Assembly: GCA_902577515.1 (NCBI GenBank)
Contig: CACGZJ010000001.1
Span: forward strand, 1 to 64,000
Source of the DNA: an uncultured Bacteroidota bacterium
Lineage (GTDB): Bacteria; Bacteroidota; Bacteroidia; Flavobacteriales; Flavobacteriaceae
Reading direction: 5' to 3'
DNA length: 64,000 bases
Under the pieces are notes generated by a model. It did no database searches. It was not told where the DNA came from and worked only from the letters and a program-made list of their open reading frames with translations. Positions 1 through 64,000 of the stretch are shown piece by piece (position 1 is the stretch's first letter; the number at the start of each line of letters is the position of its first letter). Made by a program: the position numbers and the translations under genes.

Positions 1-470
1 TTACCAGTTATTTTTTTTAAAGATGTTGCATGCATAAGATTATTGAATCTTGTTTGATTTACATTTATCCCAGTACCTATTATTGAATAAGATAAGTCAC
101 TACTTTTAAAATTATTTTCAATTAATATTCCTGATATTTTATTATTTCCTGACAAAATGTCGTTTGGCCATTTAATTAGGGATTTTTCATTACTAAAAAA
201 TTTTACAGTAGAAAGAACTGACAGTGAAGTTGCAAAATTTAAAGCATATAGAGGTGTATTAATATCTTTAGTAAATTTAATATATAATGAGCATAAAAGG
301 TTGTTCCCATAACTAGAAAACCACCTATTAGTTAGTTGTCCTTTACCTTTATATTGATATTTTGCGCATATAACGTCTTTATTGTTAATTTTTTTTGATT
401 TAATTAACATCCTCACTTTGTCATTTGTTGATCTAGTGGCATTAACTTTGATGATGTTATATGTGGACAT
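1..470 (-). CDS. birA: Biotin--[acetyl-CoA-carboxylase] ligase (BirA), 3' part beyond window
   Basis: This is the N-terminal 156 residues of a biotin protein ligase, which activates biotin as biotinyl-AMP and attaches it to the carrier lysine of acetyl-CoA carboxylase. I read it from an ATG at 470; the frame is open to the window edge, so the C-terminus is missing. Family landmarks are GKGQ (residues 42-45, the biotinyl-AMP loop equivalent to GRGR), KWPND (100-104), KISGIL (111-116) and GTGINVNQ (132-139). There is no N-terminal helix-turn-helix, so it looks like a catalytic-only ligase and not an E. coli-type repressor. It is divergent from rsfS, with only 38 bp between the two starts. Confidence 0.9.
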   Translation of the reverse strand, partial: MSTYNIIKVNATRSTNDKVRMLIKSKKINNKDVICAKYQYKGKGQLTNRWFSSYGNNLLCSLYIKFTKDINTPLYALNFATSLSVLSTVKFFSNEKSLIKWPNDILSGNNKISGILIENNFKSSDLSYSIIGTGINVNQTRFNNLMHATSLKKITG

Positions 471-484
471 ATTATTAAAAGTAA

Positions 485-492
485 TAAATTTG
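485..492 (+). promoter_or_regulatory. Putative -7 element for rsfS-ftsH operon
   Basis: TAAATTTG matches the Bacteroidota -7 consensus TAnnTTTG and lies 16 nt upstream of the rsfS ATG. The -33 position holds TGTG (462-465), only a partial match to TTTG, with 19 nt spacing. Confidence 0.45.
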
Positions 493-508
493 AAAAAAGA
501 AAAAATTA

Positions 509-880
509 ATGGTTAAACCCAAGGCAGCAGAATCTGAATTAATTAGTAAAATTATATTCGGCATAGAAGATGTAAAAGGGATAGATTTAAACATAATGGA
601 TCTTACAGGTATTGCTAATACTGTTTGTAGATATTTTATAATTTGTACGGGTACGTCAAATACTCATGTTACTGCTATAGTGAACTCAATTAGAAAGAAT
701 GTGAGCAAACAGTTAAAAGAAAAACCATTTAGTATTGAAGGAAATGAAAATCAGGAATGGGTACTAATTGATTATGTAGATGTAGTTGTTCATATCTTTC
801 AAAGAGAAATTAGAGAATATTATGACATAGAAAATCTCTGGGGTGACGCAAAAATTATAAATGTTGAATTAAATGCTTAA
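509..880 (+). CDS. rsfS: Ribosomal silencing factor RsfS (YbeB/Iojap)
   Basis: This 123-residue protein has the usual length of the RsfS/Iojap family. The family binds uL14 on the 50S subunit and blocks subunit joining, lowering translation in starvation. Recognisable features are the YFIICTG strand followed by SNTHV, then W-V-L-I-D-Y, the D-V-V-V-H-I-F core, and the Y-Y-x-x-E-x-L-W-G-D C-terminal signature. It is the first gene of a plus-strand run (rsfS, ftsH, LUD protein, cdsA, psd), with 2 bp before ftsH. The ATG at 509 gives the standard N-terminus. Confidence 0.93.
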   Translation: MVKPKAAESELISKIIFGIEDVKGIDLNIMDLTGIANTVCRYFIICTGTSNTHVTAIVNSIRKNVSKQLKEKPFSIEGNENQEWVLIDYVDVVVHIFQREIREYYDIENLWGDAKIINVELNA

Positions 881-882
881 AA

Positions 883-2817
883 ATGGCAAACAAGAAAAAG
901 AATAATAAATCAAAAATTAATATATACTGGTTCTATGCATCAATTGTGTTTTTTATAATTAGTATTGGTCTACTTGGAGGAGATAATGGTATCCAAAACA
1001 CTCAACCCACTGATATTTCATCTTTTGAAAATTATCTTAGAAATGGAGATGTGCAGAGAGTTACCATAATTAATCAGAGATTTGCCAGAGTAACATTAAA
1101 TGAAAATGCTCTTGAAAAAGATATACATAAAAGAGCCAGATCAAAAAACTTTTTAGGACAGGACAATTTAGCTGGCCCTCATTACCAATTTGAAATTGGT
1201 ACTCCAGAATTATTTGAAACTAATCTTCAGCAAATTAAACAAAGTCAAGACCTAGATTTCTCAATTGAGTTTATGACTATGGAAAATAGATGGCTTGATG
1301 TTCTTTTAGGATTTTTACCAATTATTATTATAATTGGAATATGGATTTTCCTGATGAGAAGAATGTCTGGAGGAGCTGGAGGTGCAGGTGGTCAAATTTT
1401 TAATATTGGTAAATCAAAAGCAAAACTATTTGATCAGAACACATTAGTTAAGGTAACTTTTAAGGATGTAGCAGGACTTGAAGGTGCTAAGGAAGAAGTT
1501 CAAGAGATAGTTGATTTTTTAAAGAACCCAAAAAAATACACTGTATTAGGTGGAAAAATTCCAAAAGGAGCTCTTTTAGTTGGTGCACCAGGAACTGGAA
1601 AGACTCTTCTTGCAAAAGCAGTAGCAGGTGAAGCTAAAGTTCCTTTCTTTTCTCTCTCTGGTTCCGATTTTGTTGAGATGTTTGTTGGAGTTGGAGCTTC
1701 AAGAGTTAGAGATCTATTTAAACAAGCAAAGGATAAATCTCCATCAATAATTTTCATTGATGAAATAGATGCTATAGGAAGAGCTAGGGGAAGAAATAAT
1801 ATAACTGGATCTAATGATGAAAGAGAAAATACTCTTAATCAACTTTTAACTGAAATGGATGGTTTTGGCACAGATACCAATGTTATAGTTGTTGCTGCTA
1901 CAAATAGAGCAGATGTTCTTGACAAAGCATTAATGAGGGCTGGTAGATTTGATAGACAGATATTTGTAGATCTACCTGACTTGAATGAAAGAAGAGAGAT
2001 TTTTCAGGTTCATTTAAAGCCACTAAAAAAGAGTAGGACTTTAGATATTGACTTTTTAGCAAAACAAACACCTGGTTTCTCTGGTGCTGATATAGCTAAT
2101 GTATGTAATGAGGCAGCATTAATTGCTGCAAGAAATAATAAGAAGTCTGTTGGTAAACAAGACTTCCTTGATGCAGTTGATAGAATTGTAGGTGGTTTAG
2201 AGAAAAAAAATAAAATAATTACTAAAGAAGAGAAAAATACAATAGCTTTTCATGAAGCAGGTCATGCAATTGTAAGTTGGCTGCTTGAACATGCAGCTCC
2301 TCTAGTTAAAGTAACAATTGTTCCAAGAGGTCAGTCTCTAGGAGCTGCCTGGTATTTGCCAGAGGAAAGAATGATTGTTAGAACCGAACAAATGCTTGAC
2401 GAAATGTGTGCTACACTTGGTGGGAGAGCAGCAGAGAAAATAATGTTTAATAAAATATCTACAGGAGCTTTAAGTGATTTAGAAAAAGTTACTAAGCAAG
2501 CAAGAGCAATTGTATCTGTTTATGGTTTAAATGATAAAATCGGTAATATTACATACTATGACTCTAGTGGGCAAACTGATTATAATTTTACTAAACCATA
2601 CTCTGAAGAAACTGCAAAAAAAATAGATGAAGAGATATCACTAATTATAGAAAAACAATATAAAAGAGCCTGTGAAATTCTGAAAAAAAACAAAAGCAAA
2701 CTGTCAGAACTTGCTAGAAGGCTGCTAGAGAAAGAGGTAATCTTTAAAGAAGATCTTGTAAAAATTCTTGGTGAAAGACCATATAAAAAAGATGAACAAG
2801 ACAAAAATAAAAAATAA
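883..2817 (+). CDS. ftsH: ATP-dependent zinc metalloprotease FtsH
   Basis: FtsH is a membrane-anchored AAA+ protease that removes misassembled membrane proteins and short-lived regulators. In this 644-residue protein I see a first membrane segment at about 15-31, a periplasmic domain to about 140, and a second membrane segment at about 141-158. A Gly-rich linker follows, then Walker A GAPGTGKT (234-241), Walker [12 protein letters not shown] (289-299), the second region of homology with [10 protein letters not shown] (351-360), the zinc motif HEAGH (457-461) and a third ligand Asp at about 532 (SDLEKVT). The C-terminus is short and highly charged. Length and domain order are normal. Confidence 0.97.
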
Positions 2818-2822
2818 TTATT

Positions 2823-3404
2823 TTGAGCTTTTGGAACTTTTTTAAAGTTAAAAAAAAGGACAACGAGGAGCCCAAAGATGCACCTATTTCTGATGAATCG
2901 TCTTTGGACTTAATTTTTGCAAAAAATTTTACAGAATCAGGAGGTAGATTTATTTATCTAGATCATCAAAATTCTACAAAGGATGTCTTTGAAAAAATTA
3001 TTGTAGAAAATAATTGGGAGATAGGTAATGTTTGTTCACTTGATTCTGACATATCTAAAAACCTAGATATAAAATTGATTAGAAATATTGATAACAAAAA
3101 AGTCGAAGCACTGGTTACAGGGTGTGAATTTTTACTTTCAAATTCAGGAAGAATACTAATTTGTAACAAACAAATTAAGAACAATAAGATTGATAATCTT
3201 CCTCCTGTATTAATAATATTAGCCCGTATGGATCAATTTGTATCGGATCTAAGTGAAGGTATGACTGAACTTAAACATAAATACAAAACAAAGTTTCCTT
3301 CAAATATCACAACTATTGTAGTAAAAAATAAGCTTAATGAAGATAACTTTTTAACTTATGGCAATAGTGCCAAAGATATCTACCTTATTTTAAGTGATGA
3401 TTAA
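2823..3404 (+). CDS. LUD-domain protein (stand-alone, LutC/YkgG-like)
   Basis: This 193-residue soluble protein has the LUD (lactate utilisation) fold signature GCEFLL..SGRIL at about residues 100-112, followed by the D-N-L-P-P-V-L-I-I-L-A segment. The start is a TTG. I accept it because MSFWNFFKVKKK resembles the basic N-terminus of flavobacterial relatives, and no ATG lies near. Stand-alone LUD proteins between ftsH and cdsA are common in flavobacteria, as far as I recall, but their role is not established. There are no lutA or lutB partners here, so a lactate oxidase role should not be assumed. It overlaps the cdsA start by 11 bp, which suggests translational coupling. Confidence 0.75.
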   Translation: MSFWNFFKVKKKDNEEPKDAPISDESSLDLIFAKNFTESGGRFIYLDHQNSTKDVFEKIIVENNWEIGNVCSLDSDISKNLDIKLIRNIDNKKVEALVTGCEFLLSNSGRILICNKQIKNNKIDNLPPVLIILARMDQFVSDLSEGMTELKHKYKTKFPSNITTIVVKNKLNEDNFLTYGNSAKDIYLILSDD

Positions 3405-4050
3405 TTTCCTTCCAAGATTAATTAGTGGAGTACTCTATATAGTAATTATTTTCACATCAATAGTTATTAGCTTTGAGACATTCATAATTGTATTTTCAAT
3501 TTTTACATTAGTATCTACATATGAAGCTAATACACTTTATCAAAAAATTAAATCTAAGGGATATAATTACAATCATCCTTTAATACCACCGTTATATGTT
3601 CTACTATCAATGATAGCATTGATTTATATTCCATTTAGTGGCGATGTTAAATACGATCCTTTTCTAATCTTATTTATCTTTATATTAATATGGATAAGTG
3701 ATACAATGTCTTATTTTTTTGGATCATTATTTGGCAGAAATAATTTGAAAATTGAAGCTTCACCTAATAAAACTTGGGAGGGTTTTATTGGTGGATTATT
3801 TTGTTCAGTTTTTTTCAGCTATTTATCCTTTTATTTCATACAAGAAATATTTCCTTTTTGGAAAACCATATTACTTGGATTCACAATACCAATTTTTGGA
3901 CTTTTTGGGGATATTGTTCAATCCAAAATTAAGAGAAAAGCCGGTGTAAAAGATAGTGGAAATATAATCCCTGGACATGGAGGGTTATTTGATAGACTAG
4001 ACAGTGCTATTGGTAATTCCTTTTTTGTTCTAATAATTACCATTTTATAA
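3394..4050 (+). CDS. cdsA: Phosphatidate cytidylyltransferase CdsA
   Basis: CdsA makes CDP-diacylglycerol from phosphatidate and CTP, the branch point for phosphatidylethanolamine synthesis. This 218-residue integral membrane protein has several hydrophobic segments, the S-P-N-K-T-W-E-G motif, and the C-terminal family signature K-R-x-A-G-V-K-D-x-x-x-x-I-P-G-H-G-G-x-x-D-R-x-D. It is shorter than the E. coli enzyme but typical for Bacteroidota. Its stop shares one base with the psd start codon, fitting consecutive steps of phospholipid synthesis. Confidence 0.93.
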   Translation: MMINFLPRLISGVLYIVIIFTSIVISFETFIIVFSIFTLVSTYEANTLYQKIKSKGYNYNHPLIPPLYVLLSMIALIYIPFSGDVKYDPFLILFIFILIWISDTMSYFFGSLFGRNNLKIEASPNKTWEGFIGGLFCSVFFSYLSFYFIQEIFPFWKTILLGFTIPIFGLFGDIVQSKIKRKAGVKDSGNIIPGHGGLFDRLDSAIGNSFFVLIITIL

Positions 4051-4712
4051 TGTTTCACAAAGAAGGTTTTAATATAATAGTTCTTTTTTTCATAGTTATA
4101 TCTTTAGATGTTATTATTCTTGAAGTTATTTTTGAAGACACATCTTACTTGAAAAATTTACTTCAAACTTTTTTATTAATCTTGCTGCTATTCATTTTGT
4201 GGTTTTTTAGAAATCCAAAAAGAAACATAAATAAAAAAACTGATCATATCATAAGTCCTGCAGATGGTAGGGTAGTCAACATTCAGGAGACATTTGAAAA
4301 TGAGTATTTTAAAGAAAAAAAATTACAAATATCTATTTTTCTATCCCCATTTGATGTTCACGTCAACAGATATCCAGTATCTGGCGAAGTATTATACTCA
4401 AAACATCATCATGGTAAATATTTAGTTGCTTGGCATCCAAAATCTTCTGATAAAAATGAAAGAACAACTGTAGTAATTAAAAATAAAAATTTTGGAAATA
4501 TTATGTATAGACAGATTGCCGGAATGGTTGCAAGGAGAATAGTTAATTATGCAGATGAAGGCTTAATTATAGCTCAAGGTGAAGACTCAGGGTTTATAAA
4601 GTTTGGATCAAGAGTTGACCTATTTCTTCCGTTGAATTCTCAACTTATTGTTAAAAAAGGAGATAGAGTTATTGGAGGAGTTTCTGAAATAGCCAAGTTA
4701 GGAAAGTTCTGA
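4050..4712 (+). CDS. psd: Phosphatidylserine decarboxylase (short bacterial type)
   Basis: This pyruvoyl enzyme converts phosphatidylserine to phosphatidylethanolamine. The 220-residue proenzyme has two N-terminal membrane segments (about 8-25 and 38-53), the S-P-A-D-G-R motif (69-74) and the F-D-V-H-V-N-R segment (101-107). Self-cleavage is expected at the Gly-Ser pair 186-187 within KFGSRVD, where the Ser becomes the pyruvoyl group. This is the compact PSD-related form. Its last 15 bp overlap the 3' end of valS on the other strand. Confidence 0.93.
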   Translation: MFHKEGFNIIVLFFIVISLDVIILEVIFEDTSYLKNLLQTFLLILLLFILWFFRNPKRNINKKTDHIISPADGRVVNIQETFENEYFKEKKLQISIFLSPFDVHVNRYPVSGEVLYSKHHHGKYLVAWHPKSSDKNERTTVVIKNKNFGNIMYRQIAGMVARRIVNYADEGLIIAQGEDSGFIKFGSRVDLFLPLNSQLIVKKGDRVIGGVSEIAKLGKF

Positions 4713-7322
4713 AATTGACTTTTTTAAAGATTTTATCTTTTGCTCTGTATCGATAATTTTTTGTTTTTCCTTTTCTATAATTTCTTTAGGTGCATTACTT
4801 ATAAAATTTTTGTTTTTTAATTTACTATCTACAGACTTAAGAAAACCAATATTATATTCTAGTTCTTTATTTAATTTTTTGATTTCAGAATCTTTATCAA
4901 AACCTTTCTCCAGTGGAATAAAAAACTCATAATTTTTAATAATAAAAGATTTAACTAGACCAAAGTCAGCTTTTTCAGATTCAATTATATCTTCAACAGA
5001 TCCAATTTTTTTAATAACATCAATATTATCAATTGTTTTATTTGTTGGAATGGAGTATAATTTTAATAATGTCTTAAAAGGAATATTTTTTTCTTTTCTA
5101 TAATTTCTTATTTGTGAAATAATTTCTTTTGTAATTTCAAAATTATTAATCAGCTGTATATCATATTCTTCCTTATTTGGCCATGAACTGATTGTTATTG
5201 GTTTAGAGACTTTAACCTGAAGATTATGATATATTTCTTCTGAAAGAAAAGGCATAAATGGATGAATGATTTTCAGATTTTTAATAAATAATTTAATTAA
5301 CTCAGACTTTGACTTCTGATCAATTTTCTTACCATATTCAGGTTTTAATATTTCTAATAACCATGAACAAAAGTCATCCCATATCAATTTATATGAAGAC
5401 ATTAAAACATCTGAAATCCTATAACTTTCAAAGTTACTATCTATAGACTCTAAAGTATTGTTGAATTTATTTATATACCAATTTATTGCTAGTTCATTAA
5501 CTTTAGGCTGTTTAATTTTTAAGTCAGTATCCCAACCATCAACAAGTCTCAACGCATTCCAGAGTTTATTTGTAAAATTTTTACCTTGCTGACACAATGA
5601 TTCATCAAACAAAAGATCATTACCAGCAGCTGAGCTTAGCATTAAACCTACTCTTACAGAATCTGCACCATATTCTTCAATCAATTTAATAGCATCAGGT
5701 GAGTTACCAAGTTGTTTAGACATTTTTCTTCTAAGTTTATCTCTAACAATTCCAGTAAAGTATACATTAGAAAATGGTTTTTCGTCTCTAAATTCATAAC
5801 CTGAAATTATCATTCTTGCAACCCAAAAAAAGATTATATCAGGACCTGTAACTAAATCTTGTGTAGGATAATAATATTTGATTTCATCATTATCAGGATT
5901 TCTAATTCCATCAAATACAGAGATTGGCCATAACCAAGAAGAGAACCAAGTATCAAGTACATCTTGATCCTGACTCAAATCTGAATCTTTTAAATTTAAT
6001 TTTAAGTCTTCGTTTGCTTTCTTAAGAGCTTCTTCTTTTGAAGCAGCAACTATATACTCATCATCGTTACCATAATAAAAAACAGGGATTTGATGACCCC
6101 AAGATAGTTGTCTTGATATGTTCCAGTCTTTTATATTTTCAAGCCAGTACCTATATGTTGATTTGAATTTACTAGGAAAGAACTTTATGTTTTCGTTTTC
6201 TAATACATTTATAATAGCTGGCTTAGTAATCTCATCCATCTTTAAAAACCATTGTTTTGAAACTTTGGGCTCAATCACAGAATTTGTTCTTTCTGATCTA
6301 CCAATATTATGGACATAATTTTCCTTTTTTATTAATAATTTATTTTTAACAAGCTCATCTTCCATCTCATTTCTGACAACAAATCTATTTTTGCCTTCAT
6401 AATGAAGACCATGTTTATTAAGATTAGCATTTGTGTCAAAAATATCTATAGTATCAAGGTTATGTTTTTTTCCTAGGTTATAATCATTTATATCATGTGC
6501 AGGGGTCACCTTAAGGCATCCTGTTCCAAACTCAACATCAACATAAGGATCAGCAATTACTGGTACTTTTCTGTCACAAATTGGAACAATAGCTTGTTTA
6601 CCAATCATGGATTTATATCTTTTATCTTTAGGATTAACACATACTGCAGTATCACCAAATATAGTTTCAGGTCTTGTCGTTGCAATAATCATCTCTTGAT
6701 CTGAGTCAACAATTTTATATTTTAGATAGTATAAATTTGATTGTTCTTCAACATAATTTACTTCCTCATCAGAAACAGTAGTTTTAGCCTCTGGATCCCA
6801 GTTAATCATTCTGTATCCCCTATAAATTAATCCTTTATCATGAAGAATTTTAAATGCAATTAGAACAGATTCATACATCTCATCATCCAATGTAAACTTA
6901 GTTCTGTCCCAATCACATGAACATCCCAACATTTTTAGTTGTTCAAGTATTCCACCACCATATTTTTCCGTCCAATCCCACGCGTATTTTAAAAATTCAT
7001 CCCTAGAAATATCTAACTTATCTATTCCTTTTTCCTTTAGATTCTCAACAACTTTTGCTTCAGTTGCAATCGATGCATGATCAGTACCAGGAACCCAACA
7101 TGCATTTTTACCTAACATCCTAGCCCTCCTAACTAATATATCTTGGATAGTATTATTAAGCATGTGACCCATATGAAGAAGTCCAGTAACATTTGGAGGA
7201 GGTATTACAATTGTAAATGGTTCTTTATCATTTGGAATAGATTTAAAGAGATTGTTTTCCATCCAATATGAATACCATTTCTTTTCAATTTCAATATGTT
7301 CATATTTAGAAGGAATTGGCAT
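4698..7322 (-). CDS. valS: Valine--tRNA ligase
   Basis: This class I aminoacyl-tRNA synthetase has 874 residues, the expected length. The HIGH motif appears as HMGH at residues 50-53 after PPPNVTG, and the second signature as KMSKQLGNSPD near residue 533. The Q in place of the second S of KMSKS is, as I recall, usual in Bacteroidota ValRS. The CP1 editing region lies between them, and the C-terminus (about 810-874) is a Lys/Glu-rich coiled coil typical of ValRS. The gene is monocistronic, with its own promoter just upstream. Confidence 0.97.
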   Translation of the reverse strand: MPIPSKYEHIEIEKKWYSYWMENNLFKSIPNDKEPFTIVIPPPNVTGLLHMGHMLNNTIQDILVRRARMLGKNACWVPGTDHASIATEAKVVENLKEKGIDKLDISRDEFLKYAWDWTEKYGGGILEQLKMLGCSCDWDRTKFTLDDEMYESVLIAFKILHDKGLIYRGYRMINWDPEAKTTVSDEEVNYVEEQSNLYYLKYKIVDSDQEMIIATTRPETIFGDTAVCVNPKDKRYKSMIGKQAIVPICDRKVPVIADPYVDVEFGTGCLKVTPAHDINDYNLGKKHNLDTIDIFDTNANLNKHGLHYEGKNRFVVRNEMEDELVKNKLLIKKENYVHNIGRSERTNSVIEPKVSKQWFLKMDEITKPAIINVLENENIKFFPSKFKSTYRYWLENIKDWNISRQLSWGHQIPVFYYGNDDEYIVAASKEEALKKANEDLKLNLKDSDLSQDQDVLDTWFSSWLWPISVFDGIRNPDNDEIKYYYPTQDLVTGPDIIFFWVARMIISGYEFRDEKPFSNVYFTGIVRDKLRRKMSKQLGNSPDAIKLIEEYGADSVRVGLMLSSAAGNDLLFDESLCQQGKNFTNKLWNALRLVDGWDTDLKIKQPKVNELAINWYINKFNNTLESIDSNFESYRISDVLMSSYKLIWDDFCSWLLEILKPEYGKKIDQKSKSELIKLFIKNLKIIHPFMPFLSEEIYHNLQVKVSKPITISSWPNKEEYDIQLINNFEITKEIISQIRNYRKEKNIPFKTLLKLYSIPTNKTIDNIDVIKKIGSVEDIIESEKADFGLVKSFIIKNYEFFIPLEKGFDKDSEIKKLNKELEYNIGFLKSVDSKLKNKNFISNAPKEIIEKEKQKIIDTEQKIKSLKKSISELS

Positions 7323-7348
7323 CAGATGATAAATATTTTAAAGTAAAA

Positions 7349-7381
7349 CAAAAATAACATACCTTGAAGTATATTTACAAA
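7349..7381 (-). promoter_or_regulatory. Promoter for valS (TTTG-N21-TATTTTTG)
   Basis: On the minus strand, TTTG (7381-7378) is followed after 21 nt by TATTTTTG (7356-7349), a full match to the Bacteroidota -33/-7 consensus. It ends 26 nt before the valS ATG and lies in the divergent gap to the aminotransferase gene. Confidence 0.6.
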
Positions 7382-7395
7382 ATTAAGTTAAATAA

Positions 7396-8586
7396 ATGCC
7401 ATCAATATCAAAAAAAGGTAATAAGATTCCTACTTCACCAATTAGAAAACTTGTACCATATGCTGATGATGCAAAAAAAAGAGGAATTGAAATTCTTCAT
7501 TTAAATATTGGTCAGCCTGATATAAAATCTCCAGTTGAATCACTTAATGCAGTTAAGGAAACCGATTTAGATTTATTAAAATATGAATATTCTCAAGGAT
7601 CACTTGAATTTAGAAACAATGTTTGCAATTATTACAAAAAACATAGTATATATGTTTCTCCTGATGATATTATAACTACCGTTGGTGCTAGCGAAGCCCT
7701 TTCATTTACAATGAATTCTATTTGTGATCCAGGTGATGAGGTAATTATCCCTGAACCTTTTTATGCAAATTATAATGGTTTCGCATTGGCTTCTGATGTT
7801 AATGTTATTCCAATTACATCAAAAATTGATGATAATTTTGCTTTACCATCAATTCATGAATTTGAAAAGAAGATTAATAGAAAAACAAAAGCAATTTTAT
7901 TATGTAATCCTTGTAATCCTACAGGATATGTCTACTCTAAAGAGGAAATAATAAACATTGCCAATCTTGCTAAAAAAAATGATTTATTCATAGTTGTTGA
8001 TGAGGTTTATAGAGAGTTTATTTATACAGATACTAAGCATTTTTCAATTCTTGAAGATGAAAAATTTTCCGAGAATGCTATTTTAATTGATTCAACTTCT
8101 AAAAGATATAGTCTATGTGGTGCTAGAGTTGGATTTATTGTATCTAAAAACTCTGAATTCATAAAGACTTGTTTAAAGTTTGCTCTTACTAGATTATCTC
8201 CTCCTACTTTAGCATTAATTGCTGCGAATCATGCTCTAAATTCAAGAGAGGACTATATAGAAAATGTAATAAAGGAATACTATAAAAGAAGAGAAGTTAT
8301 TATTTATGAATTAAGGCAAATTGATAATATTAAGTTTTCTAATCCAATGGGTGCATTTTATTCTATCATAAAGTTACCAATTGAAAATGCAGAAGATTTT
8401 GCAAAGTTTCTTTTGACAGATTTTTCATATAAAAATCAAAGTGTAATGCTATCTCCAGCTTCAGGTTTTTATAGTTCTGAAAATTACGGAAAAGATGAGG
8501 TAAGAATTGCATTTGTTCTAAATTCAGAAAAATTAAAAAATGCAATAAAGATTATTAGACTAGGTCTTAAAGAGTTTAATGGATAG
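7396..8586 (+). CDS. Pyridoxal-phosphate aminotransferase, class I/II (AAT_I), substrate unknown
   Basis: This is a 396-residue fold-type I aminotransferase. Landmarks are the N-terminal INIGQPDI-like segment (here LNIGQPDI), the C-N-P-x-N-P-T-G motif, D-E-V-Y-R-E-F, and the PLP-binding Lys236 in STSKRYSLCGARVG. The sequence fits the aspartate/aromatic aminotransferase group, but the substrate cannot be fixed from sequence. A second class I enzyme in the aromatic operon at 24461-25642 is the better candidate for prephenate or aspartate. The stop is 3 bp from murB, so the two are probably co-transcribed. Confidence 0.85.
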   Translation: MPSISKKGNKIPTSPIRKLVPYADDAKKRGIEILHLNIGQPDIKSPVESLNAVKETDLDLLKYEYSQGSLEFRNNVCNYYKKHSIYVSPDDIITTVGASEALSFTMNSICDPGDEVIIPEPFYANYNGFALASDVNVIPITSKIDDNFALPSIHEFEKKINRKTKAILLCNPCNPTGYVYSKEEIINIANLAKKNDLFIVVDEVYREFIYTDTKHFSILEDEKFSENAILIDSTSKRYSLCGARVGFIVSKNSEFIKTCLKFALTRLSPPTLALIAANHALNSREDYIENVIKEYYKRREVIIYELRQIDNIKFSNPMGAFYSIIKLPIENAEDFAKFLLTDFSYKNQSVMLSPASGFYSSENYGKDEVRIAFVLNSEKLKNAIKIIRLGLKEFNG

Positions 8587-8589
8587 CTT

Positions 8590-9594
8590 ATGATTGTAAA
8601 TAAAAATGCTTCATTAAAAAAGCTCAATACATTTAATGTAGATGCTAGTTGTGATCTGTTAGTTGAGTCAAGTAACACTAATGATCTCTTAGAGGTATTA
8701 AACAACAAAGAGTTAAATAACAATCTATTTATTCTTGGAGGCGGAAGTAATATATTATTTACAAAGCATTATCAAGGAACTATTATTAATCTAAAAGAAG
8801 AAAGTATAAAGATCTTAGACGAGGGTCCTGACAAAGTTCAAGTTGAAGTATCTGCTGGCATGAACTGGCATAGATTTGTTGAGTGGGCAGTGGATAAAGA
8901 TTTTGGTGGTATTGAAAATTTGTCATTAATTCCTGGCAATGTTGGTGCCTCTCCAATTCAAAACATAGGAGCTTATGGTGTAGAGTTAGAAGATGTATTC
9001 GATAGTTGCTCAGGTATAATGATTGACTCTCTTGATAAAGTTAACTTAAGTAAGTTAGATTGTGAATTTACTTACAGATCATCCATTTTTAAAAAAAAAC
9101 TTAAGAATAAATTTATAATAACTTCTGTCAGATTTAATCTAACAAAATCAAATCATTTATATAATGTTGATTATCCAGATTTGAATAATCTTTCAGAATC
9201 TGGCCTAGATTTAAAAAAGATTTCAAATGAGGTAATTAAAATTAGGAACTCAAAACTTCCAGATCCAAAACAATATGGTAATTGTGGAAGTTTTTTTAAG
9301 AACCCTATTATAGGCTATTCTAAATTTCAGAAACTTAAAGAAAAATTTACTGAAATTCCTTTCTTTAAAACTGATTCAAATTATTTTAAAGTTCCAGCTG
9401 CATGGCTAATTGATAAATGTGGCTTTAAAAAAATTAATGATGAAAATGTAGGAGTTTATAAGAATCAACCTTTAGTAGTGATTAATCTCGGCAATGCATC
9501 AGGGAATGAAATTATAAATTTTGCTAAAAGAATTAAGGACTCAGTATTTAATGAATTTGATATTGAGCTTGAAGAAGAAGTAATTGTAATGTAA
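8590..9594 (+). CDS. murB: UDP-N-acetylenolpyruvoylglucosamine reductase MurB
   Basis: MurB reduces UDP-GlcNAc-enolpyruvate to UDP-MurNAc with NADPH and FAD in peptidoglycan synthesis. This 334-residue protein has the FAD-binding motif GGGSNIL, the L-I-P-G-N-V-G-A-S-P-I-Q-N-I-G-A-Y-G segment, and NCGSFFKNP, which carries the catalytic serine. The C-terminal acidic tail ends E-L-E-E-E-V-I-V. Length and motifs indicate the E. coli-like type I MurB. It follows the aminotransferase closely and converges with dtd across 5 bp. Confidence 0.95.
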   Translation: MIVNKNASLKKLNTFNVDASCDLLVESSNTNDLLEVLNNKELNNNLFILGGGSNILFTKHYQGTIINLKEESIKILDEGPDKVQVEVSAGMNWHRFVEWAVDKDFGGIENLSLIPGNVGASPIQNIGAYGVELEDVFDSCSGIMIDSLDKVNLSKLDCEFTYRSSIFKKKLKNKFIITSVRFNLTKSNHLYNVDYPDLNNLSESGLDLKKISNEVIKIRNSKLPDPKQYGNCGSFFKNPIIGYSKFQKLKEKFTEIPFFKTDSNYFKVPAAWLIDKCGFKKINDENVGVYKNQPLVVINLGNASGNEIINFAKRIKDSVFNEFDIELEEEVIVM

Positions 9595-9599
9595 TATTA

Positions 9600-10049
9600 T
9601 TATTTACTTTTTGAATCAATTATTATTGTTACTGGTCCATCATTAACAAGTGAAACTTTCATATCAGCACCAAAAGTTCCAGTTTTTACCTTATCATCAA
9701 TCTGATCTTTACAAGTCTTAATAAAATGCTCATAGAGAGGAATCGCAATTTGATGATTAGCAGACTTTATATAAGATGGCCTATTTCCTTTCTTGGTTAA
9801 TGCTAACAGCGTAAATTGAGAGATTAGAAGTAATTCACCATCTATATCCAATACAGATTTATTCATAACTCCTTCTGAATCATTGAACACCCTTAGGTTT
9901 AGGACTTTATTTGCTAACCATTCTGCATCTTCTTTATCATCATCTAAACCAATTCCTATTAAGACAAGTAATCCTTTTTGAATTTCAGATTTAATCTTAT
10001 TATTTATCTCAACTGAAGAATTATTAACTCTCTGAATTACTACTTTCAT
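9600..10049 (-). CDS. dtd: D-aminoacyl-tRNA deacylase Dtd
   Basis: Dtd hydrolyses D-amino acids, and misacylated glycine, from tRNA. The 149-residue protein has both catalytic signatures, SQFT(L) at 77-80 and GPVT at 138-141, and is full length. The start overlaps the end of rsgA by 26 bp in the same direction, a strong sign of co-transcription. Confidence 0.95.
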   Translation of the reverse strand: MKVVIQRVNNSSVEINNKIKSEIQKGLLVLIGIGLDDDKEDAEWLANKVLNLRVFNDSEGVMNKSVLDIDGELLLISQFTLLALTKKGNRPSYIKSANHQIAIPLYEHFIKTCKDQIDDKVKTGTFGADMKVSLVNDGPVTIIIDSKSK

Positions 10050-10980
10050 TGGATTTTCTATAAATATTATGGTCTTTCAACATATCTAAATAAGTATTAT
10101 ATCTTGATTCAAAAATTTCACCATTTATTATTTCACTTTTTATATTACAATTTGGTTCATCTAGATGAAGACAATCTTTAAATTTACATTTGTCTTTTGC
10201 TTTAAAAAATTCTGGGAAAAAATCCCCAAGTTCATTTTTTGAAATATCTACAAGACCAAACCCTCTTATTCCAGGAGTATCTATTACCCTTATATTTGAA
10301 TCTAGATCAAACATTTCTGCATGTGTGGTTGTGTGTTGACCCTGATTATGCGAGGATGATATCTCTTTTGTCTTCAGGCTTAAACCAGGTGATATGTAAT
10401 TGATTAAAGTTGATTTACCTACTCCACTATGACCAGAGATCATACAGGTTTTGTTTTTCATTTTTGCAATTAAATTATCTACTCCATCCCCATATTTGGC
10501 CGAGATTAAATCACAATTATATCCTATATGATTATACATGTTAATCATTTCTTTAATTTGATAATCTTCATTTTCTTGGAAGGTATCAATTTTGTTAAAG
10601 GCCAAAATAACAGGAATGTCATAAGCCTTACAGGTAACTAAAAATCTGTCAATAAAATTATTTGTTGTTACAGGGTTATCAAGGGTGACAACTAGTATTG
10701 ATAAATCGATATTAGACGCAATTATATGATACTGTTTAGAAAGTTTTACTGATTTTCTAATTATATAATTAGATCTAGGTAAAATATCTGAAATAATACC
10801 GGTATTTTGATCTTCTATTTCAAATATTACATCATCACCAACTGATATTGGATTTGTAGTAGAGATATCCTTAAGTCTAATTTTTCCCTTTATTCTACAT
10901 TCAAAAAATTTATTTTTTGATTTTACTAGGTACCAACTCCCTGTTGATTTATATACTTTACCCTCTAACATATATAACAA
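10024..10980 (-). CDS. rsgA: Ribosome small-subunit-dependent GTPase RsgA (YjeQ)
   Basis: RsgA is a circularly permuted GTPase that checks late maturation of the 30S subunit. The order of motifs shows the permutation: an OB fold at the N-terminus, G4 NKID (129-132), then the P-loop GHSGVGKST (183-191), the GQHTTTH switch, and G3 DTPG (234-237). A C-terminal zinc site is formed by Cys265, Cys270, His272 and Cys278. Two start codons are possible: ATG at 10980 and ATG at 10971 (MLEGKVYKSTG), the second giving a more typical N-terminus. It overlaps dtd. Confidence 0.95.
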   Translation of the reverse strand: MLYMLEGKVYKSTGSWYLVKSKNKFFECRIKGKIRLKDISTTNPISVGDDVIFEIEDQNTGIISDILPRSNYIIRKSVKLSKQYHIIASNIDLSILVVTLDNPVTTNNFIDRFLVTCKAYDIPVILAFNKIDTFQENEDYQIKEMINMYNHIGYNCDLISAKYGDGVDNLIAKMKNKTCMISGHSGVGKSTLINYISPGLSLKTKEISSSHNQGQHTTTHAEMFDLDSNIRVIDTPGIRGFGLVDISKNELGDFFPEFFKAKDKCKFKDCLHLDEPNCNIKSEIINGEIFESRYNTYLDMLKDHNIYRKSNESSNSES

Positions 10981-11016
10981 TATATTTTTTCCTAATCATA
11001 TTAACAAATCTACTTA

Positions 11017-12561
11017 ATGATATTTGTATCTTTAAACAAAAAATTGAACAAGAAAGTCTTACTATTAATTCTTGATGGATGGGGAATTGCAGATAACAAA
11101 GATGCATCTGCACCTGACAAGGCAAATACTCCAAATTTTAATTCGTTAATTGAGAATTACCCAAATAATTTTTTAATAACTCACGGTGAAAAAGTTGGTT
11201 TGCCAAAAGGTCAAATGGGAAATAGTGAAGTTGGTCACATGAATATTGGTTCGGGAAGGATAGTTCTGCAAGATCTTCTTAAAATTAATAATAGTATTAA
11301 AGAAGGTAAGTTTAGAAATAAAAGTCATTTTAATGATATAATTAACTATACTAAAAAAAATTCTTCAAATGTCCATTTAATGGGTCTAGTTTCAGACGGA
11401 GGTGTTCACTCTCATATAGATCATTTAAAAGAGATTATTTTAACATTATCCGAGATTAAAGATAATATCTATATCCATGCATTTACTGATGGCAGAGACG
11501 TTGATCCAAAATCTGGGATTGATTGTATAAAATCTATTGAAACATTTTGTAAAAAAAATGGGGGCAAACTTGCAACCATAATTGGCAGATACTATTCAAT
11601 GGATAGGGATAATAGATGGGAGAGAGTTAAGAAAGCTTATGATCTAATTTCAAATTCTGTTGGATACAAGTCAACTGATTTGATACATGATATTAATAAT
11701 TCATATTCAAAAGGAGTAACAGATGAATTTATAGAGCCCCTTTTGAAGGTAGATTCAGATAGGAATCCAATTCATGAACTAAATTCTAATGATACCATAA
11801 TTTTTTTTAATTATAGGACTGATCGTGGGAGGCAGCTAACGTCAGCTTTATGTGAAAAGGATTATTTAGATCATGGAATGACTAAATCTGTAAGTAATTT
11901 ATACACACTTACTAATTATGATGAAAATTTTAAAATTGCAAAACCAATTTTTGAGAATAAGGTTCTTAAGAATACTCTTGGAGAGGTAATTTCTAAAAAT
12001 AATTTTAATCAACTAAGAATTGCGGAGACTGAAAAATATCCACACGTGACATTCTTTTTTAATGGTGGTATCGAGAAAAAATTTAAAAATGAGGAAAGAA
12101 TTTTATGTGCATCTCCAAAAGTAGCTACTTATGATCTTAGACCCGAGATGAGTTCTGATGAAGTAACAAAAAATGTAATAAGAGAAATCAAAAAAAGTAA
12201 ATTTGAGTTTATATGCTTGAACTTTGCTAATCCAGATATGGTAGGACATACAGGAAATTTTACTGCTGCAATTAAAGCTTGTGAAGCAGTAGACAATCAT
12301 CTTGGAAATATTATAGATGAAGCAACTAAAGAAGACTATACATCTATTGTTATAGCTGATCATGGAAATTGTGAGAGAATGATTAATGATGATGGCTCAG
12401 TAAACACATCTCATACTATCAATCCAGTCCCTATAATTCTAGTTAATTTTGAAAACAAAGAAATTAATAATGGAGTGCTCGCAGATATTGCTCCTACTAT
12501 ACTTGATATTCTTGGTATAGAAACTCCAATAGAAATGGAAGGGGAATCATTACTAATATGA
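11017..12561 (+). CDS. gpmI: 2,3-bisphosphoglycerate-independent phosphoglycerate mutase
   Basis: This enzyme interconverts 3- and 2-phosphoglycerate in glycolysis, using two Mn ions and a phosphoserine. In the 514-residue protein the alkaline phosphatase-superfamily metal site begins at LLLILDGWG (Asp20), and the catalytic serine is Ser70 in GNSEVGH. Later ligands are in G-R-Y-Y-S-M-D-R-D-x-R-W, the N-Y-R-x-D-R-x-R segment, ADHGN and the T-S-H-T segment. The ATG at 11017 adds about nine residues compared with the usual LNKKVLLLILDGWG start, so a TTG at 11044 is an alternative. Its stop overlaps the next gene by 4 bp. Confidence 0.96.
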   Translation: MIFVSLNKKLNKKVLLLILDGWGIADNKDASAPDKANTPNFNSLIENYPNNFLITHGEKVGLPKGQMGNSEVGHMNIGSGRIVLQDLLKINNSIKEGKFRNKSHFNDIINYTKKNSSNVHLMGLVSDGGVHSHIDHLKEIILTLSEIKDNIYIHAFTDGRDVDPKSGIDCIKSIETFCKKNGGKLATIIGRYYSMDRDNRWERVKKAYDLISNSVGYKSTDLIHDINNSYSKGVTDEFIEPLLKVDSDRNPIHELNSNDTIIFFNYRTDRGRQLTSALCEKDYLDHGMTKSVSNLYTLTNYDENFKIAKPIFENKVLKNTLGEVISKNNFNQLRIAETEKYPHVTFFFNGGIEKKFKNEERILCASPKVATYDLRPEMSSDEVTKNVIREIKKSKFEFICLNFANPDMVGHTGNFTAAIKACEAVDNHLGNIIDEATKEDYTSIVIADHGNCERMINDDGSVNTSHTINPVPIILVNFENKEINNGVLADIAPTILDILGIETPIEMEGESLLI

Positions 12562-13061
12562 AAAAGATCTATTTATTATTTATAGCTATTTTATTTACAA
12601 GCTGCTCTCAGAATCAAAATTATCTTTTAGAAGAAGGAGTAGTAGATATAGATTATTTAAAAAAATCACCAAAAACATATTGGTTTAACGAAAATTTTCA
12701 AAACTATACAGTTGAAAAAATAAACAGAGATAATTTCTCTGAGTTATACAATTATGATATTGAAATATTCATGAATACATTATGCCATGACTCTCAACGA
12801 GAAATACCCAGATTAATTAAAATTCTAGAGGAGCTTAATTTTCCCGAAAATAAATTAAAAATTATTTTACTTAATCCAAATAAAAAGTCAAAAATGGGTT
12901 ATGAAGTAAACAAAAATATAACTAATACACCAACGATTATTTTTAATTTAGATAATACTGAGGTTAACAGAATAGTTGAATTTCCAAAGGAGAGTCTAGA
13001 GAATGATATTCTCAAAATTTTAAATGATGAAGATTATAAACATGTATATTTTATAGAATGA
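12558..13061 (+). CDS. Thioredoxin-like lipoprotein with a single active-site Cys
   Basis: The 167-residue product starts with a lipoprotein signal (hydrophobic stretch, then FTSC with Cys16). The mature part looks like the thioredoxin-family proteins of Bacteroidota that carry a CGDSKREVPR-like motif. Here it reads NTLCHDSQREIPR, with one Cys at 76 in a C-H-D-S arrangement, and a cis-Pro-like N-T-P-T-I-I-F further on. Only one thiol is present, so it cannot run a two-Cys disulfide cycle alone; a monothiol or non-redox role is inferred. It lies between gpmI (4 bp overlap) and map (4 bp overlap), in one operon. Confidence 0.65.
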   Translation: MKKIYLLFIAILFTSCSQNQNYLLEEGVVDIDYLKKSPKTYWFNENFQNYTVEKINRDNFSELYNYDIEIFMNTLCHDSQREIPRLIKILEELNFPENKLKIILLNPNKKSKMGYEVNKNITNTPTIIFNLDNTEVNRIVEFPKESLENDILKILNDEDYKHVYFIE

Positions 13062-13864
13062 TACTAAAAGATATAAATGAAATTAAAAAAATTAGGGAAA
13101 GTGCCCAATTAGTCTCAAAAACTTTAGGTTTAATGGCAGAAGAAATTAAACCTGGAATAACTTCTTTATATCTTGATAAGATTGCAGAAGAGTTTATACT
13201 TGATAATAAAGCTAAGCCAGGGTTTAAGGGATATGATAATTTTCCAAATACATTATGTGTAAGTATAAATAATGAAGTTGTACATGGTATTCCATGTGAT
13301 ACACCTTTAAAAAATGGTGATATAATTTCAATAGATTGTGGAGTTTTAAAAGATGGGTTCTATGGTGATCATGCATATACTTTTTCTGTAGGTGAGGTAT
13401 CCAAAGAAGTTCAAGAACTATTAGATGTAACAAAAAAATCACTTTATAAAGGAATTGAATCAATGAAAGAGACTAATAGAATTGGTGATATAGGTGAAGC
13501 AATAGAAAACTATATTAATATTCATGGTTATGGAATTGTGAGAGAGCTAGTTGGCCATGGATTAGGTCAAAGTCTTCATGAATTACCAGAAGTTCCAAAC
13601 TATGGTAAAAAAGGAACTGGAAAATTCATAAAAAACGGACTAGTATTGGCAATAGAACCAATGATAAATCTTGGAACTGAAAAAATTAAAATAAATGATG
13701 ATGGATGGACCTTTGTGACTCTCGACGGCCTTCAGAGTGCTCATTTTGAACATAATATTGCAGTTATTGATAGTAAACCAGAATTACTATCAACATTCAA
13801 ATATATATACCAAGCTCTTGGAATTGAATCTGACGAAGAAGATAAATTCAATAATTTTTTTTAA
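13058..13864 (+). CDS. map: Type I methionine aminopeptidase
   Basis: Map removes the initiator methionine from nascent proteins. The 268-residue protein keeps all expected residues: His76 (VHG), the metal ligands Asp93 and Asp104 (S-I-D-C-G ... Y-G-D-H), His167 (GHG), His174, Glu200 (I-E-P) and Glu231 (F-E-H-N). The length and absence of a zinc-finger extension indicate type Ia. It overlaps the preceding lipoprotein gene by 4 bp and is followed after 3 bp by a methyltransferase. Confidence 0.96.
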   Translation: MILKDINEIKKIRESAQLVSKTLGLMAEEIKPGITSLYLDKIAEEFILDNKAKPGFKGYDNFPNTLCVSINNEVVHGIPCDTPLKNGDIISIDCGVLKDGFYGDHAYTFSVGEVSKEVQELLDVTKKSLYKGIESMKETNRIGDIGEAIENYINIHGYGIVRELVGHGLGQSLHELPEVPNYGKKGTGKFIKNGLVLAIEPMINLGTEKIKINDDGWTFVTLDGLQSAHFEHNIAVIDSKPELLSTFKYIYQALGIESDEEDKFNNFF

Positions 13865-13867
13865 TAA

Positions 13868-14632
13868 ATGAAATACATATTAAAATTCTTACCAAGAGAG
13901 TTATTAATAAAATACAGCTTCCACTTTATACCAATTTTTAAAATTATATTCAAAGGAAAAAGATTTTATGATCCAATAGATGGAAATGGATACTCAAAAT
14001 TTTTATCATATGGTTATAAAAAAATAAGAAGAAATGCATTATCCCCTGGAACACTATCTTTGGAAAGACATAGACTTCTTTGGTTATACCTTGTTAACGA
14101 GACAAATTTTCTTGATTCAAAGCTTAAAGTTCTGCATATTGCACCAGAACAAATTTTTTATAAAAAATTTAAAAAAAATCAAAACTGGGACTACTTAACT
14201 TTTGATTTAAAATCACCATTAGCAGATATAAAAGGAGATATTAAATCAATGGATTTTGAGAATAAATCTTTTGATCTAATAATATGTAATCATGTTCTTG
14301 AACATATTGATGATGATATAAAAGCTTTAAATGAAATTTTTAGAGTTTTAAAGTTTGGTGGTGTTGCAATCCTTCAGGTACCTATTAACTTTAAAAGAAA
14401 TGAAACTCTTGAGGATCAATCAATAATTTCTAAGAAAGATAGAGAGAAATATTTTGGGCAGTATGATCATGTACGAGAATATGGTTTGGACTTTAAAGAG
14501 AGAGTTGAAAAAGCTGGATTTGAGGTAGAGATGGTGTATTATACTGAAAATTTCTCTGAAGAAATGAAATTAAAATATGGCTTACAGATAAATGACGTAA
14601 TTCCTATTGCTAGAAAATCATTTAGTAATTAA
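13868..14632 (+). CDS. Class I SAM-dependent methyltransferase, substrate unknown
   Basis: This 254-residue protein has a Methyltransf_11-like core: V-L-H-I-A-P-E (motif I region, about 88-94), S-F-D-L-I-I-C-N-H-V-L-E-H-I-D-D (about 134-149) and F-R-V-L-K-F-G-G-V-A (about 158-167). The N-terminal part contains L-S-L-E-R-H-R, seen in a flavobacterial family that follows map, in my recollection. The acceptor is unknown; it may act on a small molecule or lipid. The last 15 bp overlap apbE on the opposite strand. Confidence 0.75.
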   Translation: MKYILKFLPRELLIKYSFHFIPIFKIIFKGKRFYDPIDGNGYSKFLSYGYKKIRRNALSPGTLSLERHRLLWLYLVNETNFLDSKLKVLHIAPEQIFYKKFKKNQNWDYLTFDLKSPLADIKGDIKSMDFENKSFDLIICNHVLEHIDDDIKALNEIFRVLKFGGVAILQVPINFKRNETLEDQSIISKKDREKYFGQYDHVREYGLDFKERVEKAGFEVEMVYYTENFSEEMKLKYGLQINDVIPIARKSFSN

Positions 14633-15616
14633 ATCCCATCCATTAGATTTTACTGGAATAATATTTCCATCTTTTGAAACGAGTAAAAGGGACTCTACAT
14701 TTTCTATATTATTAATGATTTCTGTGCTTTGATATGGATCCATTAACATCAATGCAGTTGCCCATCCATCAGCAGTAATACATAAGTCAGCTATAACAGA
14801 TGCGCTAAGGATATTATTAGAAGATGTTTTACCTGAAATGGGATTTATAATATGTGTGTATCTATCTCCAGTGATAGGGTCGATTCTGAACTTTCTATAA
14901 TTACCTGAAGTTGCAAGAGACTTATTATCAAGATATATTTCAGAGTAGAATTTATTCATTTCTAAAGGGTTCTGAATTGCAACTTTCCATATATCTCCTT
15001 TACTGGAAATGCCTTTTGCTATAACTTCCCCTCCAACCTCAATCAAAAAGTTTTCATAGCCACTTTTAATAAATAAATCATTTATTAAATCAACTGAGTA
15101 TCCTTTTGCAATTGCATTAAAGTCCAAAAATATATCTTTATTTGATTTAACGATTTCATTGTTATTGTTAAGGGTCACTTTACCAAACCCCACAATATTT
15201 TTTAAACTATCAATTTTATAATCATTAATCTGTTGGCTACTAGTTTCTGGGCCTAATCCATAAAAATTAACAAAAGACCCAGCAGTTGGGTCAAAGAAAC
15301 CATTTGAGTTTAACCAAATTTCCTTTGACTTATTGAATACATTAATAAAATGAGCATCAACTTCAACAGGTGTTGATAATTTATTAACTCTTGAAATTAT
15401 TGAGCTATCAATGTATGTAGACATTGATAAATTAACTTGATTAAAAATAGAGTCAATTTGATCTTCAATTAAACCTTCATTGGATTTTGTCTCAACTATA
15501 ACACTATAGGATGTTCCAAGAGCGTTTCCTCTTATACTCTTATACAAATTAGTATTTGTATTGCAACTATTTAATAGAATTATTGTAAGAAAAAAAAGTG
15601 TTTTTGATTTCATCAA
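14618..15616 (-). CDS. apbE: FAD:protein FMN transferase ApbE
   Basis: ApbE transfers FMN from FAD onto a threonine of periplasm-facing proteins; its known targets include NqrB and NqrC. The 332-residue product has a lipoprotein signal (L-L-N-S-C) that would anchor it outside the cytoplasmic membrane, the region G-T-x-Y-S-V, the G-x-x-A-K-G-Y-x-V-D segment, V-E-V-G-G-E and the C-terminal metal-binding A-D[11 protein letters not shown]. It is the last gene of the nqr operon and overlaps the nqrF stop by 4 bp, which supports a dedicated role in Nqr maturation. Confidence 0.94.
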
Positions 15617-16908
15617 CCACCAAAGTCATCAAACCTTACATTCTCAGGAGGAACTCCAAAATCTTCAGCCATCTTTTCAACTGCTTGATTCATTAATGGA
15701 GGACCACAGAAATAGACTTCAATATCTTCTGGTGAGTCATGTTTAGAAAGATAATTGTCAATAACAACTTGATGAATAAATCCAACAAAACCATCACCTT
15801 GCCCATCTAAAGAATCTTTAACCTTCCAGTTATCTTCTTCTAATGGTTCTGAAAGAGCAATATAAAACTTGAAGTTTGGATAATCTTTTTCTAAAGCTCT
15901 GAAGTGATCAACATAAAATAGCTCTCTCTTTGATCTACCTCCATACCAAAAGGTTACTTTTCTACCTGTTTTAATAGTTCTAAAAAGCTCATATAAGTGA
16001 GATCTCATAGGTGCCATTCCAGCACCACCACCAACATATAGCATCTCTGCTTCCGATTCATTAATAAAGAATTCACCGTAAGGACCAGATATTGTAACTG
16101 TATCACCAGGCTTTTTTGAGAAAATATATGAAGATGCTATTCCTGGATTAACTGACATCCATTGATTTTTTTTACCATCCCATGGGGGAGTTGCAATTCT
16201 AACATTAAGCATGATTTCCTTACCCTCAGCAGGATATGATGCCATTGAATATGCTCTCTCAACTGTTTCTGAATTTTTCATCTTGAGTGGCCATAAGTTG
16301 AAATTATCCCATTCTAGTTTAAATTTTTGAGGATCATCAGGATGTTCTTTAGGATGAGATGTTATATCAATATCATTGTAATCAATATCACATTCAGGAA
16401 TTTCAATCTGAATATAACCTCCTGCTTTATAATCCATTTCTTCAGGTATCTCGATAACAAACTCCTTTATGAATGATGCAACATTGAAATTACTTTTAAC
16501 TTTAGCCTCCCATTTTTTTATACCAAAGACTTCTTCTGGCACTTCAATCTTCATGTCCTGTTTAACTTTAACTTGACATCCAAGTCTCCAACCCTCAGAT
16601 ATTTCTTTTCTTGTAAAATGAGGTTCTTCAGTTGGAAGTATTTCACCACCTCCTTCTAACACCTGACATTTACATTGCACACAAGTTCCTCCTCCTCCAC
16701 ATGCAGACGGAAGAAAAATTTTATTATTTCCAAGTGTAGTTAGCAAAGTGTCACCAGAGCTTACTTCTACATCTTTTTCACCATTAATTACAAGTTTTAC
16801 AGGGCCTGATGGTAAAAGTTTCTCTTTTGCAACAAGAAGCATTGTAACTAAAAGAAGAGTTATTACAAAAAGACCGATGGTACTGGCTATTATTACATTT
16901 ATATCCAT
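15613..16908 (-). CDS. nqrF: Na+-translocating NADH:quinone reductase subunit F
   Basis: NqrF accepts electrons from NADH. This 431-residue protein has one N-terminal membrane helix (about 4-27), a plant-type ferredoxin domain with Cys70, Cys76, Cys79 and Cys111 for the 2Fe-2S centre, and a ferredoxin-reductase module. That module has the FAD motif R-A-Y-S-M-A-S-Y-P and an NAD-binding G-G-G-A-G-M-A-P. The C-terminus has C-G-P-P-L-M. All expected residues are present. It is three bases downstream of nqrE. Confidence 0.97.
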
Positions 16909-16911
16909 TAT

Positions 16912-17529
16912 TTAAATTTTAATTCCCATAAAACTCATAAAACCTAGAGCCATTAAACCAGTAATAATAAAAGTTATTCCTAGACCTTTTAATGGATCGG
17001 GAATATTAGAATATGTAATTTTTTCTCTAATTGCAGCAATGGCAACTATTGCTAGATACCAACCAATTCCTGAACCAAAGCCATAAACAGCAGATTCAAA
17101 AGTATTTATAAAATCTTTTTGTTGCATAAATAGTGAGCCTCCAAGTATTGCACAGTTTACCGCAATAAGTGGAAGAAAAATTCCTAAACTTCCATATAAA
17201 GTGGGAGAAAGTTTTTCAACAATCATTTCTACTAGCTGGACCATTGATGCAATAACAGCTATAAACATTATGAATGTTAAAAAGGATAAATTTACATCTT
17301 GAAATTGAGGTCCTATCCATGTTAGGGCTCCAGGAGCTAATAAATATTGATCAATTAAATAATTGATAGGAACAGAAATTGTTAAAACAAAGATTACTGC
17401 TTTACCTAGCCCATCAGCTGTTTTTACTGTTTTTGAAACTGCAAGATATGAACACATACCGAGGAAATATGCAAATACCATATTTTCAATGAATATACTC
17501 TTGACAAATAAATTAACTAAATCTTCCAT
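16912..17529 (-). CDS. nqrE: Na+-translocating NADH:quinone reductase subunit E
   Basis: This 205-residue polytopic protein has about six membrane helices. Cys26 (L-G-M-C-S-Y) and Cys126 (V-N-C-A-I-L-G-G) correspond to the conserved pair that, with two NqrD cysteines, holds the intramembrane iron centre. Start and stop abut nqrD and nqrF. Confidence 0.96.
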
Positions 17530-18177
17530 TTAATCTTTTTCTATTAGTTTTCTGTTATAATATCTCTGAATCCATATGTAGACACCAACAACAATTAATG
17601 CCATAGGTGAAAGCAACATAAGTCCGTTATCTTGATAACCCAGATCATATACAAACTGAGGTATAACTGGGACACCCCACAACTCACCTGAACCAAATAG
17701 CTCCCTAACAAAAGCAACAACAATTAAAATCCATCCGTAACCTGAAGCATTCCCTACTCCATCCAGAAAAGATTTCCAGACACCATTACCAAGTGCAAAA
17801 GCTTCAAATCTTCCCATTATTATACAATTAGTAATTATTAGTCCAATAAAAATTGCTAGTTGTTTACTCACATCATATGCATAAGCTTTTAAAAATTGAT
17901 CTACAAGTGCAACAAGTGTTGCTACAACTAGTAGCTGTACAATAATTCTAATTCTTGTTGGTATAATATTTCTTAAAATAGAAACAATAACATTTCCAGC
18001 TGCCATTACAAAAATTACTGAAAGTGTCATAACAACAGCAGGTTCAAGTTTAACAGTAATCGCTAAAGCAGAGCAAATACCTAAAACCTGAACTGTAATT
18101 GGATTATCATCATCCAATGGATCAGTTAATAATGCTCTATTCTTTTTTGAAAATAAAGGTTCTCTTTCTTTACTCAT
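17530..18177 (-). CDS. nqrD: Na+-translocating NADH:quinone reductase subunit D
   Basis: This 215-residue membrane protein is homologous to NqrE. Cys35 (L-G-I-C-S-A) and Cys118 (T-N-C-I-I-M-G-R) are the conserved iron-site residues. It has the F-V-R-E-L-F-G-S-G motif near the fifth helix. The start overlaps the end of nqrC by 8 bp, and the stop meets nqrE directly. Confidence 0.96.
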   Translation of the reverse strand: MSKEREPLFSKKNRALLTDPLDDDNPITVQVLGICSALAITVKLEPAVVMTLSVIFVMAAGNVIVSILRNIIPTRIRIIVQLLVVATLVALVDQFLKAYAYDVSKQLAIFIGLIITNCIIMGRFEAFALGNGVWKSFLDGVGNASGYGWILIVVAFVRELFGSGELWGVPVIPQFVYDLGYQDNGLMLLSPMALIVVGVYIWIQRYYNRKLIEKD

Positions 18178-18886
18178 TATTTATGCTATTAAAATATGGC
18201 AAATAGTTTTCAATTCTCTCAATAATCATATCTGATACTCCATCACCAGTAATTGTTGCTCCTGATATTGCATCAATTTCATTATCCATTTTGTCAGAAT
18301 TACCTGGATCATTATTTGTTTTTGTAAGATACACTCCAACAAAGTTTCCATCTGAATCTTTAATTTTTTCATCATTAAAACTATCAATAAACCAATCCTC
18401 GGTAATTTCAGCACCAAGTCCAGCAGTTTCAGACTTATGATCAAATGAGACTCCTTTTATAGTGTTAATGTCATCCTTTAGAGCAATATATCCCCATATC
18501 TCTGCCCATAAACCTGCTCCTCTTAATGGTATTACATAAAATTTATCACCATCAACATTAGCTATATACAATGGAAATCTTTGAACATCTTTATCTTTTT
18601 TAACTTCTAGTGCAAGATTAATATTAAAAGCATTTACTTCTGCATCAACAGATCCATTAGATTTTAAAGAAAGCTCTTCTTTTACATAATCACCATATAG
18701 ATACTCTGATTCATCTCTACTTACATTTATTCCAACTGAAGAGAGTATATTTTGCATCTTTTCTTTTTTAATATTTGCATTCTGAAGATCTTTCAAAGAC
18801 TCAGATGTAAACGACAATACTGAAGCAACAGATACAACCATTATAGTAGCAAAAATGTATGTATGTTTATTTGACTCCCTATTCAT
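18170..18886 (-). CDS. nqrC: Na+-translocating NADH:quinone reductase subunit C
   Basis: NqrC is a 238-residue protein with one N-terminal membrane helix (about 8-27) and a large extracytoplasmic FMN-binding domain. The flavinylation motif is intact: D-A-I-S-G-A-T, with the acceptor Thr at about 211. The preceding G-A-E-I-T and A-E-I-W-G-Y segments are typical. The start codon overlaps the nqrB stop by 1 bp. Confidence 0.96.
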   Translation of the reverse strand: MNRESNKHTYIFATIMVVSVASVLSFTSESLKDLQNANIKKEKMQNILSSVGINVSRDESEYLYGDYVKEELSLKSNGSVDAEVNAFNINLALEVKKDKDVQRFPLYIANVDGDKFYVIPLRGAGLWAEIWGYIALKDDINTIKGVSFDHKSETAGLGAEITEDWFIDSFNDEKIKDSDGNFVGVYLTKTNNDPGNSDKMDNEIDAISGATITGDGVSDMIIERIENYLPYFNSINNE

Positions 18887-20043
18887 TATGCAGCTTTTAA
18901 TTTAATACTTTGCCATCTTTTTCTTCTCATGCTTATATTAGATTCTATAACATAGTGGTCTATTAATGGTGCAAAAACATTCATCAATAAAATCGCAAGC
19001 ATTACTCCTTCTGGATAAGCAGGATTAAATACTCTAATAAGTATACAGAATACACCAACTAGGAATCCATATATCCATTTTCCTTTTGTTGTTTGAGCTG
19101 CAGAGACAGGATCAGTGGCCATAAATACAATACCAAAAGCAAAACCTCCAACTAAAAGATGATTATACCATTCAAAGCTCATCAGCGAATTTGCACCCCA
19201 AAGATTAAATAAAATTCCAACTACAGATGCTCCAATTACACCACTAAGCATAATTCTCCAGCTTCCAACCCCAGTAATTATTAGAAGTAATGCACCAATC
19301 AAAACGAAAAACACTGAAGTCTCAGCAACTGAGCCAGGAATTGATCCCATGAACATACTAAAAGAAGAATAAGAAACTTCTGCATTTGCAGCTAATGATC
19401 CTAATATGGTCTCTCCAGAAATTCCATCTACATTTGATGCTTCTGAAACCCACACCTTATCACCTGACATAAATGTAGGATATGCAAAAAAGGCAAATGC
19501 ACGAGCAGTTAAAGCTGGATTCAAGATATTCATTCCTGTTCCACCAAAAGCTTCTTTTGCAATTAATACTGCGAAAACAACTGATATTGCAAGCATCCAT
19601 AATGGCATATCAACTGGCATTATCATTGGAATAAGAAGTCCTGTTACTAAATACCCTTCATTAACTGGATGATTTCTGTAAACTGCAAATGCAAATTCTA
19701 TAGCTAAACCAACAGCATAAGAAACAGCAATCATTGGGAAAATTTTATAGGCACCATGCAGAACTGCATCAATAAAAGTAAACTGAATATCAGTTTGAAT
19801 ATAATATTGATAACCAGTATTATACATACCGTAAAACAATGCAGGAACAAGAGCTATTATTACTGTTATCATTGTTCTTTTTAAATCAACACCATCTCTA
19901 ATATGAGATCCTTTAAATGTAGTGTGGTTAGGAACAAAGAGCATTGTCTCAAATGCATTAAATGCAGGATATAACTTTTCTAATTTACCTCCCTTATCGA
20001 AAGGTTTTTTTAGCATATCAACTTGTTTTCTAATAAAATCCAT
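18886..20043 (-). CDS. nqrB: Na+-translocating NADH:quinone reductase subunit B
   Basis: NqrB carries the second covalent FMN, riboflavin and the Na+ channel. The 385-residue protein has many membrane helices, the L-N-P-A-L-T-A-R-A-F segment and the G-F-A-F-G-I-V-F-M-A-T-D-P-V-S-A region. The flavinylation loop reads D-G-I-S-G-E-T (206-212): the acceptor Thr212 and the Asp are kept, but the usual Ala of S-G-A-T is Glu211. NqrC in the same operon has the standard S-G-A-T. See the findings. Confidence 0.95.
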   Translation of the reverse strand: MDFIRKQVDMLKKPFDKGGKLEKLYPAFNAFETMLFVPNHTTFKGSHIRDGVDLKRTMITVIIALVPALFYGMYNTGYQYYIQTDIQFTFIDAVLHGAYKIFPMIAVSYAVGLAIEFAFAVYRNHPVNEGYLVTGLLIPMIMPVDMPLWMLAISVVFAVLIAKEAFGGTGMNILNPALTARAFAFFAYPTFMSGDKVWVSEASNVDGISGETILGSLAANAEVSYSSFSMFMGSIPGSVAETSVFFVLIGALLLIITGVGSWRIMLSGVIGASVVGILFNLWGANSLMSFEWYNHLLVGGFAFGIVFMATDPVSAAQTTKGKWIYGFLVGVFCILIRVFNPAYPEGVMLAILLMNVFAPLIDHYVIESNISMRRKRWQSIKLKAA

Positions 20044-21392
20044 TAGCCTACTTCTTTTAACATTATTTCAATTCCGTTTTTTATAATTTCTTGTGCCTCA
20101 ATTTTTGAAGTACATGAAAAATCAACTAGACCGAAATCTTCAGGTACAACTTCGTAGATACCCAGAGATTCCATTTTTTCAATATCACCCCTCATACAAG
20201 CTTTAATTAATTGCATTGGAAAAATATCCATAGGAAAATATTTTTCCATTTCTCCAGTTACAACTATTGCTCTCTCTTCACCGTTTAGGTTTGTATTAAC
20301 TTTTTTCTCGCCTCCTAGCAACCATGACAATGAAGTTTTAGAAAAACTAGGAACCGAGTTATACATAAATGGAAGCCATCCTAACATTCTGTAATTATTT
20401 CCTTCTTCGATAACAGATATTGCATTGTTATAATATCCAATAAATCCTGAGTAATCAACCTTAGATCCGCTAAGTGGGTCTCCGTTTATGACTCTACAGT
20501 TTAAAGCGGGCAAATTATCCTTTTTATTGAATAATGAAGAAATCTCAGAGCCAATAGTAGTCTTGAAATATTTTGATGAATTAATAGAATCCCCAGAAAT
20601 TGCTATAGTTCTATCAGGGCAATATTGACCAGTTTTGAAAAAAGATCCGATATTAGCTAGATCTTCAGGTTTTACAACCCAGACTACTTCACCTGAATTA
20701 ATAGGATCAATTCTATTAATTTGAAAGCTTTCATTTCCAGCTGGATGATTTCCTTTAATACTATATAAGTCAATATTTTTTAATTGATTGAAAATACTTT
20801 CTTTAACTGATGAGACAGAGAAGTTAATTGGCTTGTTAATAATTTTTTCTAAAACATTAATTCCAACTTGTAAATCATTTAGCCTATCACTCATTAGAAA
20901 TTCATAATCTGCTGCATATGGAGCTGAGTTGTATGAAGAGACAAAGATGGATTTAGGCTGCCTGTTAGGTCTAGCAATAATATTATATGGCCTTTGTCTA
21001 ATGTATGCTAATGAGCCTGATTTTATTAATAATTCAATAATACTTTCAACAGAAATACTTTTTAAATCAGGAATATTAAACTTTAAAACATCATCTCCAC
21101 TCCTATCAATTATTACATTTAAAATTTTTCTTTTTTCTCCTCTTACAATTTGTTTAATTTTTCCACTTACTGGAGAAACAATTTTAATATTTTCATCATT
21201 TTTATCAAAAAAGATAGGATCACCTTTCTTGACAAAATCACCCTCTTTAACAAGCATACGCGGAACTAAAGCAAAGAAGTCGTCAGGATTTAGAGCGTAG
21301 GTTAAGCTTTTATTTGCAACTTCAAATTCTTTTGAAGCAAGTCCTTTTAAATTTAAATTAGCACCATTTTGGATGCTTATGTCTTTTGACAT
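20043..21392 (-). CDS. nqrA: Na+-translocating NADH:quinone reductase subunit A
   Basis: NqrA is the peripheral, cofactor-free subunit and first gene of the operon. The 449-residue protein has the expected length, an N-terminal biotinyl/RnfC-like barrel segment (K-E-G-D-F-V-K-K-G-D-P-I-F, then S-P-V-S-G-K-I) and the R-P-Y-N-I-I-A-R-P motif. A candidate -7 element lies 23 bp upstream. The six nqr genes plus apbE are packed with overlaps of a few bases, so one transcript is expected. Confidence 0.96.
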   Translation of the reverse strand: MSKDISIQNGANLNLKGLASKEFEVANKSLTYALNPDDFFALVPRMLVKEGDFVKKGDPIFFDKNDENIKIVSPVSGKIKQIVRGEKRKILNVIIDRSGDDVLKFNIPDLKSISVESIIELLIKSGSLAYIRQRPYNIIARPNRQPKSIFVSSYNSAPYAADYEFLMSDRLNDLQVGINVLEKIINKPINFSVSSVKESIFNQLKNIDLYSIKGNHPAGNESFQINRIDPINSGEVVWVVKPEDLANIGSFFKTGQYCPDRTIAISGDSINSSKYFKTTIGSEISSLFNKKDNLPALNCRVINGDPLSGSKVDYSGFIGYYNNAISVIEEGNNYRMLGWLPFMYNSVPSFSKTSLSWLLGGEKKVNTNLNGEERAIVVTGEMEKYFPMDIFPMQLIKACMRGDIEKMESLGIYEVVPEDFGLVDFSCTSKIEAQEIIKNGIEIMLKEVG

Positions 21393-21414
21393 AAATTTTA
21401 ATAATTTACGTGAG

Positions 21415-21422
21415 CAAATTTA
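21415..21422 (-). promoter_or_regulatory. Putative -7 element for nqr operon
   Basis: TAAATTTG on the minus strand, ending 22 nt before the nqrA start. I see no good TTTG at the -33 distance, so the call rests on the -7 box and its position in the nqrA-pruA divergent gap. I saw no comparable box for pruA. Confidence 0.4.
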
Positions 21423-21503
21423 CTATAAACAGGCCAAGAAAAAAAAGTATTTTTATTAAATTATTATCAAATTAAACTAATTTTAATAATCAAAAATTAT
21501 GTT

Positions 21504-23129
21504 ATGAATAACTCAATAGTAAATGTTCCAACTCCAATCAACGAACCGATAAAAGAATACAGAAATAATAGTCCTGAGAAGGAATCTGTTTTAAAAGAAT
21601 ATAAAAAACTCAGAAACTCCAAAACTGATGTCAAAATGTGGATTGGTGGAAAATTTATTGAGAGTTCAAAGACTGCTTCTATGTCTCCTCCACATGATCA
21701 TAAACATATTTTAGGAAAATACTATCTAGCCGAAAAAAAACATGTAGAATTGGCAATAAAATCTGCCCTAGATGCCAAAGAAAATTGGTCTAATATGAGG
21801 TGGGAAGAAAGAGCGTCTATTTTTTTAAAGGCTGCAGAATTAGTTGCTGGACCATATAGAGATAAAATTAATGCAGCTACAATGTTAGCTCAATCTAAAA
21901 CGATCTTTCAAGCAGAAATTGATGCAGCATGTGAACTTATAGATTTTTTGAAGTTTAATGTATATAGTATGCAGCATATTTACAGTCAGCAGCCAAAATC
22001 TGATCCGGGTGTATGGAATCAGCTTGGTTATAGACCTCTTGAAGGGTTTGTTTATGCTGTTACTCCATTTAATTTTACTGCAATATCAGGAAATCTTCCA
22101 GGTAGTGTAGCAATGATGGGTAATACAGTTGTTTGGAAACCTAGTGATCATCAAATTTATTCTGCTAAAGTTGTAATTGATGTTTTTAGAGAAGCTGGTT
22201 TACCAGATGGTGTTATAAATGCTGTTTATGGCGATCCTGAAATGATTACAAATACCATTCTCAAATCTAAACACTTTGCTGGAATTCATTTCACTGGCTC
22301 AACATCTGTTTTTAAAGGTTTGTGGAAAAAAATTGGAGAGAATATTGAAAGCTATAATTCATATCCAAGAATTGTTGGGGAAACTGGAGGTAAAGATTTT
22401 ATAATAGCTCACAACTCAGCTAATATTGACGAATTTGTGACTGCAGTAATACGAGGTGCATTTGAATTTCAAGGACAAAAATGTTCTGCTGCTTCTAGAA
22501 TTTATATACCAAAATCTATATCTAAAGTTTTTTATGAAAAATTAAAATCTGAAATTTCAAAAATCAAAATGGGAAGTCCAGAAGATTTTAAAAATTTCAT
22601 GACTGCTGTGATTCATGAAAATTCATTTGACAAGCTTGCAGGAGTTATCGAAAAAGTAAAATCAGATAAGGATGCTGAAATTTTAATAGGAGGTGGATAT
22701 GATAAGTCAAAAGGATACTTTATTGAACCAACTGTTATCAAAACTTCTAATGCAAAATATTACTCAATGGAAACAGAACTCTTTGGACCTTTAGTAACAA
22801 TCTATGAGTATGATGATAAAGATTGGGACAAAACATTAAATCTAGTTGATGAGACATCAGAATATGCTTTAACTGGAGCAATTTTTTGTGATGATAGATA
22901 TATACTTAGTGAAGCTGTTGACAAACTTAAAAATTGTGCAGGTAACTTTTATATTAATGATAAATGTACTGGAGCTGTGGTTGGTCAACAACCATTTGGA
23001 GGAGCTAGGGGATCAGGCACAAATGATAAGGCCGGCTCTTATTTAAATTTACTGAGATGGGTTTCACCCAGACTAATTAAAGAAGTTTTTGTTCCACCAA
23101 AAGATTTTAAATACCCATTTATGGGATAA
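21504..23129 (+). CDS. pruA: L-glutamate gamma-semialdehyde dehydrogenase (1-pyrroline-5-carboxylate dehydrogenase)
   Basis: This aldehyde dehydrogenase performs the second step of proline catabolism, forming glutamate with NAD+. The 541-residue length is that of the stand-alone P5C dehydrogenase, without a PutA proline dehydrogenase domain. The catalytic Cys327 lies in F-Q-G-Q-K-C-S-A-A-S-R, and the general base Glu293 in V-G-E-T-G-G-K-D. The C-terminal Q-Q-P-F-G-G-A-R-G-S-G-T-N motif is typical for this family. No proline dehydrogenase gene is in the window. It stands alone and converges with the cyclophilin gene. Confidence 0.95.
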   Translation: MNNSIVNVPTPINEPIKEYRNNSPEKESVLKEYKKLRNSKTDVKMWIGGKFIESSKTASMSPPHDHKHILGKYYLAEKKHVELAIKSALDAKENWSNMRWEERASIFLKAAELVAGPYRDKINAATMLAQSKTIFQAEIDAACELIDFLKFNVYSMQHIYSQQPKSDPGVWNQLGYRPLEGFVYAVTPFNFTAISGNLPGSVAMMGNTVVWKPSDHQIYSAKVVIDVFREAGLPDGVINAVYGDPEMITNTILKSKHFAGIHFTGSTSVFKGLWKKIGENIESYNSYPRIVGETGGKDFIIAHNSANIDEFVTAVIRGAFEFQGQKCSAASRIYIPKSISKVFYEKLKSEISKIKMGSPEDFKNFMTAVIHENSFDKLAGVIEKVKSDKDAEILIGGGYDKSKGYFIEPTVIKTSNAKYYSMETELFGPLVTIYEYDDKDWDKTLNLVDETSEYALTGAIFCDDRYILSEAVDKLKNCAGNFYINDKCTGAVVGQQPFGGARGSGTNDKAGSYLNLLRWVSPRLIKEVFVPPKDFKYPFMG

Positions 23130-23132
23130 TTT

Positions 23133-23837
23133 TTAATCAATTATTTCAACTTTATTTATGTAAACATTGTTTATTGGCCAATCAATTTCATCTGTTGTAA
23201 TAGATGCTATTTCATCAACTGTATCCATTCCTTTTATAACTTCTCCAAAAACAGTATAGTTCCCGTCTAAATGATTTGCTCCATCTTTTTTTTGGACAAT
23301 AAAAAATTCAAAAGGTGACGCCATTTTATATGGATTGTCTAAAGAGCTACTTGGCATACTTATAGCTCCTCTTTTGTGGAAGTGTCCTTTATTGAAATCA
23401 TTTGGAAGTAGATATTTTCCAATATTTTTTCTCTTATTGGAAACAGAAATATTATCACTATTTCCCGCTTGAATAACAAAATTATTTATGACTCTATAAA
23501 ATTGAGTTCCTTCAAAATACTTTTTCTTAGCCAAGAAAATAAAGTTCGATCTATGGTAGGGTGTATTATCATATAGTAATATTTCAATTTGTCCAAAGTC
23601 AGTATAAATTCTGACTTTATTCTCTTTATTATTTTTTTCATATTCATATAAAAATTCAATAATATTTTCATCAGTAAGCTTTAAATCATTTTTAGGATCT
23701 TCAATTATTTCTTCTTTTATTATTTCAACTTTTAATTCTTCTGAAGGTTCAATTTTAGTTGTTGGTTTATCATCGACTCTTTTACAACTATAAAGGGCCA
23801 GAAGGCTTAAAAATGTAAAAATTATTTTTTGAAACAT
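23133..23837 (-). CDS. Cyclophilin-type peptidylprolyl isomerase, lipoprotein
   Basis: The 234-residue product has a lipoprotein signal ending at L-Y-S-C (Cys18), a charged linker rich in Glu/Lys, and a cyclophilin domain from about residue 78. Recognisable motifs are Y-H-R-S-N-F-I-F-L, F-Y-R-V-I-N-N-F-V-I-Q-A-G and V-F-G-E-V-I-K-G-M-D-T-V-D. It probably assists folding at the periplasmic side. It is the last gene of the aromatic amino acid operon, 3 bp after rsmG, with no obvious functional link to it. Confidence 0.88.
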   Translation of the reverse strand: MFQKIIFTFLSLLALYSCKRVDDKPTTKIEPSEELKVEIIKEEIIEDPKNDLKLTDENIIEFLYEYEKNNKENKVRIYTDFGQIEILLYDNTPYHRSNFIFLAKKKYFEGTQFYRVINNFVIQAGNSDNISVSNKRKNIGKYLLPNDFNKGHFHKRGAISMPSSSLDNPYKMASPFEFFIVQKKDGANHLDGNYTVFGEVIKGMDTVDEIASITTDEIDWPINNVYINKVEIID

Positions 23838-23840
23838 AAT

Positions 23841-24464
23841 TTATTTTTGAAAAGGGATATATATAATCTTTTTTGTTTGAAAGAATTCATAATTAAAATA
23901 TTCATTGATATCATAAATATTTTTTTTTTTGAAATCTTTTAACTCTTCATCTAGATCACCACCTTTCAATGAAATTATTCCATTTTTCATTTTATTTGAT
24001 GAATCATATCTAAAATTTTTATTAACTAGTTTATAAAATTTATCCATTCTAGTAACAGCCCTTGATAATATAAAGTCATAATGATCTAGATGATTTTCTA
24101 CTCTATCATTTATAGTATCTACGTTGTTTATTGATAACTCACTACATATTGATTTTACAACTTTTATTTTTTTTCCAATACTATCTATAAGTGTAAAATT
24201 TACTTTTGGAAAAAAAATTGCTAAAGGTATACCCGGCAGGCCTCCACCTGTTCCAACATCAAGTACTAATGTTGAATCTTTAAAGCTTATAATTTTTACA
24301 ATGGACAATGAATGAAGGATATGATTAATTTCTAGATTATCAATATCCTTCCTAGAAATTAAATTTACTTTTGAATTCCAGTATTTATATAATTGAACTA
24401 GTTTAGAGTACTTTTCTTTTTGTTCTTGAGTTAAGTTTGGAAAATATTTATCTATTTCAGTCAA
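23841..24464 (-). CDS. rsmG: 16S rRNA (guanine-N7)-methyltransferase RsmG
   Basis: RsmG (GidB) methylates G527 of 16S rRNA. The 207-residue protein has the N-terminal L-x-x-Y-x-x-W-N-S-K-V-N-L-I-S-R-K-D segment, the SAM motif D-V-G-T-G-G-G-L-P-G-I-P-L (about 69-81) and the S-R-A-V segment. It starts within the last codons of the upstream aminotransferase (4 bp overlap), so its expression is tied to the aromatic operon. Confidence 0.94.
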   Translation of the reverse strand: MTEIDKYFPNLTQEQKEKYSKLVQLYKYWNSKVNLISRKDIDNLEINHILHSLSIVKIISFKDSTLVLDVGTGGGLPGIPLAIFFPKVNFTLIDSIGKKIKVVKSICSELSINNVDTINDRVENHLDHYDFILSRAVTRMDKFYKLVNKNFRYDSSNKMKNGIISLKGGDLDEELKDFKKKNIYDINEYFNYEFFQTKKIIYIPFQK

Positions 24465-25642
24465 GATAATAAGTCTTTTATTCTTTTAATTGCTTCTTCA
24501 ATTTGTTCTCTTGAAGCTGAATAAGAAATTCTAATACAGTCAGGATAACCAAATGCATCCCCAGGAACAGTTGCTACATGAGCTTTTTCAAGAATAAGCA
24601 TTGATAAATCATTTGCATCATTAACAGTTACACCTTTAAACGTTTTACCAAATAATTCTGAGATATCTGGGAAAATATAAAATGCCCCCATAGGTGGTTC
24701 TTTTATTATAAAACCATTGATTTGTGTTACAAGATCGATTATAAAATCTCTTCTAATTTTAAATTCATCAACCATATATTGAATTTTTTCAGGTGACTCT
24801 TCTAATGCTTTAATTGTAGCTCTTTGAGCAATGCAATTTGCACCACTAGTTATTTGACCTTGCATTTTATTACAAGCTTTAGCTATTACTTTTGGTGCTC
24901 CCAAATAACCTATTCTCCATCCAGTCATTGCATAAGCTTTTGAGATCCCATTTACAGTAACTGTTCTATCATACATTCCGGGTAGAGTTGCAAAACTTAC
25001 AGATTTTACTCCATAATTTATATGCTCATAAATTTCATCTGATACAATAATTATATTTGGATACTTCGCAAGAACTTTTGAAAATTCAAGATATTCTTGT
25101 TCAGTAAAAACTGATCCACTAGGGTTATTAGGTGAGTTAAGCATTAACATTTTTGTTTTATCTGTTATTGCAGATTCAAGTTGTTGAGGAGTAATTTTAT
25201 AATTTGAGTCTTCATCTGGATTTATAAATACAGGTACTCCTTCGGCAAGTGCAACCATGGCACTGTAACTTACCCAATATGGTGTAGGGATTAAAACTTC
25301 ATCCCCTTTATTTATAAGAGACATACATACATTTGCAATTGATTGTTTCGCTCCTGTTGAAACAACTATTTGATCTACATCATAATCTAAGTTGTTATCT
25401 CTTTTGAATTTTTTACAAATTGATTTTTTCAAATCAAGATAACCATCAACCGGAGAATATTTATGATAATTATCATTAATAGCCTCAACTGCTGCTTCTT
25501 TTATATAATCTGGAATATTAAAGTCAGGCTCACCTGCACTTAGAGTTATTACATCTATTCCTTGGTTTTTTAAATCATGTGCTTTAGCTGTCATTGCAAC
25601 AGTCTGAGATATCGGCAAAGACTTTATTTTTTCTGATAACAT
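24461..25642 (-). CDS. Aspartate/prephenate-type aminotransferase (class I)
   Basis: This 393-residue PLP enzyme is of the aspartate aminotransferase Ib type. The N-terminus has V-I-T-L-S-A-G-E-P-D-F, then N-S-P-N-N-P-S-G, D-E-I-Y, and the PLP Lys235 in N-G-I-S-K-A-Y-A-M-T-G-W-R. The C-terminal R-I-S-Y-S is the substrate carboxylate site. Its place between aroF-chorismate mutase and rsmG in an operon for Phe and Tyr suggests it makes phenylalanine and tyrosine from their keto acids, or arogenate from prephenate. Sequence alone does not decide which. Confidence 0.88.
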   Translation of the reverse strand: MLSEKIKSLPISQTVAMTAKAHDLKNQGIDVITLSAGEPDFNIPDYIKEAAVEAINDNYHKYSPVDGYLDLKKSICKKFKRDNNLDYDVDQIVVSTGAKQSIANVCMSLINKGDEVLIPTPYWVSYSAMVALAEGVPVFINPDEDSNYKITPQQLESAITDKTKMLMLNSPNNPSGSVFTEQEYLEFSKVLAKYPNIIIVSDEIYEHINYGVKSVSFATLPGMYDRTVTVNGISKAYAMTGWRIGYLGAPKVIAKACNKMQGQITSGANCIAQRATIKALEESPEKIQYMVDEFKIRRDFIIDLVTQINGFIIKEPPMGAFYIFPDISELFGKTFKGVTVNDANDLSMLILEKAHVATVPGDAFGYPDCIRISYSASREQIEEAIKRIKDLLS

Positions 25643-25650
25643 TTTATAGA

Positions 25651-26733
25651 TTATTTATTTAATATTTTTTTTTGATTATTAATTGATTCTTGATGAATTG
25701 CTTTAAATACTCTTAAAATAAATTCTTCACTTAACCCTTGTTCCTCTCCATCTAAAATCATCTTTCCAAGAATTTCGTTCCATCTTTTATTTTGTAAAAT
25801 TGCTACATTATTATCAGACTTTAGCTGACCAATCTCTTTTGCAACTTCCATCCTTTTTCCTAATGTTGATAATAAATTCTGATCTGTAACATCAATTTGA
25901 GATCTAAGGTTATTAAGTTTGTTTATATAATCTTCTCCTTCTGAAGTCTTTTCTCTAATTGTTAAATCTTTCATTATTTCTATTAATTTTTTTGGGGTTA
26001 CTTGTTGAGCAGCATCGCTCCAAGCATTATCGGGGTCACAGTGTGTCTCAATCATTAAACCATCAAAATTTAAATCTAATGCAGATTGACTTAAATCAAA
26101 AATTAAGTCTCTTCTTCCAGCAATATGAGATGGATCACATATTAGAGGTAGGTCAGGAAAATTATTTTGAAGTTCAACTGCAATTTGCCATTCTGGATTA
26201 TTTCTGTATTTAGATTTGTCATAGGATGAGAATCCTCTATGTATAACTCCAATTTTGTTTATATCGGAAGAGTAAATTCTCTCAATACCTCCAAGCCAAA
26301 GAGCTAAATCAGGATTAACCGGATTCTTAACCAAAACAATTTTGTCAGTTCCTTTTAGTGCATCTGCAATTTCCTGAACAATAAATGGAGATACTGTAGA
26401 CCTAGCCCCAATCCATAATATATCAACATCATGTTTAAGTGCAAGATCTACATGAACTGAATTTGCAACTTCTGTTGCAATCATAAGTCCTGTTTCCTTT
26501 TTAACTTTTTCTAACCAGTTTAATCCAATTGCACCAACACCTTCAAACATTCCAGGTCTAGTTCTAGGTTTCCATATACCTGCCCTATATGCTGATACAT
26601 CTGAGTCTTTAAGGTCATGAGCAATTTTTAAAACCTGCTCTTCAGTTTCAGCACTACAAGGTCCAGCTATAACCAATGGGTGCCCCAGATTCATATTGTC
26701 TAACCAGCTTCTAAACTCTTTTTTATTTTCCAT
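25651..26733 (-). CDS. aroF: Bifunctional DAHP synthase / chorismate mutase (type II)
   Basis: This fusion catalyses the first shikimate step and the first step of the Phe/Tyr branch. Residues about 1-255 form a type I-beta (KDO8P-like) DAHP synthase: G-P-C-S-A-E near 24-29, K-P-R-T-R-P, K-N-P-V-N-P-D, D-P-S-H-I-A-G-R-R, and E-T-H-C-D-P. Residues about 265-350 are an AroQ chorismate mutase helix bundle (L-N-N-L-R-S-Q-I-D ... K-R-M-E-V-A-K-E-I-G). The fusion order is common in Bacteroidota. It lies 6 bp downstream of tyrA. Confidence 0.93.
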   Translation of the reverse strand: MENKKEFRSWLDNMNLGHPLVIAGPCSAETEEQVLKIAHDLKDSDVSAYRAGIWKPRTRPGMFEGVGAIGLNWLEKVKKETGLMIATEVANSVHVDLALKHDVDILWIGARSTVSPFIVQEIADALKGTDKIVLVKNPVNPDLALWLGGIERIYSSDINKIGVIHRGFSSYDKSKYRNNPEWQIAVELQNNFPDLPLICDPSHIAGRRDLIFDLSQSALDLNFDGLMIETHCDPDNAWSDAAQQVTPKKLIEIMKDLTIREKTSEGEDYINKLNNLRSQIDVTDQNLLSTLGKRMEVAKEIGQLKSDNNVAILQNKRWNEILGKMILDGEEQGLSEEFILRVFKAIHQESINNQKKILNK

Positions 26734-26739
26734 AATTAT

Positions 26740-27588
26740 TTATTTAATTCCGTTAAGTATTTCTTTAATACCATTTATTTTTTTCATTTCAGCACTTAAT
26801 TTTTCTTTATCACCATTTTCAATTAAAGTTTTAAAATTATTGATATTAGAGATATACTCATTAAGTGATTCTAAAATATTTTTTTTGTTCTCTACAAAAA
26901 TTGATGCCCATGTTTCAGGAGAGCTTTTTGCTAACCTTACAGTAGACTCAAATCCACTTCCAGCCATATCATAAATTGTATCTTGATCTTTTTCTTTGTT
27001 CATTACTGTCTTCCCTAACATAAAAGACGAAATATGAGACAGATGTGACACATATGCTATATGCTTATCATGTTCAATAGAGTCCATATTAATAATATTC
27101 ATATTCATTAAATCAAAAATTTTTAAAGCATCTGACAATAAATCTTGATCAGTTCTTTCTGTTTCACATAGAATTAAAACCTTATTATCAAAAAGATTAC
27201 TTATGGCAGCTGAAGGACCTGAAAACTCAGTACCAGCTATTGGATGGGCTGCAAGGAAATTTTTTCTATTAGAATGATCTTGTACTTTTTTACATATCTC
27301 ATACTTTGTTGAACCCAAGTCAACAACCAAAGTATTATTTGAGATTTTATTTAAAATTGACTCTATTTCACTTTTGATAGCATCTACAGGTATTGCAATA
27401 AAAATATATTTTAAGTTATTAATTGAGTTGATATCTAGTTTTTTATCTATTATACCTTTACTTAAAGAATAACTCATTGAATCCAAATCTTTATCAAGTC
27501 CATAGATAACTGTATTTTTATCAATTTTCTTAATCTTTAGGGCTATAGACCCTCCAATTAATCCCAAGCCAATTACTCCAACATTCAT
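26740..27588 (-). CDS. tyrA: Prephenate dehydrogenase
   Basis: TyrA makes 4-hydroxyphenylpyruvate, the tyrosine precursor, from prephenate and NAD+. The 282-residue protein has the dinucleotide motif G-L-G-L-I-G-G-S at 7-14, the V-D-L-G-S-T-K segment, and A-A-H-P-I-A-G-T-E-F-S-G-P, which holds the catalytic His. There is no fused chorismate mutase or ACT domain; the mutase is on AroF. It overlaps pheA by 4 bp. Confidence 0.93.
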   Translation of the reverse strand: MNVGVIGLGLIGGSIALKIKKIDKNTVIYGLDKDLDSMSYSLSKGIIDKKLDINSINNLKYIFIAIPVDAIKSEIESILNKISNNTLVVDLGSTKYEICKKVQDHSNRKNFLAAHPIAGTEFSGPSAAISNLFDNKVLILCETERTDQDLLSDALKIFDLMNMNIINMDSIEHDKHIAYVSHLSHISSFMLGKTVMNKEKDQDTIYDMAGSGFESTVRLAKSSPETWASIFVENKKNILESLNEYISNINNFKTLIENGDKEKLSAEMKKINGIKEILNGIK

Positions 27589-28394
27589 AATTCTTTAATT
27601 TTATATTCACCTAAAACTTTAAATTCTTGAGCTATTATCTCAATAATTTTTTTTGCTTTATTGTAATTATCTACAGAGTTAAAAGTAATATCAACAAAAA
27701 AAGCGTATTTACCCGGGGTTTGTATTACTGGTAAAGATTGAATCTTAGTAAGATTTAGACTACAATCACTCATCATATTTAAAACTGAAGCTAAACTCCC
27801 TCTTTTATGATCAAGAATAAATTTTAATGCAGCTTTATTGAATTCATCATTCGTTTTCTTTTTTTCAAGAATCACAAATCTTGTCTTGTTATTTTTGATA
27901 GTCTGGATTGACTCGTAAAGAATTTCTAAATTATATATTTCTGAAGCATCTTTACTTGCAATGGCACCAACACCTAGCATTTCTTCATCTTTGATTTTTT
28001 TTGCAAATAAGGCTGTATCCTCGCTCTCAATTAATTTAATGTGAGGATAATTATTGAAAAATTTTGAACATTGAAGTAAAGCCATTGGGTGAGATTGTAC
28101 CTCATAGATTTGATCAATTTTTTGCCCAGCCAGACACATTAAATTATGATTTATATTTAAATAATGTTCTCCTGTTATATATAAATTATACTCATCAATT
28201 AGTGCATAATTAGGAAGTATTGATCCAGCAATTGAATTTTCAATTGCCATGACACCAAAGTCAGATTCTTTTTTATCAATTGATTTAGCTAGATTTTCAA
28301 AGGTTGAACATTCTAGTAATTCAAAAGATTTAAAATACTCATTTGCCACCATATGGTGGAAAGAACCTTTAATTCCCTGTATTGACACTTTCAT
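27585..28394 (-). CDS. pheA: Prephenate dehydratase
   Basis: PheA converts prephenate to phenylpyruvate. The 269-residue stand-alone enzyme has the catalytic K-T-R-F segment near residue 168, the A-I-E-N-S-I-A-G-S motif and a C-terminal ACT domain (about 185-269). That domain has the region around S-L-P-V, as in feedback-inhibited enzymes. It is the first structural gene of the operon. The U-tract of an intrinsic terminator ends two bases before its ATG, so expression depends on readthrough of the attenuator described separately. Its only SD-like bases (AGGA) lie in the 3' arm of that hairpin. Confidence 0.94.
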   Translation of the reverse strand: MKVSIQGIKGSFHHMVANEYFKSFELLECSTFENLAKSIDKKESDFGVMAIENSIAGSILPNYALIDEYNLYITGEHYLNINHNLMCLAGQKIDQIYEVQSHPMALLQCSKFFNNYPHIKLIESEDTALFAKKIKDEEMLGVGAIASKDASEIYNLEILYESIQTIKNNKTRFVILEKKKTNDEFNKAALKFILDHKRGSLASVLNMMSDCSLNLTKIQSLPVIQTPGKYAFFVDITFNSVDNYNKAKKIIEIIAQEFKVLGEYKIKEL

Positions 28395-28396
28395 AT

Positions 28397-28424
28397 AAAA
28401 AAAAAGTCCTGATTTGACAGGACT
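28397..28424 (-). terminator. Attenuator terminator in front of pheA
   Basis: On the minus strand, AGTCCTG (28424-28418), a six-base loop, then CAGGACT (28411-28405) form a perfect 7-bp stem. It is followed by an unbroken U-run of nine, counting the last stem base. The pheA ATG follows two bases later. A terminator directly before the first gene of an operon, and behind a promoter and leader peptide, has the layout of an attenuator. Confidence 0.85.
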
Positions 28425-28459
28425 ATTATATTTTAATTCAATTATACATAATTATCCTG
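28418..28459 (-). promoter_or_regulatory. Predicted antiterminator stem of the Phe/Tyr attenuator
   Basis: Leader bases 28459-28447 (starting CAGGAT, across the leader stop codon) can pair with 28430-28418, the bases up to and including five of the seven in the terminator 5' arm. I count 12 pairs of 13, with one A-A mismatch and two G-U pairs, and a 16-nt loop. This pairing excludes the terminator. A third pairing, ATTATAC (28489-28483, over the leader Tyr codons) with GTATAAT (28447-28441), would compete with the antiterminator. This gives the three mutually exclusive states expected of ribosome-mediated attenuation. Structures were paired by hand, without energies. Confidence 0.7.
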
Positions 28460-28511
28460 CCTTCTGATGAGAGAAGTAATATGTATAATAAAAATTAAAA
28501 TTTTGTTTCAT
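28452..28511 (-). CDS. Phe/Tyr-rich leader peptide of the pheA-tyrA-aroF operon
   Basis: A 19-codon ORF, too short for routine gene calling, reads MKQNFNFYYTYYFSHQKAG and stops with TAA. Seven of nine consecutive residues (positions 5-13) are Phe or Tyr: three Phe and four Tyr in all. It begins 8 bases after a consensus -7 box and ends 28 bp before the attenuator hairpin. Its stop codon falls within the 5' arm of the predicted antiterminator. A ribosome finishing the peptide would therefore cover that arm and allow termination, while one stalled on Phe or Tyr codons would leave it free. This resembles E. coli pheL in logic, but senses both products of the operon. Confidence 0.82.
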   Translation of the reverse strand: MKQNFNFYYTYYFSHQKAG

Positions 28512-28518
28512 TACTTAA

Positions 28519-28549
28519 CAAAAGTATAATAGGTATTTAAAATATCAAA
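28519..28549 (-). promoter_or_regulatory. Promoter of the aromatic amino acid operon (TTTG-N19-TACTTTTG)
   Basis: TTTG at 28549-28546, 19 nt, then TACTTTTG at 28526-28519, both full matches to the Bacteroidota consensus. It begins only 10 bp past the osmC stop. The transcript should start within a few bases of the leader-peptide ATG at 28511. Confidence 0.75.
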
Positions 28550-28558
28550 CTTTTTAGA

Positions 28559-28987
28559 CTATTTTTTAATTAGCTCTCCATTAAGATAAATTGAGTGCTC
28601 TATCAAAGTTGATTTCTCAAGATTTTTTGAAACGGAACAATATTTATCAAAACTTAGCGATGCTGCACGAATTATTTTATCACCTGGAATTTCTCCCTCA
28701 ATCCAAAGTTTTACATGAATCCTCTTATATGGTCTACCAGGTTCTGATTCTCTCTCACCCTCGACTTCCATTTTATATGATTTAGGATCTAATTTTTGTT
28801 TTTCTAAAATAGAAATTATATCTATACTGCTGCAGCCTGCAACTCCCATCAGTAGAAGCTCCATTGGGCTAGCTCCTTGAACTTGATAGTCTGGTGAGTA
28901 TTTTCTATCTAAATGAACTTTATGTCCATTTTCATTTGATAATTCAAATAGGTATTTGTCGTTAACTCTATCTAAGTAAATTGCCAT
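28559..28987 (-). CDS. OsmC/Ohr family protein
   Basis: This 142-residue protein belongs to the OsmC family of thiol peroxidase-like proteins. The two conserved cysteines are at 52 (V-A-G-C-S-S-I-D) and 117 (D-K-Y-C-S-V), and the spacing is that of the YhfA/OsmC branch. Its substrate is not known; organic hydroperoxide reduction is the family default. It is the last gene of the met operon, abutting metX, and its product may be linked to sulfur metabolism, although that is an inference from position only. Confidence 0.85.
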   Translation of the reverse strand: MAIYLDRVNDKYLFELSNENGHKVHLDRKYSPDYQVQGASPMELLLMGVAGCSSIDIISILEKQKLDPKSYKMEVEGERESEPGRPYKRIHVKLWIEGEIPGDKIIRAASLSFDKYCSVSKNLEKSTLIEHSIYLNGELIKK

Positions 28988-29952
28988 TATTTTAAAATTT
29001 TTGTAAAGATATCTGAAATTTGGTTGGTTTCAATTAAAAAAGCATCATGTCCATGAATTGATTTAATAATGTGATTATTAACAGGAATTTTATTAGACTT
29101 TAGAATAGATGTAGTTTCGTAATCTTCATCGGGAAGAAAGAATATATCAGTATCAACTGATATTATATCTATTTTTGATTTTACATTTTGAATTTTACTC
29201 TTAAAACTTTCACCATCTCTAGTTATATCCGATGATCTTAATAGTTTATTAAGAAATTTATATGAATCAAGACTAAATCTTTGATTTAGCTTTACTCCGT
29301 GGTGATCAAGCCATGATTCTACATTAAATATACCTTTCTCATTATTTGTTGTTCTTTTAAATCTTTCATTTAAAGACTTTGGTGTTCTGTAGAAAGTCAT
29401 TGCATGGATTCTAGCATCTGCGACTGGGTCTCTTGAATTTTCAAGGATTCTATCTTGGAGATAGGTATTTGCAATTAACCAATCATTAGCCTTCCAGTCT
29501 GCAGCAACAGGAATTATCTTATCAGCAATATCATTTTTTATTGCTAACATTTCCCAGGTAAGACACCCTCCAATTGAACCTCCAGTTATTGCAAATAATT
29601 TAGAAATTTTCAATTTTTCTAATGCCTTAATAAATAATAAGGCGACATCACCCAAATTAATATTTAGAGAATAATCAAAACCATTTTCATTAAATCCGTT
29701 ACCGGGTATATTAAAACATATTACAGTGAATTTTTTAGTGTCTATAGGTTTATTATCACCTACAATATCTCTCCACCATCCATTCTTACCTGAAACAAGT
29801 GAGTTTCCAGTTAAAGCATGATTAACAAGAACAACTGGAGAACTCCCAATAGGCATACCAAAGAATTGATATGTAAGTTCAATCTTTTTGATTTTGAATC
29901 CTGATTGAATTTCAAAATCTTCGATTAAAATATGTTTTAATTCATCTTCCAA
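28987..29952 (-). CDS. metX: Homoserine O-acetyltransferase (MetX family)
   Basis: MetX acylates homoserine to prepare it for sulfhydrylation. The 321-residue alpha/beta-hydrolase-fold protein has V-N-H-A-L-T-G-N (oxyanion region), the nucleophile Ser126 in G-G-S-I-G-G, an Asp near 275 (S-V-D-T-D-I) and a C-terminal His in S-I-H-G-H-D. It is somewhat shorter than proteobacterial MetX but typical for flavobacteria. Acetyl versus succinyl donor cannot be told by eye. It lies 1 bp downstream of metY. Confidence 0.88.
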   Translation of the reverse strand: MEDELKHILIEDFEIQSGFKIKKIELTYQFFGMPIGSSPVVLVNHALTGNSLVSGKNGWWRDIVGDNKPIDTKKFTVICFNIPGNGFNENGFDYSLNINLGDVALLFIKALEKLKISKLFAITGGSIGGCLTWEMLAIKNDIADKIIPVAADWKANDWLIANTYLQDRILENSRDPVADARIHAMTFYRTPKSLNERFKRTTNNEKGIFNVESWLDHHGVKLNQRFSLDSYKFLNKLLRSSDITRDGESFKSKIQNVKSKIDIISVDTDIFFLPDEDYETTSILKSNKIPVNNHIIKSIHGHDAFLIETNQISDIFTKILK

Positions 29953-29953
29953 A

Positions 29954-31225
29954 TTATATAGACTTAATTGCCTCTTTTAGATCATTAATTAGATCATTAG
30001 GGTCTTCAAGTCCTATACTTAGTCTTACTAGATCTGATGTAACCCCTGTGGATTTTTGCTGATCCTCATTTAATTGTTGATGAGTTGTGCTTGAAGGATG
30101 AATTATTAGAGATTTAGAGTCACCAAAGTTTGCAAGCAAAGAAAATATTTTGGTACTATCTGTCAATTTTTTTGCAGACTCAAACCCTCCTTTTAATCCA
30201 AAAGTAACAATTCCACTTTGACCTCCCTTTAAATATTTCTTTGAAAGATCATAATATTTAGATGATTTAAGACCTGGATAATTTACCCATGCTACCTCAT
30301 CTTGAGTTTCAAGCCACTCTGCAACTTTCAATGCATTCTCAGAGTGTTTCTTAATTCTTACAGATAGGGTTTCTAATCCTTGAATTGTTTGAAAACAATT
30401 AAACGGGCTTGGAGCACTACCAAGATCTCTTAGTCCCTCAATTCTAACTTTTGCAATAAATGCTGCAGGTCCAAGTGCATCATGATATATAAGACCATGA
30501 TATCCTGCAGATGGTTCAGTGAATTCATTAAATAGTCCATTACTCCAGTCAAATTTACCAGCATCAATTATAATACCTCCTATTGAAGTTCCATTTCCCG
30601 TTATGTATTTTGTAGTAGAGTGAATTACAATATCTGCACCATAATCAATTGGTTTTAATAAATATGGAGTAGCTACAGTGTTGTCAACTATTAGTGGGAG
30701 TTTTGCTTTTTTGGCAATTTTGGATATAGATTCAACATCTAATATATCCAGTTTAGGATTACCAATACTTTCAATATAGACAGCCCTAGTTTTATCATTT
30801 ATTGCTTGAGAAAAATTATCTGGATCATTAGGGTCTACAAATGTTGAAGTTATCCCATACCTTGGAAGTGTAACGTTTAATAAATTATAAGTTCCTCCAT
30901 ATAGACTGTTTGAAGCTACAATGTGATCCCCAGTTTTCAATAATGTTAAAAGGGTTGTAGCTAAAGCAGCAGATCCTGATGATGTAGCAACTGCAGCAAT
31001 TCCTCCCTCCAACGAAGCTAGTCTTTGTTCAAGAATATCAGCTGTAGGGTTATTAAGTCTTGTATATATGTATCCAGGTTCTGCAAGTGAAAATAAATTA
31101 GCAGCATGGTCAGTGTCATCAAATACATAAGATGTAGTTTGATAGATCGGAACAGCTCTGGTCCCCTCTGTCTTTGTTGTGTTATGACCTGCATGTAATG
31201 CAAGTGTTTGATCATTTTGATTCAT
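29954..31225 (-). CDS. metY: O-acetylhomoserine sulfhydrylase MetY
   Basis: This Cys/Met-metabolism PLP enzyme makes homocysteine directly from O-acetylhomoserine and sulfide. The 423-residue length, the L-A-L-H-A-G N-terminus, S-S-G-S-A-A (PLP phosphate site), V-D-N-T-V-A-T-P-Y and the PLP lysine motif H-S-T-T-K-Y-I-T-G-N-G are those of MetY and not of the shorter MetB or MetC. It overlaps metK by 4 bp. With MetX and MetK it forms a homoserine-to-SAM route. Confidence 0.92.
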   Translation of the reverse strand: MNQNDQTLALHAGHNTTKTEGTRAVPIYQTTSYVFDDTDHAANLFSLAEPGYIYTRLNNPTADILEQRLASLEGGIAAVATSSGSAALATTLLTLLKTGDHIVASNSLYGGTYNLLNVTLPRYGITSTFVDPNDPDNFSQAINDKTRAVYIESIGNPKLDILDVESISKIAKKAKLPLIVDNTVATPYLLKPIDYGADIVIHSTTKYITGNGTSIGGIIIDAGKFDWSNGLFNEFTEPSAGYHGLIYHDALGPAAFIAKVRIEGLRDLGSAPSPFNCFQTIQGLETLSVRIKKHSENALKVAEWLETQDEVAWVNYPGLKSSKYYDLSKKYLKGGQSGIVTFGLKGGFESAKKLTDSTKIFSLLANFGDSKSLIIHPSSTTHQQLNEDQQKSTGVTSDLVRLSIGLEDPNDLINDLKEAIKSI

Positions 31226-32475
31226 AGTTTTAGTGATTTAATTATTTGTTCAACATATTCAAGCTTCTCCCAAGGGAAAAGCTCAACCTCAATTTTTTTA
31301 ACTCCAGAATATTTTGAGTTAAAAGTTTTGATTTTTTTTTCAGATTTTCTACCCATATGTCCATATGATGCAGTTTCAAGATATATAGGGTCTCTCAACT
31401 TAAATCTTGATTCTATCGAGTGAGGTTTTAAGTCAAATATCTCTTTGACAATTTTCGATAGTTTTGAATCTGAAATATTTAATTTTGACTTACCACATGT
31501 ATTTACATTAAGTGATACCGGCTCAGCAACTCCAATAGCATATCCTACTTGAATTAAAATCTCATCAGACACACCTGCTTTAACTAAATTCTTAGATATA
31601 TGTCTTGCTGCATATGCTGCACTTCTGTCAACTTTACTTGGATCTTTTCCACTAAAGGCTCCTCCACCATGCGCTCCTCTTCCTCCATAAGTGTCAATAA
31701 TTATTTTTCGTCCAGTTAAGCCTGTATCTCCGTGTGGTCCACCGATAACAAATTTTCCAGTCGGATTAACATGGTATTTAATACTATCATTAAATAATTT
31801 TTGAATGCTTTCAGGATAACTTTCCTTTACGATAGGAATTAATACCTCAATGATATCTTGTCTAATTTTACCCAGCATTTTTTTATCATCACTATCAAAC
31901 TCATCATGTTGAGTTGAGATAACAATTGTATCTATTCTTAACGGATTATCATTTTCATCATATTCAATAGTAACTTGAGACTTTGAATCAGGTCTTAAAT
32001 ATGGAATTGTTTTTGATCTTCTCATACGTGATAGTTCGAAAAGTAATTTATTAGCAATATCAAGGGTAAGAGGAATGCTTTCTTGAGTTTCATTACACGC
32101 ATAACCAAACATTATTCCTTGATCTCCTGCACCCTGATCTTGCTTTGTATCTCTTTCTACTCCTCTTAAAATATCTTCTGACTGCTCATGAATCAATGAC
32201 ATAACTGCACAAGATTCTCCTGAAAACTTGTACAAATCATTATTATACCCTATATCCTTAATTATTTCTCTAGCAACATTCTGCACATCAATATATGTAG
32301 AGCTAGTAACCTCTCCAGATAAAACTACTTGTCCAGTTGTAACTAATGTTTCACAGGCAACTTTTGAATTTGGATCAAAAGCTAAAAAGTTATCTAAGAT
32401 TCCATCACTAATCTGATCAGAGACCTTATCAGGATGTCCTTCACTCACAGATTCAGACGTAAATAAATACGACAT
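31222..32475 (-). CDS. metK: S-adenosylmethionine synthase
   Basis: MetK makes SAM from methionine and ATP. The 417-residue protein has the family motifs E-G-H-P-D-K near the N-terminus, G-A-G-D-Q-G-I-M-F-G-Y and G-G-G-A-F-S-G-K-D-P-x-K-V-D-R-S. It is the first gene behind the SAM-II riboswitch, so the cell's SAM level should feed back on its own synthesis and on metY, metX and osmC. Confidence 0.97.
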   Translation of the reverse strand: MSYLFTSESVSEGHPDKVSDQISDGILDNFLAFDPNSKVACETLVTTGQVVLSGEVTSSTYIDVQNVAREIIKDIGYNNDLYKFSGESCAVMSLIHEQSEDILRGVERDTKQDQGAGDQGIMFGYACNETQESIPLTLDIANKLLFELSRMRRSKTIPYLRPDSKSQVTIEYDENDNPLRIDTIVISTQHDEFDSDDKKMLGKIRQDIIEVLIPIVKESYPESIQKLFNDSIKYHVNPTGKFVIGGPHGDTGLTGRKIIIDTYGGRGAHGGGAFSGKDPSKVDRSAAYAARHISKNLVKAGVSDEILIQVGYAIGVAEPVSLNVNTCGKSKLNISDSKLSKIVKEIFDLKPHSIESRFKLRDPIYLETASYGHMGRKSEKKIKTFNSKYSGVKKIEVELFPWEKLEYVEQIIKSLKL

Positions 32476-32506
32476 AATTTTAAGTTTGTGAGGAAAAAAG
32501 AAGACG

Positions 32507-32526
32507 TGATTGCTTGTAAAAGAATT
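32507..32526 (-). promoter_or_regulatory. Candidate expression platform of the SAM-II riboswitch
   Basis: GCAATCA (32513-32507) is fully complementary to TGATTGC in the aptamer loop (32561-32555). The overlapping bases AGCAAT (32514-32509) can also pair with ATTGCT at the aptamer's 3' part. Either pairing is incompatible with the SAM-bound pseudoknot. A U-rich run follows. Which alternative represses expression is not clear from sequence. Confidence 0.4.
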
Positions 32527-32577
32527 ACTGCTTTAGCAATTTTTTTAAGAGGTTGCAATCAGTCAAATCCTTCCTCT
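32527..32577 (-). ncRNA. SAM-II riboswitch aptamer upstream of metK
   Basis: The minus strand carries AGAGG (32577-32573) and CCTCT (32552-32548) as the P1 stem. The loop contains GGATTTGACTG and ATTGCAA, and the downstream piece is TTGCTAAAGCAGT. This matches the SAM-II (SAM_alpha) pattern: stem, GAUUUAA..., UUGCAA before the 3' arm, then GCUAAA in the pseudoknot strand. The pseudoknot pairing is preserved as ACTG (32562-32559) with CAGT (32530-32527). The position at the predicted transcript 5' end, before a metK-metY-metX operon, fits the function of repression by SAM. Confidence 0.85.
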
Positions 32578-32585
32578 GTTTCCAA

Positions 32586-32615
32586 CAAAATTAATTAAAA
32601 AAAAATTATTTCAAA
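32586..32615 (-). promoter_or_regulatory. Promoter of the metK operon (TTTG-N18-TAATTTTG)
   Basis: TTTG at 32615-32612 and TAATTTTG at 32593-32586 on the minus strand, with 18 nt between. The predicted start of transcription falls within a few bases of the SAM-II P1 stem, so the riboswitch forms the very 5' end of the mRNA. Confidence 0.68.
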
Positions 32616-32663
32616 TTATTCTGCTTTTTTCTTTAAAAAAAACCTACTATTTTGGCAAAGATT

Positions 32664-33266
32664 ATGAGAATAGCAATTGCAGGAAATATTGGTGCTGGAA
32701 AAACAAGTTTAACTAAGCAGCTGTCAAAAAGCTTAAAGTATAAGCCATATTATGAAGATGTAATTGCAAATCCATACTTAGATGACTTCTACAGTCACAT
32801 GGAAAGATGGTCATTTAATCTTCAAATTTATTTTTTAAATAGTAGATTCAAACAGCTATTAGATATTGAAAAAAGTAACGAAGACGTTATTCAAGATAGA
32901 ACGATTTATGAAGATGCATTCATTTTTGCTCCTAACTTAAATGCAATGGGCTTAATGCCTCAAAGAGATTATGAGAATTACTTATCTCTTTTTGACACCA
33001 TGCTTAATCTTGTCAAACCACCAGACCTTTTAGTTTACCTTCAAAGTAGTATTCCTAATCTAGTTAATAAAATTCATAAAAGGGGGAGAGAATATGAAAA
33101 AACTATAAGTATCGAATATCTAAGTAGATTAAATGAAAGATATGAAGCTTGGATAACAAATTATGACAACGGTAAGCTTTTAAAAATAAATGTTGACGAT
33201 ATAGACTTTGTTGAGAATAAGTCTGATTATGAATCAATATTATCAATGATTAAAAAAGAACTTTAA
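32664..33266 (+). CDS. Deoxynucleoside kinase (dNK/dAK family)
   Basis: This enzyme phosphorylates deoxynucleosides in the salvage of DNA precursors. The P-loop G-N-I-G-A-G-K-T is at residues 7-14, followed by the Y-E-D-V-I-A-N-P-Y-L-D-D-F-Y region, the E-R-W-S-F-N-L-Q-I-Y-F-L-N-S-R-F helix, and Q-D-R-T-I-Y-E-D (the E-R-S/D-R-T-type motif). The family includes deoxyadenosine and deoxyguanosine kinases; specificity is not assignable. I use the ATG at 32664 (MRIAIAGN). A TTG at 32652 is in frame but overlaps a promoter-like TATTTTG. Confidence 0.87.
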   Translation: MRIAIAGNIGAGKTSLTKQLSKSLKYKPYYEDVIANPYLDDFYSHMERWSFNLQIYFLNSRFKQLLDIEKSNEDVIQDRTIYEDAFIFAPNLNAMGLMPQRDYENYLSLFDTMLNLVKPPDLLVYLQSSIPNLVNKIHKRGREYEKTISIEYLSRLNERYEAWITNYDNGKLLKINVDDIDFVENKSDYESILSMIKKEL

Positions 33267-33285
33267 TCATATCTTTCTACATATT

Positions 33286-33319
33286 TTTGCTTTCCATTTT
33301 TAGCATTGTATTATATTTG
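33286..33319 (+). promoter_or_regulatory. Promoter for hppA (TTTG-N22-TATATTTG)
   Basis: TTTG (33286-33289) and TATATTTG (33312-33319), spaced 22 nt, at the long end of the accepted range. The -7 box ends 15 nt before the hppA ATG in a 68-bp gap. Confidence 0.58.
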
Positions 33320-33334
33320 AAAAAAATTTAAAAA

Positions 33335-35458
33335 ATGGACTACATAAATCTTATCCCCTTAGCTGGTGTTATAGCATTAATATTTGTTTTTATAAAAAAT
33401 GCATCGGTTTCAAAAAAAGAAGTTGGAAATGCAAAAATGGCAAAAATTGCAAAAAATATTGCGGATGGTGCAATGGCATTTTTAAAAGCTGAATATAAAA
33501 TATTATCAGTTTTTGTAATAATTACTGCTGTTCTTCTAGCATTTAAAGGTATTAATGAGGGAAGCAGCTGGTTGGTTGCAGTATCTTTTGTTGTTGGAGC
33601 ATTGTGTTCTGGTCTAGCTGGTTTTATTGGTATGCAAGTTGCAACCAAAGCCAATGTTAGGACAACTAATGCTGCTCAACATTCTCTTGGAAAAGCACTT
33701 GAAATTGCATTTTCTGGTGGTTCTGTGATGGGAATGGGTGTAGTTGGTTTAGGAGTTTTAGGAGTTGGTTCACTATTTATAATTTACAGGCCAATGTTTG
33801 ATGACATAAATACTGTAATACAAGTTTTATCCGGATTTTCTCTTGGTGCTTCTTCTATCGCATTGTTTGCTAGAGTGGGTGGTGGAATATATACTAAAGC
33901 TGCAGATGTTGGTGCTGATTTAGTAGGGAAAGTTGAAGCTGGTATTCCTGAAGATCATCCTCTAAATCCTGCAACTATTGCAGATAATGTTGGAGATAAT
34001 GTTGGAGATGTTGCTGGAATGGGAGCAGATTTATTTGAGTCTTTTGTCGGGTCAATTATTGGGGCAATGGTATTAGGTGCTGCTTTTATTAGTTTAAGTG
34101 AATTCTCTGGAATTGAAATTAATGCTGTACTGCTTCCATTGTTTATAGCTGCATCTGGAATAATTATGTCTATTATAGGAACCTTCTTCGTTAAAGTAAA
34201 AGAAGGTGGAGATCCTCATAAGGCTTTAAATATGGGTGAGTTTATATCTGCTGGATTAATGATTGCCGTTACTTATTTCTTGATACAGTATTTACTTCCA
34301 GAGTCATGGGTTTTCAATGATATTGAATATACTTCAAATGGTGTCTTCATTGCAACGATTAGTGGATTAATAGCAGGACTTCTTGTAGGTAAAGTAACTG
34401 AATATTACACTGCAACTGGTAAAAATCCAGTTCTTTCAATAGTTAAACAGTCAGAAACTGGTCCTGCAACTACTATAATCTCTGGTTTAGGGGTTGGAAT
34501 GATTTCCACTGCTCTTCCTATAATATTTATTTGTGCAGCAATATTACTCTCCTATGAGTTTGCTGGTCTATATGGAATAGCAATTGCTGCTGTTGGTATG
34601 CTTGCTAATACAGGTATCCAGTTGGCAGTTGATGCATATGGACCTATTTCAGATAATGCTGGAGGTATTGCTGAAATGGCAGAGTTAGATCCTAAAGTTA
34701 GAGAGAGAACAGATAAGCTTGATGCAGTTGGAAATACAACTGCAGCAATAGGAAAAGGTTTTGCTATTGCATCAGCTGCTCTTACAGCTTTAGCTTTATT
34801 TGCAGCATTTATGCAAACTGCAGAAATTACTGCTATTGATATTTCAAAACCAGTTGTTATGGCTGGACTTTTACTCGGCGCAATGCTGCCATTTGTTTTT
34901 TCTGCCCTTTCAATGAAGGCAGTTGGTAAGGCGGCAATGAGTATGATTGAAGAAGTAAGAAGACAATTTAAAGACCTTCCAAAATTGAAAGCAGCTCTTG
35001 AAGTAATGAGAAAGTATGACTCAGATCTTTCTAAAGCGTCAAAAGAAGATCTAAAAATTTTTAATGATGCTGATGGTGTTGCAGAATATAGTAAATGTGT
35101 TGAAATTTCAACACAAGCTGCATTAAGAGAGATGGTTCTACCAGGATTAATGGCTATATCAGTTCCAGTAATAATTGGATTTGCTGGTGGTGCAGAAATG
35201 CTCGGTGGTCTTTTGGCTGGTGTTACATCATGTGGTGTTCTAATGGCTATTTTTCAATCAAATGCTGGTGGTGCATGGGATAATGCAAAGAAAATGATTG
35301 AAGAAGATGGAAGAAAAGGTACTGAAGCTCATAAAGCAGCAGTTGTTGGTGATACAGTTGGTGATCCTTTCAAAGACACATCTGGACCATCACTAAACAT
35401 TCTTCTTAAATTAATTGCTGTTGTTGCTCTTGTTATAGCTCCACTTCTAGTAGGCTAA
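33335..35458 (+). CDS. hppA: Membrane-bound cation-translocating pyrophosphatase
   Basis: This integral membrane enzyme couples pyrophosphate hydrolysis to ion transport. The 707-residue length and about 16 membrane helices are as expected. Catalytic motifs include [20 protein letters not shown], and the C-terminal [14 protein letters not shown]. The motif [10 protein letters not shown] has Ala at about 470, where K+-independent enzymes have Lys, so K+ dependence is predicted. Whether it moves H+, Na+ or both cannot be read with certainty. Nqr in the same window makes a sodium cycle plausible. The 3' end overlaps pdhB by 4 bp. Confidence 0.95.
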
Positions 35459-36432
35459 ATATAGAGAACTTTTTTAACTGCTTTAATTACTTCCTCACTA
35501 TTTGGAAGCCACTCCTCTAATAAAACTGGAGAGTAAGGAGTAGGAGTATCTGCATTATTTACTTTTTCAATTGGTGCATCTAAAAAATCAAAGAGTTCAT
35601 TCTGAACTTTGTGCGAAATATCTGTAGATATATTTCCAAAAGGCCAAGCTTCTTCAAGTATTACTAATCTATTTGTTTTTTTAACTGATTCAAGTACGGT
35701 ATCATAATCAATAGGCCTAAGTGTTCGTAAATCAATAATTTCACATTCAATACCCTCTTTTTCAAGAATATCAGCAGCTATATATGCTTCTTTTATAATC
35801 TTTCCAAATGAAACTAGTGTTACATCTTTTCCCTTTCTCTTAATATCAGCTACACCAATTGGTAAAGTGTATTCACCTTCAGGAATTTCACCCTTATCAC
35901 CATACATCTGTTCAGATTCCATAAAAATAACTGGATCATCATCTCTAATTGCAGACTTTAAAAGTCCTTTTGCATCATATGGATTAGATGGCACAATTAC
36001 CTTAAGACCAGGACAATTAGCAAACCAACTTTCAAATGCTTGAGAGTGAGTTGCACCAAGTTGACCAGCAGAAGCTGTTGGACCTCTAAAAACAATTGGA
36101 CATGGAAATTGACCACCAGACATCTGCCTTATTTTTGCAGCATTATTTATTATTTGATCAATTCCAACTAGTGAAAAATTAAATGTCATAAATTCAATAA
36201 TTGGTCTAGCTCCAACCATTGTAGAACCAACTCCAACTCCAGAGAAACCAGCTTCAGAAATAGGTGTATCAATTACTCTCAATTCACCAAATTCATCTAG
36301 CATTCCCTTTGATGCCTTGTAAGCACCGTTATATTCAGCAACTTCCTCACCCATAAGATATACACTCTCATCTCTTCTCATTTCTTCAGACATTGCTTCA
36401 CATATAGCTTCTCTAAATTGAACTGTCTTCAT
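35455..36432 (-). CDS. pdhB: Pyruvate dehydrogenase E1 component, beta subunit
   Basis: This 325-residue transketolase-like protein starts R-E-A-I-C-E-A-M and has the [11 protein letters not shown] segment with the cofactor-binding Glu. It also has [16 protein letters not shown], and R-G-P, then the C-terminal transketolase domain with E-E-A-W-P-F-G. It pairs with a separate E1 alpha that is not in the window, as is usual in flavobacteria. It is monocistronic here. The upstream divergent gap of 103 bp holds only a weak promoter match. Confidence 0.93.
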
Positions 36433-36535
36433 AGATTTAAATTTTATGCGAATTTAATCATAAAAAAAATATTTCCTACAGTCCATTAATGAGATTTAAA
36501 TTTTATTTAATTAATTTGTGTCATTATAATTTTAC

Positions 36536-37159
36536 ATGGAATTGGTAGAGTTAAAAATTCATGGAATTTCATATAGTGATAATACTTCTGGAGCCTTTGC
36601 ATTAATTTTAGATGAAGTTAACGGCAATAAAAAATTACCTATTGTAATAGGAGGATTTGAAGCACAATCGATAGCAATTGCACTTGAAAAAAAAATTAAA
36701 ACCTCCAGGCCTCTCACTCATGAACTATTCAAAGGGTTTGCTGACAAGTTTGATATTAGTTTAAATCATGTGATAATTCATAAATTAAGCGAGGGTGTTT
36801 TCTATTCAAATATGGTATGTGAAAAAGATAGTGAAGTTGTAAAAATTGATTCAAGAACATCTGATGCTATTGCTTTATCAATTAGATTTAATGCTCCTAT
36901 TTTTGTCACTAAGGAAATTTTAGATGAAGCTGGGTTTGAAGATGATAAAAGATACTCAGATGGGATTAATCTTACAGATGAAAACTTTTTTAAAGATAAC
37001 TTATCTGGTTCAACTGATTCTATAACTGAAAATAAAAAGGATATTAAAAAAATCTCTACCAGAAATATTAAAAAGATGCTAGAAAAAAGTATTCAAAATG
37101 AAGATTATGAATTAGCTGCTAGATTAAGAGATGAATTAGATTTTAGAAAAAAGGTATAA
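36536..37159 (+). CDS. Bifunctional nuclease (BFN/DUF151) family protein with UVR motif
   Basis: This 207-residue protein has an N-terminal BFN domain (about 1-135; [14 protein letters not shown] and [12 protein letters not shown]). A charged linker leads to a C-terminal UVR motif at about 188-203 ([14 protein letters not shown]) like that of UvrB/UvrC. The domain pair is common in Bacteroidota. Nuclease activity is a family assignment only. The stop shares one base with the thyA start, so it leads a thyA-folA-fabD operon. Confidence 0.88.
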
Positions 37160-37983
37160 TGAAACAATATTTAGATTTACTTCAACATATAAAAGAAAAA
37201 GGAGTAAAAAAAGAGGACAGGACTGGCACTGGCACAATTAGTGTTTTTGGATATCAAATGAGGTTTAATCTTCAAGAGGGTTTTCCTCTTGTTACTACCA
37301 AGAAACTGCATTTAAGATCAATAATATATGAACTTATATGGTTTATAAATGGTGAAACAAACATAAAGTATCTCAAAGAAAATGGTGTAACGATATGGGA
37401 TGAATGGGCAGATAGTAACGGAAATCTTGGTCCAATTTATGGACACCAATGGAGAAATTGGAATTCTGATGGTATAGACCAACTCCAAGATGTAATTTAT
37501 TCACTTAAAAATAATCCATCAAGTAGGAGAATGATAGTAACAGCATGGAATCCAAATATTATTCCTGACAGTTCAAAATCATTCAGTGATAATGTTAAAA
37601 ATGGTAAGGCAGCTTTACCTCCATGTCATGCATTTTTTCAGTTTTATGTTTCTGATAATAAACTATCTTGTCAAATGTATCAGAGAAGTGCAGATGTATT
37701 TCTAGGTGTTCCCTTTAATATAGCTTCATATGCTCTTTTAACTCATATGATAGCTCAAGTATGTGAATATGATGTTGGAGATTTTATTCATTCATTCGGT
37801 GACACTCACATTTATTTAAATCATCTAGAGCAAGTTGATCTTCAGTTAACAAGAGAACCAATGAAACTGCCTAAACTCAAACTAAACCCTCTTATAAAAA
37901 AAATTGAAGATTTTAAATATGAGGATATAGAAATCTTAGATTATAATTCACATCCATCAATAAAGGGTAAGATTTCTGTTTAA
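37159..37983 (+). CDS. thyA: Thymidylate synthase
   Basis: ThyA methylates dUMP with methylene-THF. The 274-residue protein has the catalytic Cys156 in A-L-P-P-C-H, the N-terminal Arg in [18 protein letters not shown], the [13 protein letters not shown] segment and the D-T-H-I-Y-L-N-H region. It is followed after 2 bp by folA, which recycles the dihydrofolate produced. Confidence 0.97.
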
Positions 37984-37985
37984 TT

Positions 37986-38480
37986 ATGATTAAAAGTGAA
38001 CTTACAATTATCGCGGCAGCTTCAGCAAATAACGTTATTGGGTTTAATAATAAGTTGATTTGGAATATTCCAAAGGATTTAAAAAGATTTAAAGAGTTGA
38101 CTCAAGGTCATTCAGTTATTATGGGTAGAAAGACCTTTGAATCTTTACCTAGTCCATTACCAAACAGAAGAAATATTGTTGTTACAAGGAATAAAGACTA
38201 TTCTCCGGGAGGTATTCAGGTATTTAGTAGTATTGAAGATGCTATAGATGTTTGTAAAGATGATCTACAACCATTTATAATTGGTGGAGGGGAGATATAC
38301 TCGCAGACAATTAATCTTGTTGATAAAATAGAATTAACAAGGGTTTATAAAGATTATCAAGGGGATGCTTTTTTCCCTGACATTCCTATGGATAAGTTTG
38401 AGCTTGATAGCGAGTTAGTTAATTATTTAGATGATGATAGTAATACAAAATATTCTTTTTTAACATATATAAAGAAATAA
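37986..38480 (+). CDS. folA: Dihydrofolate reductase
   Basis: This 164-residue enzyme reduces dihydrofolate to tetrahydrofolate. Motifs are A-N-N-V-I-G-F-x-N-K-L-I-W, the P-K-D-L acid/helix region, V-I-M-G-R-K-T-F-E-S, R-R-N-I-V-V-T-R, and I-G-G-G-E-I-Y. It is one base from fabD and two from thyA, the standard pairing with thymidylate synthase. Confidence 0.96.
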   Translation: MIKSELTIIAAASANNVIGFNNKLIWNIPKDLKRFKELTQGHSVIMGRKTFESLPSPLPNRRNIVVTRNKDYSPGGIQVFSSIEDAIDVCKDDLQPFIIGGGEIYSQTINLVDKIELTRVYKDYQGDAFFPDIPMDKFELDSELVNYLDDDSNTKYSFLTYIKK

Positions 38481-38481
38481 T

Positions 38482-39354
38482 ATGAAAGCATTTGTTTTTC
38501 CTGGTCAAGGATCACAGAAACCTGGAATGGGTAAAGAAATTTATGATAATATATCTGAGTCTAGAAATTTATTTAATAAATCAAATGACATTTTAGGATT
38601 TAATATGACCAACTTAATGTTTGAGGGAACACCTGAGGATCTTTTACAAACAAAAGTTACTCAACCAGCAATTTTCATTCATTCTGTGATATCTGCTCTA
38701 ACTTCAAAGGACTTTAAGCCTCAAGCTTGTGCAGGACATTCACTTGGTGAATTCTCTGCATTAGTATCATCTGAGGCATTAAGTTTTGAGGATGGATTAA
38801 AGTTAGTCTCAATTAGAGCAAATGCTATGCAAGAAGCTTGTCAAAAAACTAACGGAACAATGGCAGCAATTTTAGGGCTAGAAAATAAAATTGTTGAGGA
38901 TGTTTGTAATGAAATAGATGAAAATGTGAAACCTGCTAATTACAATTGTCCAGGTCAGCTGGTAATTTCGGGAGAATATAATGCAGTTGAAAAAGCTTGC
39001 CAAATTCTTAAAGAGAGAGGTGCAAAAAGAGCTTTAATACTTCCAGTTAGTGGTGCTTTTCATTCAGACCTTATGGAATCAGCCAAGAAAGAGCTCAAAG
39101 ACGGAATTGATAAGTCTGAATTTAGAAAGCCAATTTGTAAAATCTATCAAAACTTTAGTGCTAAGCCAGTAACAGACCCTGAAATAATTAAAATGAATCT
39201 ATTAAGTCAATTAACAGGAGCCGTACTCTGGAGTCAGAGTGTAAATGAAATGGTAAACGACGGAATTAATGAATTTGTTGAGGTTGGGCCGGGTAATACT
39301 CTTCAAGGTTTAATAAGAAAAATCAATCCTGAAGTATTAGTCTCAAAGATTTAG
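38482..39354 (+). CDS. fabD: Malonyl-CoA:ACP transacylase FabD
   Basis: FabD loads malonate onto ACP for fatty acid synthesis. The 290-residue protein has F-P-G-Q-G-S-Q at 6-12, the catalytic Ser87 in G-H-S-L-G-E, and His194 in G-A-F-H-S-D-L-M. The C-terminal E-V-G-P-G-N-T-L segment is as expected. It is the last gene of the operon and converges with the amidohydrolase by a 4-bp stop overlap. Confidence 0.96.
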   Translation: MKAFVFPGQGSQKPGMGKEIYDNISESRNLFNKSNDILGFNMTNLMFEGTPEDLLQTKVTQPAIFIHSVISALTSKDFKPQACAGHSLGEFSALVSSEALSFEDGLKLVSIRANAMQEACQKTNGTMAAILGLENKIVEDVCNEIDENVKPANYNCPGQLVISGEYNAVEKACQILKERGAKRALILPVSGAFHSDLMESAKKELKDGIDKSEFRKPICKIYQNFSAKPVTDPEIIKMNLLSQLTGAVLWSQSVNEMVNDGINEFVEVGPGNTLQGLIRKINPEVLVSKI

Positions 39355-40622
39355 TTTTTATAAACTTTACCGTCTTTCATAACAAAAATTACATTTTCTA
39401 AAGTAGCAATATTTTCTAGCGGACTTTCATCAACTGCAATAATATCAGCATAAAATCCCTCCTTTAATTGACCTAAAAGGTTTTCCATATTCAATAGTTT
39501 AGCGTTTGTTATTGTTGCAGAGTTTAAGGAATATTCAGCTGGAATTCCAATTTCTTTCATGTATACAAATTCTCCAGCATTATCTCCATGAGGAAAAACA
39601 CCTGCATCAGTTCCAAAGGCAATTGGAACGCCCATTTTATAGGCTTTTTTTGTGGTAGCTTTATTCTGAACTCCTACTTCAAGGGCTTTAGGTATTATTA
39701 TTTCCGGATAATAACCAGGAATTTTAGCCATTTTAGCTACATGTTCACCAGCACTTATAGTCGGTACTAAATAAGTTTGTTTTTCTTTCATAAGTTTCAT
39801 TGTTCTATCTGCCATAATTGATCCATGTTCAATAGTAGTAACACCTGCATTTACAGCTCTAAACATACCTTCATCTCCATGAGCATGAGCTGCGACATGC
39901 ATACCATAGTCATCTGCGGTTTTAACAATTTCTCTTATTACTTCTTCAGTAAATTGAGGGTTTTGTCCATTTTTAGCTAAACTCATTACTCCACCTGTTG
40001 CAGTAATTTTAATTAAATCAGCACCATTCTTATATCTATATCTGACAGCTTTTCTGGCATCAACAATTGAGTTTACAACTCCCTGCTCAGGACCTGGATC
40101 ATTAACAAGATCTTCTCTAAAACCATTTGTCCTATCGCCATGACCACCGGTAGTAGCAATTGTTTTTCCAGAAGTAAAAATTCTGGGGCCTGGAATAACA
40201 CCATTATTAATCGCATTTCTTAATGAGATATTTACACCAGAACCTCCAACATCTCTGACTGTTGTAAAGCCTGACATAAGAGTCTTCTTGGCAATAACAG
40301 AGGATTTGAAAGCTACATCTGCCTTATTGTCTTGAAATCTTCTTACATACCTATCTTGACCACCTGATTGACTCTCCATATGAACATGGAAATCAATCAA
40401 CCCTGGCAATACAACTTTAGATTTTAAATCATAAATCTTTATATCATCTTCACTTGCTTCTTTATATCCATTTTCTATTGATTTGATTTTATTATCTGAA
40501 ATTATAATAGTTTTTTCTGAACTTAATTTTCCGGATTCAGTATCATAAATTTGTCCAGCATGTATATAAATGTCTTGTGCTGAAACTGTCAATACAGATA
40601 GAAGTAAAAGTATTATTCTCAT
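39351..40622 (-). CDS. Secreted amidohydrolase (imidazolonepropionase/prolidase-like)
   Basis: This 423-residue member of the amidohydrolase superfamily has an N-terminal signal peptide (about 1-16, ending S-A-Q). The metal-site motifs are D-F-H-V-H (His79, His81), A-T-G-G-V, H-A-H-G (an HxH pair), an E-H-G-S segment and F-G-T-D-A-G with the catalytic Asp. The layout resembles the periplasmic Xaa-Pro dipeptidase-like amidohydrolases of marine bacteria. Substrate is unknown, and peptide or cyclic amide hydrolysis is an inference. It is a single gene. Confidence 0.82.
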   Translation of the reverse strand: MRIILLLLSVLTVSAQDIYIHAGQIYDTESGKLSSEKTIIISDNKIKSIENGYKEASEDDIKIYDLKSKVVLPGLIDFHVHMESQSGGQDRYVRRFQDNKADVAFKSSVIAKKTLMSGFTTVRDVGGSGVNISLRNAINNGVIPGPRIFTSGKTIATTGGHGDRTNGFREDLVNDPGPEQGVVNSIVDARKAVRYRYKNGADLIKITATGGVMSLAKNGQNPQFTEEVIREIVKTADDYGMHVAAHAHGDEGMFRAVNAGVTTIEHGSIMADRTMKLMKEKQTYLVPTISAGEHVAKMAKIPGYYPEIIIPKALEVGVQNKATTKKAYKMGVPIAFGTDAGVFPHGDNAGEFVYMKEIGIPAEYSLNSATITNAKLLNMENLLGQLKEGFYADIIAVDESPLENIATLENVIFVMKDGKVYKN

Positions 40623-40657
40623 GTTTAGTTTTTTACTAAATTAAAAGAAATGGATAA

Positions 40658-41788
40658 TTATTCAAAAAAACTAGAAACAGTATCTGTGATATAAGTTATT
40701 TGTCTCTTTGAAAGCTCTGTATGCATAGGTAATGAAATCACCTCATTTTTTACTTGATTAGTAACTGGAAAGTCATTGTTAGACATAAACTCTTGTTTAT
40801 ATGCCTTTTGCTCATGGAATCCAAGGGGATAATATATACCGAATGGAATACTATTTTTTGAAAGATGTTCAGCCAATTTATCTCTCATTCCATTTTTAAC
40901 CTTTAAGGTGTATTGATGATAAACATGAGTGTCAAGGTCAGATTCAACAAATGGTGTCTCAAGAAGCTCAATATTGTCAAACTTTTCATTATATAATCTA
41001 GCAGATTCCTGTCTGCTATTATTGTATTTATTAAGATACTTAAGCTTTACATTTAAAATTGCAGCTTGAATAGAATCAAGTCTAGAGTTTACACCAATCT
41101 CATCATGATAATATCTTTCATACATACCATGATTAACCAATCCTCTTATCTTATATGCTAGATTATCTGAGTTTGTCATTATGGCACCTCCATCACCGTA
41201 ACAACCTAAATTCTTTGAAGGAAAAAAAGATGTAGTAGAAATATCTCCAATAGTACCAGCCATCTGTTTTTCAGAGCTTGAAAATTTATACTTTGAACCT
41301 AGAGCTTGAGCATTATCCTCAATAACAAATAAATTATGTTTATTAGCTATTTCAAGTATTTCTTCCATATTACATGTTTGTCCAAATAGGTGAACTGGAA
41401 TAATAGCTTTTGTCTTGTTACTAATTTTATCTTTAATTAAGGTAGGATTTATATTAAAGGTCTTTGGATCAATATCTACAACAACAGGCTTTAATCCAAG
41501 AAGAAGAATTACTTCTATAGTTGACGCAAATGAGAAATTTGTTGTGATAACCTCATCTCCTTTATTTAATTCAAGAGACATTAATGCAACCTGAAGAGCA
41601 TCAGTACCATTAGCACATGGGATTACATGCCTAATACCTAAAAATTTCTGTAAATTATCCTGAAATTCTTTAACTGAGGGACCGTTTATAAAAGATGATG
41701 ATTTAATTACTTTTTTAATCTCTCTATTAACCTGCCATCTAATTTTTCTATATTGACCGTTAAGGTCAACCATATTAATTTTTTTCAT
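40658..41788 (-). CDS. DegT/DnrJ/EryC1/StrS family sugar aminotransferase
   Basis: This PLP enzyme of the sugar aminotransferase type adds an amino group to nucleotide-linked keto sugars for surface glycans. Landmarks are N-G-P-S-V-K-E-F near the start, C-A-N-G-T-D-A-L-Q-V-A-L, P-V-H-L-F-G-Q, E-D-N-A-Q-A-L-G and the PLP Lys in F-F-P-S-K-N-L-G-C-Y-G-D-G-G. I use the ATG at 41788 (MKKINMVDL). An upstream TTG at 41797 is in frame but lies inside a consensus -7 box. It is divergent from kdtA, which also serves the envelope. Confidence 0.9.
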   Translation of the reverse strand: MKKINMVDLNGQYRKIRWQVNREIKKVIKSSSFINGPSVKEFQDNLQKFLGIRHVIPCANGTDALQVALMSLELNKGDEVITTNFSFASTIEVILLLGLKPVVVDIDPKTFNINPTLIKDKISNKTKAIIPVHLFGQTCNMEEILEIANKHNLFVIEDNAQALGSKYKFSSSEKQMAGTIGDISTTSFFPSKNLGCYGDGGAIMTNSDNLAYKIRGLVNHGMYERYYHDEIGVNSRLDSIQAAILNVKLKYLNKYNNSRQESARLYNEKFDNIELLETPFVESDLDTHVYHQYTLKVKNGMRDKLAEHLSKNSIPFGIYYPLGFHEQKAYKQEFMSNNDFPVTNQVKNEVISLPMHTELSKRQITYITDTVSSFFE

Positions 41789-41794
41789 CGAAAA

Positions 41795-41802
41795 CAAAAT
41801 TA
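41795..41802 (-). promoter_or_regulatory. -7 element for the sugar aminotransferase gene
   Basis: TAATTTTG on the minus strand, ending six bases before the ATG at 41788. No TTTG is seen at -33. The short distance predicts a leaderless or nearly leaderless mRNA. Confidence 0.5.
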
Positions 41803-41808
41803 AAAAAG

Positions 41809-41816
41809 TATTTTTG
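41809..41816 (+). promoter_or_regulatory. -7 element for kdtA
   Basis: TATTTTTG on the plus strand, 13 nt before the kdtA GTG. It sits 6 bp from the oppositely directed -7 box of the aminotransferase gene, so the two polymerase footprints would overlap. Confidence 0.45.
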
Positions 41817-41829
41817 GAAAAAGGAACTG

Positions 41830-43065
41830 GTGAAAATTATTTATGAAATATTTGTCATTACTATTAATGCTTTGAGCATACCATTTAGATTATTTTCAAA
41901 AAAAATAGATCTATTTCACAAAGGTAGAAAAGATACCTTTAAAATTTTAAAAAAAGAGATTAATCCCAATGAAAAAAATATTTGGTTTCATGTATCATCA
42001 CTGGGAGAATTTGAAATTGCCAGACCAATAATTGAAGAATTAAAAATAAAAGTCAATAACTTAAAAATTCTTGTAACATTTTTCTCACCGTCTGGCTATG
42101 AAAATGTTAAAAATTATAAGTACGCGGATTCTATTACTTATTTACCAGTTGATTCGTCAAATAATTCTAAAAAGTTTATTAAATACGTGAATCCTAAAGT
42201 TGCAGTAATTATCAAAAATGATTTATGGCCTAATTTTATATATGAATTAAAAGAAAATAACTCAATTATTTATTCAGTTTCTTCAAAGTTTAAGCAGTCA
42301 AATTTTCATTTTGGAATTTTTGGTAAATGGTTTTTAAATAGACTAAAAATGATCGACTATTTTTTTGTTCAAGACAATAACTCAAAATCAATACTTAGTA
42401 AGTACTCCATCCAAAATGTAGTTAAATCAGGCGATTCAAGATTTACATCTGTAATTAAAACACTAAATGAAAATAAAAGAATCGATAGCATTGAAAAGTT
42501 TATTGATAATAATAAATGTTTTATTGCTGGAAGTGTATGGAGTAGAGATATAAAAATTATAAAAGAATCTATAATAAACAGTAATATTAAGTCTATTATT
42601 GCACCTCACGAAGTATCCCAAAAACAAATAAATGAGTTAGAGAATATTTTTGAAAATTCTTGTGTCAAACTATCATGCCTTCAAAAAGAAGAAGACTTTC
42701 AAAAAAAGATATTAATTGTTGACTCAATTGGTCAACTTAGATACATGTACAAATATGCAAACTTTTGTTATGTAGGAGGAGGTTTTTCAAAAAATAGCCT
42801 TCATAATATTCTTGAGCCTTCAGTTTTTTCATGTCCAGTTATAATAGGAAATTTATATCATGGATTTCAAGAGGCTGAAGATTTAATAGTTTTGGGCGGT
42901 GTATTATCAATCAAAAATTCTGTTGAATTTTCACAAGTATTTAGTGAGATGTGTCTTAGAGAAGAAAAAGAAAAAAAATTAGGTGAAATCAATTCAAACT
43001 ATGTATACGAAAATGAAAAAAACAACAGAAAAGTTATTAATTCATTAATAAAAACTTTACAATAA
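41830..43065 (+). CDS. kdtA: 3-deoxy-D-manno-octulosonic acid transferase (WaaA/KdtA)
   Basis: KdtA transfers Kdo to lipid A precursors at the inner membrane. The 411-residue protein has an N-terminal membrane anchor (about 4-20), W-F-H-V-S-S-L-G-E-F-E (the family acceptor motif, usually H-A-x-S-x-G-E), the N-D-L-W-P-N segment and the C-terminal nucleotide-sugar motif Y-V-G-G-G-F-S-K-N-S-L-H-N-I-L-E-P. The start is GTG, preceded by GGAA. With lpxK at 51140-52156 it shows that the cell makes a Kdo-containing lipid A. Confidence 0.92.
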   Translation: MKIIYEIFVITINALSIPFRLFSKKIDLFHKGRKDTFKILKKEINPNEKNIWFHVSSLGEFEIARPIIEELKIKVNNLKILVTFFSPSGYENVKNYKYADSITYLPVDSSNNSKKFIKYVNPKVAVIIKNDLWPNFIYELKENNSIIYSVSSKFKQSNFHFGIFGKWFLNRLKMIDYFFVQDNNSKSILSKYSIQNVVKSGDSRFTSVIKTLNENKRIDSIEKFIDNNKCFIAGSVWSRDIKIIKESIINSNIKSIIAPHEVSQKQINELENIFENSCVKLSCLQKEEDFQKKILIVDSIGQLRYMYKYANFCYVGGGFSKNSLHNILEPSVFSCPVIIGNLYHGFQEAEDLIVLGGVLSIKNSVEFSQVFSEMCLREEKEKKLGEINSNYVYENEKNNRKVINSLIKTLQ

Positions 43066-43080
43066 TCTCCTTTATAAATT

Positions 43081-43088
43081 TATATTTG
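43081..43088 (+). promoter_or_regulatory. -7 element for the alkaline phosphatase gene
   Basis: TATATTTG, ending five bases before an ATG at 43093. That ATG begins a signal peptide which is one base out of frame with the phosphatase. No convincing -33 box. Confidence 0.55.
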
Positions 43089-43092
43089 CCAT

Positions 43093-43177
43093 ATGATTAA
43101 AAAAAAACCTTTTTCTTTTAATTACTTTATGTTGTTTTACAGTACAAAGTCAAAACTCAAAAAAACCAAATATTATA
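43093..43177 (+). other. Out-of-frame signal-peptide start of the alkaline phosphatase (A9 tract)
   Basis: From the ATG at 43093 the sequence reads ATG ATT followed by nine A residues. Read in the phosphatase frame, the region after the A run encodes KKNLFLLITLCCFTVQSQ, a clear signal peptide, then NSKKPNIIMMIGDG. The ATG joins that frame only if the run has eight (or eleven) A residues. As written, the gene has a +1 shift at the homopolymer. In the phosphatase frame an upstream TGA at 43094 closes the frame, and there is no ATG before 43178. Confidence 0.75.
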
Positions 43178-44146
43178 ATGATGATTGGAGATGGCATGGG
43201 ACTTTCCCAAATTTCATCTGGAATGTACTCTAATAATAATTATACTTCTTTGGAGAGATCCAAATATGTTGGATTGATTAAGACTCATTCATCCAACAGA
43301 TTAATTACTGATTCCGCTGCAGCTGGAACTGCAATGTCATCTGGTGTAAAAACAAAAAATACAGTAGTTGGAATGGATGAAAATTATAAACCTTTAAAAA
43401 ATATTCTGGAAATTTGCAAAGATTTAGGTTACTCAACTGGAATTGTAGTTACCTCTACAATAGTTCACGCAACTCCTGCGACATACTATTCAAAAGTTAA
43501 AAGTAGATATCAATATGAAGACATATCAAGCCAACTCGCTCAAAGTGATATAAATTTTTTTATTGGAGGCGGTGAAAGGTATTTTAATGATAGATCAGAT
43601 AATAGAAATTTACTTACTGAGATGGAAGACTATTTTTTTGCTACAAGTATAGAAACATACAAGAATAGTAAATCTGATAAAATTGGATATTTAACTAGTT
43701 ACGACGACCCTATAGAAAAACATAAAGGTAGAGAGCCATCTTTACCAAGCTTAGTTGAAGCTACAATTAAAAAGTTAGAAGATTTAGATAAGCCATTTTT
43801 TCTTCTTATCGAAGGGGCTCAGATAGATTGGGCGTCACATGATAATGATCCTAAGCACATGATAAGTGAAATGATTGAATTTGATAATACAATTAAAAAA
43901 GTTTTTGATTTTATCGAAAATGATGGCAATACTCTTGTTGTAATAACTGCTGATCATGAGACTGGAGGGGTTGCAATTACAGGTGGTGATTTATTGAAGT
44001 CCAAGGTTAAAAATAAATATGTATCTGGGAGTCATACTGCTACCATGGTTCCAGTTTTTAGCTCTGGATATAAGGCCCACAACTTTAAGGGTGTTTATGA
44101 TAATACTGAAATTTTTAATAAATTGTTTGAAATAGTTAATCAATGA
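43178..44146 (+). CDS. Alkaline phosphatase (PhoA superfamily), apparent 5' frameshift
   Basis: The enzyme releases phosphate from organic monoesters outside the cytoplasm. Conserved pieces are I-G-D-G-M-G (first metal Asp), T-D-S-A-A-A-G-T-A (nucleophile Ser), E-G-A-Q-I-D-W-A-S-H-D (metal ligands), A-D-H-E-T-G-G and the late S-G-S-H-T-A-T. The 322-residue reading frame given here starts at MMIGDG and lacks the signal peptide and first beta strand, so it is unlikely to be the natural start. The complete protein probably begins at 43093, across the A9 tract described separately. It overlaps the next gene by 4 bp. Confidence 0.85.
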   Translation: MMIGDGMGLSQISSGMYSNNNYTSLERSKYVGLIKTHSSNRLITDSAAAGTAMSSGVKTKNTVVGMDENYKPLKNILEICKDLGYSTGIVVTSTIVHATPATYYSKVKSRYQYEDISSQLAQSDINFFIGGGERYFNDRSDNRNLLTEMEDYFFATSIETYKNSKSDKIGYLTSYDDPIEKHKGREPSLPSLVEATIKKLEDLDKPFFLLIEGAQIDWASHDNDPKHMISEMIEFDNTIKKVFDFIENDGNTLVVITADHETGGVAITGGDLLKSKVKNKYVSGSHTATMVPVFSSGYKAHNFKGVYDNTEIFNKLFEIVNQ

Positions 44147-45756
44147 AAAAATTTCTATTCGCAATTATTTTTTTAGCTCTTTCTTGCACAAATAATACTT
44201 ATGATGTTGATGTTTTAATTACTGGTGGGACTATACATGATGGGTCAGGTAAAAAAGGTTTTATTGGAAATATTGCAGTTAAAAATGATACTGTTTTTTA
44301 TGTTGGTAAAAAACAGAATTTCATCGCAAAAGATACAATAGATGCCTCTAATAAAATTATTTCACCTGGTTTTGTAAATATGCTTAGTTGGGGATATAAT
44401 ACTTTAATGCAAGATGGAAGATCTCTTAGTGATCTAAAACAGGGTGTTACCCTTGAGGTTTTTGGAGAAGGTACATCTCCTGGTCCAAGAGGTTCTATAG
44501 AGAATAATAATTTTGTCGGATTTGGAGAAGCCATGGAAGAGCTTGAACAAAGTGGAGTTTCAACAAATATTGCCTCATATCTAGGCGCAGCAACAGTAAG
44601 AATTCAAGAAATTGGTTTTGCAAATAGAAAGGCTTCAGCAGACGAAATGGATTCAATGAAGAATATTGTAAGAATTGCTATGGAAGAAGGAGCAATGGGT
44701 ATCGGATCATCATTAATATATGCTCCTGGAGATTATGCTGATACAGACGAGTTAGTTGAATTATCAAAAATTGCATCATCTTATGGTGGTAGTTATATAT
44801 CTCACATGAGAAATGAAGATTCAAGAGTTTTAGAGGCAGTAGATGAATTGCTTGAGATTGCTGAAAGAGCAAATATACCCTCTCAGATATACCACCTTAA
44901 AGCTTCAAGAAAACCAAATTGGCATCTATTAGATTCAGTTATAGAAAAGGTTGAAAAAGCAAGAGAAAGTGGTCTAAAAATAACTGCAGATATGTATACA
45001 TATCCAGCATCATCAACTGGATTAACTGGAGTTATTCCTACCTGGGTTCAGGAAGGAGGAAGACAAGCATGGATTAAACGAATGAAGAGGCCAGATATAA
45101 GAGAAAGGCTTTTTAAGGATATAAGAAAAGAACTTTCAGAACAGCCACCTGAAGGTATTTTAATGGTAGGATTTAACAAACAGTCTATGTCTAATAAGTA
45201 TAGAGGGATGACCATTGCTGAAGCTGCAGAACTTAGAGGTGAGACTCCTGAAGAAGCAATTGTAAATCTTATAATTGAGGATGGAAGCAGAATACAATGT
45301 ATTTATTTTAGCATGTCAGAAGATAATGTGAGAAAAAAAATAACGCTTCCATGGGTTTCATTTGATTCAGATGCAGGTTCCTATTCAGATATATCAAAAG
45401 ATTTTATAACTCATCCAAGAGCTTTTGGAAGTTTTGCAAGAGTTTTAGGGAAATATGTTAGAGAGGAGAAATTAATTTCAATGGAAGAGGCAATTAGAAG
45501 ACTATCTGGATTTCCTTCTGATAATCTTGGAATTAAAAATAGAGGATATTTAAAGATTGGATATTTTGCAGATATTGTTGTTTTTGATCCTGATAAAATT
45601 CAGGATAAAGCAACGTTTGAAGATCCTTTGCAATTTGCTGAAGGTGTTGAACATGTTTTTGTAAATGGAATTCAAGTATTATCAAACGGAGATCATACCG
45701 GTAATTTCCCTGGAAGATTTGTTAAAGGTTCTGGATATAATCCTCCAACGGAATGA
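44143..45756 (+). CDS. D-aminoacylase-like amidohydrolase, lipoprotein
   Basis: This 537-residue member of the N-acyl-D-amino-acid deacylase group carries a lipoprotein signal (A-L-S-C, Cys15). It shows the amidohydrolase N-terminal sandwich (D-V-L-I-T-G-G-T-I-H-D-G-S-G), S-H-M-R-N-E-D (catalytic region), T-A-D-M-Y-T-Y-P, and F-D-S-D-A-G. The His-x-His usually following I-A-P-G-F-I-D appears as N-M-L (residues 79-81, after S-P-G-F-V), so one metal site may differ. Substrate is unknown. It is co-transcribed with the phosphatase and the two small membrane proteins behind it. Confidence 0.82.
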   Translation: MKKFLFAIIFLALSCTNNTYDVDVLITGGTIHDGSGKKGFIGNIAVKNDTVFYVGKKQNFIAKDTIDASNKIISPGFVNMLSWGYNTLMQDGRSLSDLKQGVTLEVFGEGTSPGPRGSIENNNFVGFGEAMEELEQSGVSTNIASYLGAATVRIQEIGFANRKASADEMDSMKNIVRIAMEEGAMGIGSSLIYAPGDYADTDELVELSKIASSYGGSYISHMRNEDSRVLEAVDELLEIAERANIPSQIYHLKASRKPNWHLLDSVIEKVEKARESGLKITADMYTYPASSTGLTGVIPTWVQEGGRQAWIKRMKRPDIRERLFKDIRKELSEQPPEGILMVGFNKQSMSNKYRGMTIAEAAELRGETPEEAIVNLIIEDGSRIQCIYFSMSEDNVRKKITLPWVSFDSDAGSYSDISKDFITHPRAFGSFARVLGKYVREEKLISMEEAIRRLSGFPSDNLGIKNRGYLKIGYFADIVVFDPDKIQDKATFEDPLQFAEGVEHVFVNGIQVLSNGDHTGNFPGRFVKGSGYNPPTE

Positions 45757-45992
45757 TAAATAAGCTTTTTAATTCCGACAAGTATATTAGAATTAATCTT
45801 ACAATAATTGCATCAAGTATTTTTCTTGTTTGTTTATTTGCATTATCGATGATTTCATATGCATTGATTTCTGATATTTATTATGATGATAGTGTGATAA
45901 GCCCAACTGAAAAGCATAGAATTCAGCACCAAGAAGAAGCTGAAAAGCTTGACGAAATAATTGAACTCTTAAAAGAAATTCAAGAATTATGA
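45753..45992 (+). CDS. Small membrane protein, first of a tandem pair
   Basis: I do not recognise this 79-residue protein. It has one hydrophobic segment (about 14-41) and a charged C-terminal amphipathic helix (E-E-A-E-K-L-D-E-I-I-E-L-L-K-E-I). It overlaps the aminoacylase stop by 4 bp. The layout and the helix (K-L-D-E-I-I) resemble the next gene (M-D-K-I-I-N-E-L), which suggests an old tandem duplication. Confidence 0.6.
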   Translation: MINKLFNSDKYIRINLTIIASSIFLVCLFALSMISYALISDIYYDDSVISPTEKHRIQHQEEAEKLDEIIELLKEIQEL

Positions 45993-46276
45993 ATTTGATT
46001 AAATTCTATAAATCAAAAAACTACATAAAAATTATACTAACATTTATCTCTATTATTGCAAGTATTTTTACTATTTCAATTATTACAATATTTAGCCTTG
46101 GAATATTTATTTTTGGACCATTAGAAGAGATTGAACAAGAAACATATAGAAAAGAGAATCATTATCTATCTCATGAGCATCAGATGGATCAAATGGATAA
46201 GATAATAAATGAGTTAAATAGAATTAAAGAAGATAAAAAAGTGCGGGTGAAGGGACTCGAACCCCCATGCTGTTAG
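45989..46276 (+). CDS. Small membrane protein, second of a tandem pair, 3' end inside tRNA gene
   Basis: This 95-residue product is not recognised. It has a strongly hydrophobic region (about 12-43), then a His/Glu-rich amphipathic helix ending M-D-K-I-I-N-E-L-N-R-I-K-E. The last 11-12 residues, V-R-V-K-G-L-E-P-P-C-C, are encoded by the reverse complement of the tRNA-Leu gene, so the stop codon lies in the tRNA. The body is likely real because of the 4-bp overlap with its paralogue. The tail is probably incidental. Confidence 0.5.
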   Translation: MNLIKFYKSKNYIKIILTFISIIASIFTISIITIFSLGIFIFGPLEEIEQETYRKENHYLSHEHQMDQMDKIINELNRIKEDKKVRVKGLEPPCC

Positions 46277-46323
46277 GCACTAGATCCTAAGTCTAGCGTG
46301 TCTACCAATTTCACCACACCCGC
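46242..46323 (-). tRNA. tRNA-Leu (anticodon UAG)
   Basis: The 82-nt gene has a perfect 7-bp acceptor stem (GCGGGTG with CACCCGC), discriminator A, and a D arm with GGTAGACAC. The anticodon stem GCTAGA/TCTAG carries the loop CTTAGGA giving anticodon TAG, then a short class II variable arm (TGCCTAACAGCA region), and a T arm with GTTCGAGTC. CCA is not encoded; a T-run follows. It reads CUN leucine codons. Confidence 0.95.
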
Positions 46324-46333
46324 AAAAGGAGAA

Positions 46334-46341
46334 CAAATATA
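46334..46341 (-). promoter_or_regulatory. -7 element for tRNA-Leu
   Basis: TATATTTG on the minus strand, ending 10 nt before the tRNA 5' end, which would require almost no 5' trimming. No clear -33 TTTG. Confidence 0.55.
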
Positions 46342-46367
46342 AATAAGTTTTTAAATATAAATTAACT

Positions 46368-47741
46368 ATGAGTACATTATCTGATAAGGAAAAACAGAAT
46401 TATTTAAATCAACTTTTTGAATTTCTAGAATTGCCATCTATTAGTGCTGATTCAAGATACAAGGAGACTATGGAACAGACTGCCAAATGGTTATCTAATC
46501 AACTTATTAGCTCAGGCTGTGATTCGTCTAAAATATACTCAACTAATGGACATCCAATTGTATATGGAGAAAAAATAATAGATGAATCAATGCCAACTAT
46601 TCTTGTTTATGGTCATTATGATGTTCAGCCACCTGACCCAATTGAACTTTGGACAAACCCTCCTTTTAAACCAGTAATTAAAAAAACTGAAGTTCATCCA
46701 GACGGTGCAATATTTGCAAGAGGTGCATGTGATGATAAAGGTCAAGTATTTATGCATCTTAAAGCTTTCGAACAATTAATAAAAAATAATAAGCTTAATT
46801 GTAATGTGAAGTTTATGATTGAAGGAGAGGAAGAGGTTGGAAGTGAAAACCTTGAAAGTTTTTTAAAAGAGAATAAAGATAAATTAAGGGCAGATGTTAT
46901 TTTAATTTCAGATACTGGTCTTAGCAATCTAAACAATCCAACTTTAACTGTTGGATTGAGAGGATTAGCTTACATGGAATTAAAAGTTAAAGGTCCTAAC
47001 AGAGATCTTCACTCAGGAACATATGGTGGTACATTGGCTAATCCAATAAATATTTTATCAGATATAATAAGCTCACTTATTGACAACAAGGGCAAGATTA
47101 CAATTCCTAGTTTCTATGATGATGTTATTGAAATTGATAAATCAAGCAGAGATTTAATTGAGGAAAAATCAAATTTCGATGAAGAAAATTTTAAAAAATC
47201 TCTAGGTCTAAAGCTAGTAAAGGGAGAGTTAGGTTATACTACTTTAGAAAGAAAATCTATAAGACCAACTCTGGATGTAAATGGGGTTTGGGGCGGTTAT
47301 ACTGGCGAGGGATCTAAAACGGTAATTCCAAGTGAAGCAAGTGCAAAAATTTCTATGAGACTTGTTCCTAATCAAGATTGGAAAAAAATAAGTGAACTAT
47401 TTAAAGATCATATAAAAAATATTGCTCCAAAATCTGTTTCAATTGAAGTTTTAACACATCATGGCGGTAATCCATATGTGACTCCTGAGAATTTTAAGGG
47501 TTATAAATCTGCTATAAATGCATATAAAGATAGTTTCGGTAAAGACCCAATACCTCAAAAAGATGGTGGAAGTATTCCAATTGTACCCATGTTTGAGAGT
47601 ATTTTAGGAATAAAAACAGTACTTATGGGATTTGGATTAGACAGTGACGCAATTCACTCTCCAAATGAGAACTTTGGAATAAAAAATTTCTTTATTGGAA
47701 TTGATACAATTCAAAATTTCTATAAGCATTTTGGAAGTTAG
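46368..47741 (+). CDS. M20 family metallopeptidase (dipeptidase)
   Basis: This 457-residue zinc peptidase has the complete M20 set: V-Y-G-H-Y-D-V-Q-P-P (first His and Asp), R-G-A-C-D-D-K-G-Q (bridging Asp), E-G-E-E-E-V-G-S-E (catalytic Glu and metal Glu), and the dimerisation-lid domain with D-L-H-S-G-T-Y-G-G. The late His is in D-A-I-H-S-P-N-E. No signal peptide is present, so it is cytoplasmic and probably cleaves dipeptides. It has its own start in a 44-bp gap shared with the tRNA promoter, and converges with ruvC by 4 bp. Confidence 0.92.
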   Translation: MSTLSDKEKQNYLNQLFEFLELPSISADSRYKETMEQTAKWLSNQLISSGCDSSKIYSTNGHPIVYGEKIIDESMPTILVYGHYDVQPPDPIELWTNPPFKPVIKKTEVHPDGAIFARGACDDKGQVFMHLKAFEQLIKNNKLNCNVKFMIEGEEEVGSENLESFLKENKDKLRADVILISDTGLSNLNNPTLTVGLRGLAYMELKVKGPNRDLHSGTYGGTLANPINILSDIISSLIDNKGKITIPSFYDDVIEIDKSSRDLIEEKSNFDEENFKKSLGLKLVKGELGYTTLERKSIRPTLDVNGVWGGYTGEGSKTVIPSEASAKISMRLVPNQDWKKISELFKDHIKNIAPKSVSIEVLTHHGGNPYVTPENFKGYKSAINAYKDSFGKDPIPQKDGGSIPIVPMFESILGIKTVLMGFGLDSDAIHSPNENFGIKNFFIGIDTIQNFYKHFGS

Positions 47742-48301
47742 ACTAGTTTGTCAGGGTTTTTACTTATGTAACTAGCCCAATTTGAAAATTTTTTCTTTGA
47801 ACTAGAGTTACCAAAATTAAAATAATGGCAAACTGCAGCTGCTAATCCATCAGTAGAATCAAGATTTTTAGGCATTTCTTTAATATCTAGCATGGTTTTA
47901 AGCATTTTAGCAACTTGCTCTTTAGAGGAGTTACCGTTGCCTGTAATTGCCATTTTAATTTTTTTTGGAGAATATTCTGTAATTGGAATATCAAGATTAA
48001 GTGCTGCAGCCATTGATACACCTTGAGCCCTTCCCAGTTTTAACATAGATTGAACATTTTTGCCAAAAAATGGAGATTCAATTGCTACAAAATTAGGATT
48101 ATGTTGTTTTATTAGTTCTGAGGTCTTATTAAAAATTTCTGAAAGTTTTGCGCTATGATCATTTTTTTTTGAGAGTTTAAATTCAATCAGATCAACAAGT
48201 TCCATCTGATTATTTTTTATTCTAATTACTCCAAATCCTGTAATATTAGTTCCTGGATCTATCCCCATTATTATTGTATTGTCAGGAACTTTATTATTCA
48301 T
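47738..48301 (-). CDS. ruvC: Crossover junction endodeoxyribonuclease RuvC
   Basis: RuvC cuts Holliday junctions. The 187-residue protein has the first catalytic Asp15 in M-G-I-D-P-G-T, Glu at about 74 in A-I-E-S-P-F-F-G-K-N, the G-R-A-Q-G segment and the late D-x-T-D-G-L-A-A-A. It overlaps the upstream lipoprotein gene by 8 bp, so both are likely on one mRNA. Confidence 0.95.
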   Translation of the reverse strand: MNNKVPDNTIIMGIDPGTNITGFGVIRIKNNQMELVDLIEFKLSKKNDHSAKLSEIFNKTSELIKQHNPNFVAIESPFFGKNVQSMLKLGRAQGVSMAAALNLDIPITEYSPKKIKMAITGNGNSSKEQVAKMLKTMLDIKEMPKNLDSTDGLAAAVCHYFNFGNSSSKKKFSNWASYISKNPDKLV

Positions 48302-48764
48302 AATTAAACCTAAATGGCAGATTAAATTTTACTTCAACGTATTCTCCTACGTTTGTTTTAACAGCAGGAAGAGCTTTTTTAATTCCACTTACTGCATCTT
48401 TTAATATTGTTAAAGACTCAACATTCAATTTATTATCTGGAGATAATTTATCTAAAATAAAATTACCCTCTGAATCTATCTTTATTGTTAATCTATATTG
48501 AGTTGTATCCAAGGGGAAAGTCTTATCAGACATAAACTCATTCATTTCAGTTTCAATTATATTTCTAAAACATAATAAACCTTCATCAACGTTAAGATCG
48601 ACACATTCCTCAAAAGTTGGTAACTGATCATTTTTAGACCAAGAAGAAGCTGATAGAATCTCTGATTCTGAAACTTTAAGATTATTGGTACATGAATAAT
48701 TAATGATTAAAATTATTAACCACTTATTAGAGAACTTAATGTTATTCTTAATTAAGTTAAGCAC
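48294..48764 (-). CDS. TonB C-terminal-like lipoprotein, function unknown
   Basis: This 156-residue protein starts with GTG. After a hydrophobic stretch, I-I-N-Y-S-C (Cys25) looks like a lipoprotein cleavage site. The C-terminal half (L-T-I-K-I-D-S-E-G-N-F, then V-E-V-K-F-N-L-P-F-R-F) resembles the TonB C-terminal fold, but I see no transmembrane anchor and Pro-rich linker of a true TonB. In my recollection similar genes lie beside ruvC in other flavobacteria. No function is proposed. Confidence 0.6.
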   Translation of the reverse strand: MLNLIKNNIKFSNKWLIILIINYSCTNNLKVSESEILSASSWSKNDQLPTFEECVDLNVDEGLLCFRNIIETEMNEFMSDKTFPLDTTQYRLTIKIDSEGNFILDKLSPDNKLNVESLTILKDAVSGIKKALPAVKTNVGEYVEVKFNLPFRFNYE

Positions 48765-48786
48765 AACTAAAATTACGATTTTTTTA

Positions 48787-48794
48787 TAGCTTTG
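48787..48794 (+). promoter_or_regulatory. -7 element for microprotein-Nramp operon
   Basis: TAGCTTTG, ending only four bases before the ATG at 48799. This distance predicts a leaderless transcript. No clear -33 box. Confidence 0.52.
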
Positions 48795-48798
48795 TCCA

Positions 48799-48996
48799 AT
48801 GGAGATATTTCTAATCTCAATTATATTAATTGCTATTGCATTTTCAGGAATAGCTATAAAGCTGATCGTTAAGAAAAATGGAGAGTTTTCAGGAACTTGT
48901 GCTAGTCAAAGCCCATTTCTTCAAAATTCTGATGAGCCATGCGGAATATGTGGTAAGATTCCTACAAGTTCCGAATGTGCAAATGATTCCAAATGA
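48799..48996 (+). CDS. Small membrane protein with four conserved-looking cysteines
   Basis: This 65-residue protein has an N-terminal membrane helix (about 3-22) and a short tail with four Cys: C34, C48, C51 and C60. The pattern G-T-C-A-S-Q ... P-C-G-I-C-G-K looks like a small metal or redox site on the end of a membrane anchor. Related short flavobacterial proteins with the same G-T-C-A-S-Q motif exist, annotated only as membrane or secreted proteins, as I recall. It overlaps the Nramp-like transporter gene by 4 bp, which suggests a shared role. Confidence 0.7.
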   Translation: MEIFLISIILIAIAFSGIAIKLIVKKNGEFSGTCASQSPFLQNSDEPCGICGKIPTSSECANDSK

Positions 48997-50207
48997 TTAA
49001 AGCTATTTCAAAACTTGGGCCAGGGTTACTTTTTGCAGGAGCTGCAATTGGGGTTTCTCACCTTGTACAATCTACTAGAGCTGGAGCTGATTTTGGTTTT
49101 GGGTTAATATGGGCACTTGTTTTAGTCAATTTATTTAAATATCCTTTCTTCCAATATGGACCTAGATATGCAATTGCTACAGGAGAAAGTTTATTAGATG
49201 GATATTATAAAATTGGTAAGTTTTTTTTAATAGCATATTTTATTTTAAATATTTTAACAATGTTTACTATTCAGACTGCCGTTACGATAGTTACTGCTGG
49301 ACTTGCCTCAAGCCTTTTTGGTTTTACTGATAACATGGTTATTTGGAGTTTAATAATAACTGTTTCGTGCTACTTAATTTTATTAGTTGGTAAATATAAT
49401 TTATTAGATAAGATGATTAAGATTATTATTTTAATTTTAGCAATTAGTACAATTCTTTCTACTGGTGTAGCTTCTTTAAATTCTATGGAAGCATACAGTT
49501 TTGAACAGGTATTTCCATCAGGTGCAGGTTTAGTTTTTTTAGTAGCTTTTTTGGGGTGGATGCCAGCTCCTTTAGATATTTCTATATGGCATTCTATTTG
49601 GGCTATAGAAAAAAATAAAACTCAAAAAATAACAAAAAAAGATAGTCTATTTGATTTCAATGTTGGATATATAGCAACCGTTTTTTTAGGTATCTGTTTT
49701 GTTAGTCTTGGTGCACTTGTAATGTATAATTCAGGAATTAGTTTTTCAAGTAGTGGTAGTGTATTTGCAGGTCAGCTTATAGAACTTTATACTTCAAACT
49801 TAGGAGACAACTTATATTTAATTATATCAATATGTGCATTTACAACTATGCTTAGTACTACAATTACTACCCTTGATGCATCTCCAAGAACTATGTCAAG
49901 AGCTACCCAATTATTAACAAAAAATTCTAATAAGAATTACTATTTTCATTGGATATCTATACTAGCGATAGGAACAATGTTAATATTTTATTTCTTACTA
50001 TCCGAAATGGGTGCCTTAGTTGAAATTGCAACTGTATTATCCTTTATTACTGCACCATTTTATGCAATATTAAATTATAAGCTTGTTACAAGTAAAAATA
50101 TGCCTGATCAGCATAAGCCCTCTAAATCATTAAGAATTTTAAGTATAGCTGGAATTTTATTTTTAAGTCTTTTTGCATTTGGATACATTTTGACCAGGTT
50201 TATATAG
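48993..50207 (+). CDS. Divergent Nramp-family transporter
   Basis: This 404-residue protein has about 11 membrane helices and the Nramp fold start G-P-G-L-L-F-A-G-A-A-I-G. However, both metal-site motifs are changed: the canonical D-P-G-N of helix 1 reads G-V-S-H here, and the M-P-H of helix 6 is replaced in G-W-M-P-A-P-L-D-I-S-I-W-H-S. It therefore belongs to an Nramp-related group whose substrate may not be Mn2+ or Fe2+. It is translationally coupled to the preceding Cys-rich microprotein. The lipA promoter lies inside its last codons. Confidence 0.8.
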   Translation: MIKAISKLGPGLLFAGAAIGVSHLVQSTRAGADFGFGLIWALVLVNLFKYPFFQYGPRYAIATGESLLDGYYKIGKFFLIAYFILNILTMFTIQTAVTIVTAGLASSLFGFTDNMVIWSLIITVSCYLILLVGKYNLLDKMIKIIILILAISTILSTGVASLNSMEAYSFEQVFPSGAGLVFLVAFLGWMPAPLDISIWHSIWAIEKNKTQKITKKDSLFDFNVGYIATVFLGICFVSLGALVMYNSGISFSSSGSVFAGQLIELYTSNLGDNLYLIISICAFTTMLSTTITTLDASPRTMSRATQLLTKNSNKNYYFHWISILAIGTMLIFYFLLSEMGALVEIATVLSFITAPFYAILNYKLVTSKNMPDQHKPSKSLRILSIAGILFLSLFAFGYILTRFI

Positions 50208-50219
50208 TTTGTATCTTTG
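50189..50219 (+). promoter_or_regulatory. Promoter for lipA (TTTG-N19-TATCTTTG)
   Basis: TTTG (50189-50192), 19 nt, then TATCTTTG (50212-50219) followed by CA, an ideal flavobacterial promoter. The -33 box lies inside the 3' end of the transporter gene. The lipA ATG at 50226 is six bases downstream. Confidence 0.72.
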
Positions 50220-50225
50220 CATGAT

Positions 50226-51143
50226 ATGTCTGAGACAAAAACAGTAAATCAAGGCTGGGTAAAACTAAATCTGCCAAAATCTGACTCTAAAGAAAAGGTT
50301 AGGACTAAAAAACCTGATTGGATTAGAGTTAAACTTCCAATAGGTAAGAAGTATACTCAACTAAGATCAACAGTTGAAGAAAATAAACTTCATACAATAT
50401 GTGTTTCTGGAAATTGCCCAAATATGGGAGAATGCTGGACTGAAGGCACTGCTACATTTATGATTTTAGGAAACATTTGTACTAGATCATGTGGTTTTTG
50501 TAATGTACAGACAGGAAGCCCATTGCCAGTTGATGAGCTTGAGCCTTTCAAAGTTGCCAGGTCAATAAATATTATGGGTGTTAAACATGCAGTAATTACA
50601 TCTGTTGATAGAGATGATATTAAAGATGGTGGTTCCATTATTTGGGCAGAAACTGTCAACGCAATCAGAGATCTAAATCCAAATACAACTATTGAAACTT
50701 TGATTCCTGATTTTAAAGGAGAAACTGATAATATTGACAGAATAATTAAAGTTGCTCCTGAAGTAGTCTCTCATAATCTAGAAACTGTTAGAAGACTAAC
50801 AAGAGAGGTAAGAATACAAGCTAAATACGATAGGAGTTTAGAGGTTTTGAAATATTTAAAAGAAAGTGGTATTTCAAGGACGAAATCAGGTGTTATGCTT
50901 GGTTTAGGAGAAAAGAGAGAAGAAGTACTTGAAACTCTTGATGATCTTAGAAGTGTTGGAGTTGATATAGTTACTTTAGGTCAATATCTCCAGCCTTCAA
51001 AAAAACACCTTCCTGTTGCTGATTTTATTACACCAGACGAGTTTAAAGAGTACGAAATTATAGGTAAAGAGATGGGCTTCAGGCATGTTGAAAGTGGTCC
51101 TCTAGTTAGATCTTCATACAAGGCACACAAACACATTCATTAA
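50226..51143 (+). CDS. lipA: Lipoyl synthase
   Basis: LipA is a radical-SAM enzyme that inserts two sulfurs into octanoyl groups. The auxiliary cluster cysteines lie in [12 protein letters not shown], the radical-SAM motif is C-T-R-S-C-G-F-C, and the C-terminus has the essential R-S-S-Y. I start at the ATG at 50226 (MSETKTVN), because an in-frame TTG at 50217 lies within the -7 promoter box. Lipoate serves the pyruvate dehydrogenase complex, whose E1 beta is at 35455-36432. It converges with lpxK by 4 bp. Confidence 0.96.
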
Positions 51144-52156
51144 TAGTTTTCTACAAACTCATTAACCACTTCATCAAAACTTGTTTGATTCAAATTTTTT
51201 GGAAACTCAATTGATACTTCTAAATAATATATTTCATCTCTATTTATTTTTGGCTTTAATCTACCAAAGTCTTTCTCTGTTGTAATAATTTTTTTATTCT
51301 TTGAGACAGAAAGTATTTTATCAATTGATGATTTTTTAAAATTATAATGATCTGAATATTTTAAGTGCTTGAACTTGAGGTTTTTGTTTTCAAGGTATTT
51401 AACCAAATATGAGGAATCTGCAATTCCAGTAACTAATATGAATTCCTCTTCTTTAAGATTGTCAATATGAATAGTTAAATCATCTGATTTAAGGTTTTTC
51501 TTGTAAGAAATAGTACTAAAAAAAACTTTTTGGTTTTCATCTGGATTTAACTTTTCTATAAAATCTAATTTATCTTTATTAGACAAATCATCTGGACATT
51601 TAGTAATTATTATAAGGTCAGCACGTTTAGATGAATTTTTATTCTCTCTTAGATTACCAACAGGAAGAATTTCATCTTTGTAATATGGATATTTAAATGT
51701 TGTAGTTAACAGCATTAATCCAGGCTTTACATATCTATGTTGAAATATATCATCCCAAATACTGATTTGAGTATTAGGCAAATTGTTTAAAATTAACTTC
51801 ATTCCTTTTCTTCTGTCCTCACAAACAACAACATTAATTTCAGGATGTTTTGAATAAAATTGATAGGGTTCATCTCCAATCTCATATGCCGAAGATTTTG
51901 AGGTAGCTTGAATAAAACCACTTGTATCCCTGTTGTATCCCCTACTTAAAGTAGTTAAACTATATTTTATTTTTAGAAGTTCTATTAAATAATCAACTAA
52001 CATTGATTTTCCTGTCCCTCCCGTTGATAAGTTTCCAACTCCAATAGTTGGAATTTTGTACTGAACTGAATTAATTAAGCCTATATCAAATAAAAAGTTT
52101 CTTAAAGTTGTGATTAAGTTATATACAACTGATAAAGGGTATAGCAGAAACTTCAT
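51140..52156 (-). CDS. lpxK: Tetraacyldisaccharide 4'-kinase LpxK
   Basis: LpxK phosphorylates the lipid A precursor at the 4' position. The 338-residue protein has an N-terminal hydrophobic anchor ([11 protein letters not shown]), the P-loop [21 protein letters not shown], and D-D-I-F-Q-H-R-Y (usually D-D-G-x-Q-H-R). In the last motif the Gly is replaced by Ile. It is divergent from nif3 with 49 bp between starts. Confidence 0.93.
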
Positions 52157-52180
52157 TTTTTTTCACCTAAAAGATAGTAT

Positions 52181-52188
52181 TATATTTG
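52181..52188 (+). promoter_or_regulatory. -7 element for nif3
   Basis: TATATTTG followed by CA, ending 17 nt before the nif3 ATG at 52206. No TTTG at -33, where a T-run is seen instead. Confidence 0.57.
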
Positions 52189-52205
52189 CAATCAATCTAA
52201 TACCA

Positions 52206-52997
52206 ATGAGAGTTATTGAAATTGCAAAAATTATTGACAGTTGGATGCCGACTTCTATTGCAGAAGATTTTGATAATGTAGGTCTTATTATAGGTGATCC
52301 TGAATCAAATATAACCTCAATATTGGTTACTCTTGATACTACTGAGGATGTTGTAGAGGAGGCGATTAATAAAGGCTGTAATTTGATAGTTAGTTATCAT
52401 CCCATAATTTTTAATGGCTTGAAACAAATCACTAATGATAACTATGTTCAAAAATCTGTCATAAAAGCAGTTAAAAATAATATTTCAGTTTATGCGATTC
52501 ATACTTCATTGGATAATCACCCAAAAGGTATTAGTTATCTGTTATCTGATTTAATTGGCTTAAAAAATATTTCTGTTTTAGTTCCTAAAAAGGAAAAATT
52601 GGATAAAATGACAATAGGTATGGGATCTATTGGAGAATTAGAAAAACCTTTGGATGAAATTTCCTTTTTTGACTTCTTAAAAAATAAATTAGATTTAAAA
52701 TATTTGAGACATAGTATTAGGTTAAATAAAGAGATAAAAAAAGTCTCAGTAGTTGTTGGTTCAGGAAGCTTTGCAATAAAAGATTCAATTAAATCAAATG
52801 TTGATGCTTTTATTACTTCAGATTTTAAATACCATAACTTCTTTGAAAGTGATAACAAAGCTATACTTATCGATATTGGACATTATGAAAGTGAAAAACA
52901 CATAAAATTGATTATTAAGGAATTTCTTAATAAAAAATTACCTAATTTTACGATCCTTTTATCCGAACAAAATATTAACCCTGTAAACTATTATTAA
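52206..52997 (+). CDS. Nif3-like dinuclear metal centre protein (short form)
   Basis: This 263-residue NIF3/YbgI-type protein starts M-R-V-I-E-I-A-K-I-I. Metal ligands are visible in V-S-Y-H-P-I-I-F, I-H-T-S-L-D-N and the late D-I-G-H-Y-E-S-E. The function of the family is unresolved (GTP cyclohydrolase-like claims exist). It lacks the inserted PII-like domain of about 100 residues found in many Bacteroidota and Firmicutes homologues. An in-frame GTG at 52110 is rejected because it lies before the promoter. The next gene follows after 1 bp, a common genomic pairing. Confidence 0.9.
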   Translation: MRVIEIAKIIDSWMPTSIAEDFDNVGLIIGDPESNITSILVTLDTTEDVVEEAINKGCNLIVSYHPIIFNGLKQITNDNYVQKSVIKAVKNNISVYAIHTSLDNHPKGISYLLSDLIGLKNISVLVPKKEKLDKMTIGMGSIGELEKPLDEISFFDFLKNKLDLKYLRHSIRLNKEIKKVSVVVGSGSFAIKDSIKSNVDAFITSDFKYHNFFESDNKAILIDIGHYESEKHIKLIIKEFLNKKLPNFTILLSEQNINPVNYY

Positions 52998-52998
52998 A

Positions 52999-53772
52999 AT
53001 GGCAAAAAAAGTTGAAACATCAGTAGAAGATAAATTAAGAGCACTTTTTGATCTTCAGTTAATTGATTCAAGAATTGATCAAATAAGAAGTATTAGAGGT
53101 GAACTACCTCTAGAGGTTGAAGATCTTGAAAATGAAATAGCTGGATTAAATAAAAGACTTGAGAGTTTTGAAAATGAAATTAATGAAAGTCAAGATGGAA
53201 TTAAATATGAAGAGAATGCTATAACTACTTCTAAGGCCAATCATAAAAAATATGAAGCCGACTTAAAAAAAGTTAGAAATAATAGAGAGTATAATGCAAT
53301 TGTTAAAGAACAAGAATTTCAAGAGCTTGAAATAAAACTATCGGAAAAGAAAATTGAACAATATAAAGAGACTATTGAGGCCAAGACATCTGTTTTAGAA
53401 GAACTCAAAGGTAAAATTAAAGATCTTAAATCTCACTTAAAAAATAAAAATTCTGAATTAGGAGAAATTCTTAAGGAAACTGAGAAAGAAGAAAAGACTC
53501 TTCTGGAAAAGTCTAAAGAATTTGAAAAAAAGATTGAAGATAACTTGATATCTGCATACAAAAGAATAAGATCAAATGTTAAAAATGGACTAGCAATTGT
53601 TCCCATTGAGAGAAATGCATCTGGAGGTTCATATTTTACTATTCCACCTCAAGTTCAGATGGAAATTGCTTCAAGACAGAAAATAATTACTGACGAATAT
53701 AGTGGTAGGATTTTAGTCGATCCAAAACTTGCTGAAGAGGAAATGGAAAAGATGAAGTCAATCTTCTCTTAG
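52999..53772 (+). CDS. Coiled-coil 'C4-type zinc ribbon' family protein lacking the cysteines
   Basis: This 257-residue protein is mainly a long antiparallel coiled coil (about 10-185), then a C-terminal domain with G-G-S-Y-F-T-I-P-P-Q-V-Q and S-G-R-I-L-V-D. In most relatives this end is a zinc ribbon with two C-x2-C knuckles, the second just before G-R-I-L. Here every knuckle position is non-Cys (A-S-G-G, E-Y-S-G), and the entire protein has no cysteine. The pairing with nif3 supports the family call. Role unknown. Confidence 0.85.
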   Translation: MAKKVETSVEDKLRALFDLQLIDSRIDQIRSIRGELPLEVEDLENEIAGLNKRLESFENEINESQDGIKYEENAITTSKANHKKYEADLKKVRNNREYNAIVKEQEFQELEIKLSEKKIEQYKETIEAKTSVLEELKGKIKDLKSHLKNKNSELGEILKETEKEEKTLLEKSKEFEKKIEDNLISAYKRIRSNVKNGLAIVPIERNASGGSYFTIPPQVQMEIASRQKIITDEYSGRILVDPKLAEEEMEKMKSIFS

Positions 53773-53773
53773 A

Positions 53774-54730
53774 TTATAGTTCAGACTTAGAGAAAATCTC
53801 TTTATTTTCTCCATTTATATAATCCATATATGAAAAACCTGGTTCTATACTATAGGATCCTACTTCACCTTTTTTATTCATAGCTATATAAGCTACTTGA
53901 AATTTATTTTTTTGTGAGTTATTTGAGACTATTCTTTTAATAGCTTTTTCACATGCCTCTTGAGGTGATAATCCCTGTCTCATTAGTTCAACTACAAGAA
54001 AAGATCCAACAGTTTTTACAACCTCTTCACCTAAACCTGTAGCAACTGCTCCTCCAATTTTATTATCAATAAAGAGACCTGAACCAATAATAGGTGAATC
54101 TCCAACTCTACCCTTCATTTTATATGCTAGCCCACTTGTTGTACATGCTCCAGACAAATTATTATTCTTATCAATACATAACATTCCAATTGTATCATGA
54201 TTCTCAATATTAATAATAGGTCTATAATCTTTATCTTTTAACCATTCTTCCCATTCTTTTTTAGATTTATCAGTCAGTAAGTTTGTTTTTTTATAACCTT
54301 GAGAAATTGCAAATTCTTCAGCACCTTTTCCAGATAACATTACGTGTGGTGTTTTTTCCATTACATCCTTAGCTAATCTTGCAACATTAACTATATTTTC
54401 TACCGCAACAACAGAACCACAATCTCCAAGATGATTCATAACACATGCATCAAGCGTAACTTTTCCAGTTCTATCAGGAGCACCTCCATAACCAACAGTT
54501 GTATTCTTTGGATTTTCTTCTTCAATTGCAACACCTGCAACAGCAGCATCTAATGAATGCTCACCTTTATCAAGCATCTGACCAGCTTTTTGATTCGCTT
54601 CAGTTGTTTTCCAAGTTGATATTGATCTTACCATTGGAGTAAAATTTAAGTTTATTGCTCTTAATTTAGTTGACATAGCAGATACTATACCAACACTAAA
54701 TATATCAAAAATAAAGTTTCGTCTTTTCAT
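53774..54730 (-). CDS. Exported N4-(beta-N-acetylglucosaminyl)-L-asparaginase / isoaspartyl peptidase family
   Basis: This 318-residue Ntn-hydrolase is made as a precursor that should self-cleave before Thr180 in N-H-D-T-I-G-M. Other family signs are the N-terminal W-K-T-T-E-A-N, and G-R-V-G-D-S-P-I-I-G-S-G-L-F-I-D. The N-terminus M-K-R-R-N-F-I-F-D followed by a hydrophobic stretch resembles a Tat signal. It likely removes asparagine from glycans or degrades isoaspartyl peptides outside the cytoplasm. It lies 4 bp from the M48 gene, in the same direction. Confidence 0.88.
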   Translation of the reverse strand: MKRRNFIFDIFSVGIVSAMSTKLRAINLNFTPMVRSISTWKTTEANQKAGQMLDKGEHSLDAAVAGVAIEEENPKNTTVGYGGAPDRTGKVTLDACVMNHLGDCGSVVAVENIVNVARLAKDVMEKTPHVMLSGKGAEEFAISQGYKKTNLLTDKSKKEWEEWLKDKDYRPIINIENHDTIGMLCIDKNNNLSGACTTSGLAYKMKGRVGDSPIIGSGLFIDNKIGGAVATGLGEEVVKTVGSFLVVELMRQGLSPQEACEKAIKRIVSNNSQKNKFQVAYIAMNKKGEVGSYSIEPGFSYMDYINGENKEIFSKSEL

Positions 54731-54734
54731 AGTT

Positions 54735-55961
54735 TTAGTTTAATGCTCTAAGTCTTTTTATAAGTGGAGGATGAGAATAATGAAAGAATACATACAAGGG
54801 ATGTGGATAGATATTAGAAAGGCTATCAACAGATAGTTTTTTTAATGCTAGTGCTAAATCTTCTCCATTAAAAGTCTGCTTTGCATAGGCATCTGCTTCA
54901 AACTCATTTTTTCTACTTATATAGTTCATTAAAATTCCTGATAACATTGAGATTGGAGAAAACACTATACTAAATCCTATTAATCCAAGATGGAAAGAAA
55001 TATCTGAGCCTCCTAATGCTAAAGAAATTTCTGGAAGGCTTAAACATAGTTCAAAGAAAAAAGTCATTATTCCAATTTGAATTATTGAGAATACTAAACC
55101 TGAAAAAATATGTTTTTTCTTAAAATGACCAACCTCATGGGCAAGAACGGCTACCAGTTCGTTTTCAGTATGTTTGTCTATCAAGGTGTCATATAATGCT
55201 ATAGTTTTTCTGGGACCTAGACCACTAAAAAATGCATTTGCTTTTGTTGATCTTTTTGAACCATCAATCACATATATATTTTTTAATAAATAGCCAACCT
55301 TTTTTGAGTAATCTTCTATCTTATTCCTTAATTCTCCATCCTCTAGTGGTGTCAATTTGTTGAATATTGGAACAATCAAATCTGCGTAAAACATATTAAT
55401 AAATACCATTAATAATGATAGGCCTATCCATAACCATAGCCAAAAACCTTGATTTATTTTATCATAAAGGTATAGCGCTAGAAAAAGTAAAGCTCCTCCA
55501 ATTAAAATGGACAGGACAGAAGACTTAATTATATCCAGAAAAAAAGTTTTTTTTGTAGTCTTATTAAAACCAAATTTTTCTTCAATTACAAATGTGTTAT
55601 AATATGAAAATGGGAATGAAATTAAAGTGTTTATCAAGAATAAAGTTAAAAAGAATAGTCCTGATTTAATATAATTTGATTCAAAACTGCTAAACAAATC
55701 GTTAATTATACCATACCCATTAAAAACTAAAAGAGAAAATACTAACAAGAAACTTATAGTACTTGAAAGAAAACCTATTTTATTTTTTGATATAGAGTAA
55801 TCTTTAGCTTTCTTATATTTTTCTTTTTCATAAAAGTCTTTCAATTCATTTGGAATATCATCTTTCCAGTTTTTATGATTTATATAATCTAAAATATTTG
55901 AAAACAAGTAATTAAAAATCACTAGTCCTGTAATAATAAAAAACCAACTTTCTGTTGACAT
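54735..55961 (-). CDS. M48 family (Ste24-type) membrane metallopeptidase
   Basis: This 408-residue integral membrane protease has about seven hydrophobic segments and the zinc motif H-E-V-G-H starting at His275. The third ligand Glu is in N-E-F-E-A-D-A-Y-A, and the conserved G-P-R-K-T-I-A-L-Y-D-T-L is upstream. It corresponds to CAAX-protease-like M48A enzymes, which in bacteria probably act in membrane protein quality control. It forms a two-gene unit with the asparaginase. Confidence 0.92.
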   Translation of the reverse strand: MSTESWFFIITGLVIFNYLFSNILDYINHKNWKDDIPNELKDFYEKEKYKKAKDYSISKNKIGFLSSTISFLLVFSLLVFNGYGIINDLFSSFESNYIKSGLFFLTLFLINTLISFPFSYYNTFVIEEKFGFNKTTKKTFFLDIIKSSVLSILIGGALLFLALYLYDKINQGFWLWLWIGLSLLMVFINMFYADLIVPIFNKLTPLEDGELRNKIEDYSKKVGYLLKNIYVIDGSKRSTKANAFFSGLGPRKTIALYDTLIDKHTENELVAVLAHEVGHFKKKHIFSGLVFSIIQIGIMTFFFELCLSLPEISLALGGSDISFHLGLIGFSIVFSPISMLSGILMNYISRKNEFEADAYAKQTFNGEDLALALKKLSVDSLSNIYPHPLYVFFHYSHPPLIKRLRALN

Positions 55962-56002
55962 AAACTTGAATTTGAATAAATTAGATTTAAATGTAATAAA
56001 AG

Positions 56003-56191
56003 ATGATTAATAAGTATACAATTGTTGGAACTTTAGGTATTTTAATTTTTAGCTCTGGTTTATGCGTATTTGGAGAGGCTATAATTAGAAAATCACAGAA
56101 CCTTGATTTTTTCTTAATAGGTACAATTTCGTTAGTACTAATAAATGCAGGTGCATGCATAATGATAAAGACCAAAGAATTATCTAGTTAG
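56003..56191 (+). CDS. Small two-helix membrane protein
   Basis: The 62-residue reading frame encodes two hydrophobic helices (about 6-25 and 35-54) joined by a short charged loop. It has no family I recognise. The opposite strand holds a reading frame of the same length, but this strand gives the more natural membrane protein and starts in the gap downstream of the M48 gene's divergent start. The last 8 bp overlap the DUF2834 gene. Confidence 0.5.
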   Translation: MINKYTIVGTLGILIFSSGLCVFGEAIIRKSQNLDFFLIGTISLVLINAGACIMIKTKELSS

Positions 56192-56483
56192 ACTCATAGG
56201 TGTCATAAAGATAAAATGGTAATGCTAACGAGAAGCCTACAAAGAAAGGCAACAAATACCTAAATATTTTTTTTGGCTTAGACCAATAAGTATAAATTAT
56301 ATATATTAAAAAAGTAAGTGCAGCAATACTTAAGTCATATGAAATCATAGATACTGCATAATTTTCATAAAGCAGTCCCCAAAAACCTTCCATTGACCAA
56401 TTGTTAAGTTCTAAAAATTTATAGAGATTATAATATGGTAATATAGTTCCAAGTATACATAAAATAAGATATATTTTTTTCAT
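56184..56483 (-). CDS. DUF2834 family membrane protein
   Basis: This 99-residue protein has three hydrophobic segments (about 3-17, 43-64, 75-92) and the motif S-x-D-L-S-I-A-A-L-T-F-L-I-Y typical of the DUF2834 family. Function unknown. It is the last gene of the glycerol operon, 2 bp after the UPF0173 gene. Confidence 0.75.
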   Translation of the reverse strand: MKKIYLILCILGTILPYYNLYKFLELNNWSMEGFWGLLYENYAVSMISYDLSIAALTFLIYIIYTYWSKPKKIFRYLLPFFVGFSLALPFYLYDTYESN

Positions 56484-56485
56484 AG

Positions 56486-57163
56486 TTAAATTGTTATATG
56501 TTCCATAGGTTTAATAATTATGAGTTCTTTTTTAACTCTTTTAAACTCGTCAATTGCCTTAGCCTGATCAATTTCAATTAAACCAAACGTATCAAAATGA
56601 TATCCTAAAATTTTATTACATTTTAAAAAGTCTGAGGCAATTATTGCGTCTTTGTAACCCATTGTAAAATTATCACCAATTGGAAGAATTGCAAGATCTA
56701 ATTTATATTGAAGTGGAATAAGTTTCATATCATATGTAAGTGCAGTATCCCCTGCTATATATAATGACTTATTATTTGCAGAAATTATAAATCCTCCCGG
56801 TTGCCCTCCATTTGATCCATCAGGAAAAGTGGAAGTGTGAATTGCATTTACATACTTTACTTCGCCAAAATCAAAATCCCATTTTCCACCATGATTCATT
56901 GGGTGGCCTTTTAGACCTTTATTCTGGAAATGATTTACGATTTCAAAATTAGAAACTATAACTGAATCATTTTGCTTAGCAAGTTTTTCTACATCTAATG
57001 TATGATCTTGATGTGCATGAGTGATCAGTATAAAGTCAGGTTTTAAGTCATCTAAATTAATTTCTGATGCCATAGGATTTCCCGAGATAAATGGATCAAC
57101 AATAATTGAGTATTCATTAATTTTTATCTCTAATGTAGCATGACCTAAAAAAGTTATTTTCAT
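56486..57163 (-). CDS. UPF0173 metal-dependent hydrolase (metallo-beta-lactamase fold)
   Basis: This 225-residue protein has the H-A-T-L-E-I start, I-V-D-P-F, the zinc motif T-H-A-H-Q-D-H, and later G-D-T-A and I-G-D-N-F-T-M-G. These are features of the UPF0173 group. The substrate is unknown. It sits between a glycerophosphodiesterase and DUF2834 in the glycerol operon, so a phosphodiester substrate is possible but unproven. Confidence 0.87.
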   Translation of the reverse strand: MKITFLGHATLEIKINEYSIIVDPFISGNPMASEINLDDLKPDFILITHAHQDHTLDVEKLAKQNDSVIVSNFEIVNHFQNKGLKGHPMNHGGKWDFDFGEVKYVNAIHTSTFPDGSNGGQPGGFIISANNKSLYIAGDTALTYDMKLIPLQYKLDLAILPIGDNFTMGYKDAIIASDFLKCNKILGYHFDTFGLIEIDQAKAIDEFKRVKKELIIIKPMEHITI

Positions 57164-57165
57164 AA

Positions 57166-57921
57166 TTATTTATTTATTCTTTCTGGATAGTCAGTAATTA
57201 TCGCATCAACTCCCATTGATTTCATCCTCTTTATATTCATAGGATCATTAATTGTGTAGGGATGAACTTGGATATTATTAGACTGAATTTTTCTTACTAT
57301 TTGCTTTGTTAAGAACTTATTATTTGGATTTAAAGCAAGAGCATTAATTTTTCTAGCTAATTTAATTGCATCATCAATTTTATATAATGAATCTACTAAT
57401 ATTGCAATTGGCACATCTTGATTAGCATTTCTAAACTTTATTAACTCATCCCATCTAAAGCTTGATATTATAAATTTTGAGGGAGTTAGACTAAACTTAC
57501 TTATGTGTTCAATTATAATTTTATTGGTCTCAAGTGCAGTATTTTTTCCTTTGAGCTCAATATTTAAAAATATATTTTCAGGAATTATATCTATTACCTC
57601 ATTTAGTGTTGGTATGGATAATCCTCCTACTAATTTTACTTTTTTAATTGAGTCTAAAGAAATTTCCTCAATAAATGCATTTGAATTTGATAATCGAGTT
57701 AAAAATGGATCATGGTAAACTACCAAATCTCCAGTTTTTGATTTAAATACATCAATTTCGATTCCATCAACATTTAACTCAATTGCTTTTTTGACTGACT
57801 CAACAGTGTTTTCTAAAGCATGTCCCATAGCACCTCTGTGCCCTACTACTATTATATCCTTATTAGAAAGGCAAGAGCCTAAAAAAGCAGTAAATATTAG
57901 TAATAATATATTTCTGTGCAC
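57166..57921 (-). CDS. Glycerophosphodiester phosphodiesterase, lipoprotein
   Basis: GDPD hydrolyses glycerophosphodiesters to glycerol 3-phosphate and an alcohol. The 251-residue protein has a lipoprotein signal (L-G-S-C, Cys17), the catalytic G-H-R-G-A-x-G-x-A-L-E-N-T and V-D-G-I-E-I-D-V-F, then V-Y-H-D. The start is GTG, sharing one base with the SDR stop. Its product, glycerol 3-phosphate, is the substrate of GlpD in the same operon, which explains its location. Confidence 0.92.
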   Translation of the reverse strand: MHRNILLLIFTAFLGSCLSNKDIIVVGHRGAMGHALENTVESVKKAIELNVDGIEIDVFKSKTGDLVVYHDPFLTRLSNSNAFIEEISLDSIKKVKLVGGLSIPTLNEVIDIIPENIFLNIELKGKNTALETNKIIIEHISKFSLTPSKFIISSFRWDELIKFRNANQDVPIAILVDSLYKIDDAIKLARKINALALNPNNKFLTKQIVRKIQSNNIQVHPYTINDPMNIKRMKSMGVDAIITDYPERINK

Positions 57922-58679
57922 TATTTTCTATTTAATACTGTTGATGATGCCTGAGATTTTGCAAGGACTGTCAAGTCACTTATGTTAACATTATCTGGAC
58001 AGTTTACAATAAATGATATGACCTTAGCAATATCATCTCCGATCAAAGGGTTTAATCCTTCATATACCAATTTAGATCTATTTTTATCATTTTTAAATCT
58101 AACCATTGAGAAATTAGTCTCAACAAGACCAGGGTTTACCTGTGAAACTTTAATATTATATTTATTTAAGTCAATTCGCATGCCCTGAGATATTGCATCT
58201 ACAGCAAATTTTGAAGCACAGTAAATATTTCCTTTAGGGTATACTTCTTTTCCAGCAATTGAACCTATGTTAATTATGTGTCCGCTATTATTTTTAATCA
58301 TTGAATCTAACACATACTTTGTAACATATAGTAGCCCTTTTACATTAGTATCTATCATCATATCCCAATCTTCAATATCTCCTTCATAAATAAAATCAAG
58401 TCCATGCGCATTACCGGCATTATTGATAAGGAGTTCAATTTTATTCCATGAATTATCTAGTGATGAAATTTTTTTAGAAACTTCTTGATGGTTCCTTACA
58501 TCAAATTCGAGTGTTATGACTTTTGTTGTTGATGATAGATTATCCTTTAGTTCATCAAGTTTTTCTTTATTTCTTCCACATAGAATCAATGAATATTTAT
58601 TGGCTAATTCATATGCAGTTGATTCCCCAATTCCTGAAGTTGCTCCAGTTATTAGTGCTATCTTTTTATTGTCTCCCAT
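57921..58679 (-). CDS. SDR-family NADP-dependent oxidoreductase
   Basis: This 252-residue short-chain dehydrogenase has the cofactor motif T-G-A-T-S-G-I-G (15-22), N-N-A-G, and the catalytic Ser plus Y-C-A-S-K. It resembles the YdfG-type (3-hydroxy acid or serine dehydrogenase) group. Substrate unknown. It is embedded in the glycerol operon between glpF and the phosphodiesterase, so a C3 substrate is a reasonable guess. Confidence 0.88.
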   Translation of the reverse strand: MGDNKKIALITGATSGIGESTAYELANKYSLILCGRNKEKLDELKDNLSSTTKVITLEFDVRNHQEVSKKISSLDNSWNKIELLINNAGNAHGLDFIYEGDIEDWDMMIDTNVKGLLYVTKYVLDSMIKNNSGHIINIGSIAGKEVYPKGNIYCASKFAVDAISQGMRIDLNKYNIKVSQVNPGLVETNFSMVRFKNDKNRSKLVYEGLNPLIGDDIAKVISFIVNCPDNVNISDLTVLAKSQASSTVLNRK

Positions 58680-59417
58680 CTAACTAAAATATACATATAA
58701 CAAGCCTGCAGCAACAGCACCTAATGAAGGACCTAAAACAGGGACCCAACTATAAGCCCAATCTGAAATTTTATTTTTTCTGGGTATTAACTGATATACA
58801 ATTCTTGGTCCTAAATCCCTTGCTGGATTAATCGCATAACCTGTAGTACCTCCCAAACTTAAACCTATAACCCAAACTAATATACCAACCGGAAGCGCAC
58901 CAAGTGATCCAATACCAAAATTTGCATCTAATCCTTCAACTATTATATTTGGTTCAACTATATATAATATTCCAAATATTAACATAAATGTTGCAAGAAA
59001 CTCACTAAAAAAATTATTCTTAAAATTTCTTATTGCTGGAGAAGTACAGAATGAGCCCATTACAGCAGCTTCATTTTTTGTAGCTCTATAATGGTCGATG
59101 TAAAATATATAAGTTAGCCAACTACCCAGCATAGCACCTAGTATCTGAGCTATAATATATCCAAGAGCTAATTCAGATGAAAATTTACCAGCAACTAAAA
59201 GACCAATAGTTACAGCTGGATTAAGATGAGCTCCACTAAATTGTCCTGTAATATATGCTGCAATAAAAACAGCAAAACCCCATGCTGTAGTAATTGTAAT
59301 TAAAGGTGTTTGATCAAAACCTTTAGTTTTTGAAAGGCTGACATTTGCTACAATTCCAGATCCTAAAAGAAGTAAAATTGCAGTTCCTACAAACTCAGCA
59401 ATGTAAGGACTTATCAT
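58680..59417 (-). CDS. glpF: Glycerol uptake facilitator / aquaglyceroporin
   Basis: This 245-residue MIP channel has six membrane helices and both NPA boxes: L-N-P-A-V-T (about 66-71) and I-N-P-A-R-D-L-G-P-R (about 198-207). The Asp after the second box (N-P-A-R-D) marks glycerol facilitators and not strict water channels. The start overlaps the glpD stop by 4 bp. Confidence 0.94.
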   Translation of the reverse strand: MISPYIAEFVGTAILLLLGSGIVANVSLSKTKGFDQTPLITITTAWGFAVFIAAYITGQFSGAHLNPAVTIGLLVAGKFSSELALGYIIAQILGAMLGSWLTYIFYIDHYRATKNEAAVMGSFCTSPAIRNFKNNFFSEFLATFMLIFGILYIVEPNIIVEGLDANFGIGSLGALPVGILVWVIGLSLGGTTGYAINPARDLGPRIVYQLIPRKNKISDWAYSWVPVLGPSLGAVAAGLLYVYFS

Positions 59418-60961
59418 ACTATATAATTTTTGATTAATTTATTAAAATTTTTTAACTCTTCGTCAATCCACTTTTGATCCTTATCTAAAACCTCAGCCAT
59501 TTTCTCTACCACCTTTGGAGCAATTCTTTTAGACTCTTTTGCGTCTAGAAAAATACATCTTGTTCTCCTCGATAAAACATCTTCAAGTGTAAGTGCCATT
59601 TCATGTATAATTGACCACTCTATAATATTATTTGTTATATAAATTTTACCTGAAAGTGAAATGTTATCAGTTTTTCCGCCTAGTGCCTCAACTTCTTTTT
59701 TTAAAGATCCATATACATGCATTGGATCTGACCATTCAACTCTTTTCTTATAACCAAAAAGTTTAGTTTTTTGAGTCTTACATTTCTTTTTGTTTAATTT
59801 ATTTATTGAAATTGCAGCATTAATTGCATCTTCTGCAATTTTTCTATAAGTTGTCCACTTTCCACCAAGAACGCTAATTAACCCTGATGGTGCAATATCG
59901 ATTTTATGACTTCTTGAGACTTCTTTAGTAGATTTTTTATTTGAAGTTGCCGCTAATGGTCTTAAGCCTGCAAATACAGATTTTATATCAGAAATCTTAG
60001 GCTTTACTGACATATATTGACTCGCATTATTTAATATAAATTCAATTTCATCTTTCAGAGGACTTGGTTCTATGCTTGCTGTTTTAACTTGAGTATCCGT
60101 AGTTCCAACAACAACATAATTTTTCCATGGAACTGCAAATAGGACCCTACCATCAGAAGTTTGAGGTATTAAAATTGCATGCTTACTTTTTAAAAATTTT
60201 TTTTCTAAAACTATATGAACTCCCTGACTAGGTTGAATCATTTTATCTATATCTGGTTGATCCATCCTGATAATCTCTTCTGCAAATACACCAGTAGCAT
60301 TTATAACAACTTTACCTTTGACTTTATATTTTTTTGAGTTCAATGTATCCTGAAATTCCACACCTATTATTTCATCTTTATCCTTTAAGAGTTTTTCAAC
60401 ACTGCAATAATTTAATAAAGCAGTTTTTTTTGAATCTGCAGTTAGTGCAAGAGTAATTGCCATTCTAGAGTCATCAAATTGTCCGTCATGATAAATTACA
60501 CCACCCTTTAATCCTTTTTTGTTAACATTGGGAATTAGTTTAAGAGTTTCTTCTTTTGAAATGATTATTGATTTTCCTAAACCAAGGTTTCCAGCCATCA
60601 TATCATAAATTTTCATTCCTATTCCATAGAAAGGACTAGACCACCAATCATATGATGGAATTACAAAACTTAAGTCTCGAACTAGATGAGGTGCATTTCT
60701 CTTTAAAATTCCTCTCTCTTTTAAAGATTCAATTACAAGAGTTATATCACCATTTTGAAGATATCTAACACCTCCATGAATAAGCTTTGTACTTCTAGAT
60801 GAAGTACCTTTTCCAAAATCATACTTTTCTAAAAGTAAAGTTCTATATCCCCTTTTTGATGCATCAACAGCTATTCCTAGACCAGAGGCTCCACCTCCAA
60901 TTATGATTATATCCCATTGACTAACTTTATTTAACTTATCTAAAGAATCAGATCTATTCAT
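59414..60961 (-). CDS. glpD: Glycerol-3-phosphate dehydrogenase (FAD, aerobic)
   Basis: GlpD oxidises glycerol 3-phosphate to dihydroxyacetone phosphate and feeds electrons to quinone. The 515-residue protein has the FAD motif I-I-G-G-G-A-S-G (20-27), the G-T-S-S-R-S-T-K-L-I-H-G-G-V-R-Y segment, and the later G-L-R-P-L and G-G-K-W-T-T-Y-R motifs. The C-terminal domain contains R-R-T-R. It overlaps glpK by 8 bp. All key residues are present. Confidence 0.95.
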   Translation of the reverse strand: MNRSDSLDKLNKVSQWDIIIIGGGASGLGIAVDASKRGYRTLLLEKYDFGKGTSSRSTKLIHGGVRYLQNGDITLVIESLKERGILKRNAPHLVRDLSFVIPSYDWWSSPFYGIGMKIYDMMAGNLGLGKSIIISKEETLKLIPNVNKKGLKGGVIYHDGQFDDSRMAITLALTADSKKTALLNYCSVEKLLKDKDEIIGVEFQDTLNSKKYKVKGKVVINATGVFAEEIIRMDQPDIDKMIQPSQGVHIVLEKKFLKSKHAILIPQTSDGRVLFAVPWKNYVVVGTTDTQVKTASIEPSPLKDEIEFILNNASQYMSVKPKISDIKSVFAGLRPLAATSNKKSTKEVSRSHKIDIAPSGLISVLGGKWTTYRKIAEDAINAAISINKLNKKKCKTQKTKLFGYKKRVEWSDPMHVYGSLKKEVEALGGKTDNISLSGKIYITNNIIEWSIIHEMALTLEDVLSRRTRCIFLDAKESKRIAPKVVEKMAEVLDKDQKWIDEELKNFNKLIKNYIV

Positions 60962-62444
60962 TAACTTTTAATAGTCTATTAATTCTATTTTGCCAAAGTT
61001 CTATAATATCATTTGATTTAAAACTTGTATCTGGATGAAAAAACATATCCTCTATCCATAGTTTTTTTAAATCTGATATATCTTTCCAAAAACCTGTCGC
61101 CAATCCTGCAAGAAAAGCAACACCTAAAGCAGTAGTCTCAGTTGTTTTTGGTCTTACAACATTTGTGTTTAAAAAATTTGCTTGGATTTGCATTAATAAG
61201 TTATTATTGCTTGCACCACCATCAACTTTTAAATCTTTAAATTTTATTCCAGCATCTTTTTCCATTTCAACAACTATGTCTCTTGTTCTAAGAGCAATTG
61301 ATTCAAGAGCTGCTCTAGCTATATGGCCATTTTCAGTACCTCTTGTTATTCCAAAAATTGTTCCTTGAACGTATGGATCCCAATATGGGGCAGCAAGGCC
61401 AGATAATGCTGGAACAAATGTCAAACCTCCATTGTCATTAACTGTTTTAGCCAACTCTTCAACTTCAGGTGATGATTTTATAATTCCAAGTTGATCTCGT
61501 AGCCATTGAATCAAGGCTCCTGCAACAAAAACACTACCCTCAAGTGCATAAGTAATTTCTCCATTAATTCTCCATGCAATTGTTGAAAGCATTTTGTTTT
61601 TCGACATTACAAAATTTTCTCCTGTGTTCATCATACAAAAACAACCTGTACCATAAGTGTTTTTGATATCACCTTCATTGATGCATAATTGACCAAATAA
61701 TGCTGCTTGTTGATCACCTGCAATTCCTGAAATTGGAATCTCTACACCTAGAATTTCTTTATCAATATTAGTAGATACTGAGGATGAATCAACAACCTTT
61801 GGTAGAATATTTTCTGGAACATCAAATAGTTCAAGTAATTCTTTGTCCCATTTATCATCTTTTATGTTGTATAGCAATGTTCTGCTAGCATTTGAAGGAT
61901 CAGTAATATGAGACTTTCCATTTGTCAGATTCCAAATTAACCATGTATCTACAGTACCAAATAATAATTTATTATCATTTGCTTTCTCTCTTAACTCTTT
62001 AGTATTATCAAGTATCCATTTAATTTTTGTACCTGAAAAATAGGCATCTATAACAAGACCTGTTTTTTGTTGAATCAAAGTAGTTTTATTTTTTTCAATT
62101 AGTTCATCACAAAAACTTGCGGTTCTTCTATCCTGCCACACAATTGCATTGTAAACAGGTTTTCCTGTTTGCTTATCCCAAATTATTGTTGTTTCTCTTT
62201 GATTTGTAATACCAATTGAATCTATTTCATTAGGGTCAATTTTTGATTTATTTATTACATCTTTTATAGCCTTTAGTTGGGTATTCCATATTTCAGTAGC
62301 ATTATGTTCTACCCATCCCTCCTTCGGAAAAAACTGATTGAACTCATACTGGGCAATTTCAATTACCTCAGCATTTTTATTAAAAAGAATTGCTCTTGAA
62401 CTTGTTGTTCCTGCATCTATTGATAGTATATATTTTTTTATCAT
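60954..62444 (-). CDS. glpK: Glycerol kinase
   Basis: GlpK phosphorylates glycerol. The 496-residue protein from ATG 62444 starts with the FGGY signature D-A-G-T-T-S-S-R-A (8-16). It also has I-G-I-T-N-Q-R-E-T, A-I-V-W-Q-D-R-R, G-D-Q-Q-A-A-L-F-G-Q and D-G-G-A-S-N-N. A longer version from an ATG at 62483 is rejected, because it begins inside the terminator hairpin of the upstream gene and adds 13 unrelated residues. It leads the operon glpK-glpD-glpF-SDR-GDPD-UPF0173-DUF2834. Confidence 0.95.
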   Translation of the reverse strand: MIKKYILSIDAGTTSSRAILFNKNAEVIEIAQYEFNQFFPKEGWVEHNATEIWNTQLKAIKDVINKSKIDPNEIDSIGITNQRETTIIWDKQTGKPVYNAIVWQDRRTASFCDELIEKNKTTLIQQKTGLVIDAYFSGTKIKWILDNTKELREKANDNKLLFGTVDTWLIWNLTNGKSHITDPSNASRTLLYNIKDDKWDKELLELFDVPENILPKVVDSSSVSTNIDKEILGVEIPISGIAGDQQAALFGQLCINEGDIKNTYGTGCFCMMNTGENFVMSKNKMLSTIAWRINGEITYALEGSVFVAGALIQWLRDQLGIIKSSPEVEELAKTVNDNGGLTFVPALSGLAAPYWDPYVQGTIFGITRGTENGHIARAALESIALRTRDIVVEMEKDAGIKFKDLKVDGGASNNNLLMQIQANFLNTNVVRPKTTETTALGVAFLAGLATGFWKDISDLKKLWIEDMFFHPDTSFKSNDIIELWQNRINRLLKVNE

Positions 62445-62466
62445 TTGAAACGATTTAATGCAATTT

Positions 62467-62496
62467 AAAAAAAAACCCTCCATTAATGGAGGGTTT
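62467..62496 (-). terminator. Rho-independent terminator of the secreted-protein gene
   Basis: The palindrome AAACCCTCCATTAATGGAGGGTTT (62473-62496, split here as a 9-bp stem of ACCCTCCAT/ATGGAGGGT with a short loop) is followed on the minus strand by nine T residues. It lies 23 bp after the stop of the 62519-63208 gene and isolates it from glpK. It is one of only two intrinsic terminators I could see in the window. Confidence 0.85.
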
Positions 62497-62518
62497 AATT
62501 TTTTTAGTATAATTTACA

Positions 62519-63208
62519 TTAATTCCACGTTCCTAAAACAGTGGAGATTGTTGAACCTCTATACTGAGAAATAGGAGTAATTATAGAATTAAATTTTGCA
62601 AATGCTTCCTGCTCTTTTTCATTATCAGGGAAAAAAGTAAACTGAGATTTTGCATCAGAATGAGTTGTGTAAATATAATGAGTCTCATTTCTTTCACCTC
62701 CAGTATATTGACCAAGAGATATGTAGTTGCCATTTGAAAAGCCTTCATTTAATTCAATGAATGCTTGTGCAAACGTTCCAGGATCATCTACATAAAAAGA
62801 CCACATTTGTTCAGAATAAGAACCGTTTTCTCCTTGAATTCTAACTAAAGATTGTCCCTGTTTCATTGCAACAATTTTAGCTAAGCCTTCAAGATTTTCA
62901 ACATATGCTTCATATGCTTCTCCAGATCTAAGTTCTCTCAACTGTGAAAGACCATCAGGGGTTCCAGCAAAATTTAAGAAATGAGTAGCTTTAGTCCACT
63001 CAGATTTATTTTGAATTGCATTTAATGTTAATGATGAACCCTCTGGAAAATCTATACTTGAATAAAAGTCATCTACAAGTTTATAGACTAAAGATGCTTT
63101 TCCAGGAGTTACTTCTAAGGCAACTTCTGTCCAATATATTTGTTGTTGAGCAAAAGCAGTAGAAATAGTTAATAGAAATGCACTAGATAATAAAATTAAT
63201 TTTTTCAT
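62519..63208 (-). CDS. Secreted protein of unknown function
   Basis: The 229-residue product has a clear signal peptide (cleavage after A-F-A, about residue 20). The mature part is rich in acidic and aromatic residues and has no cysteine, no catalytic motif and no membrane helix. Two halves (about 25-115 and 118-228) could be related ferredoxin-like/ABM-type beta-alpha units (each has a W, a T/Y-rich strand and an E-A-Y/F-x-x-F/L segment), but the similarity is weak. It is a single gene with its own strong terminator, which suggests independent and perhaps high expression. Confidence 0.75.
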   Translation of the reverse strand: MKKLILLSSAFLLTISTAFAQQQIYWTEVALEVTPGKASLVYKLVDDFYSSIDFPEGSSLTLNAIQNKSEWTKATHFLNFAGTPDGLSQLRELRSGEAYEAYVENLEGLAKIVAMKQGQSLVRIQGENGSYSEQMWSFYVDDPGTFAQAFIELNEGFSNGNYISLGQYTGGERNETHYIYTTHSDAKSQFTFFPDNEKEQEAFAKFNSIITPISQYRGSTISTVLGTWN

Positions 63209-63275
63209 TTAATATTGATTTAAGATTAAGCTTAAATATAACCAATAGATAGATAAATTAAAATTAAGCAATAAC

Positions 63276-64000
63276 TTATCTTAAGAAACTTCCACCATTT
63301 ACATCTATTGTTGAACCAGTTGAATGATCCATCTGGCCAGAAACTATTAGTGAAACTAATGGTGATATATCCTTAGGCTCTGTTAGTCTATCTAGAGTAA
63401 TTCCTTGTTTTACAACATCCTCTCCATGTTTATCAATAAAACTTTGAGCCATTTCAGTTCTGACAAATCCGGGAGCAATACTAATTGCTACTATATTATC
63501 AGTTTTTCCAAACGATCTTGACATAGTTTTAGTAAGCGAAATCATTCCTCCCTTTGAACATGCGTAAGAAATATAATCCTCTTGCTCACCCCTGAACGCA
63601 GCTCTTGAAGCAATATTAATAAATCTCAATCTGGATTTAATTTTATTTACTCTTTTATAATTTATTAACTCTTTAAAAATAAGTGAAGGAGCTTTAAGAT
63701 TCACATCAATTGTTCTATCAAATAACTCATTCCATTTTTCAAAGTCTATTGATATATCTGCAGATTCTGCTATTCCAGCATTATTAATAATACAATCTGG
63801 AAATGATAACTTATCAATTGTATTAGTTACAAGATCTTTAATTTGATTAGTGTCAGATAAATCTGATTGTATTGTGAAAGAATTTGTTTTAGAATCTTTT
63901 ATTAGATTATTCAATGAAGATTTATTTTTATTATAATGAAGTGCTATATCATGTCCCTCATTAATCAGAGTACTAGCAATATTAAATCCAATTCCTTTAG
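63276..64000 (-). CDS. SDR-family oxidoreductase, N-terminus beyond window
   Basis: The reading frame is open to the window edge. The first visible residues, K-G-I-G-F-N-I-A-S-T-L, are the end of the T-G-x-x-x-G-I-G cofactor motif, so only about 12-15 residues are missing. Further motifs are N-N-A-G, the catalytic Ser in I-A-S-R-A-A, Y-A-C-S-K and the C-terminal I-D-V-N-G-G. It resembles FabG-like 3-ketoacyl reductases of the non-fatty-acid type. A TTG at 63914 that could be mistaken for a start is internal. Substrate unknown. Confidence 0.87.
   Translation of the reverse strand, partial: KGIGFNIASTLINEGHDIALHYNKNKSSLNNLIKDSKTNSFTIQSDLSDTNQIKDLVTNTIDKLSFPDCIINNAGIAESADISIDFEKWNELFDRTIDVNLKAPSLIFKELINYKRVNKIKSRLRFINIASRAAFRGEQEDYISYACSKGGMISLTKTMSRSFGKTDNIVAISIAPGFVRTEMAQSFIDKHGEDVVKQGITLDRLTEPKDISPLVSLIVSGQMDHSTGSTIDVNGGSFLR

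Follow-up and report, generated by a model that had tools for sequence, protein, structure and literature searches.

The 64,000-nt window (the whole stretch of DNA analyzed here) comes from a marine bacterium and carries, on its minus strand, an operon for phenylalanine and tyrosine synthesis together with a short region ahead of its first gene, pheA. Does this region control the operon, and if so, how? A sequence-only reading had interpreted it as a ribosome-mediated attenuator that responds to both amino acids. Our analysis supports this interpretation: we put at roughly 0.9 the probability that the region is a transcription attenuator of the trpL/pheL type, which would turn the operon on when either amino acid runs short.

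Architecture of the leader region

On the minus strand, a predicted promoter is followed by a leader ORF, an antiterminator, a terminator, and four genes: pheA (prephenate dehydratase, 27585 to 28394; PF00800, 186 bits), tyrA (prephenate dehydrogenase, 26740 to 27588; PF02153 and PF20463), a DAHP synthase-chorismate mutase fusion (25651 to 26733; PF00793 and PF01817), and a class I/II aminotransferase, probably aromatic/aspartate (24461 to 25642; PF00155). In many relatives, pheA and tyrA have a homolog of the aminotransferase between them. A tyrA match downstream is missing from 10 of 38 leader-bearing loci for which long flanks were available; Tyr codons are still present in these leaders. 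A SAM-II riboswitch is located 4 kb from the leader.

The predicted promoter (28519 to 28549) consists of TTTG (28549 to 28546), which we take to be the −33 box of a Bacteroidota promoter, and a −7 box, TACTTTTG (28526 to 28519), separated by exactly 19 nt. Both boxes and their spacing are identical in 23 of 23 loci of the genus. The −7 consensus of Bacteroidota promoters has been reported as TAnnTTTG (PMC9723704). The −7 box ends 7 nt before the leader ATG (28511) in the window and 6 to 9 nt before it within the genus, predicting an mRNA that starts near the ATG and is nearly leaderless. We restrict this prediction to the window's genus, where a start on the leader ORF itself may deviate from the E. 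coli paradigm. Over the full set of distinct loci, a −7 box lies within 45 nt of the leader in 92 of 116, compared with about 8% of shuffles; the median gap to the ATG in these 92 loci is 16 nt, and a nearly leaderless mRNA was dropped as a general feature.

The leader ORF (28511 to 28452) encodes the 19-codon peptide MKQNFNFYYTYYFSHQKAG followed by a stop codon, and an F/Y-rich ORF occupies the same place in 23 of 23 genus loci. As the sequence-only reading had noted, three Phe and four Tyr residues are packed into nine positions (7/9 F/Y). These are codons 5 to 13 (F N F Y Y T Y Y F; 28473 to 28499), which a ribosome-footprint folding model described below marks as the putative control codons.

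Downstream, a strand at approximately 28446 to 28461 overlaps the leader stop codon, as had been proposed, and pairs with approximately 28416 to 28431 in a predicted antiterminator duplex of −18.1 kcal/mol. The partner, placed by duplex energy and the genus alignment, includes the 5′ arm of an intrinsic terminator hairpin (28405 to 28424) with a perfect 7-bp stem and a 6-nt loop, and this stem is invariant in 23 of 23 genus sequences. A run of nine T's (28397 to 28405), the first of which also closes the stem, ends two bases before the pheA ATG (28394); the hairpin itself ends 10 nt before it. The terminator first read from the sequence thus stands, with one of its nine U's counted in the stem. 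The leader RNA folds with a z score of −4.9, equaled by none of 200 shuffles. Across the 23 genus sequences, 89.9% of alignment cells at the antiterminator pairs are paired, compared with 27 to 49% when the pairing is slid. The last control codon starts 14 nt ahead of the antiterminator strand.

A further 7-bp pairing over the Tyr codons had been proposed to block the antiterminator. The minimum free energy fold of the window does contain this pairing, as well as a possible, weakly supported protector hairpin over the Phe/Tyr codons in ribosome-free RNA (28430 to 28501), but the helix is missing from the RNAalifold consensus structure of the genus (23 sequences), and we rejected it as a conserved element. 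Some pairing of the upstream leader with the antiterminator strand is predicted in 23 of 23 genus members (9 to 15 of 19 nt, a figure that carries no shuffle control). The same consensus structure also contains a small CTTC/GAAG helix adjoining the antiterminator.

Conservation and co-variation of the parts

An F/Y-rich leader and terminator head the operon in all 23 genus loci that have PheA and in 91 of 92 loci from other genera of the family (75 of 76 plus 16 of 16), the family loci being drawn from the matches listed, mostly better-scoring PheA proteins. One locus, L110, has no leader in 379 nt. Among named GTDB loci, which may be the same species as some other counted loci, both parts are present in 80 of 80 (the best 80 of at least 587). 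In other orders of the class, 27 of 45 genomes with a PheA match were covered, and 23 of these 27 loci carry the leader and terminator. All 23 have a well-matching PheA; in 19 (including L332 to L335) the leader lies directly before pheA, and in four (L081 to L084) it heads a longer operon, 3.6 to 4 kb upstream of pheA. In the two of these four that were examined (L295 and L298), the first gene encodes DAHP synthase. The remaining four class genomes have a divergent PheA and no leader before pheA; one of them, G722, has a leader before DAHP synthase instead.

The device is not universal. Before pheA or DAHP synthase, the leader was found in 0 of 8 loci of another family of the same order (f2) and in 0 of 3 of a further class family (f10); f2 has a different F/Y/W-rich frame ahead of DAHP synthase. 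At the level of the phylum, where we counted L100, 5 of 21 loci have a leader, including one (G679) found on a longer look at 17 initial negatives, and 16 of 21 have none, the longer look included.

The arrangement of ORF and terminator is not a product of chance. Our first detector required an F/Y-rich ORF and a terminator with a T-rich tract within 400 nt and allowed loops of 3 to 9 nt; loops were widened to 3 to 21 nt because this setting overlooked two class loci whose leaders could be seen by eye, and later searches used windows of 500, 700, 1,000, or 1,500 nt. None of 952 dinucleotide shuffles passed the detector, nor did any pass with widened loops (0 of 1,112 in 500-nt windows and 0 of 320 in 1,000-nt windows). 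We also scanned 1,160,649 of 1,161,278 bases of the draft genome (78% complete) as separate stretches, such that sites across joints are missed. With an antiterminator required, the pheA leader was the only F/Y/W match; two matches for other residues are both implausible, and this generic scan of the 78%-complete draft found no other plausible leader peptide.

Sequence and computation also establish that, from one lineage to another, changes in the terminator arm go along with changes in the antiterminator. After leader-terminator regions of identical sequence had been collapsed, sets of 116 and 188 loci remained, and the 188 loci contain 34 different terminator cores. The antiterminator strand pairs at −15.5 kcal/mol with its own partner, compared with −10.3 kcal/mol with the partner of another locus; its own pairing beats the swapped mean in 112 of 116 loci and all 50 leader-arm shuffles in 70 of 116. 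At least 6 of 7 core pairs form in 177 of 188 loci, compared with 55% of swapped controls. Own partners are thus preferred to swapped ones for an antiterminator that shares the 5′ arm of the terminator and is mutually exclusive with it. Sequences that share ancestry do not count as independent tests. Of the 87 nearest pairs whose cores differ, 74 favor the own pairing, 11 go against it, and 2 are tied, and several of these loci come from the same two clades, so we did not use a p-value. Within the genus, the terminator stem is invariant, and two pairs have changed on both sides, a number reached by 99 of 500 shuffles.

The comparison suggested by the sequence-only reading, of a short ORF and covarying alternative pairings in close relatives, therefore came out in favor of the ORF throughout the genus and of an antiterminator/terminator pairing kept family-wide and beyond; co-variation is clear between lineages but slight within the genus.

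A proposed switch and its alternatives

We infer that the leader ORF is translated, that ribosomes stall on it, and that readthrough into pheA changes as a result. RNA polymerase would start just ahead of the leader ORF, with a ribosome trailing through the leader. With an ample supply of charged tRNA-Phe and tRNA-Tyr, the ribosome would reach the stop codon and cover the antiterminator strand, the terminator would form, and transcription would stop before pheA. When either tRNA is short, the ribosome would halt within the Phe/Tyr block, leaving the antiterminator to pair with the terminator 5′ arm and the whole Phe/Tyr operon to be transcribed. Stalling anywhere in the block would free the antiterminator, which would make the leader an OR gate that responds to a lack of Phe or of Tyr, and perhaps of Trp where a lineage has Trp codons there.

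Folding models with a ribosome footprint are consistent with this scheme. On the full transcript of the window, the antiterminator wins when the A site is at codons 5 to 13, the aromatic block, and at no others. At equilibrium over all 116 loci, it forms on the full transcript at 256 of 1,060 aromatic codons (24%) versus 111 of 1,544 others (7%) and at any aromatic codon in 55 of 116 loci; in 8 of 23 genus loci (L003, L032, L036, L037, L040, L041, L049, and L050) the terminator is preferred at every codon. Since the full-transcript equilibrium mostly favors the terminator, the antiterminator would have to form first. After seeing this weak full-length signal, we cut the modeled transcript ahead of the terminator 3′ arm. 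In this truncated model, the antiterminator persists in 1,017 of 1,060 placements of the ribosome on an aromatic codon and in 89 of 623 on a nonaromatic codon past the last aromatic one, and a ribosome at the stop codon blocks it in 111 of 116. Freeing at the control codons and masking at the stop codon are thus found in the truncated model and in the full transcript of the window and, for full-length transcripts of all loci, in part. Nonaromatic codons before or inside the block also leave the antiterminator (832 of 1,544 over all nonaromatic codons), so the model marks only the 3′ edge of the block. By a measure defined after the data were seen, the end of the block falls −1 to +2 codons from the modeled switch point in 114 of 116 loci (r = 0.94). 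Without a ribosome, the truncated model forms the antiterminator in 99 of 116 loci.

The codons themselves point to amino acid sensing. Phe and Tyr both occur in 116 of 116 distinct leaders, in keeping with the earlier proposal that one peptide senses both products; Trp codons occur in 38 of 116, and some lineages may thus sense the third aromatic amino acid as well. Over 188 leaders, F/Y codons make up 39% of codons in frame versus 12% and 17% in the other frames, although this bias and the aromatic richness are partly circular, as the ORFs were selected for in-frame aromatic richness, and we do not count the frame bias among our main evidence. Changes at F/Y sites number 5 synonymous, 10 between F and Y, and 4 to other residues among nearest-neighbor pairs, and 59, 32, and 37, respectively, among all pairs at least 70% alike. 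An alternative is that the F/Y-rich peptide itself senses free aromatic amino acids and arrests the ribosome, in the manner of TnaC, with no part played by a shortage of charged tRNA. Clade-specific motifs kept in the C-terminal tails past the block (KAG, RTGL, RNEALYV, and RDCAMVI) would fit such an arrest, but it is the antiterminator strand that encodes these tails, and they differ as it differs, such that RNA pairing accounts for them. Exchange of F and Y in the block would hardly be tolerable for a specific arrest peptide, and induction by excess product makes little sense for a biosynthetic operon. We consider arrest by the nascent peptide very improbable.

The position of the hairpin raises a second alternative, in which it hides the start region of pheA and the leader governs translation rather than termination. 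In the window, the hairpin stops 10 nt short of the ATG, as this alternative would have it; across 188 loci the distance from hairpin to pheA ranges from 8 to 229 nt (median, 21 nt), and it reaches 417 nt in L226 and 393 nt in L283. A leader 3.6 to 4 kb from pheA in the four class-level loci, and a T-rich tract after the stem in every counted locus (as the detector requires), likewise argue for termination, and translational control has in our view a very small chance of being correct.

A T-box, a riboswitch, or a protein-binding attenuator with an incidental small ORF seems scarcely credible: such devices do occur in other amino acid operons, and the SAM-II riboswitch is close by, but neither a T-box nor a riboswitch is among the nine Rfam matches at E values up to 10 in this stretch, 11 relatives have no match at the gathering threshold, and conservation sits in the codons and the switching arms. 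We dismiss almost entirely the idea that the hairpin terminates the upstream OsmC-like gene and that the ORF arose by chance in T-rich DNA, since, for all that the region is very AT-rich and this gene lies upstream on the same strand in 23 of 23 genus loci, no shuffle passes the detector, the leader is the sole F/Y/W match in the draft genome scan, a promoter match separates gene and ORF, the device is kept in many loci with other genes upstream (among L081 to L140, 1 of 60, L114, has an OsmC match within about 700 nt), and the codon changes and arm co-variation speak for the attenuator.

Relation to known leaders and implications

Leader-peptide attenuators are known as a kind; the addition here is a conserved Phe/Tyr leader peptide. 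The E. coli pheL leader senses Phe only. Its attenuator (RF01859, Phe_leader) likewise combines a short ORF rich in product codons, an antiterminator, and an intrinsic terminator with pheA downstream; the leader described here differs in carrying Tyr as well as Phe codons before an operon that makes both amino acids and in having a predicted Bacteroidota promoter. An end-to-end match to RF01859 scores 30.4 bits (E = 0.0019) against a 55-bit cutoff, and we dropped it as a sign of membership: no match exceeds the cutoff in any of 149 family genomes, while 141 of 149 have similar or better subthreshold matches, which fall on both strands (one of 35 bits at 62467 to 62585 of the same contig). Such matches are common in AT-rich genomes and thus do not indicate membership by sequence. 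The Bacteroid-trp motif (RF01692), for trp by its name, is also a cis-regulatory RNA in Bacteroidetes (PMC2864571); it has no match at E values up to 10 in this stretch and none in the genome. Leaders that sense several amino acids include thrL (Thr/Ile) and ilvL, each of which likewise monitors multiple products of a branched pathway, for other amino acids and in another phylum.

The sequence-only reading knew of no characterized example in Bacteroidota. Indeed, we found no experimentally characterized pheA attenuator in the phylum in the literature, but predictions exist. For Bacteroides thetaiotaomicron, Table 7 of a 2005 paper (PMC1173090), which draws on Merino's website, lists a predicted attenuator before pheA>hisHb>aroAIb-aroQ>tyrA. 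With the same operon genes and phylum, it is very likely the same device by analogy; the entry gives a predicted attenuator only, with no peptide, amino acid specificity, or conservation. In 2021, a structured 5′ element upstream of pheA was reported in Flavobacterium psychrophilum and other Flavobacteriaceae, along with clues to leader-peptide attenuation upstream of amino acid operons and the absence of an Rfam hit (PMC9723704). This is probably the same element in a relative. The text of that account, whose supplement may go further, is silent on a peptide, on codons for both Phe and Tyr, on pairings, and on conservation outside the family, and with the same proviso we found no published description of a dual-sensing Phe/Tyr peptide.

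How old might the attenuator be? We lean slightly toward a single ancient device that has been carried along with the aromatic operon and its orthologs in eight or more of the class's families and in some lineages that branch deeper in the phylum. Its one short peptide would register a shortage of Phe or Tyr, or of Trp in some clades, in the manner of an OR gate. The device would govern the aromatic supply line and still come first in the operon where DAHP synthase, aroB, and aroA precede pheA. This history is made less likely by f2, a family of the same taxonomic order as the window's bacterium, and by one class family, because both lack the leader.

Shine-Dalgarno sequences have been reported in one paper to be absent in flavobacteria. 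If our interpretation is correct, trpL-type coupling of translation and transcription operates in a phylum without Shine-Dalgarno-based initiation, and the Phe/Tyr(/Trp) leader peptide becomes a feature that annotation can recognize. Because the end of the aromatic block coincides with the point at which the modeled ribosome footprint reaches the antiterminator, natural variants would form a ready-made test set for the placement of control codons. Dual sensing by a single peptide fits an operon with two end products, and the attenuator would provide a specific, testable account of how Phe and Tyr synthesis is controlled in many Bacteroidota.

The pheA leader region in the window

On the minus strand, the intergenic site between an OsmC-like gene (28559-28987) and pheA (27585-28394) carries a sequence match to a promoter (TTTG at 28549-28546, a 19-nt spacer, and TACTTTTG at 28526-28519), followed after 7 nt by the ATG, at 28511, of the leader ORF MKQNFNFYYTYYFSHQKAG. 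This ORF ends at a TAA stop codon (28454-28452) and is followed by a 7-bp terminator hairpin (28424-28405) and a run of nine T (28405-28397), with the pheA ATG two bases further on. In all of these parts the minus-strand sequence agrees with the sequence-only reading; the 7-bp pairing over the Tyr codons that the same reading had proposed as a block to the antiterminator does not correspond to a conserved helix. Folding of the leader RNA gave a z score of -4.9. We also observed a 4-bp CTTC/GAAG helix immediately 5' of the antiterminator strand (~28461-28476, minus strand; A2 columns 49-64), which overlaps the last Phe codon and is conserved among the genus sequences (three pairs in 23/23, the fourth in 21/23); it may tune the switch.

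The downstream genes encode, by Pfam, prephenate dehydratase, prephenate dehydrogenase, a DAHP synthase-chorismate mutase fusion, an aminotransferase, and RsmG. The window also contains a SAM-II (long loop) riboswitch at 32523-32582 (minus strand, 79.9 bits), placing two distinct RNA-level amino acid switches, this riboswitch and the predicted pheA attenuator, about 4 kb apart. The gene downstream of the riboswitch (31222-32475) is presumably metK-like, and other genes on that strand appear to resemble methionine synthesis genes.

Leader peptides and the alternative pairing

The leader peptides of relatives are highly dissimilar (e.g., MTTTVYYTYFNNWFYFFFSKRNEALYV, MTRTYFWNSFYFYFFFKRGTGLF, and MKLFNTYYFGYFYYFSKSRG), and Phe and Tyr occur together in each of the 116 distinct leaders, at averages of 5.1 and 3.7, respectively. 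F/Y codons make up 39% of the leader frame versus 12% and 17% of the other frames; because aromatic richness was a selection criterion, neither its level nor this bias is independent evidence. Codon changes at F/Y sites were synonymous or exchanged F and Y in 15 of 19 cases among nearest pairs and in 91 of 128 among all pairs at least 70% alike. Such exchange of F and Y argues against arrest of the ribosome by the nascent leader peptide, an explanation that we also weighed. Trp occurs in 38 of the 116 leaders, in or near the aromatic block and in several clades (e.g., loci L006, L024, L089, L091, L093, and L095), and 36 of the 38 Trp codons sit at positions from which a stalled ribosome would leave the antiterminator free, which suggests that Phe, Tyr, and Trp are all sensed in these clades.

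The antiterminator of the predicted attenuator forms when the leader stop-codon strand pairs with the 5' arm of the terminator. Mean pairing energy was -15.5 kcal/mol with a locus's own partner versus -10.3 kcal/mol with partners of other loci; the own pairing was stronger than the swapped mean in 112/116 loci and than all 50 leader-arm shuffles in 70/116. The 7-nt core of the terminator arm, which takes 34 different forms, made at least six pairs in 177 of 188 loci, compared with 55% of swapped controls, and all seven pairs in 59 of 188, compared with 12%. For 87 pairs of nearest relatives whose cores differ, pairs that are not independent of one another, own pairing was better than crossed pairing in 74, worse in 11, and tied in 2. 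The terminator stem is invariant in the window genus, where the antiterminator is kept in 89.9% of cells with little covariation and is weakened at some loci (L040, -9.9 kcal/mol; L032, -11.6; L036 and L041, -11.7; L003, -12.5).

We then modeled a ribosome on the leader by masking the transcript from its start through the 14th base of a count that begins at the first base of the A-site codon. With the full transcript of the window sequence, the antiterminator was the best fold when A-site codons 5 to 13, the aromatic block, were occupied, and the terminator was best before and after these codons, the stop codon included. With transcripts of 116 loci cut before the 3' arm of the terminator, the antiterminator formed at 1,017 of 1,060 aromatic codons and at 89 of 623 nonaromatic codons past the last aromatic one, and was blocked at the stop codon in 111/116 loci. 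A footprint of 11 bases gave 1,024/1,060, 163/623, and 109/116 for the same measures, and one of 17 bases gave 965/1,060, 48/623, and 111/116. Stop-to-last-aromatic and stop-to-switch-point distances were correlated (r = 0.94) and agreed within -1 to +2 codons in 114/116 loci. Over all nonaromatic codons, including those before or inside the block, the antiterminator was free at 832 of 1,544; the model thus resolves the 3' boundary of the block but not the 5' one. In the complete transcript at equilibrium, the antiterminator formed at 24% of aromatic versus 7% of other codons, 55/116 loci showed it at any aromatic codon, and 8 of the 23 genus loci never switched; this contrast is weak because the terminator outweighs the antiterminator at most loci. 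For the modeled switch to work, the antiterminator, which formed in 99/116 cut transcripts without a ribosome, must be assumed to have a timing advantage.

Distribution and operon context

PheA is present in 23 of 25 genus genomes, and leader and terminator, hereafter the device, occur at all 23 of these loci, with an identical promoter match (TTTG-N19-TACTTTTG) 6 to 9 nt from the leader ATG. At three genus loci (L049, L050, and L051) the PheA match has one internal stop codon. Among loci of other genera of the family, a nonrandom sample of mostly better-scoring PheA matches, a single locus (L110, with 379 nt of upstream sequence) lacks the device. In other orders of the class, 45 genomes had a PheA match, and 27 of these were analyzed. 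The device is present in 23/23 with a well-matching PheA (E value of 6e-56 or better), directly before pheA in 19 and leading a longer operon in 4. The longer operons (L295 to L298, from 4 of the 6 genomes examined in one class-level family, f8) place the leader 3.6 to 4 kb upstream of pheA; in L295 and L298 the intervening genes encode DAHP synthase/chorismate mutase, AroB, and AroA, and an aminotransferase gene and tyrA follow pheA. The leaders of these four loci and of genome G679, computed afterwards, pair at -14.7 to -20.6 kcal/mol.

None of the four class genomes with a divergent PheA has the device before pheA. In one of them, G722 (L360), two DAHP synthase/chorismate mutase genes flank the divergent pheA, and one of the two is immediately preceded by a leader (MKTLFAAYFYFFYFIEKVR) and terminator. 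In another family of the same order (f2), the device was found in 0/8 genomes, before either pheA or DAHP synthase (558 nt of upstream sequence at L342; DAHP synthase of G669 in fragments). Because the device accompanies well-matching PheA in 23/23 cases and is absent before divergent pheA and from f2, its occurrence tracks one type of aromatic operon, not each member of the class. By eye, 7 of the 8 f2 genomes (L350 to L355 and L359) show an F/Y/W-rich frame of a different kind, ending in SYYRNFRTYYRFYWYC or a variant, about 250 to 300 nt before DAHP synthase/chorismate mutase. A hairpin carrying a U-rich run precedes the frame, and a stretch that is conserved (CCAAAAAATA(A)CAGGA ... ACGGCATTTTTTGAAAAGAATTATAAA-like) follows it. 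In some genomes the scan found no ATG for the frame, which may be another aromatic leader of other architecture.

Outside the class, the device occurs at 5 of 21 loci. In titled GTDB genomes, the best 80 of at least 587 relatives, it lies within 500 nt in 78 and farther upstream in the other two; among the titles are Flavobacterium, Algibacter, Tenacibaculum, Maribacter, Winogradskyella, Kordia, and Leeuwenhoekiella, and one record each is titled Rhizobium and Bacteroidia. Judging by these titles, the class is probably Bacteroidia. In an uncultured Gelidibacter (L226), the terminator lies 417 nt from pheA, with an insertion there bearing direct copies of a GAGTTCGAAGAACGAAATAAAATG-like repeat, and in Kordia aestuariivivens (L283) the distance is 393 nt.

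Among the 23 loci of the window genus, 22 have tyrA after pheA and 21 have DAHP synthase/chorismate mutase next (one contig stops short, and L051 has an inverted piece of tyrA at the contig end); the terminal aminotransferase was observed in the window alone, the other genus loci not reaching that far. Long flanks are available for 38 loci with a leader: the order pheA, aminotransferase, tyrA, DAHP synthase/chorismate mutase is found in 26, and no tyrA match in 10, though the leaders of these 10 contain Tyr. Judged from gene content, the predicted signal matches the product overall, though not for the individual genes of every stretch.

The hairpin might instead hide the start of pheA from translation, but its distance to the gene varies from 8 to 229 nt in 188 loci, with about 400 nt in two more, and the first gene of the operon changes between loci. 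Nor does a chance ORF ahead of a neighboring gene's terminator account well for the device: when the upstream regions were dinucleotide-shuffled, 0 of 952 shuffles satisfied a detector requiring an ATG-started ORF with at least six aromatic residues in nine, then a terminator-like hairpin (8 satisfied the ORF criterion alone), and with a widened loop length 0 of 1,112 and 0 of 320 did. A riboswitch or T-box is disfavored, as no other RNA families were found in this leader stretch of the window or in 11 relatives, and Rfam gave no match at threshold in either; Phe_leader at threshold had no match in 149 family genomes.

Precedents and reach

Ribosome-mediated attenuation is a classic mechanism. 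A putative attenuator at this operon in Bacteroides thetaiotaomicron is listed, from Merino's website, in Table 7 of a 2005 TyrA paper (PMC1173090). A 2021 Flavobacterium psychrophilum transcriptome paper describes clues of leader-peptide attenuation before amino acid operons and names a 5' element before pheA that occurs in other genera and has no Rfam hit (PMC9723704). A B. thetaiotaomicron transcriptome paper notes short ORFs that recall leader peptides, and "pheA" is absent from it (PMC7366714). In the literature searched, subscription papers being beyond reach, we found no description of a Phe/Tyr leader peptide or of dual sensing. We therefore read this element as a well-supported instance of a known mechanism, the new part being the predicted dual-sensing peptide and its reach.

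A scan of the draft source genome (1,160,649 bases, as separate stretches) that included the antiterminator requirement returned this locus as the only F/Y/W match and two implausible matches for other residues. A generic scan for leader-peptide attenuators found no second one in this draft (78% complete), nor was a Bacteroid-trp element found there. In this small genome, the pheA attenuator may be the sole one kept.
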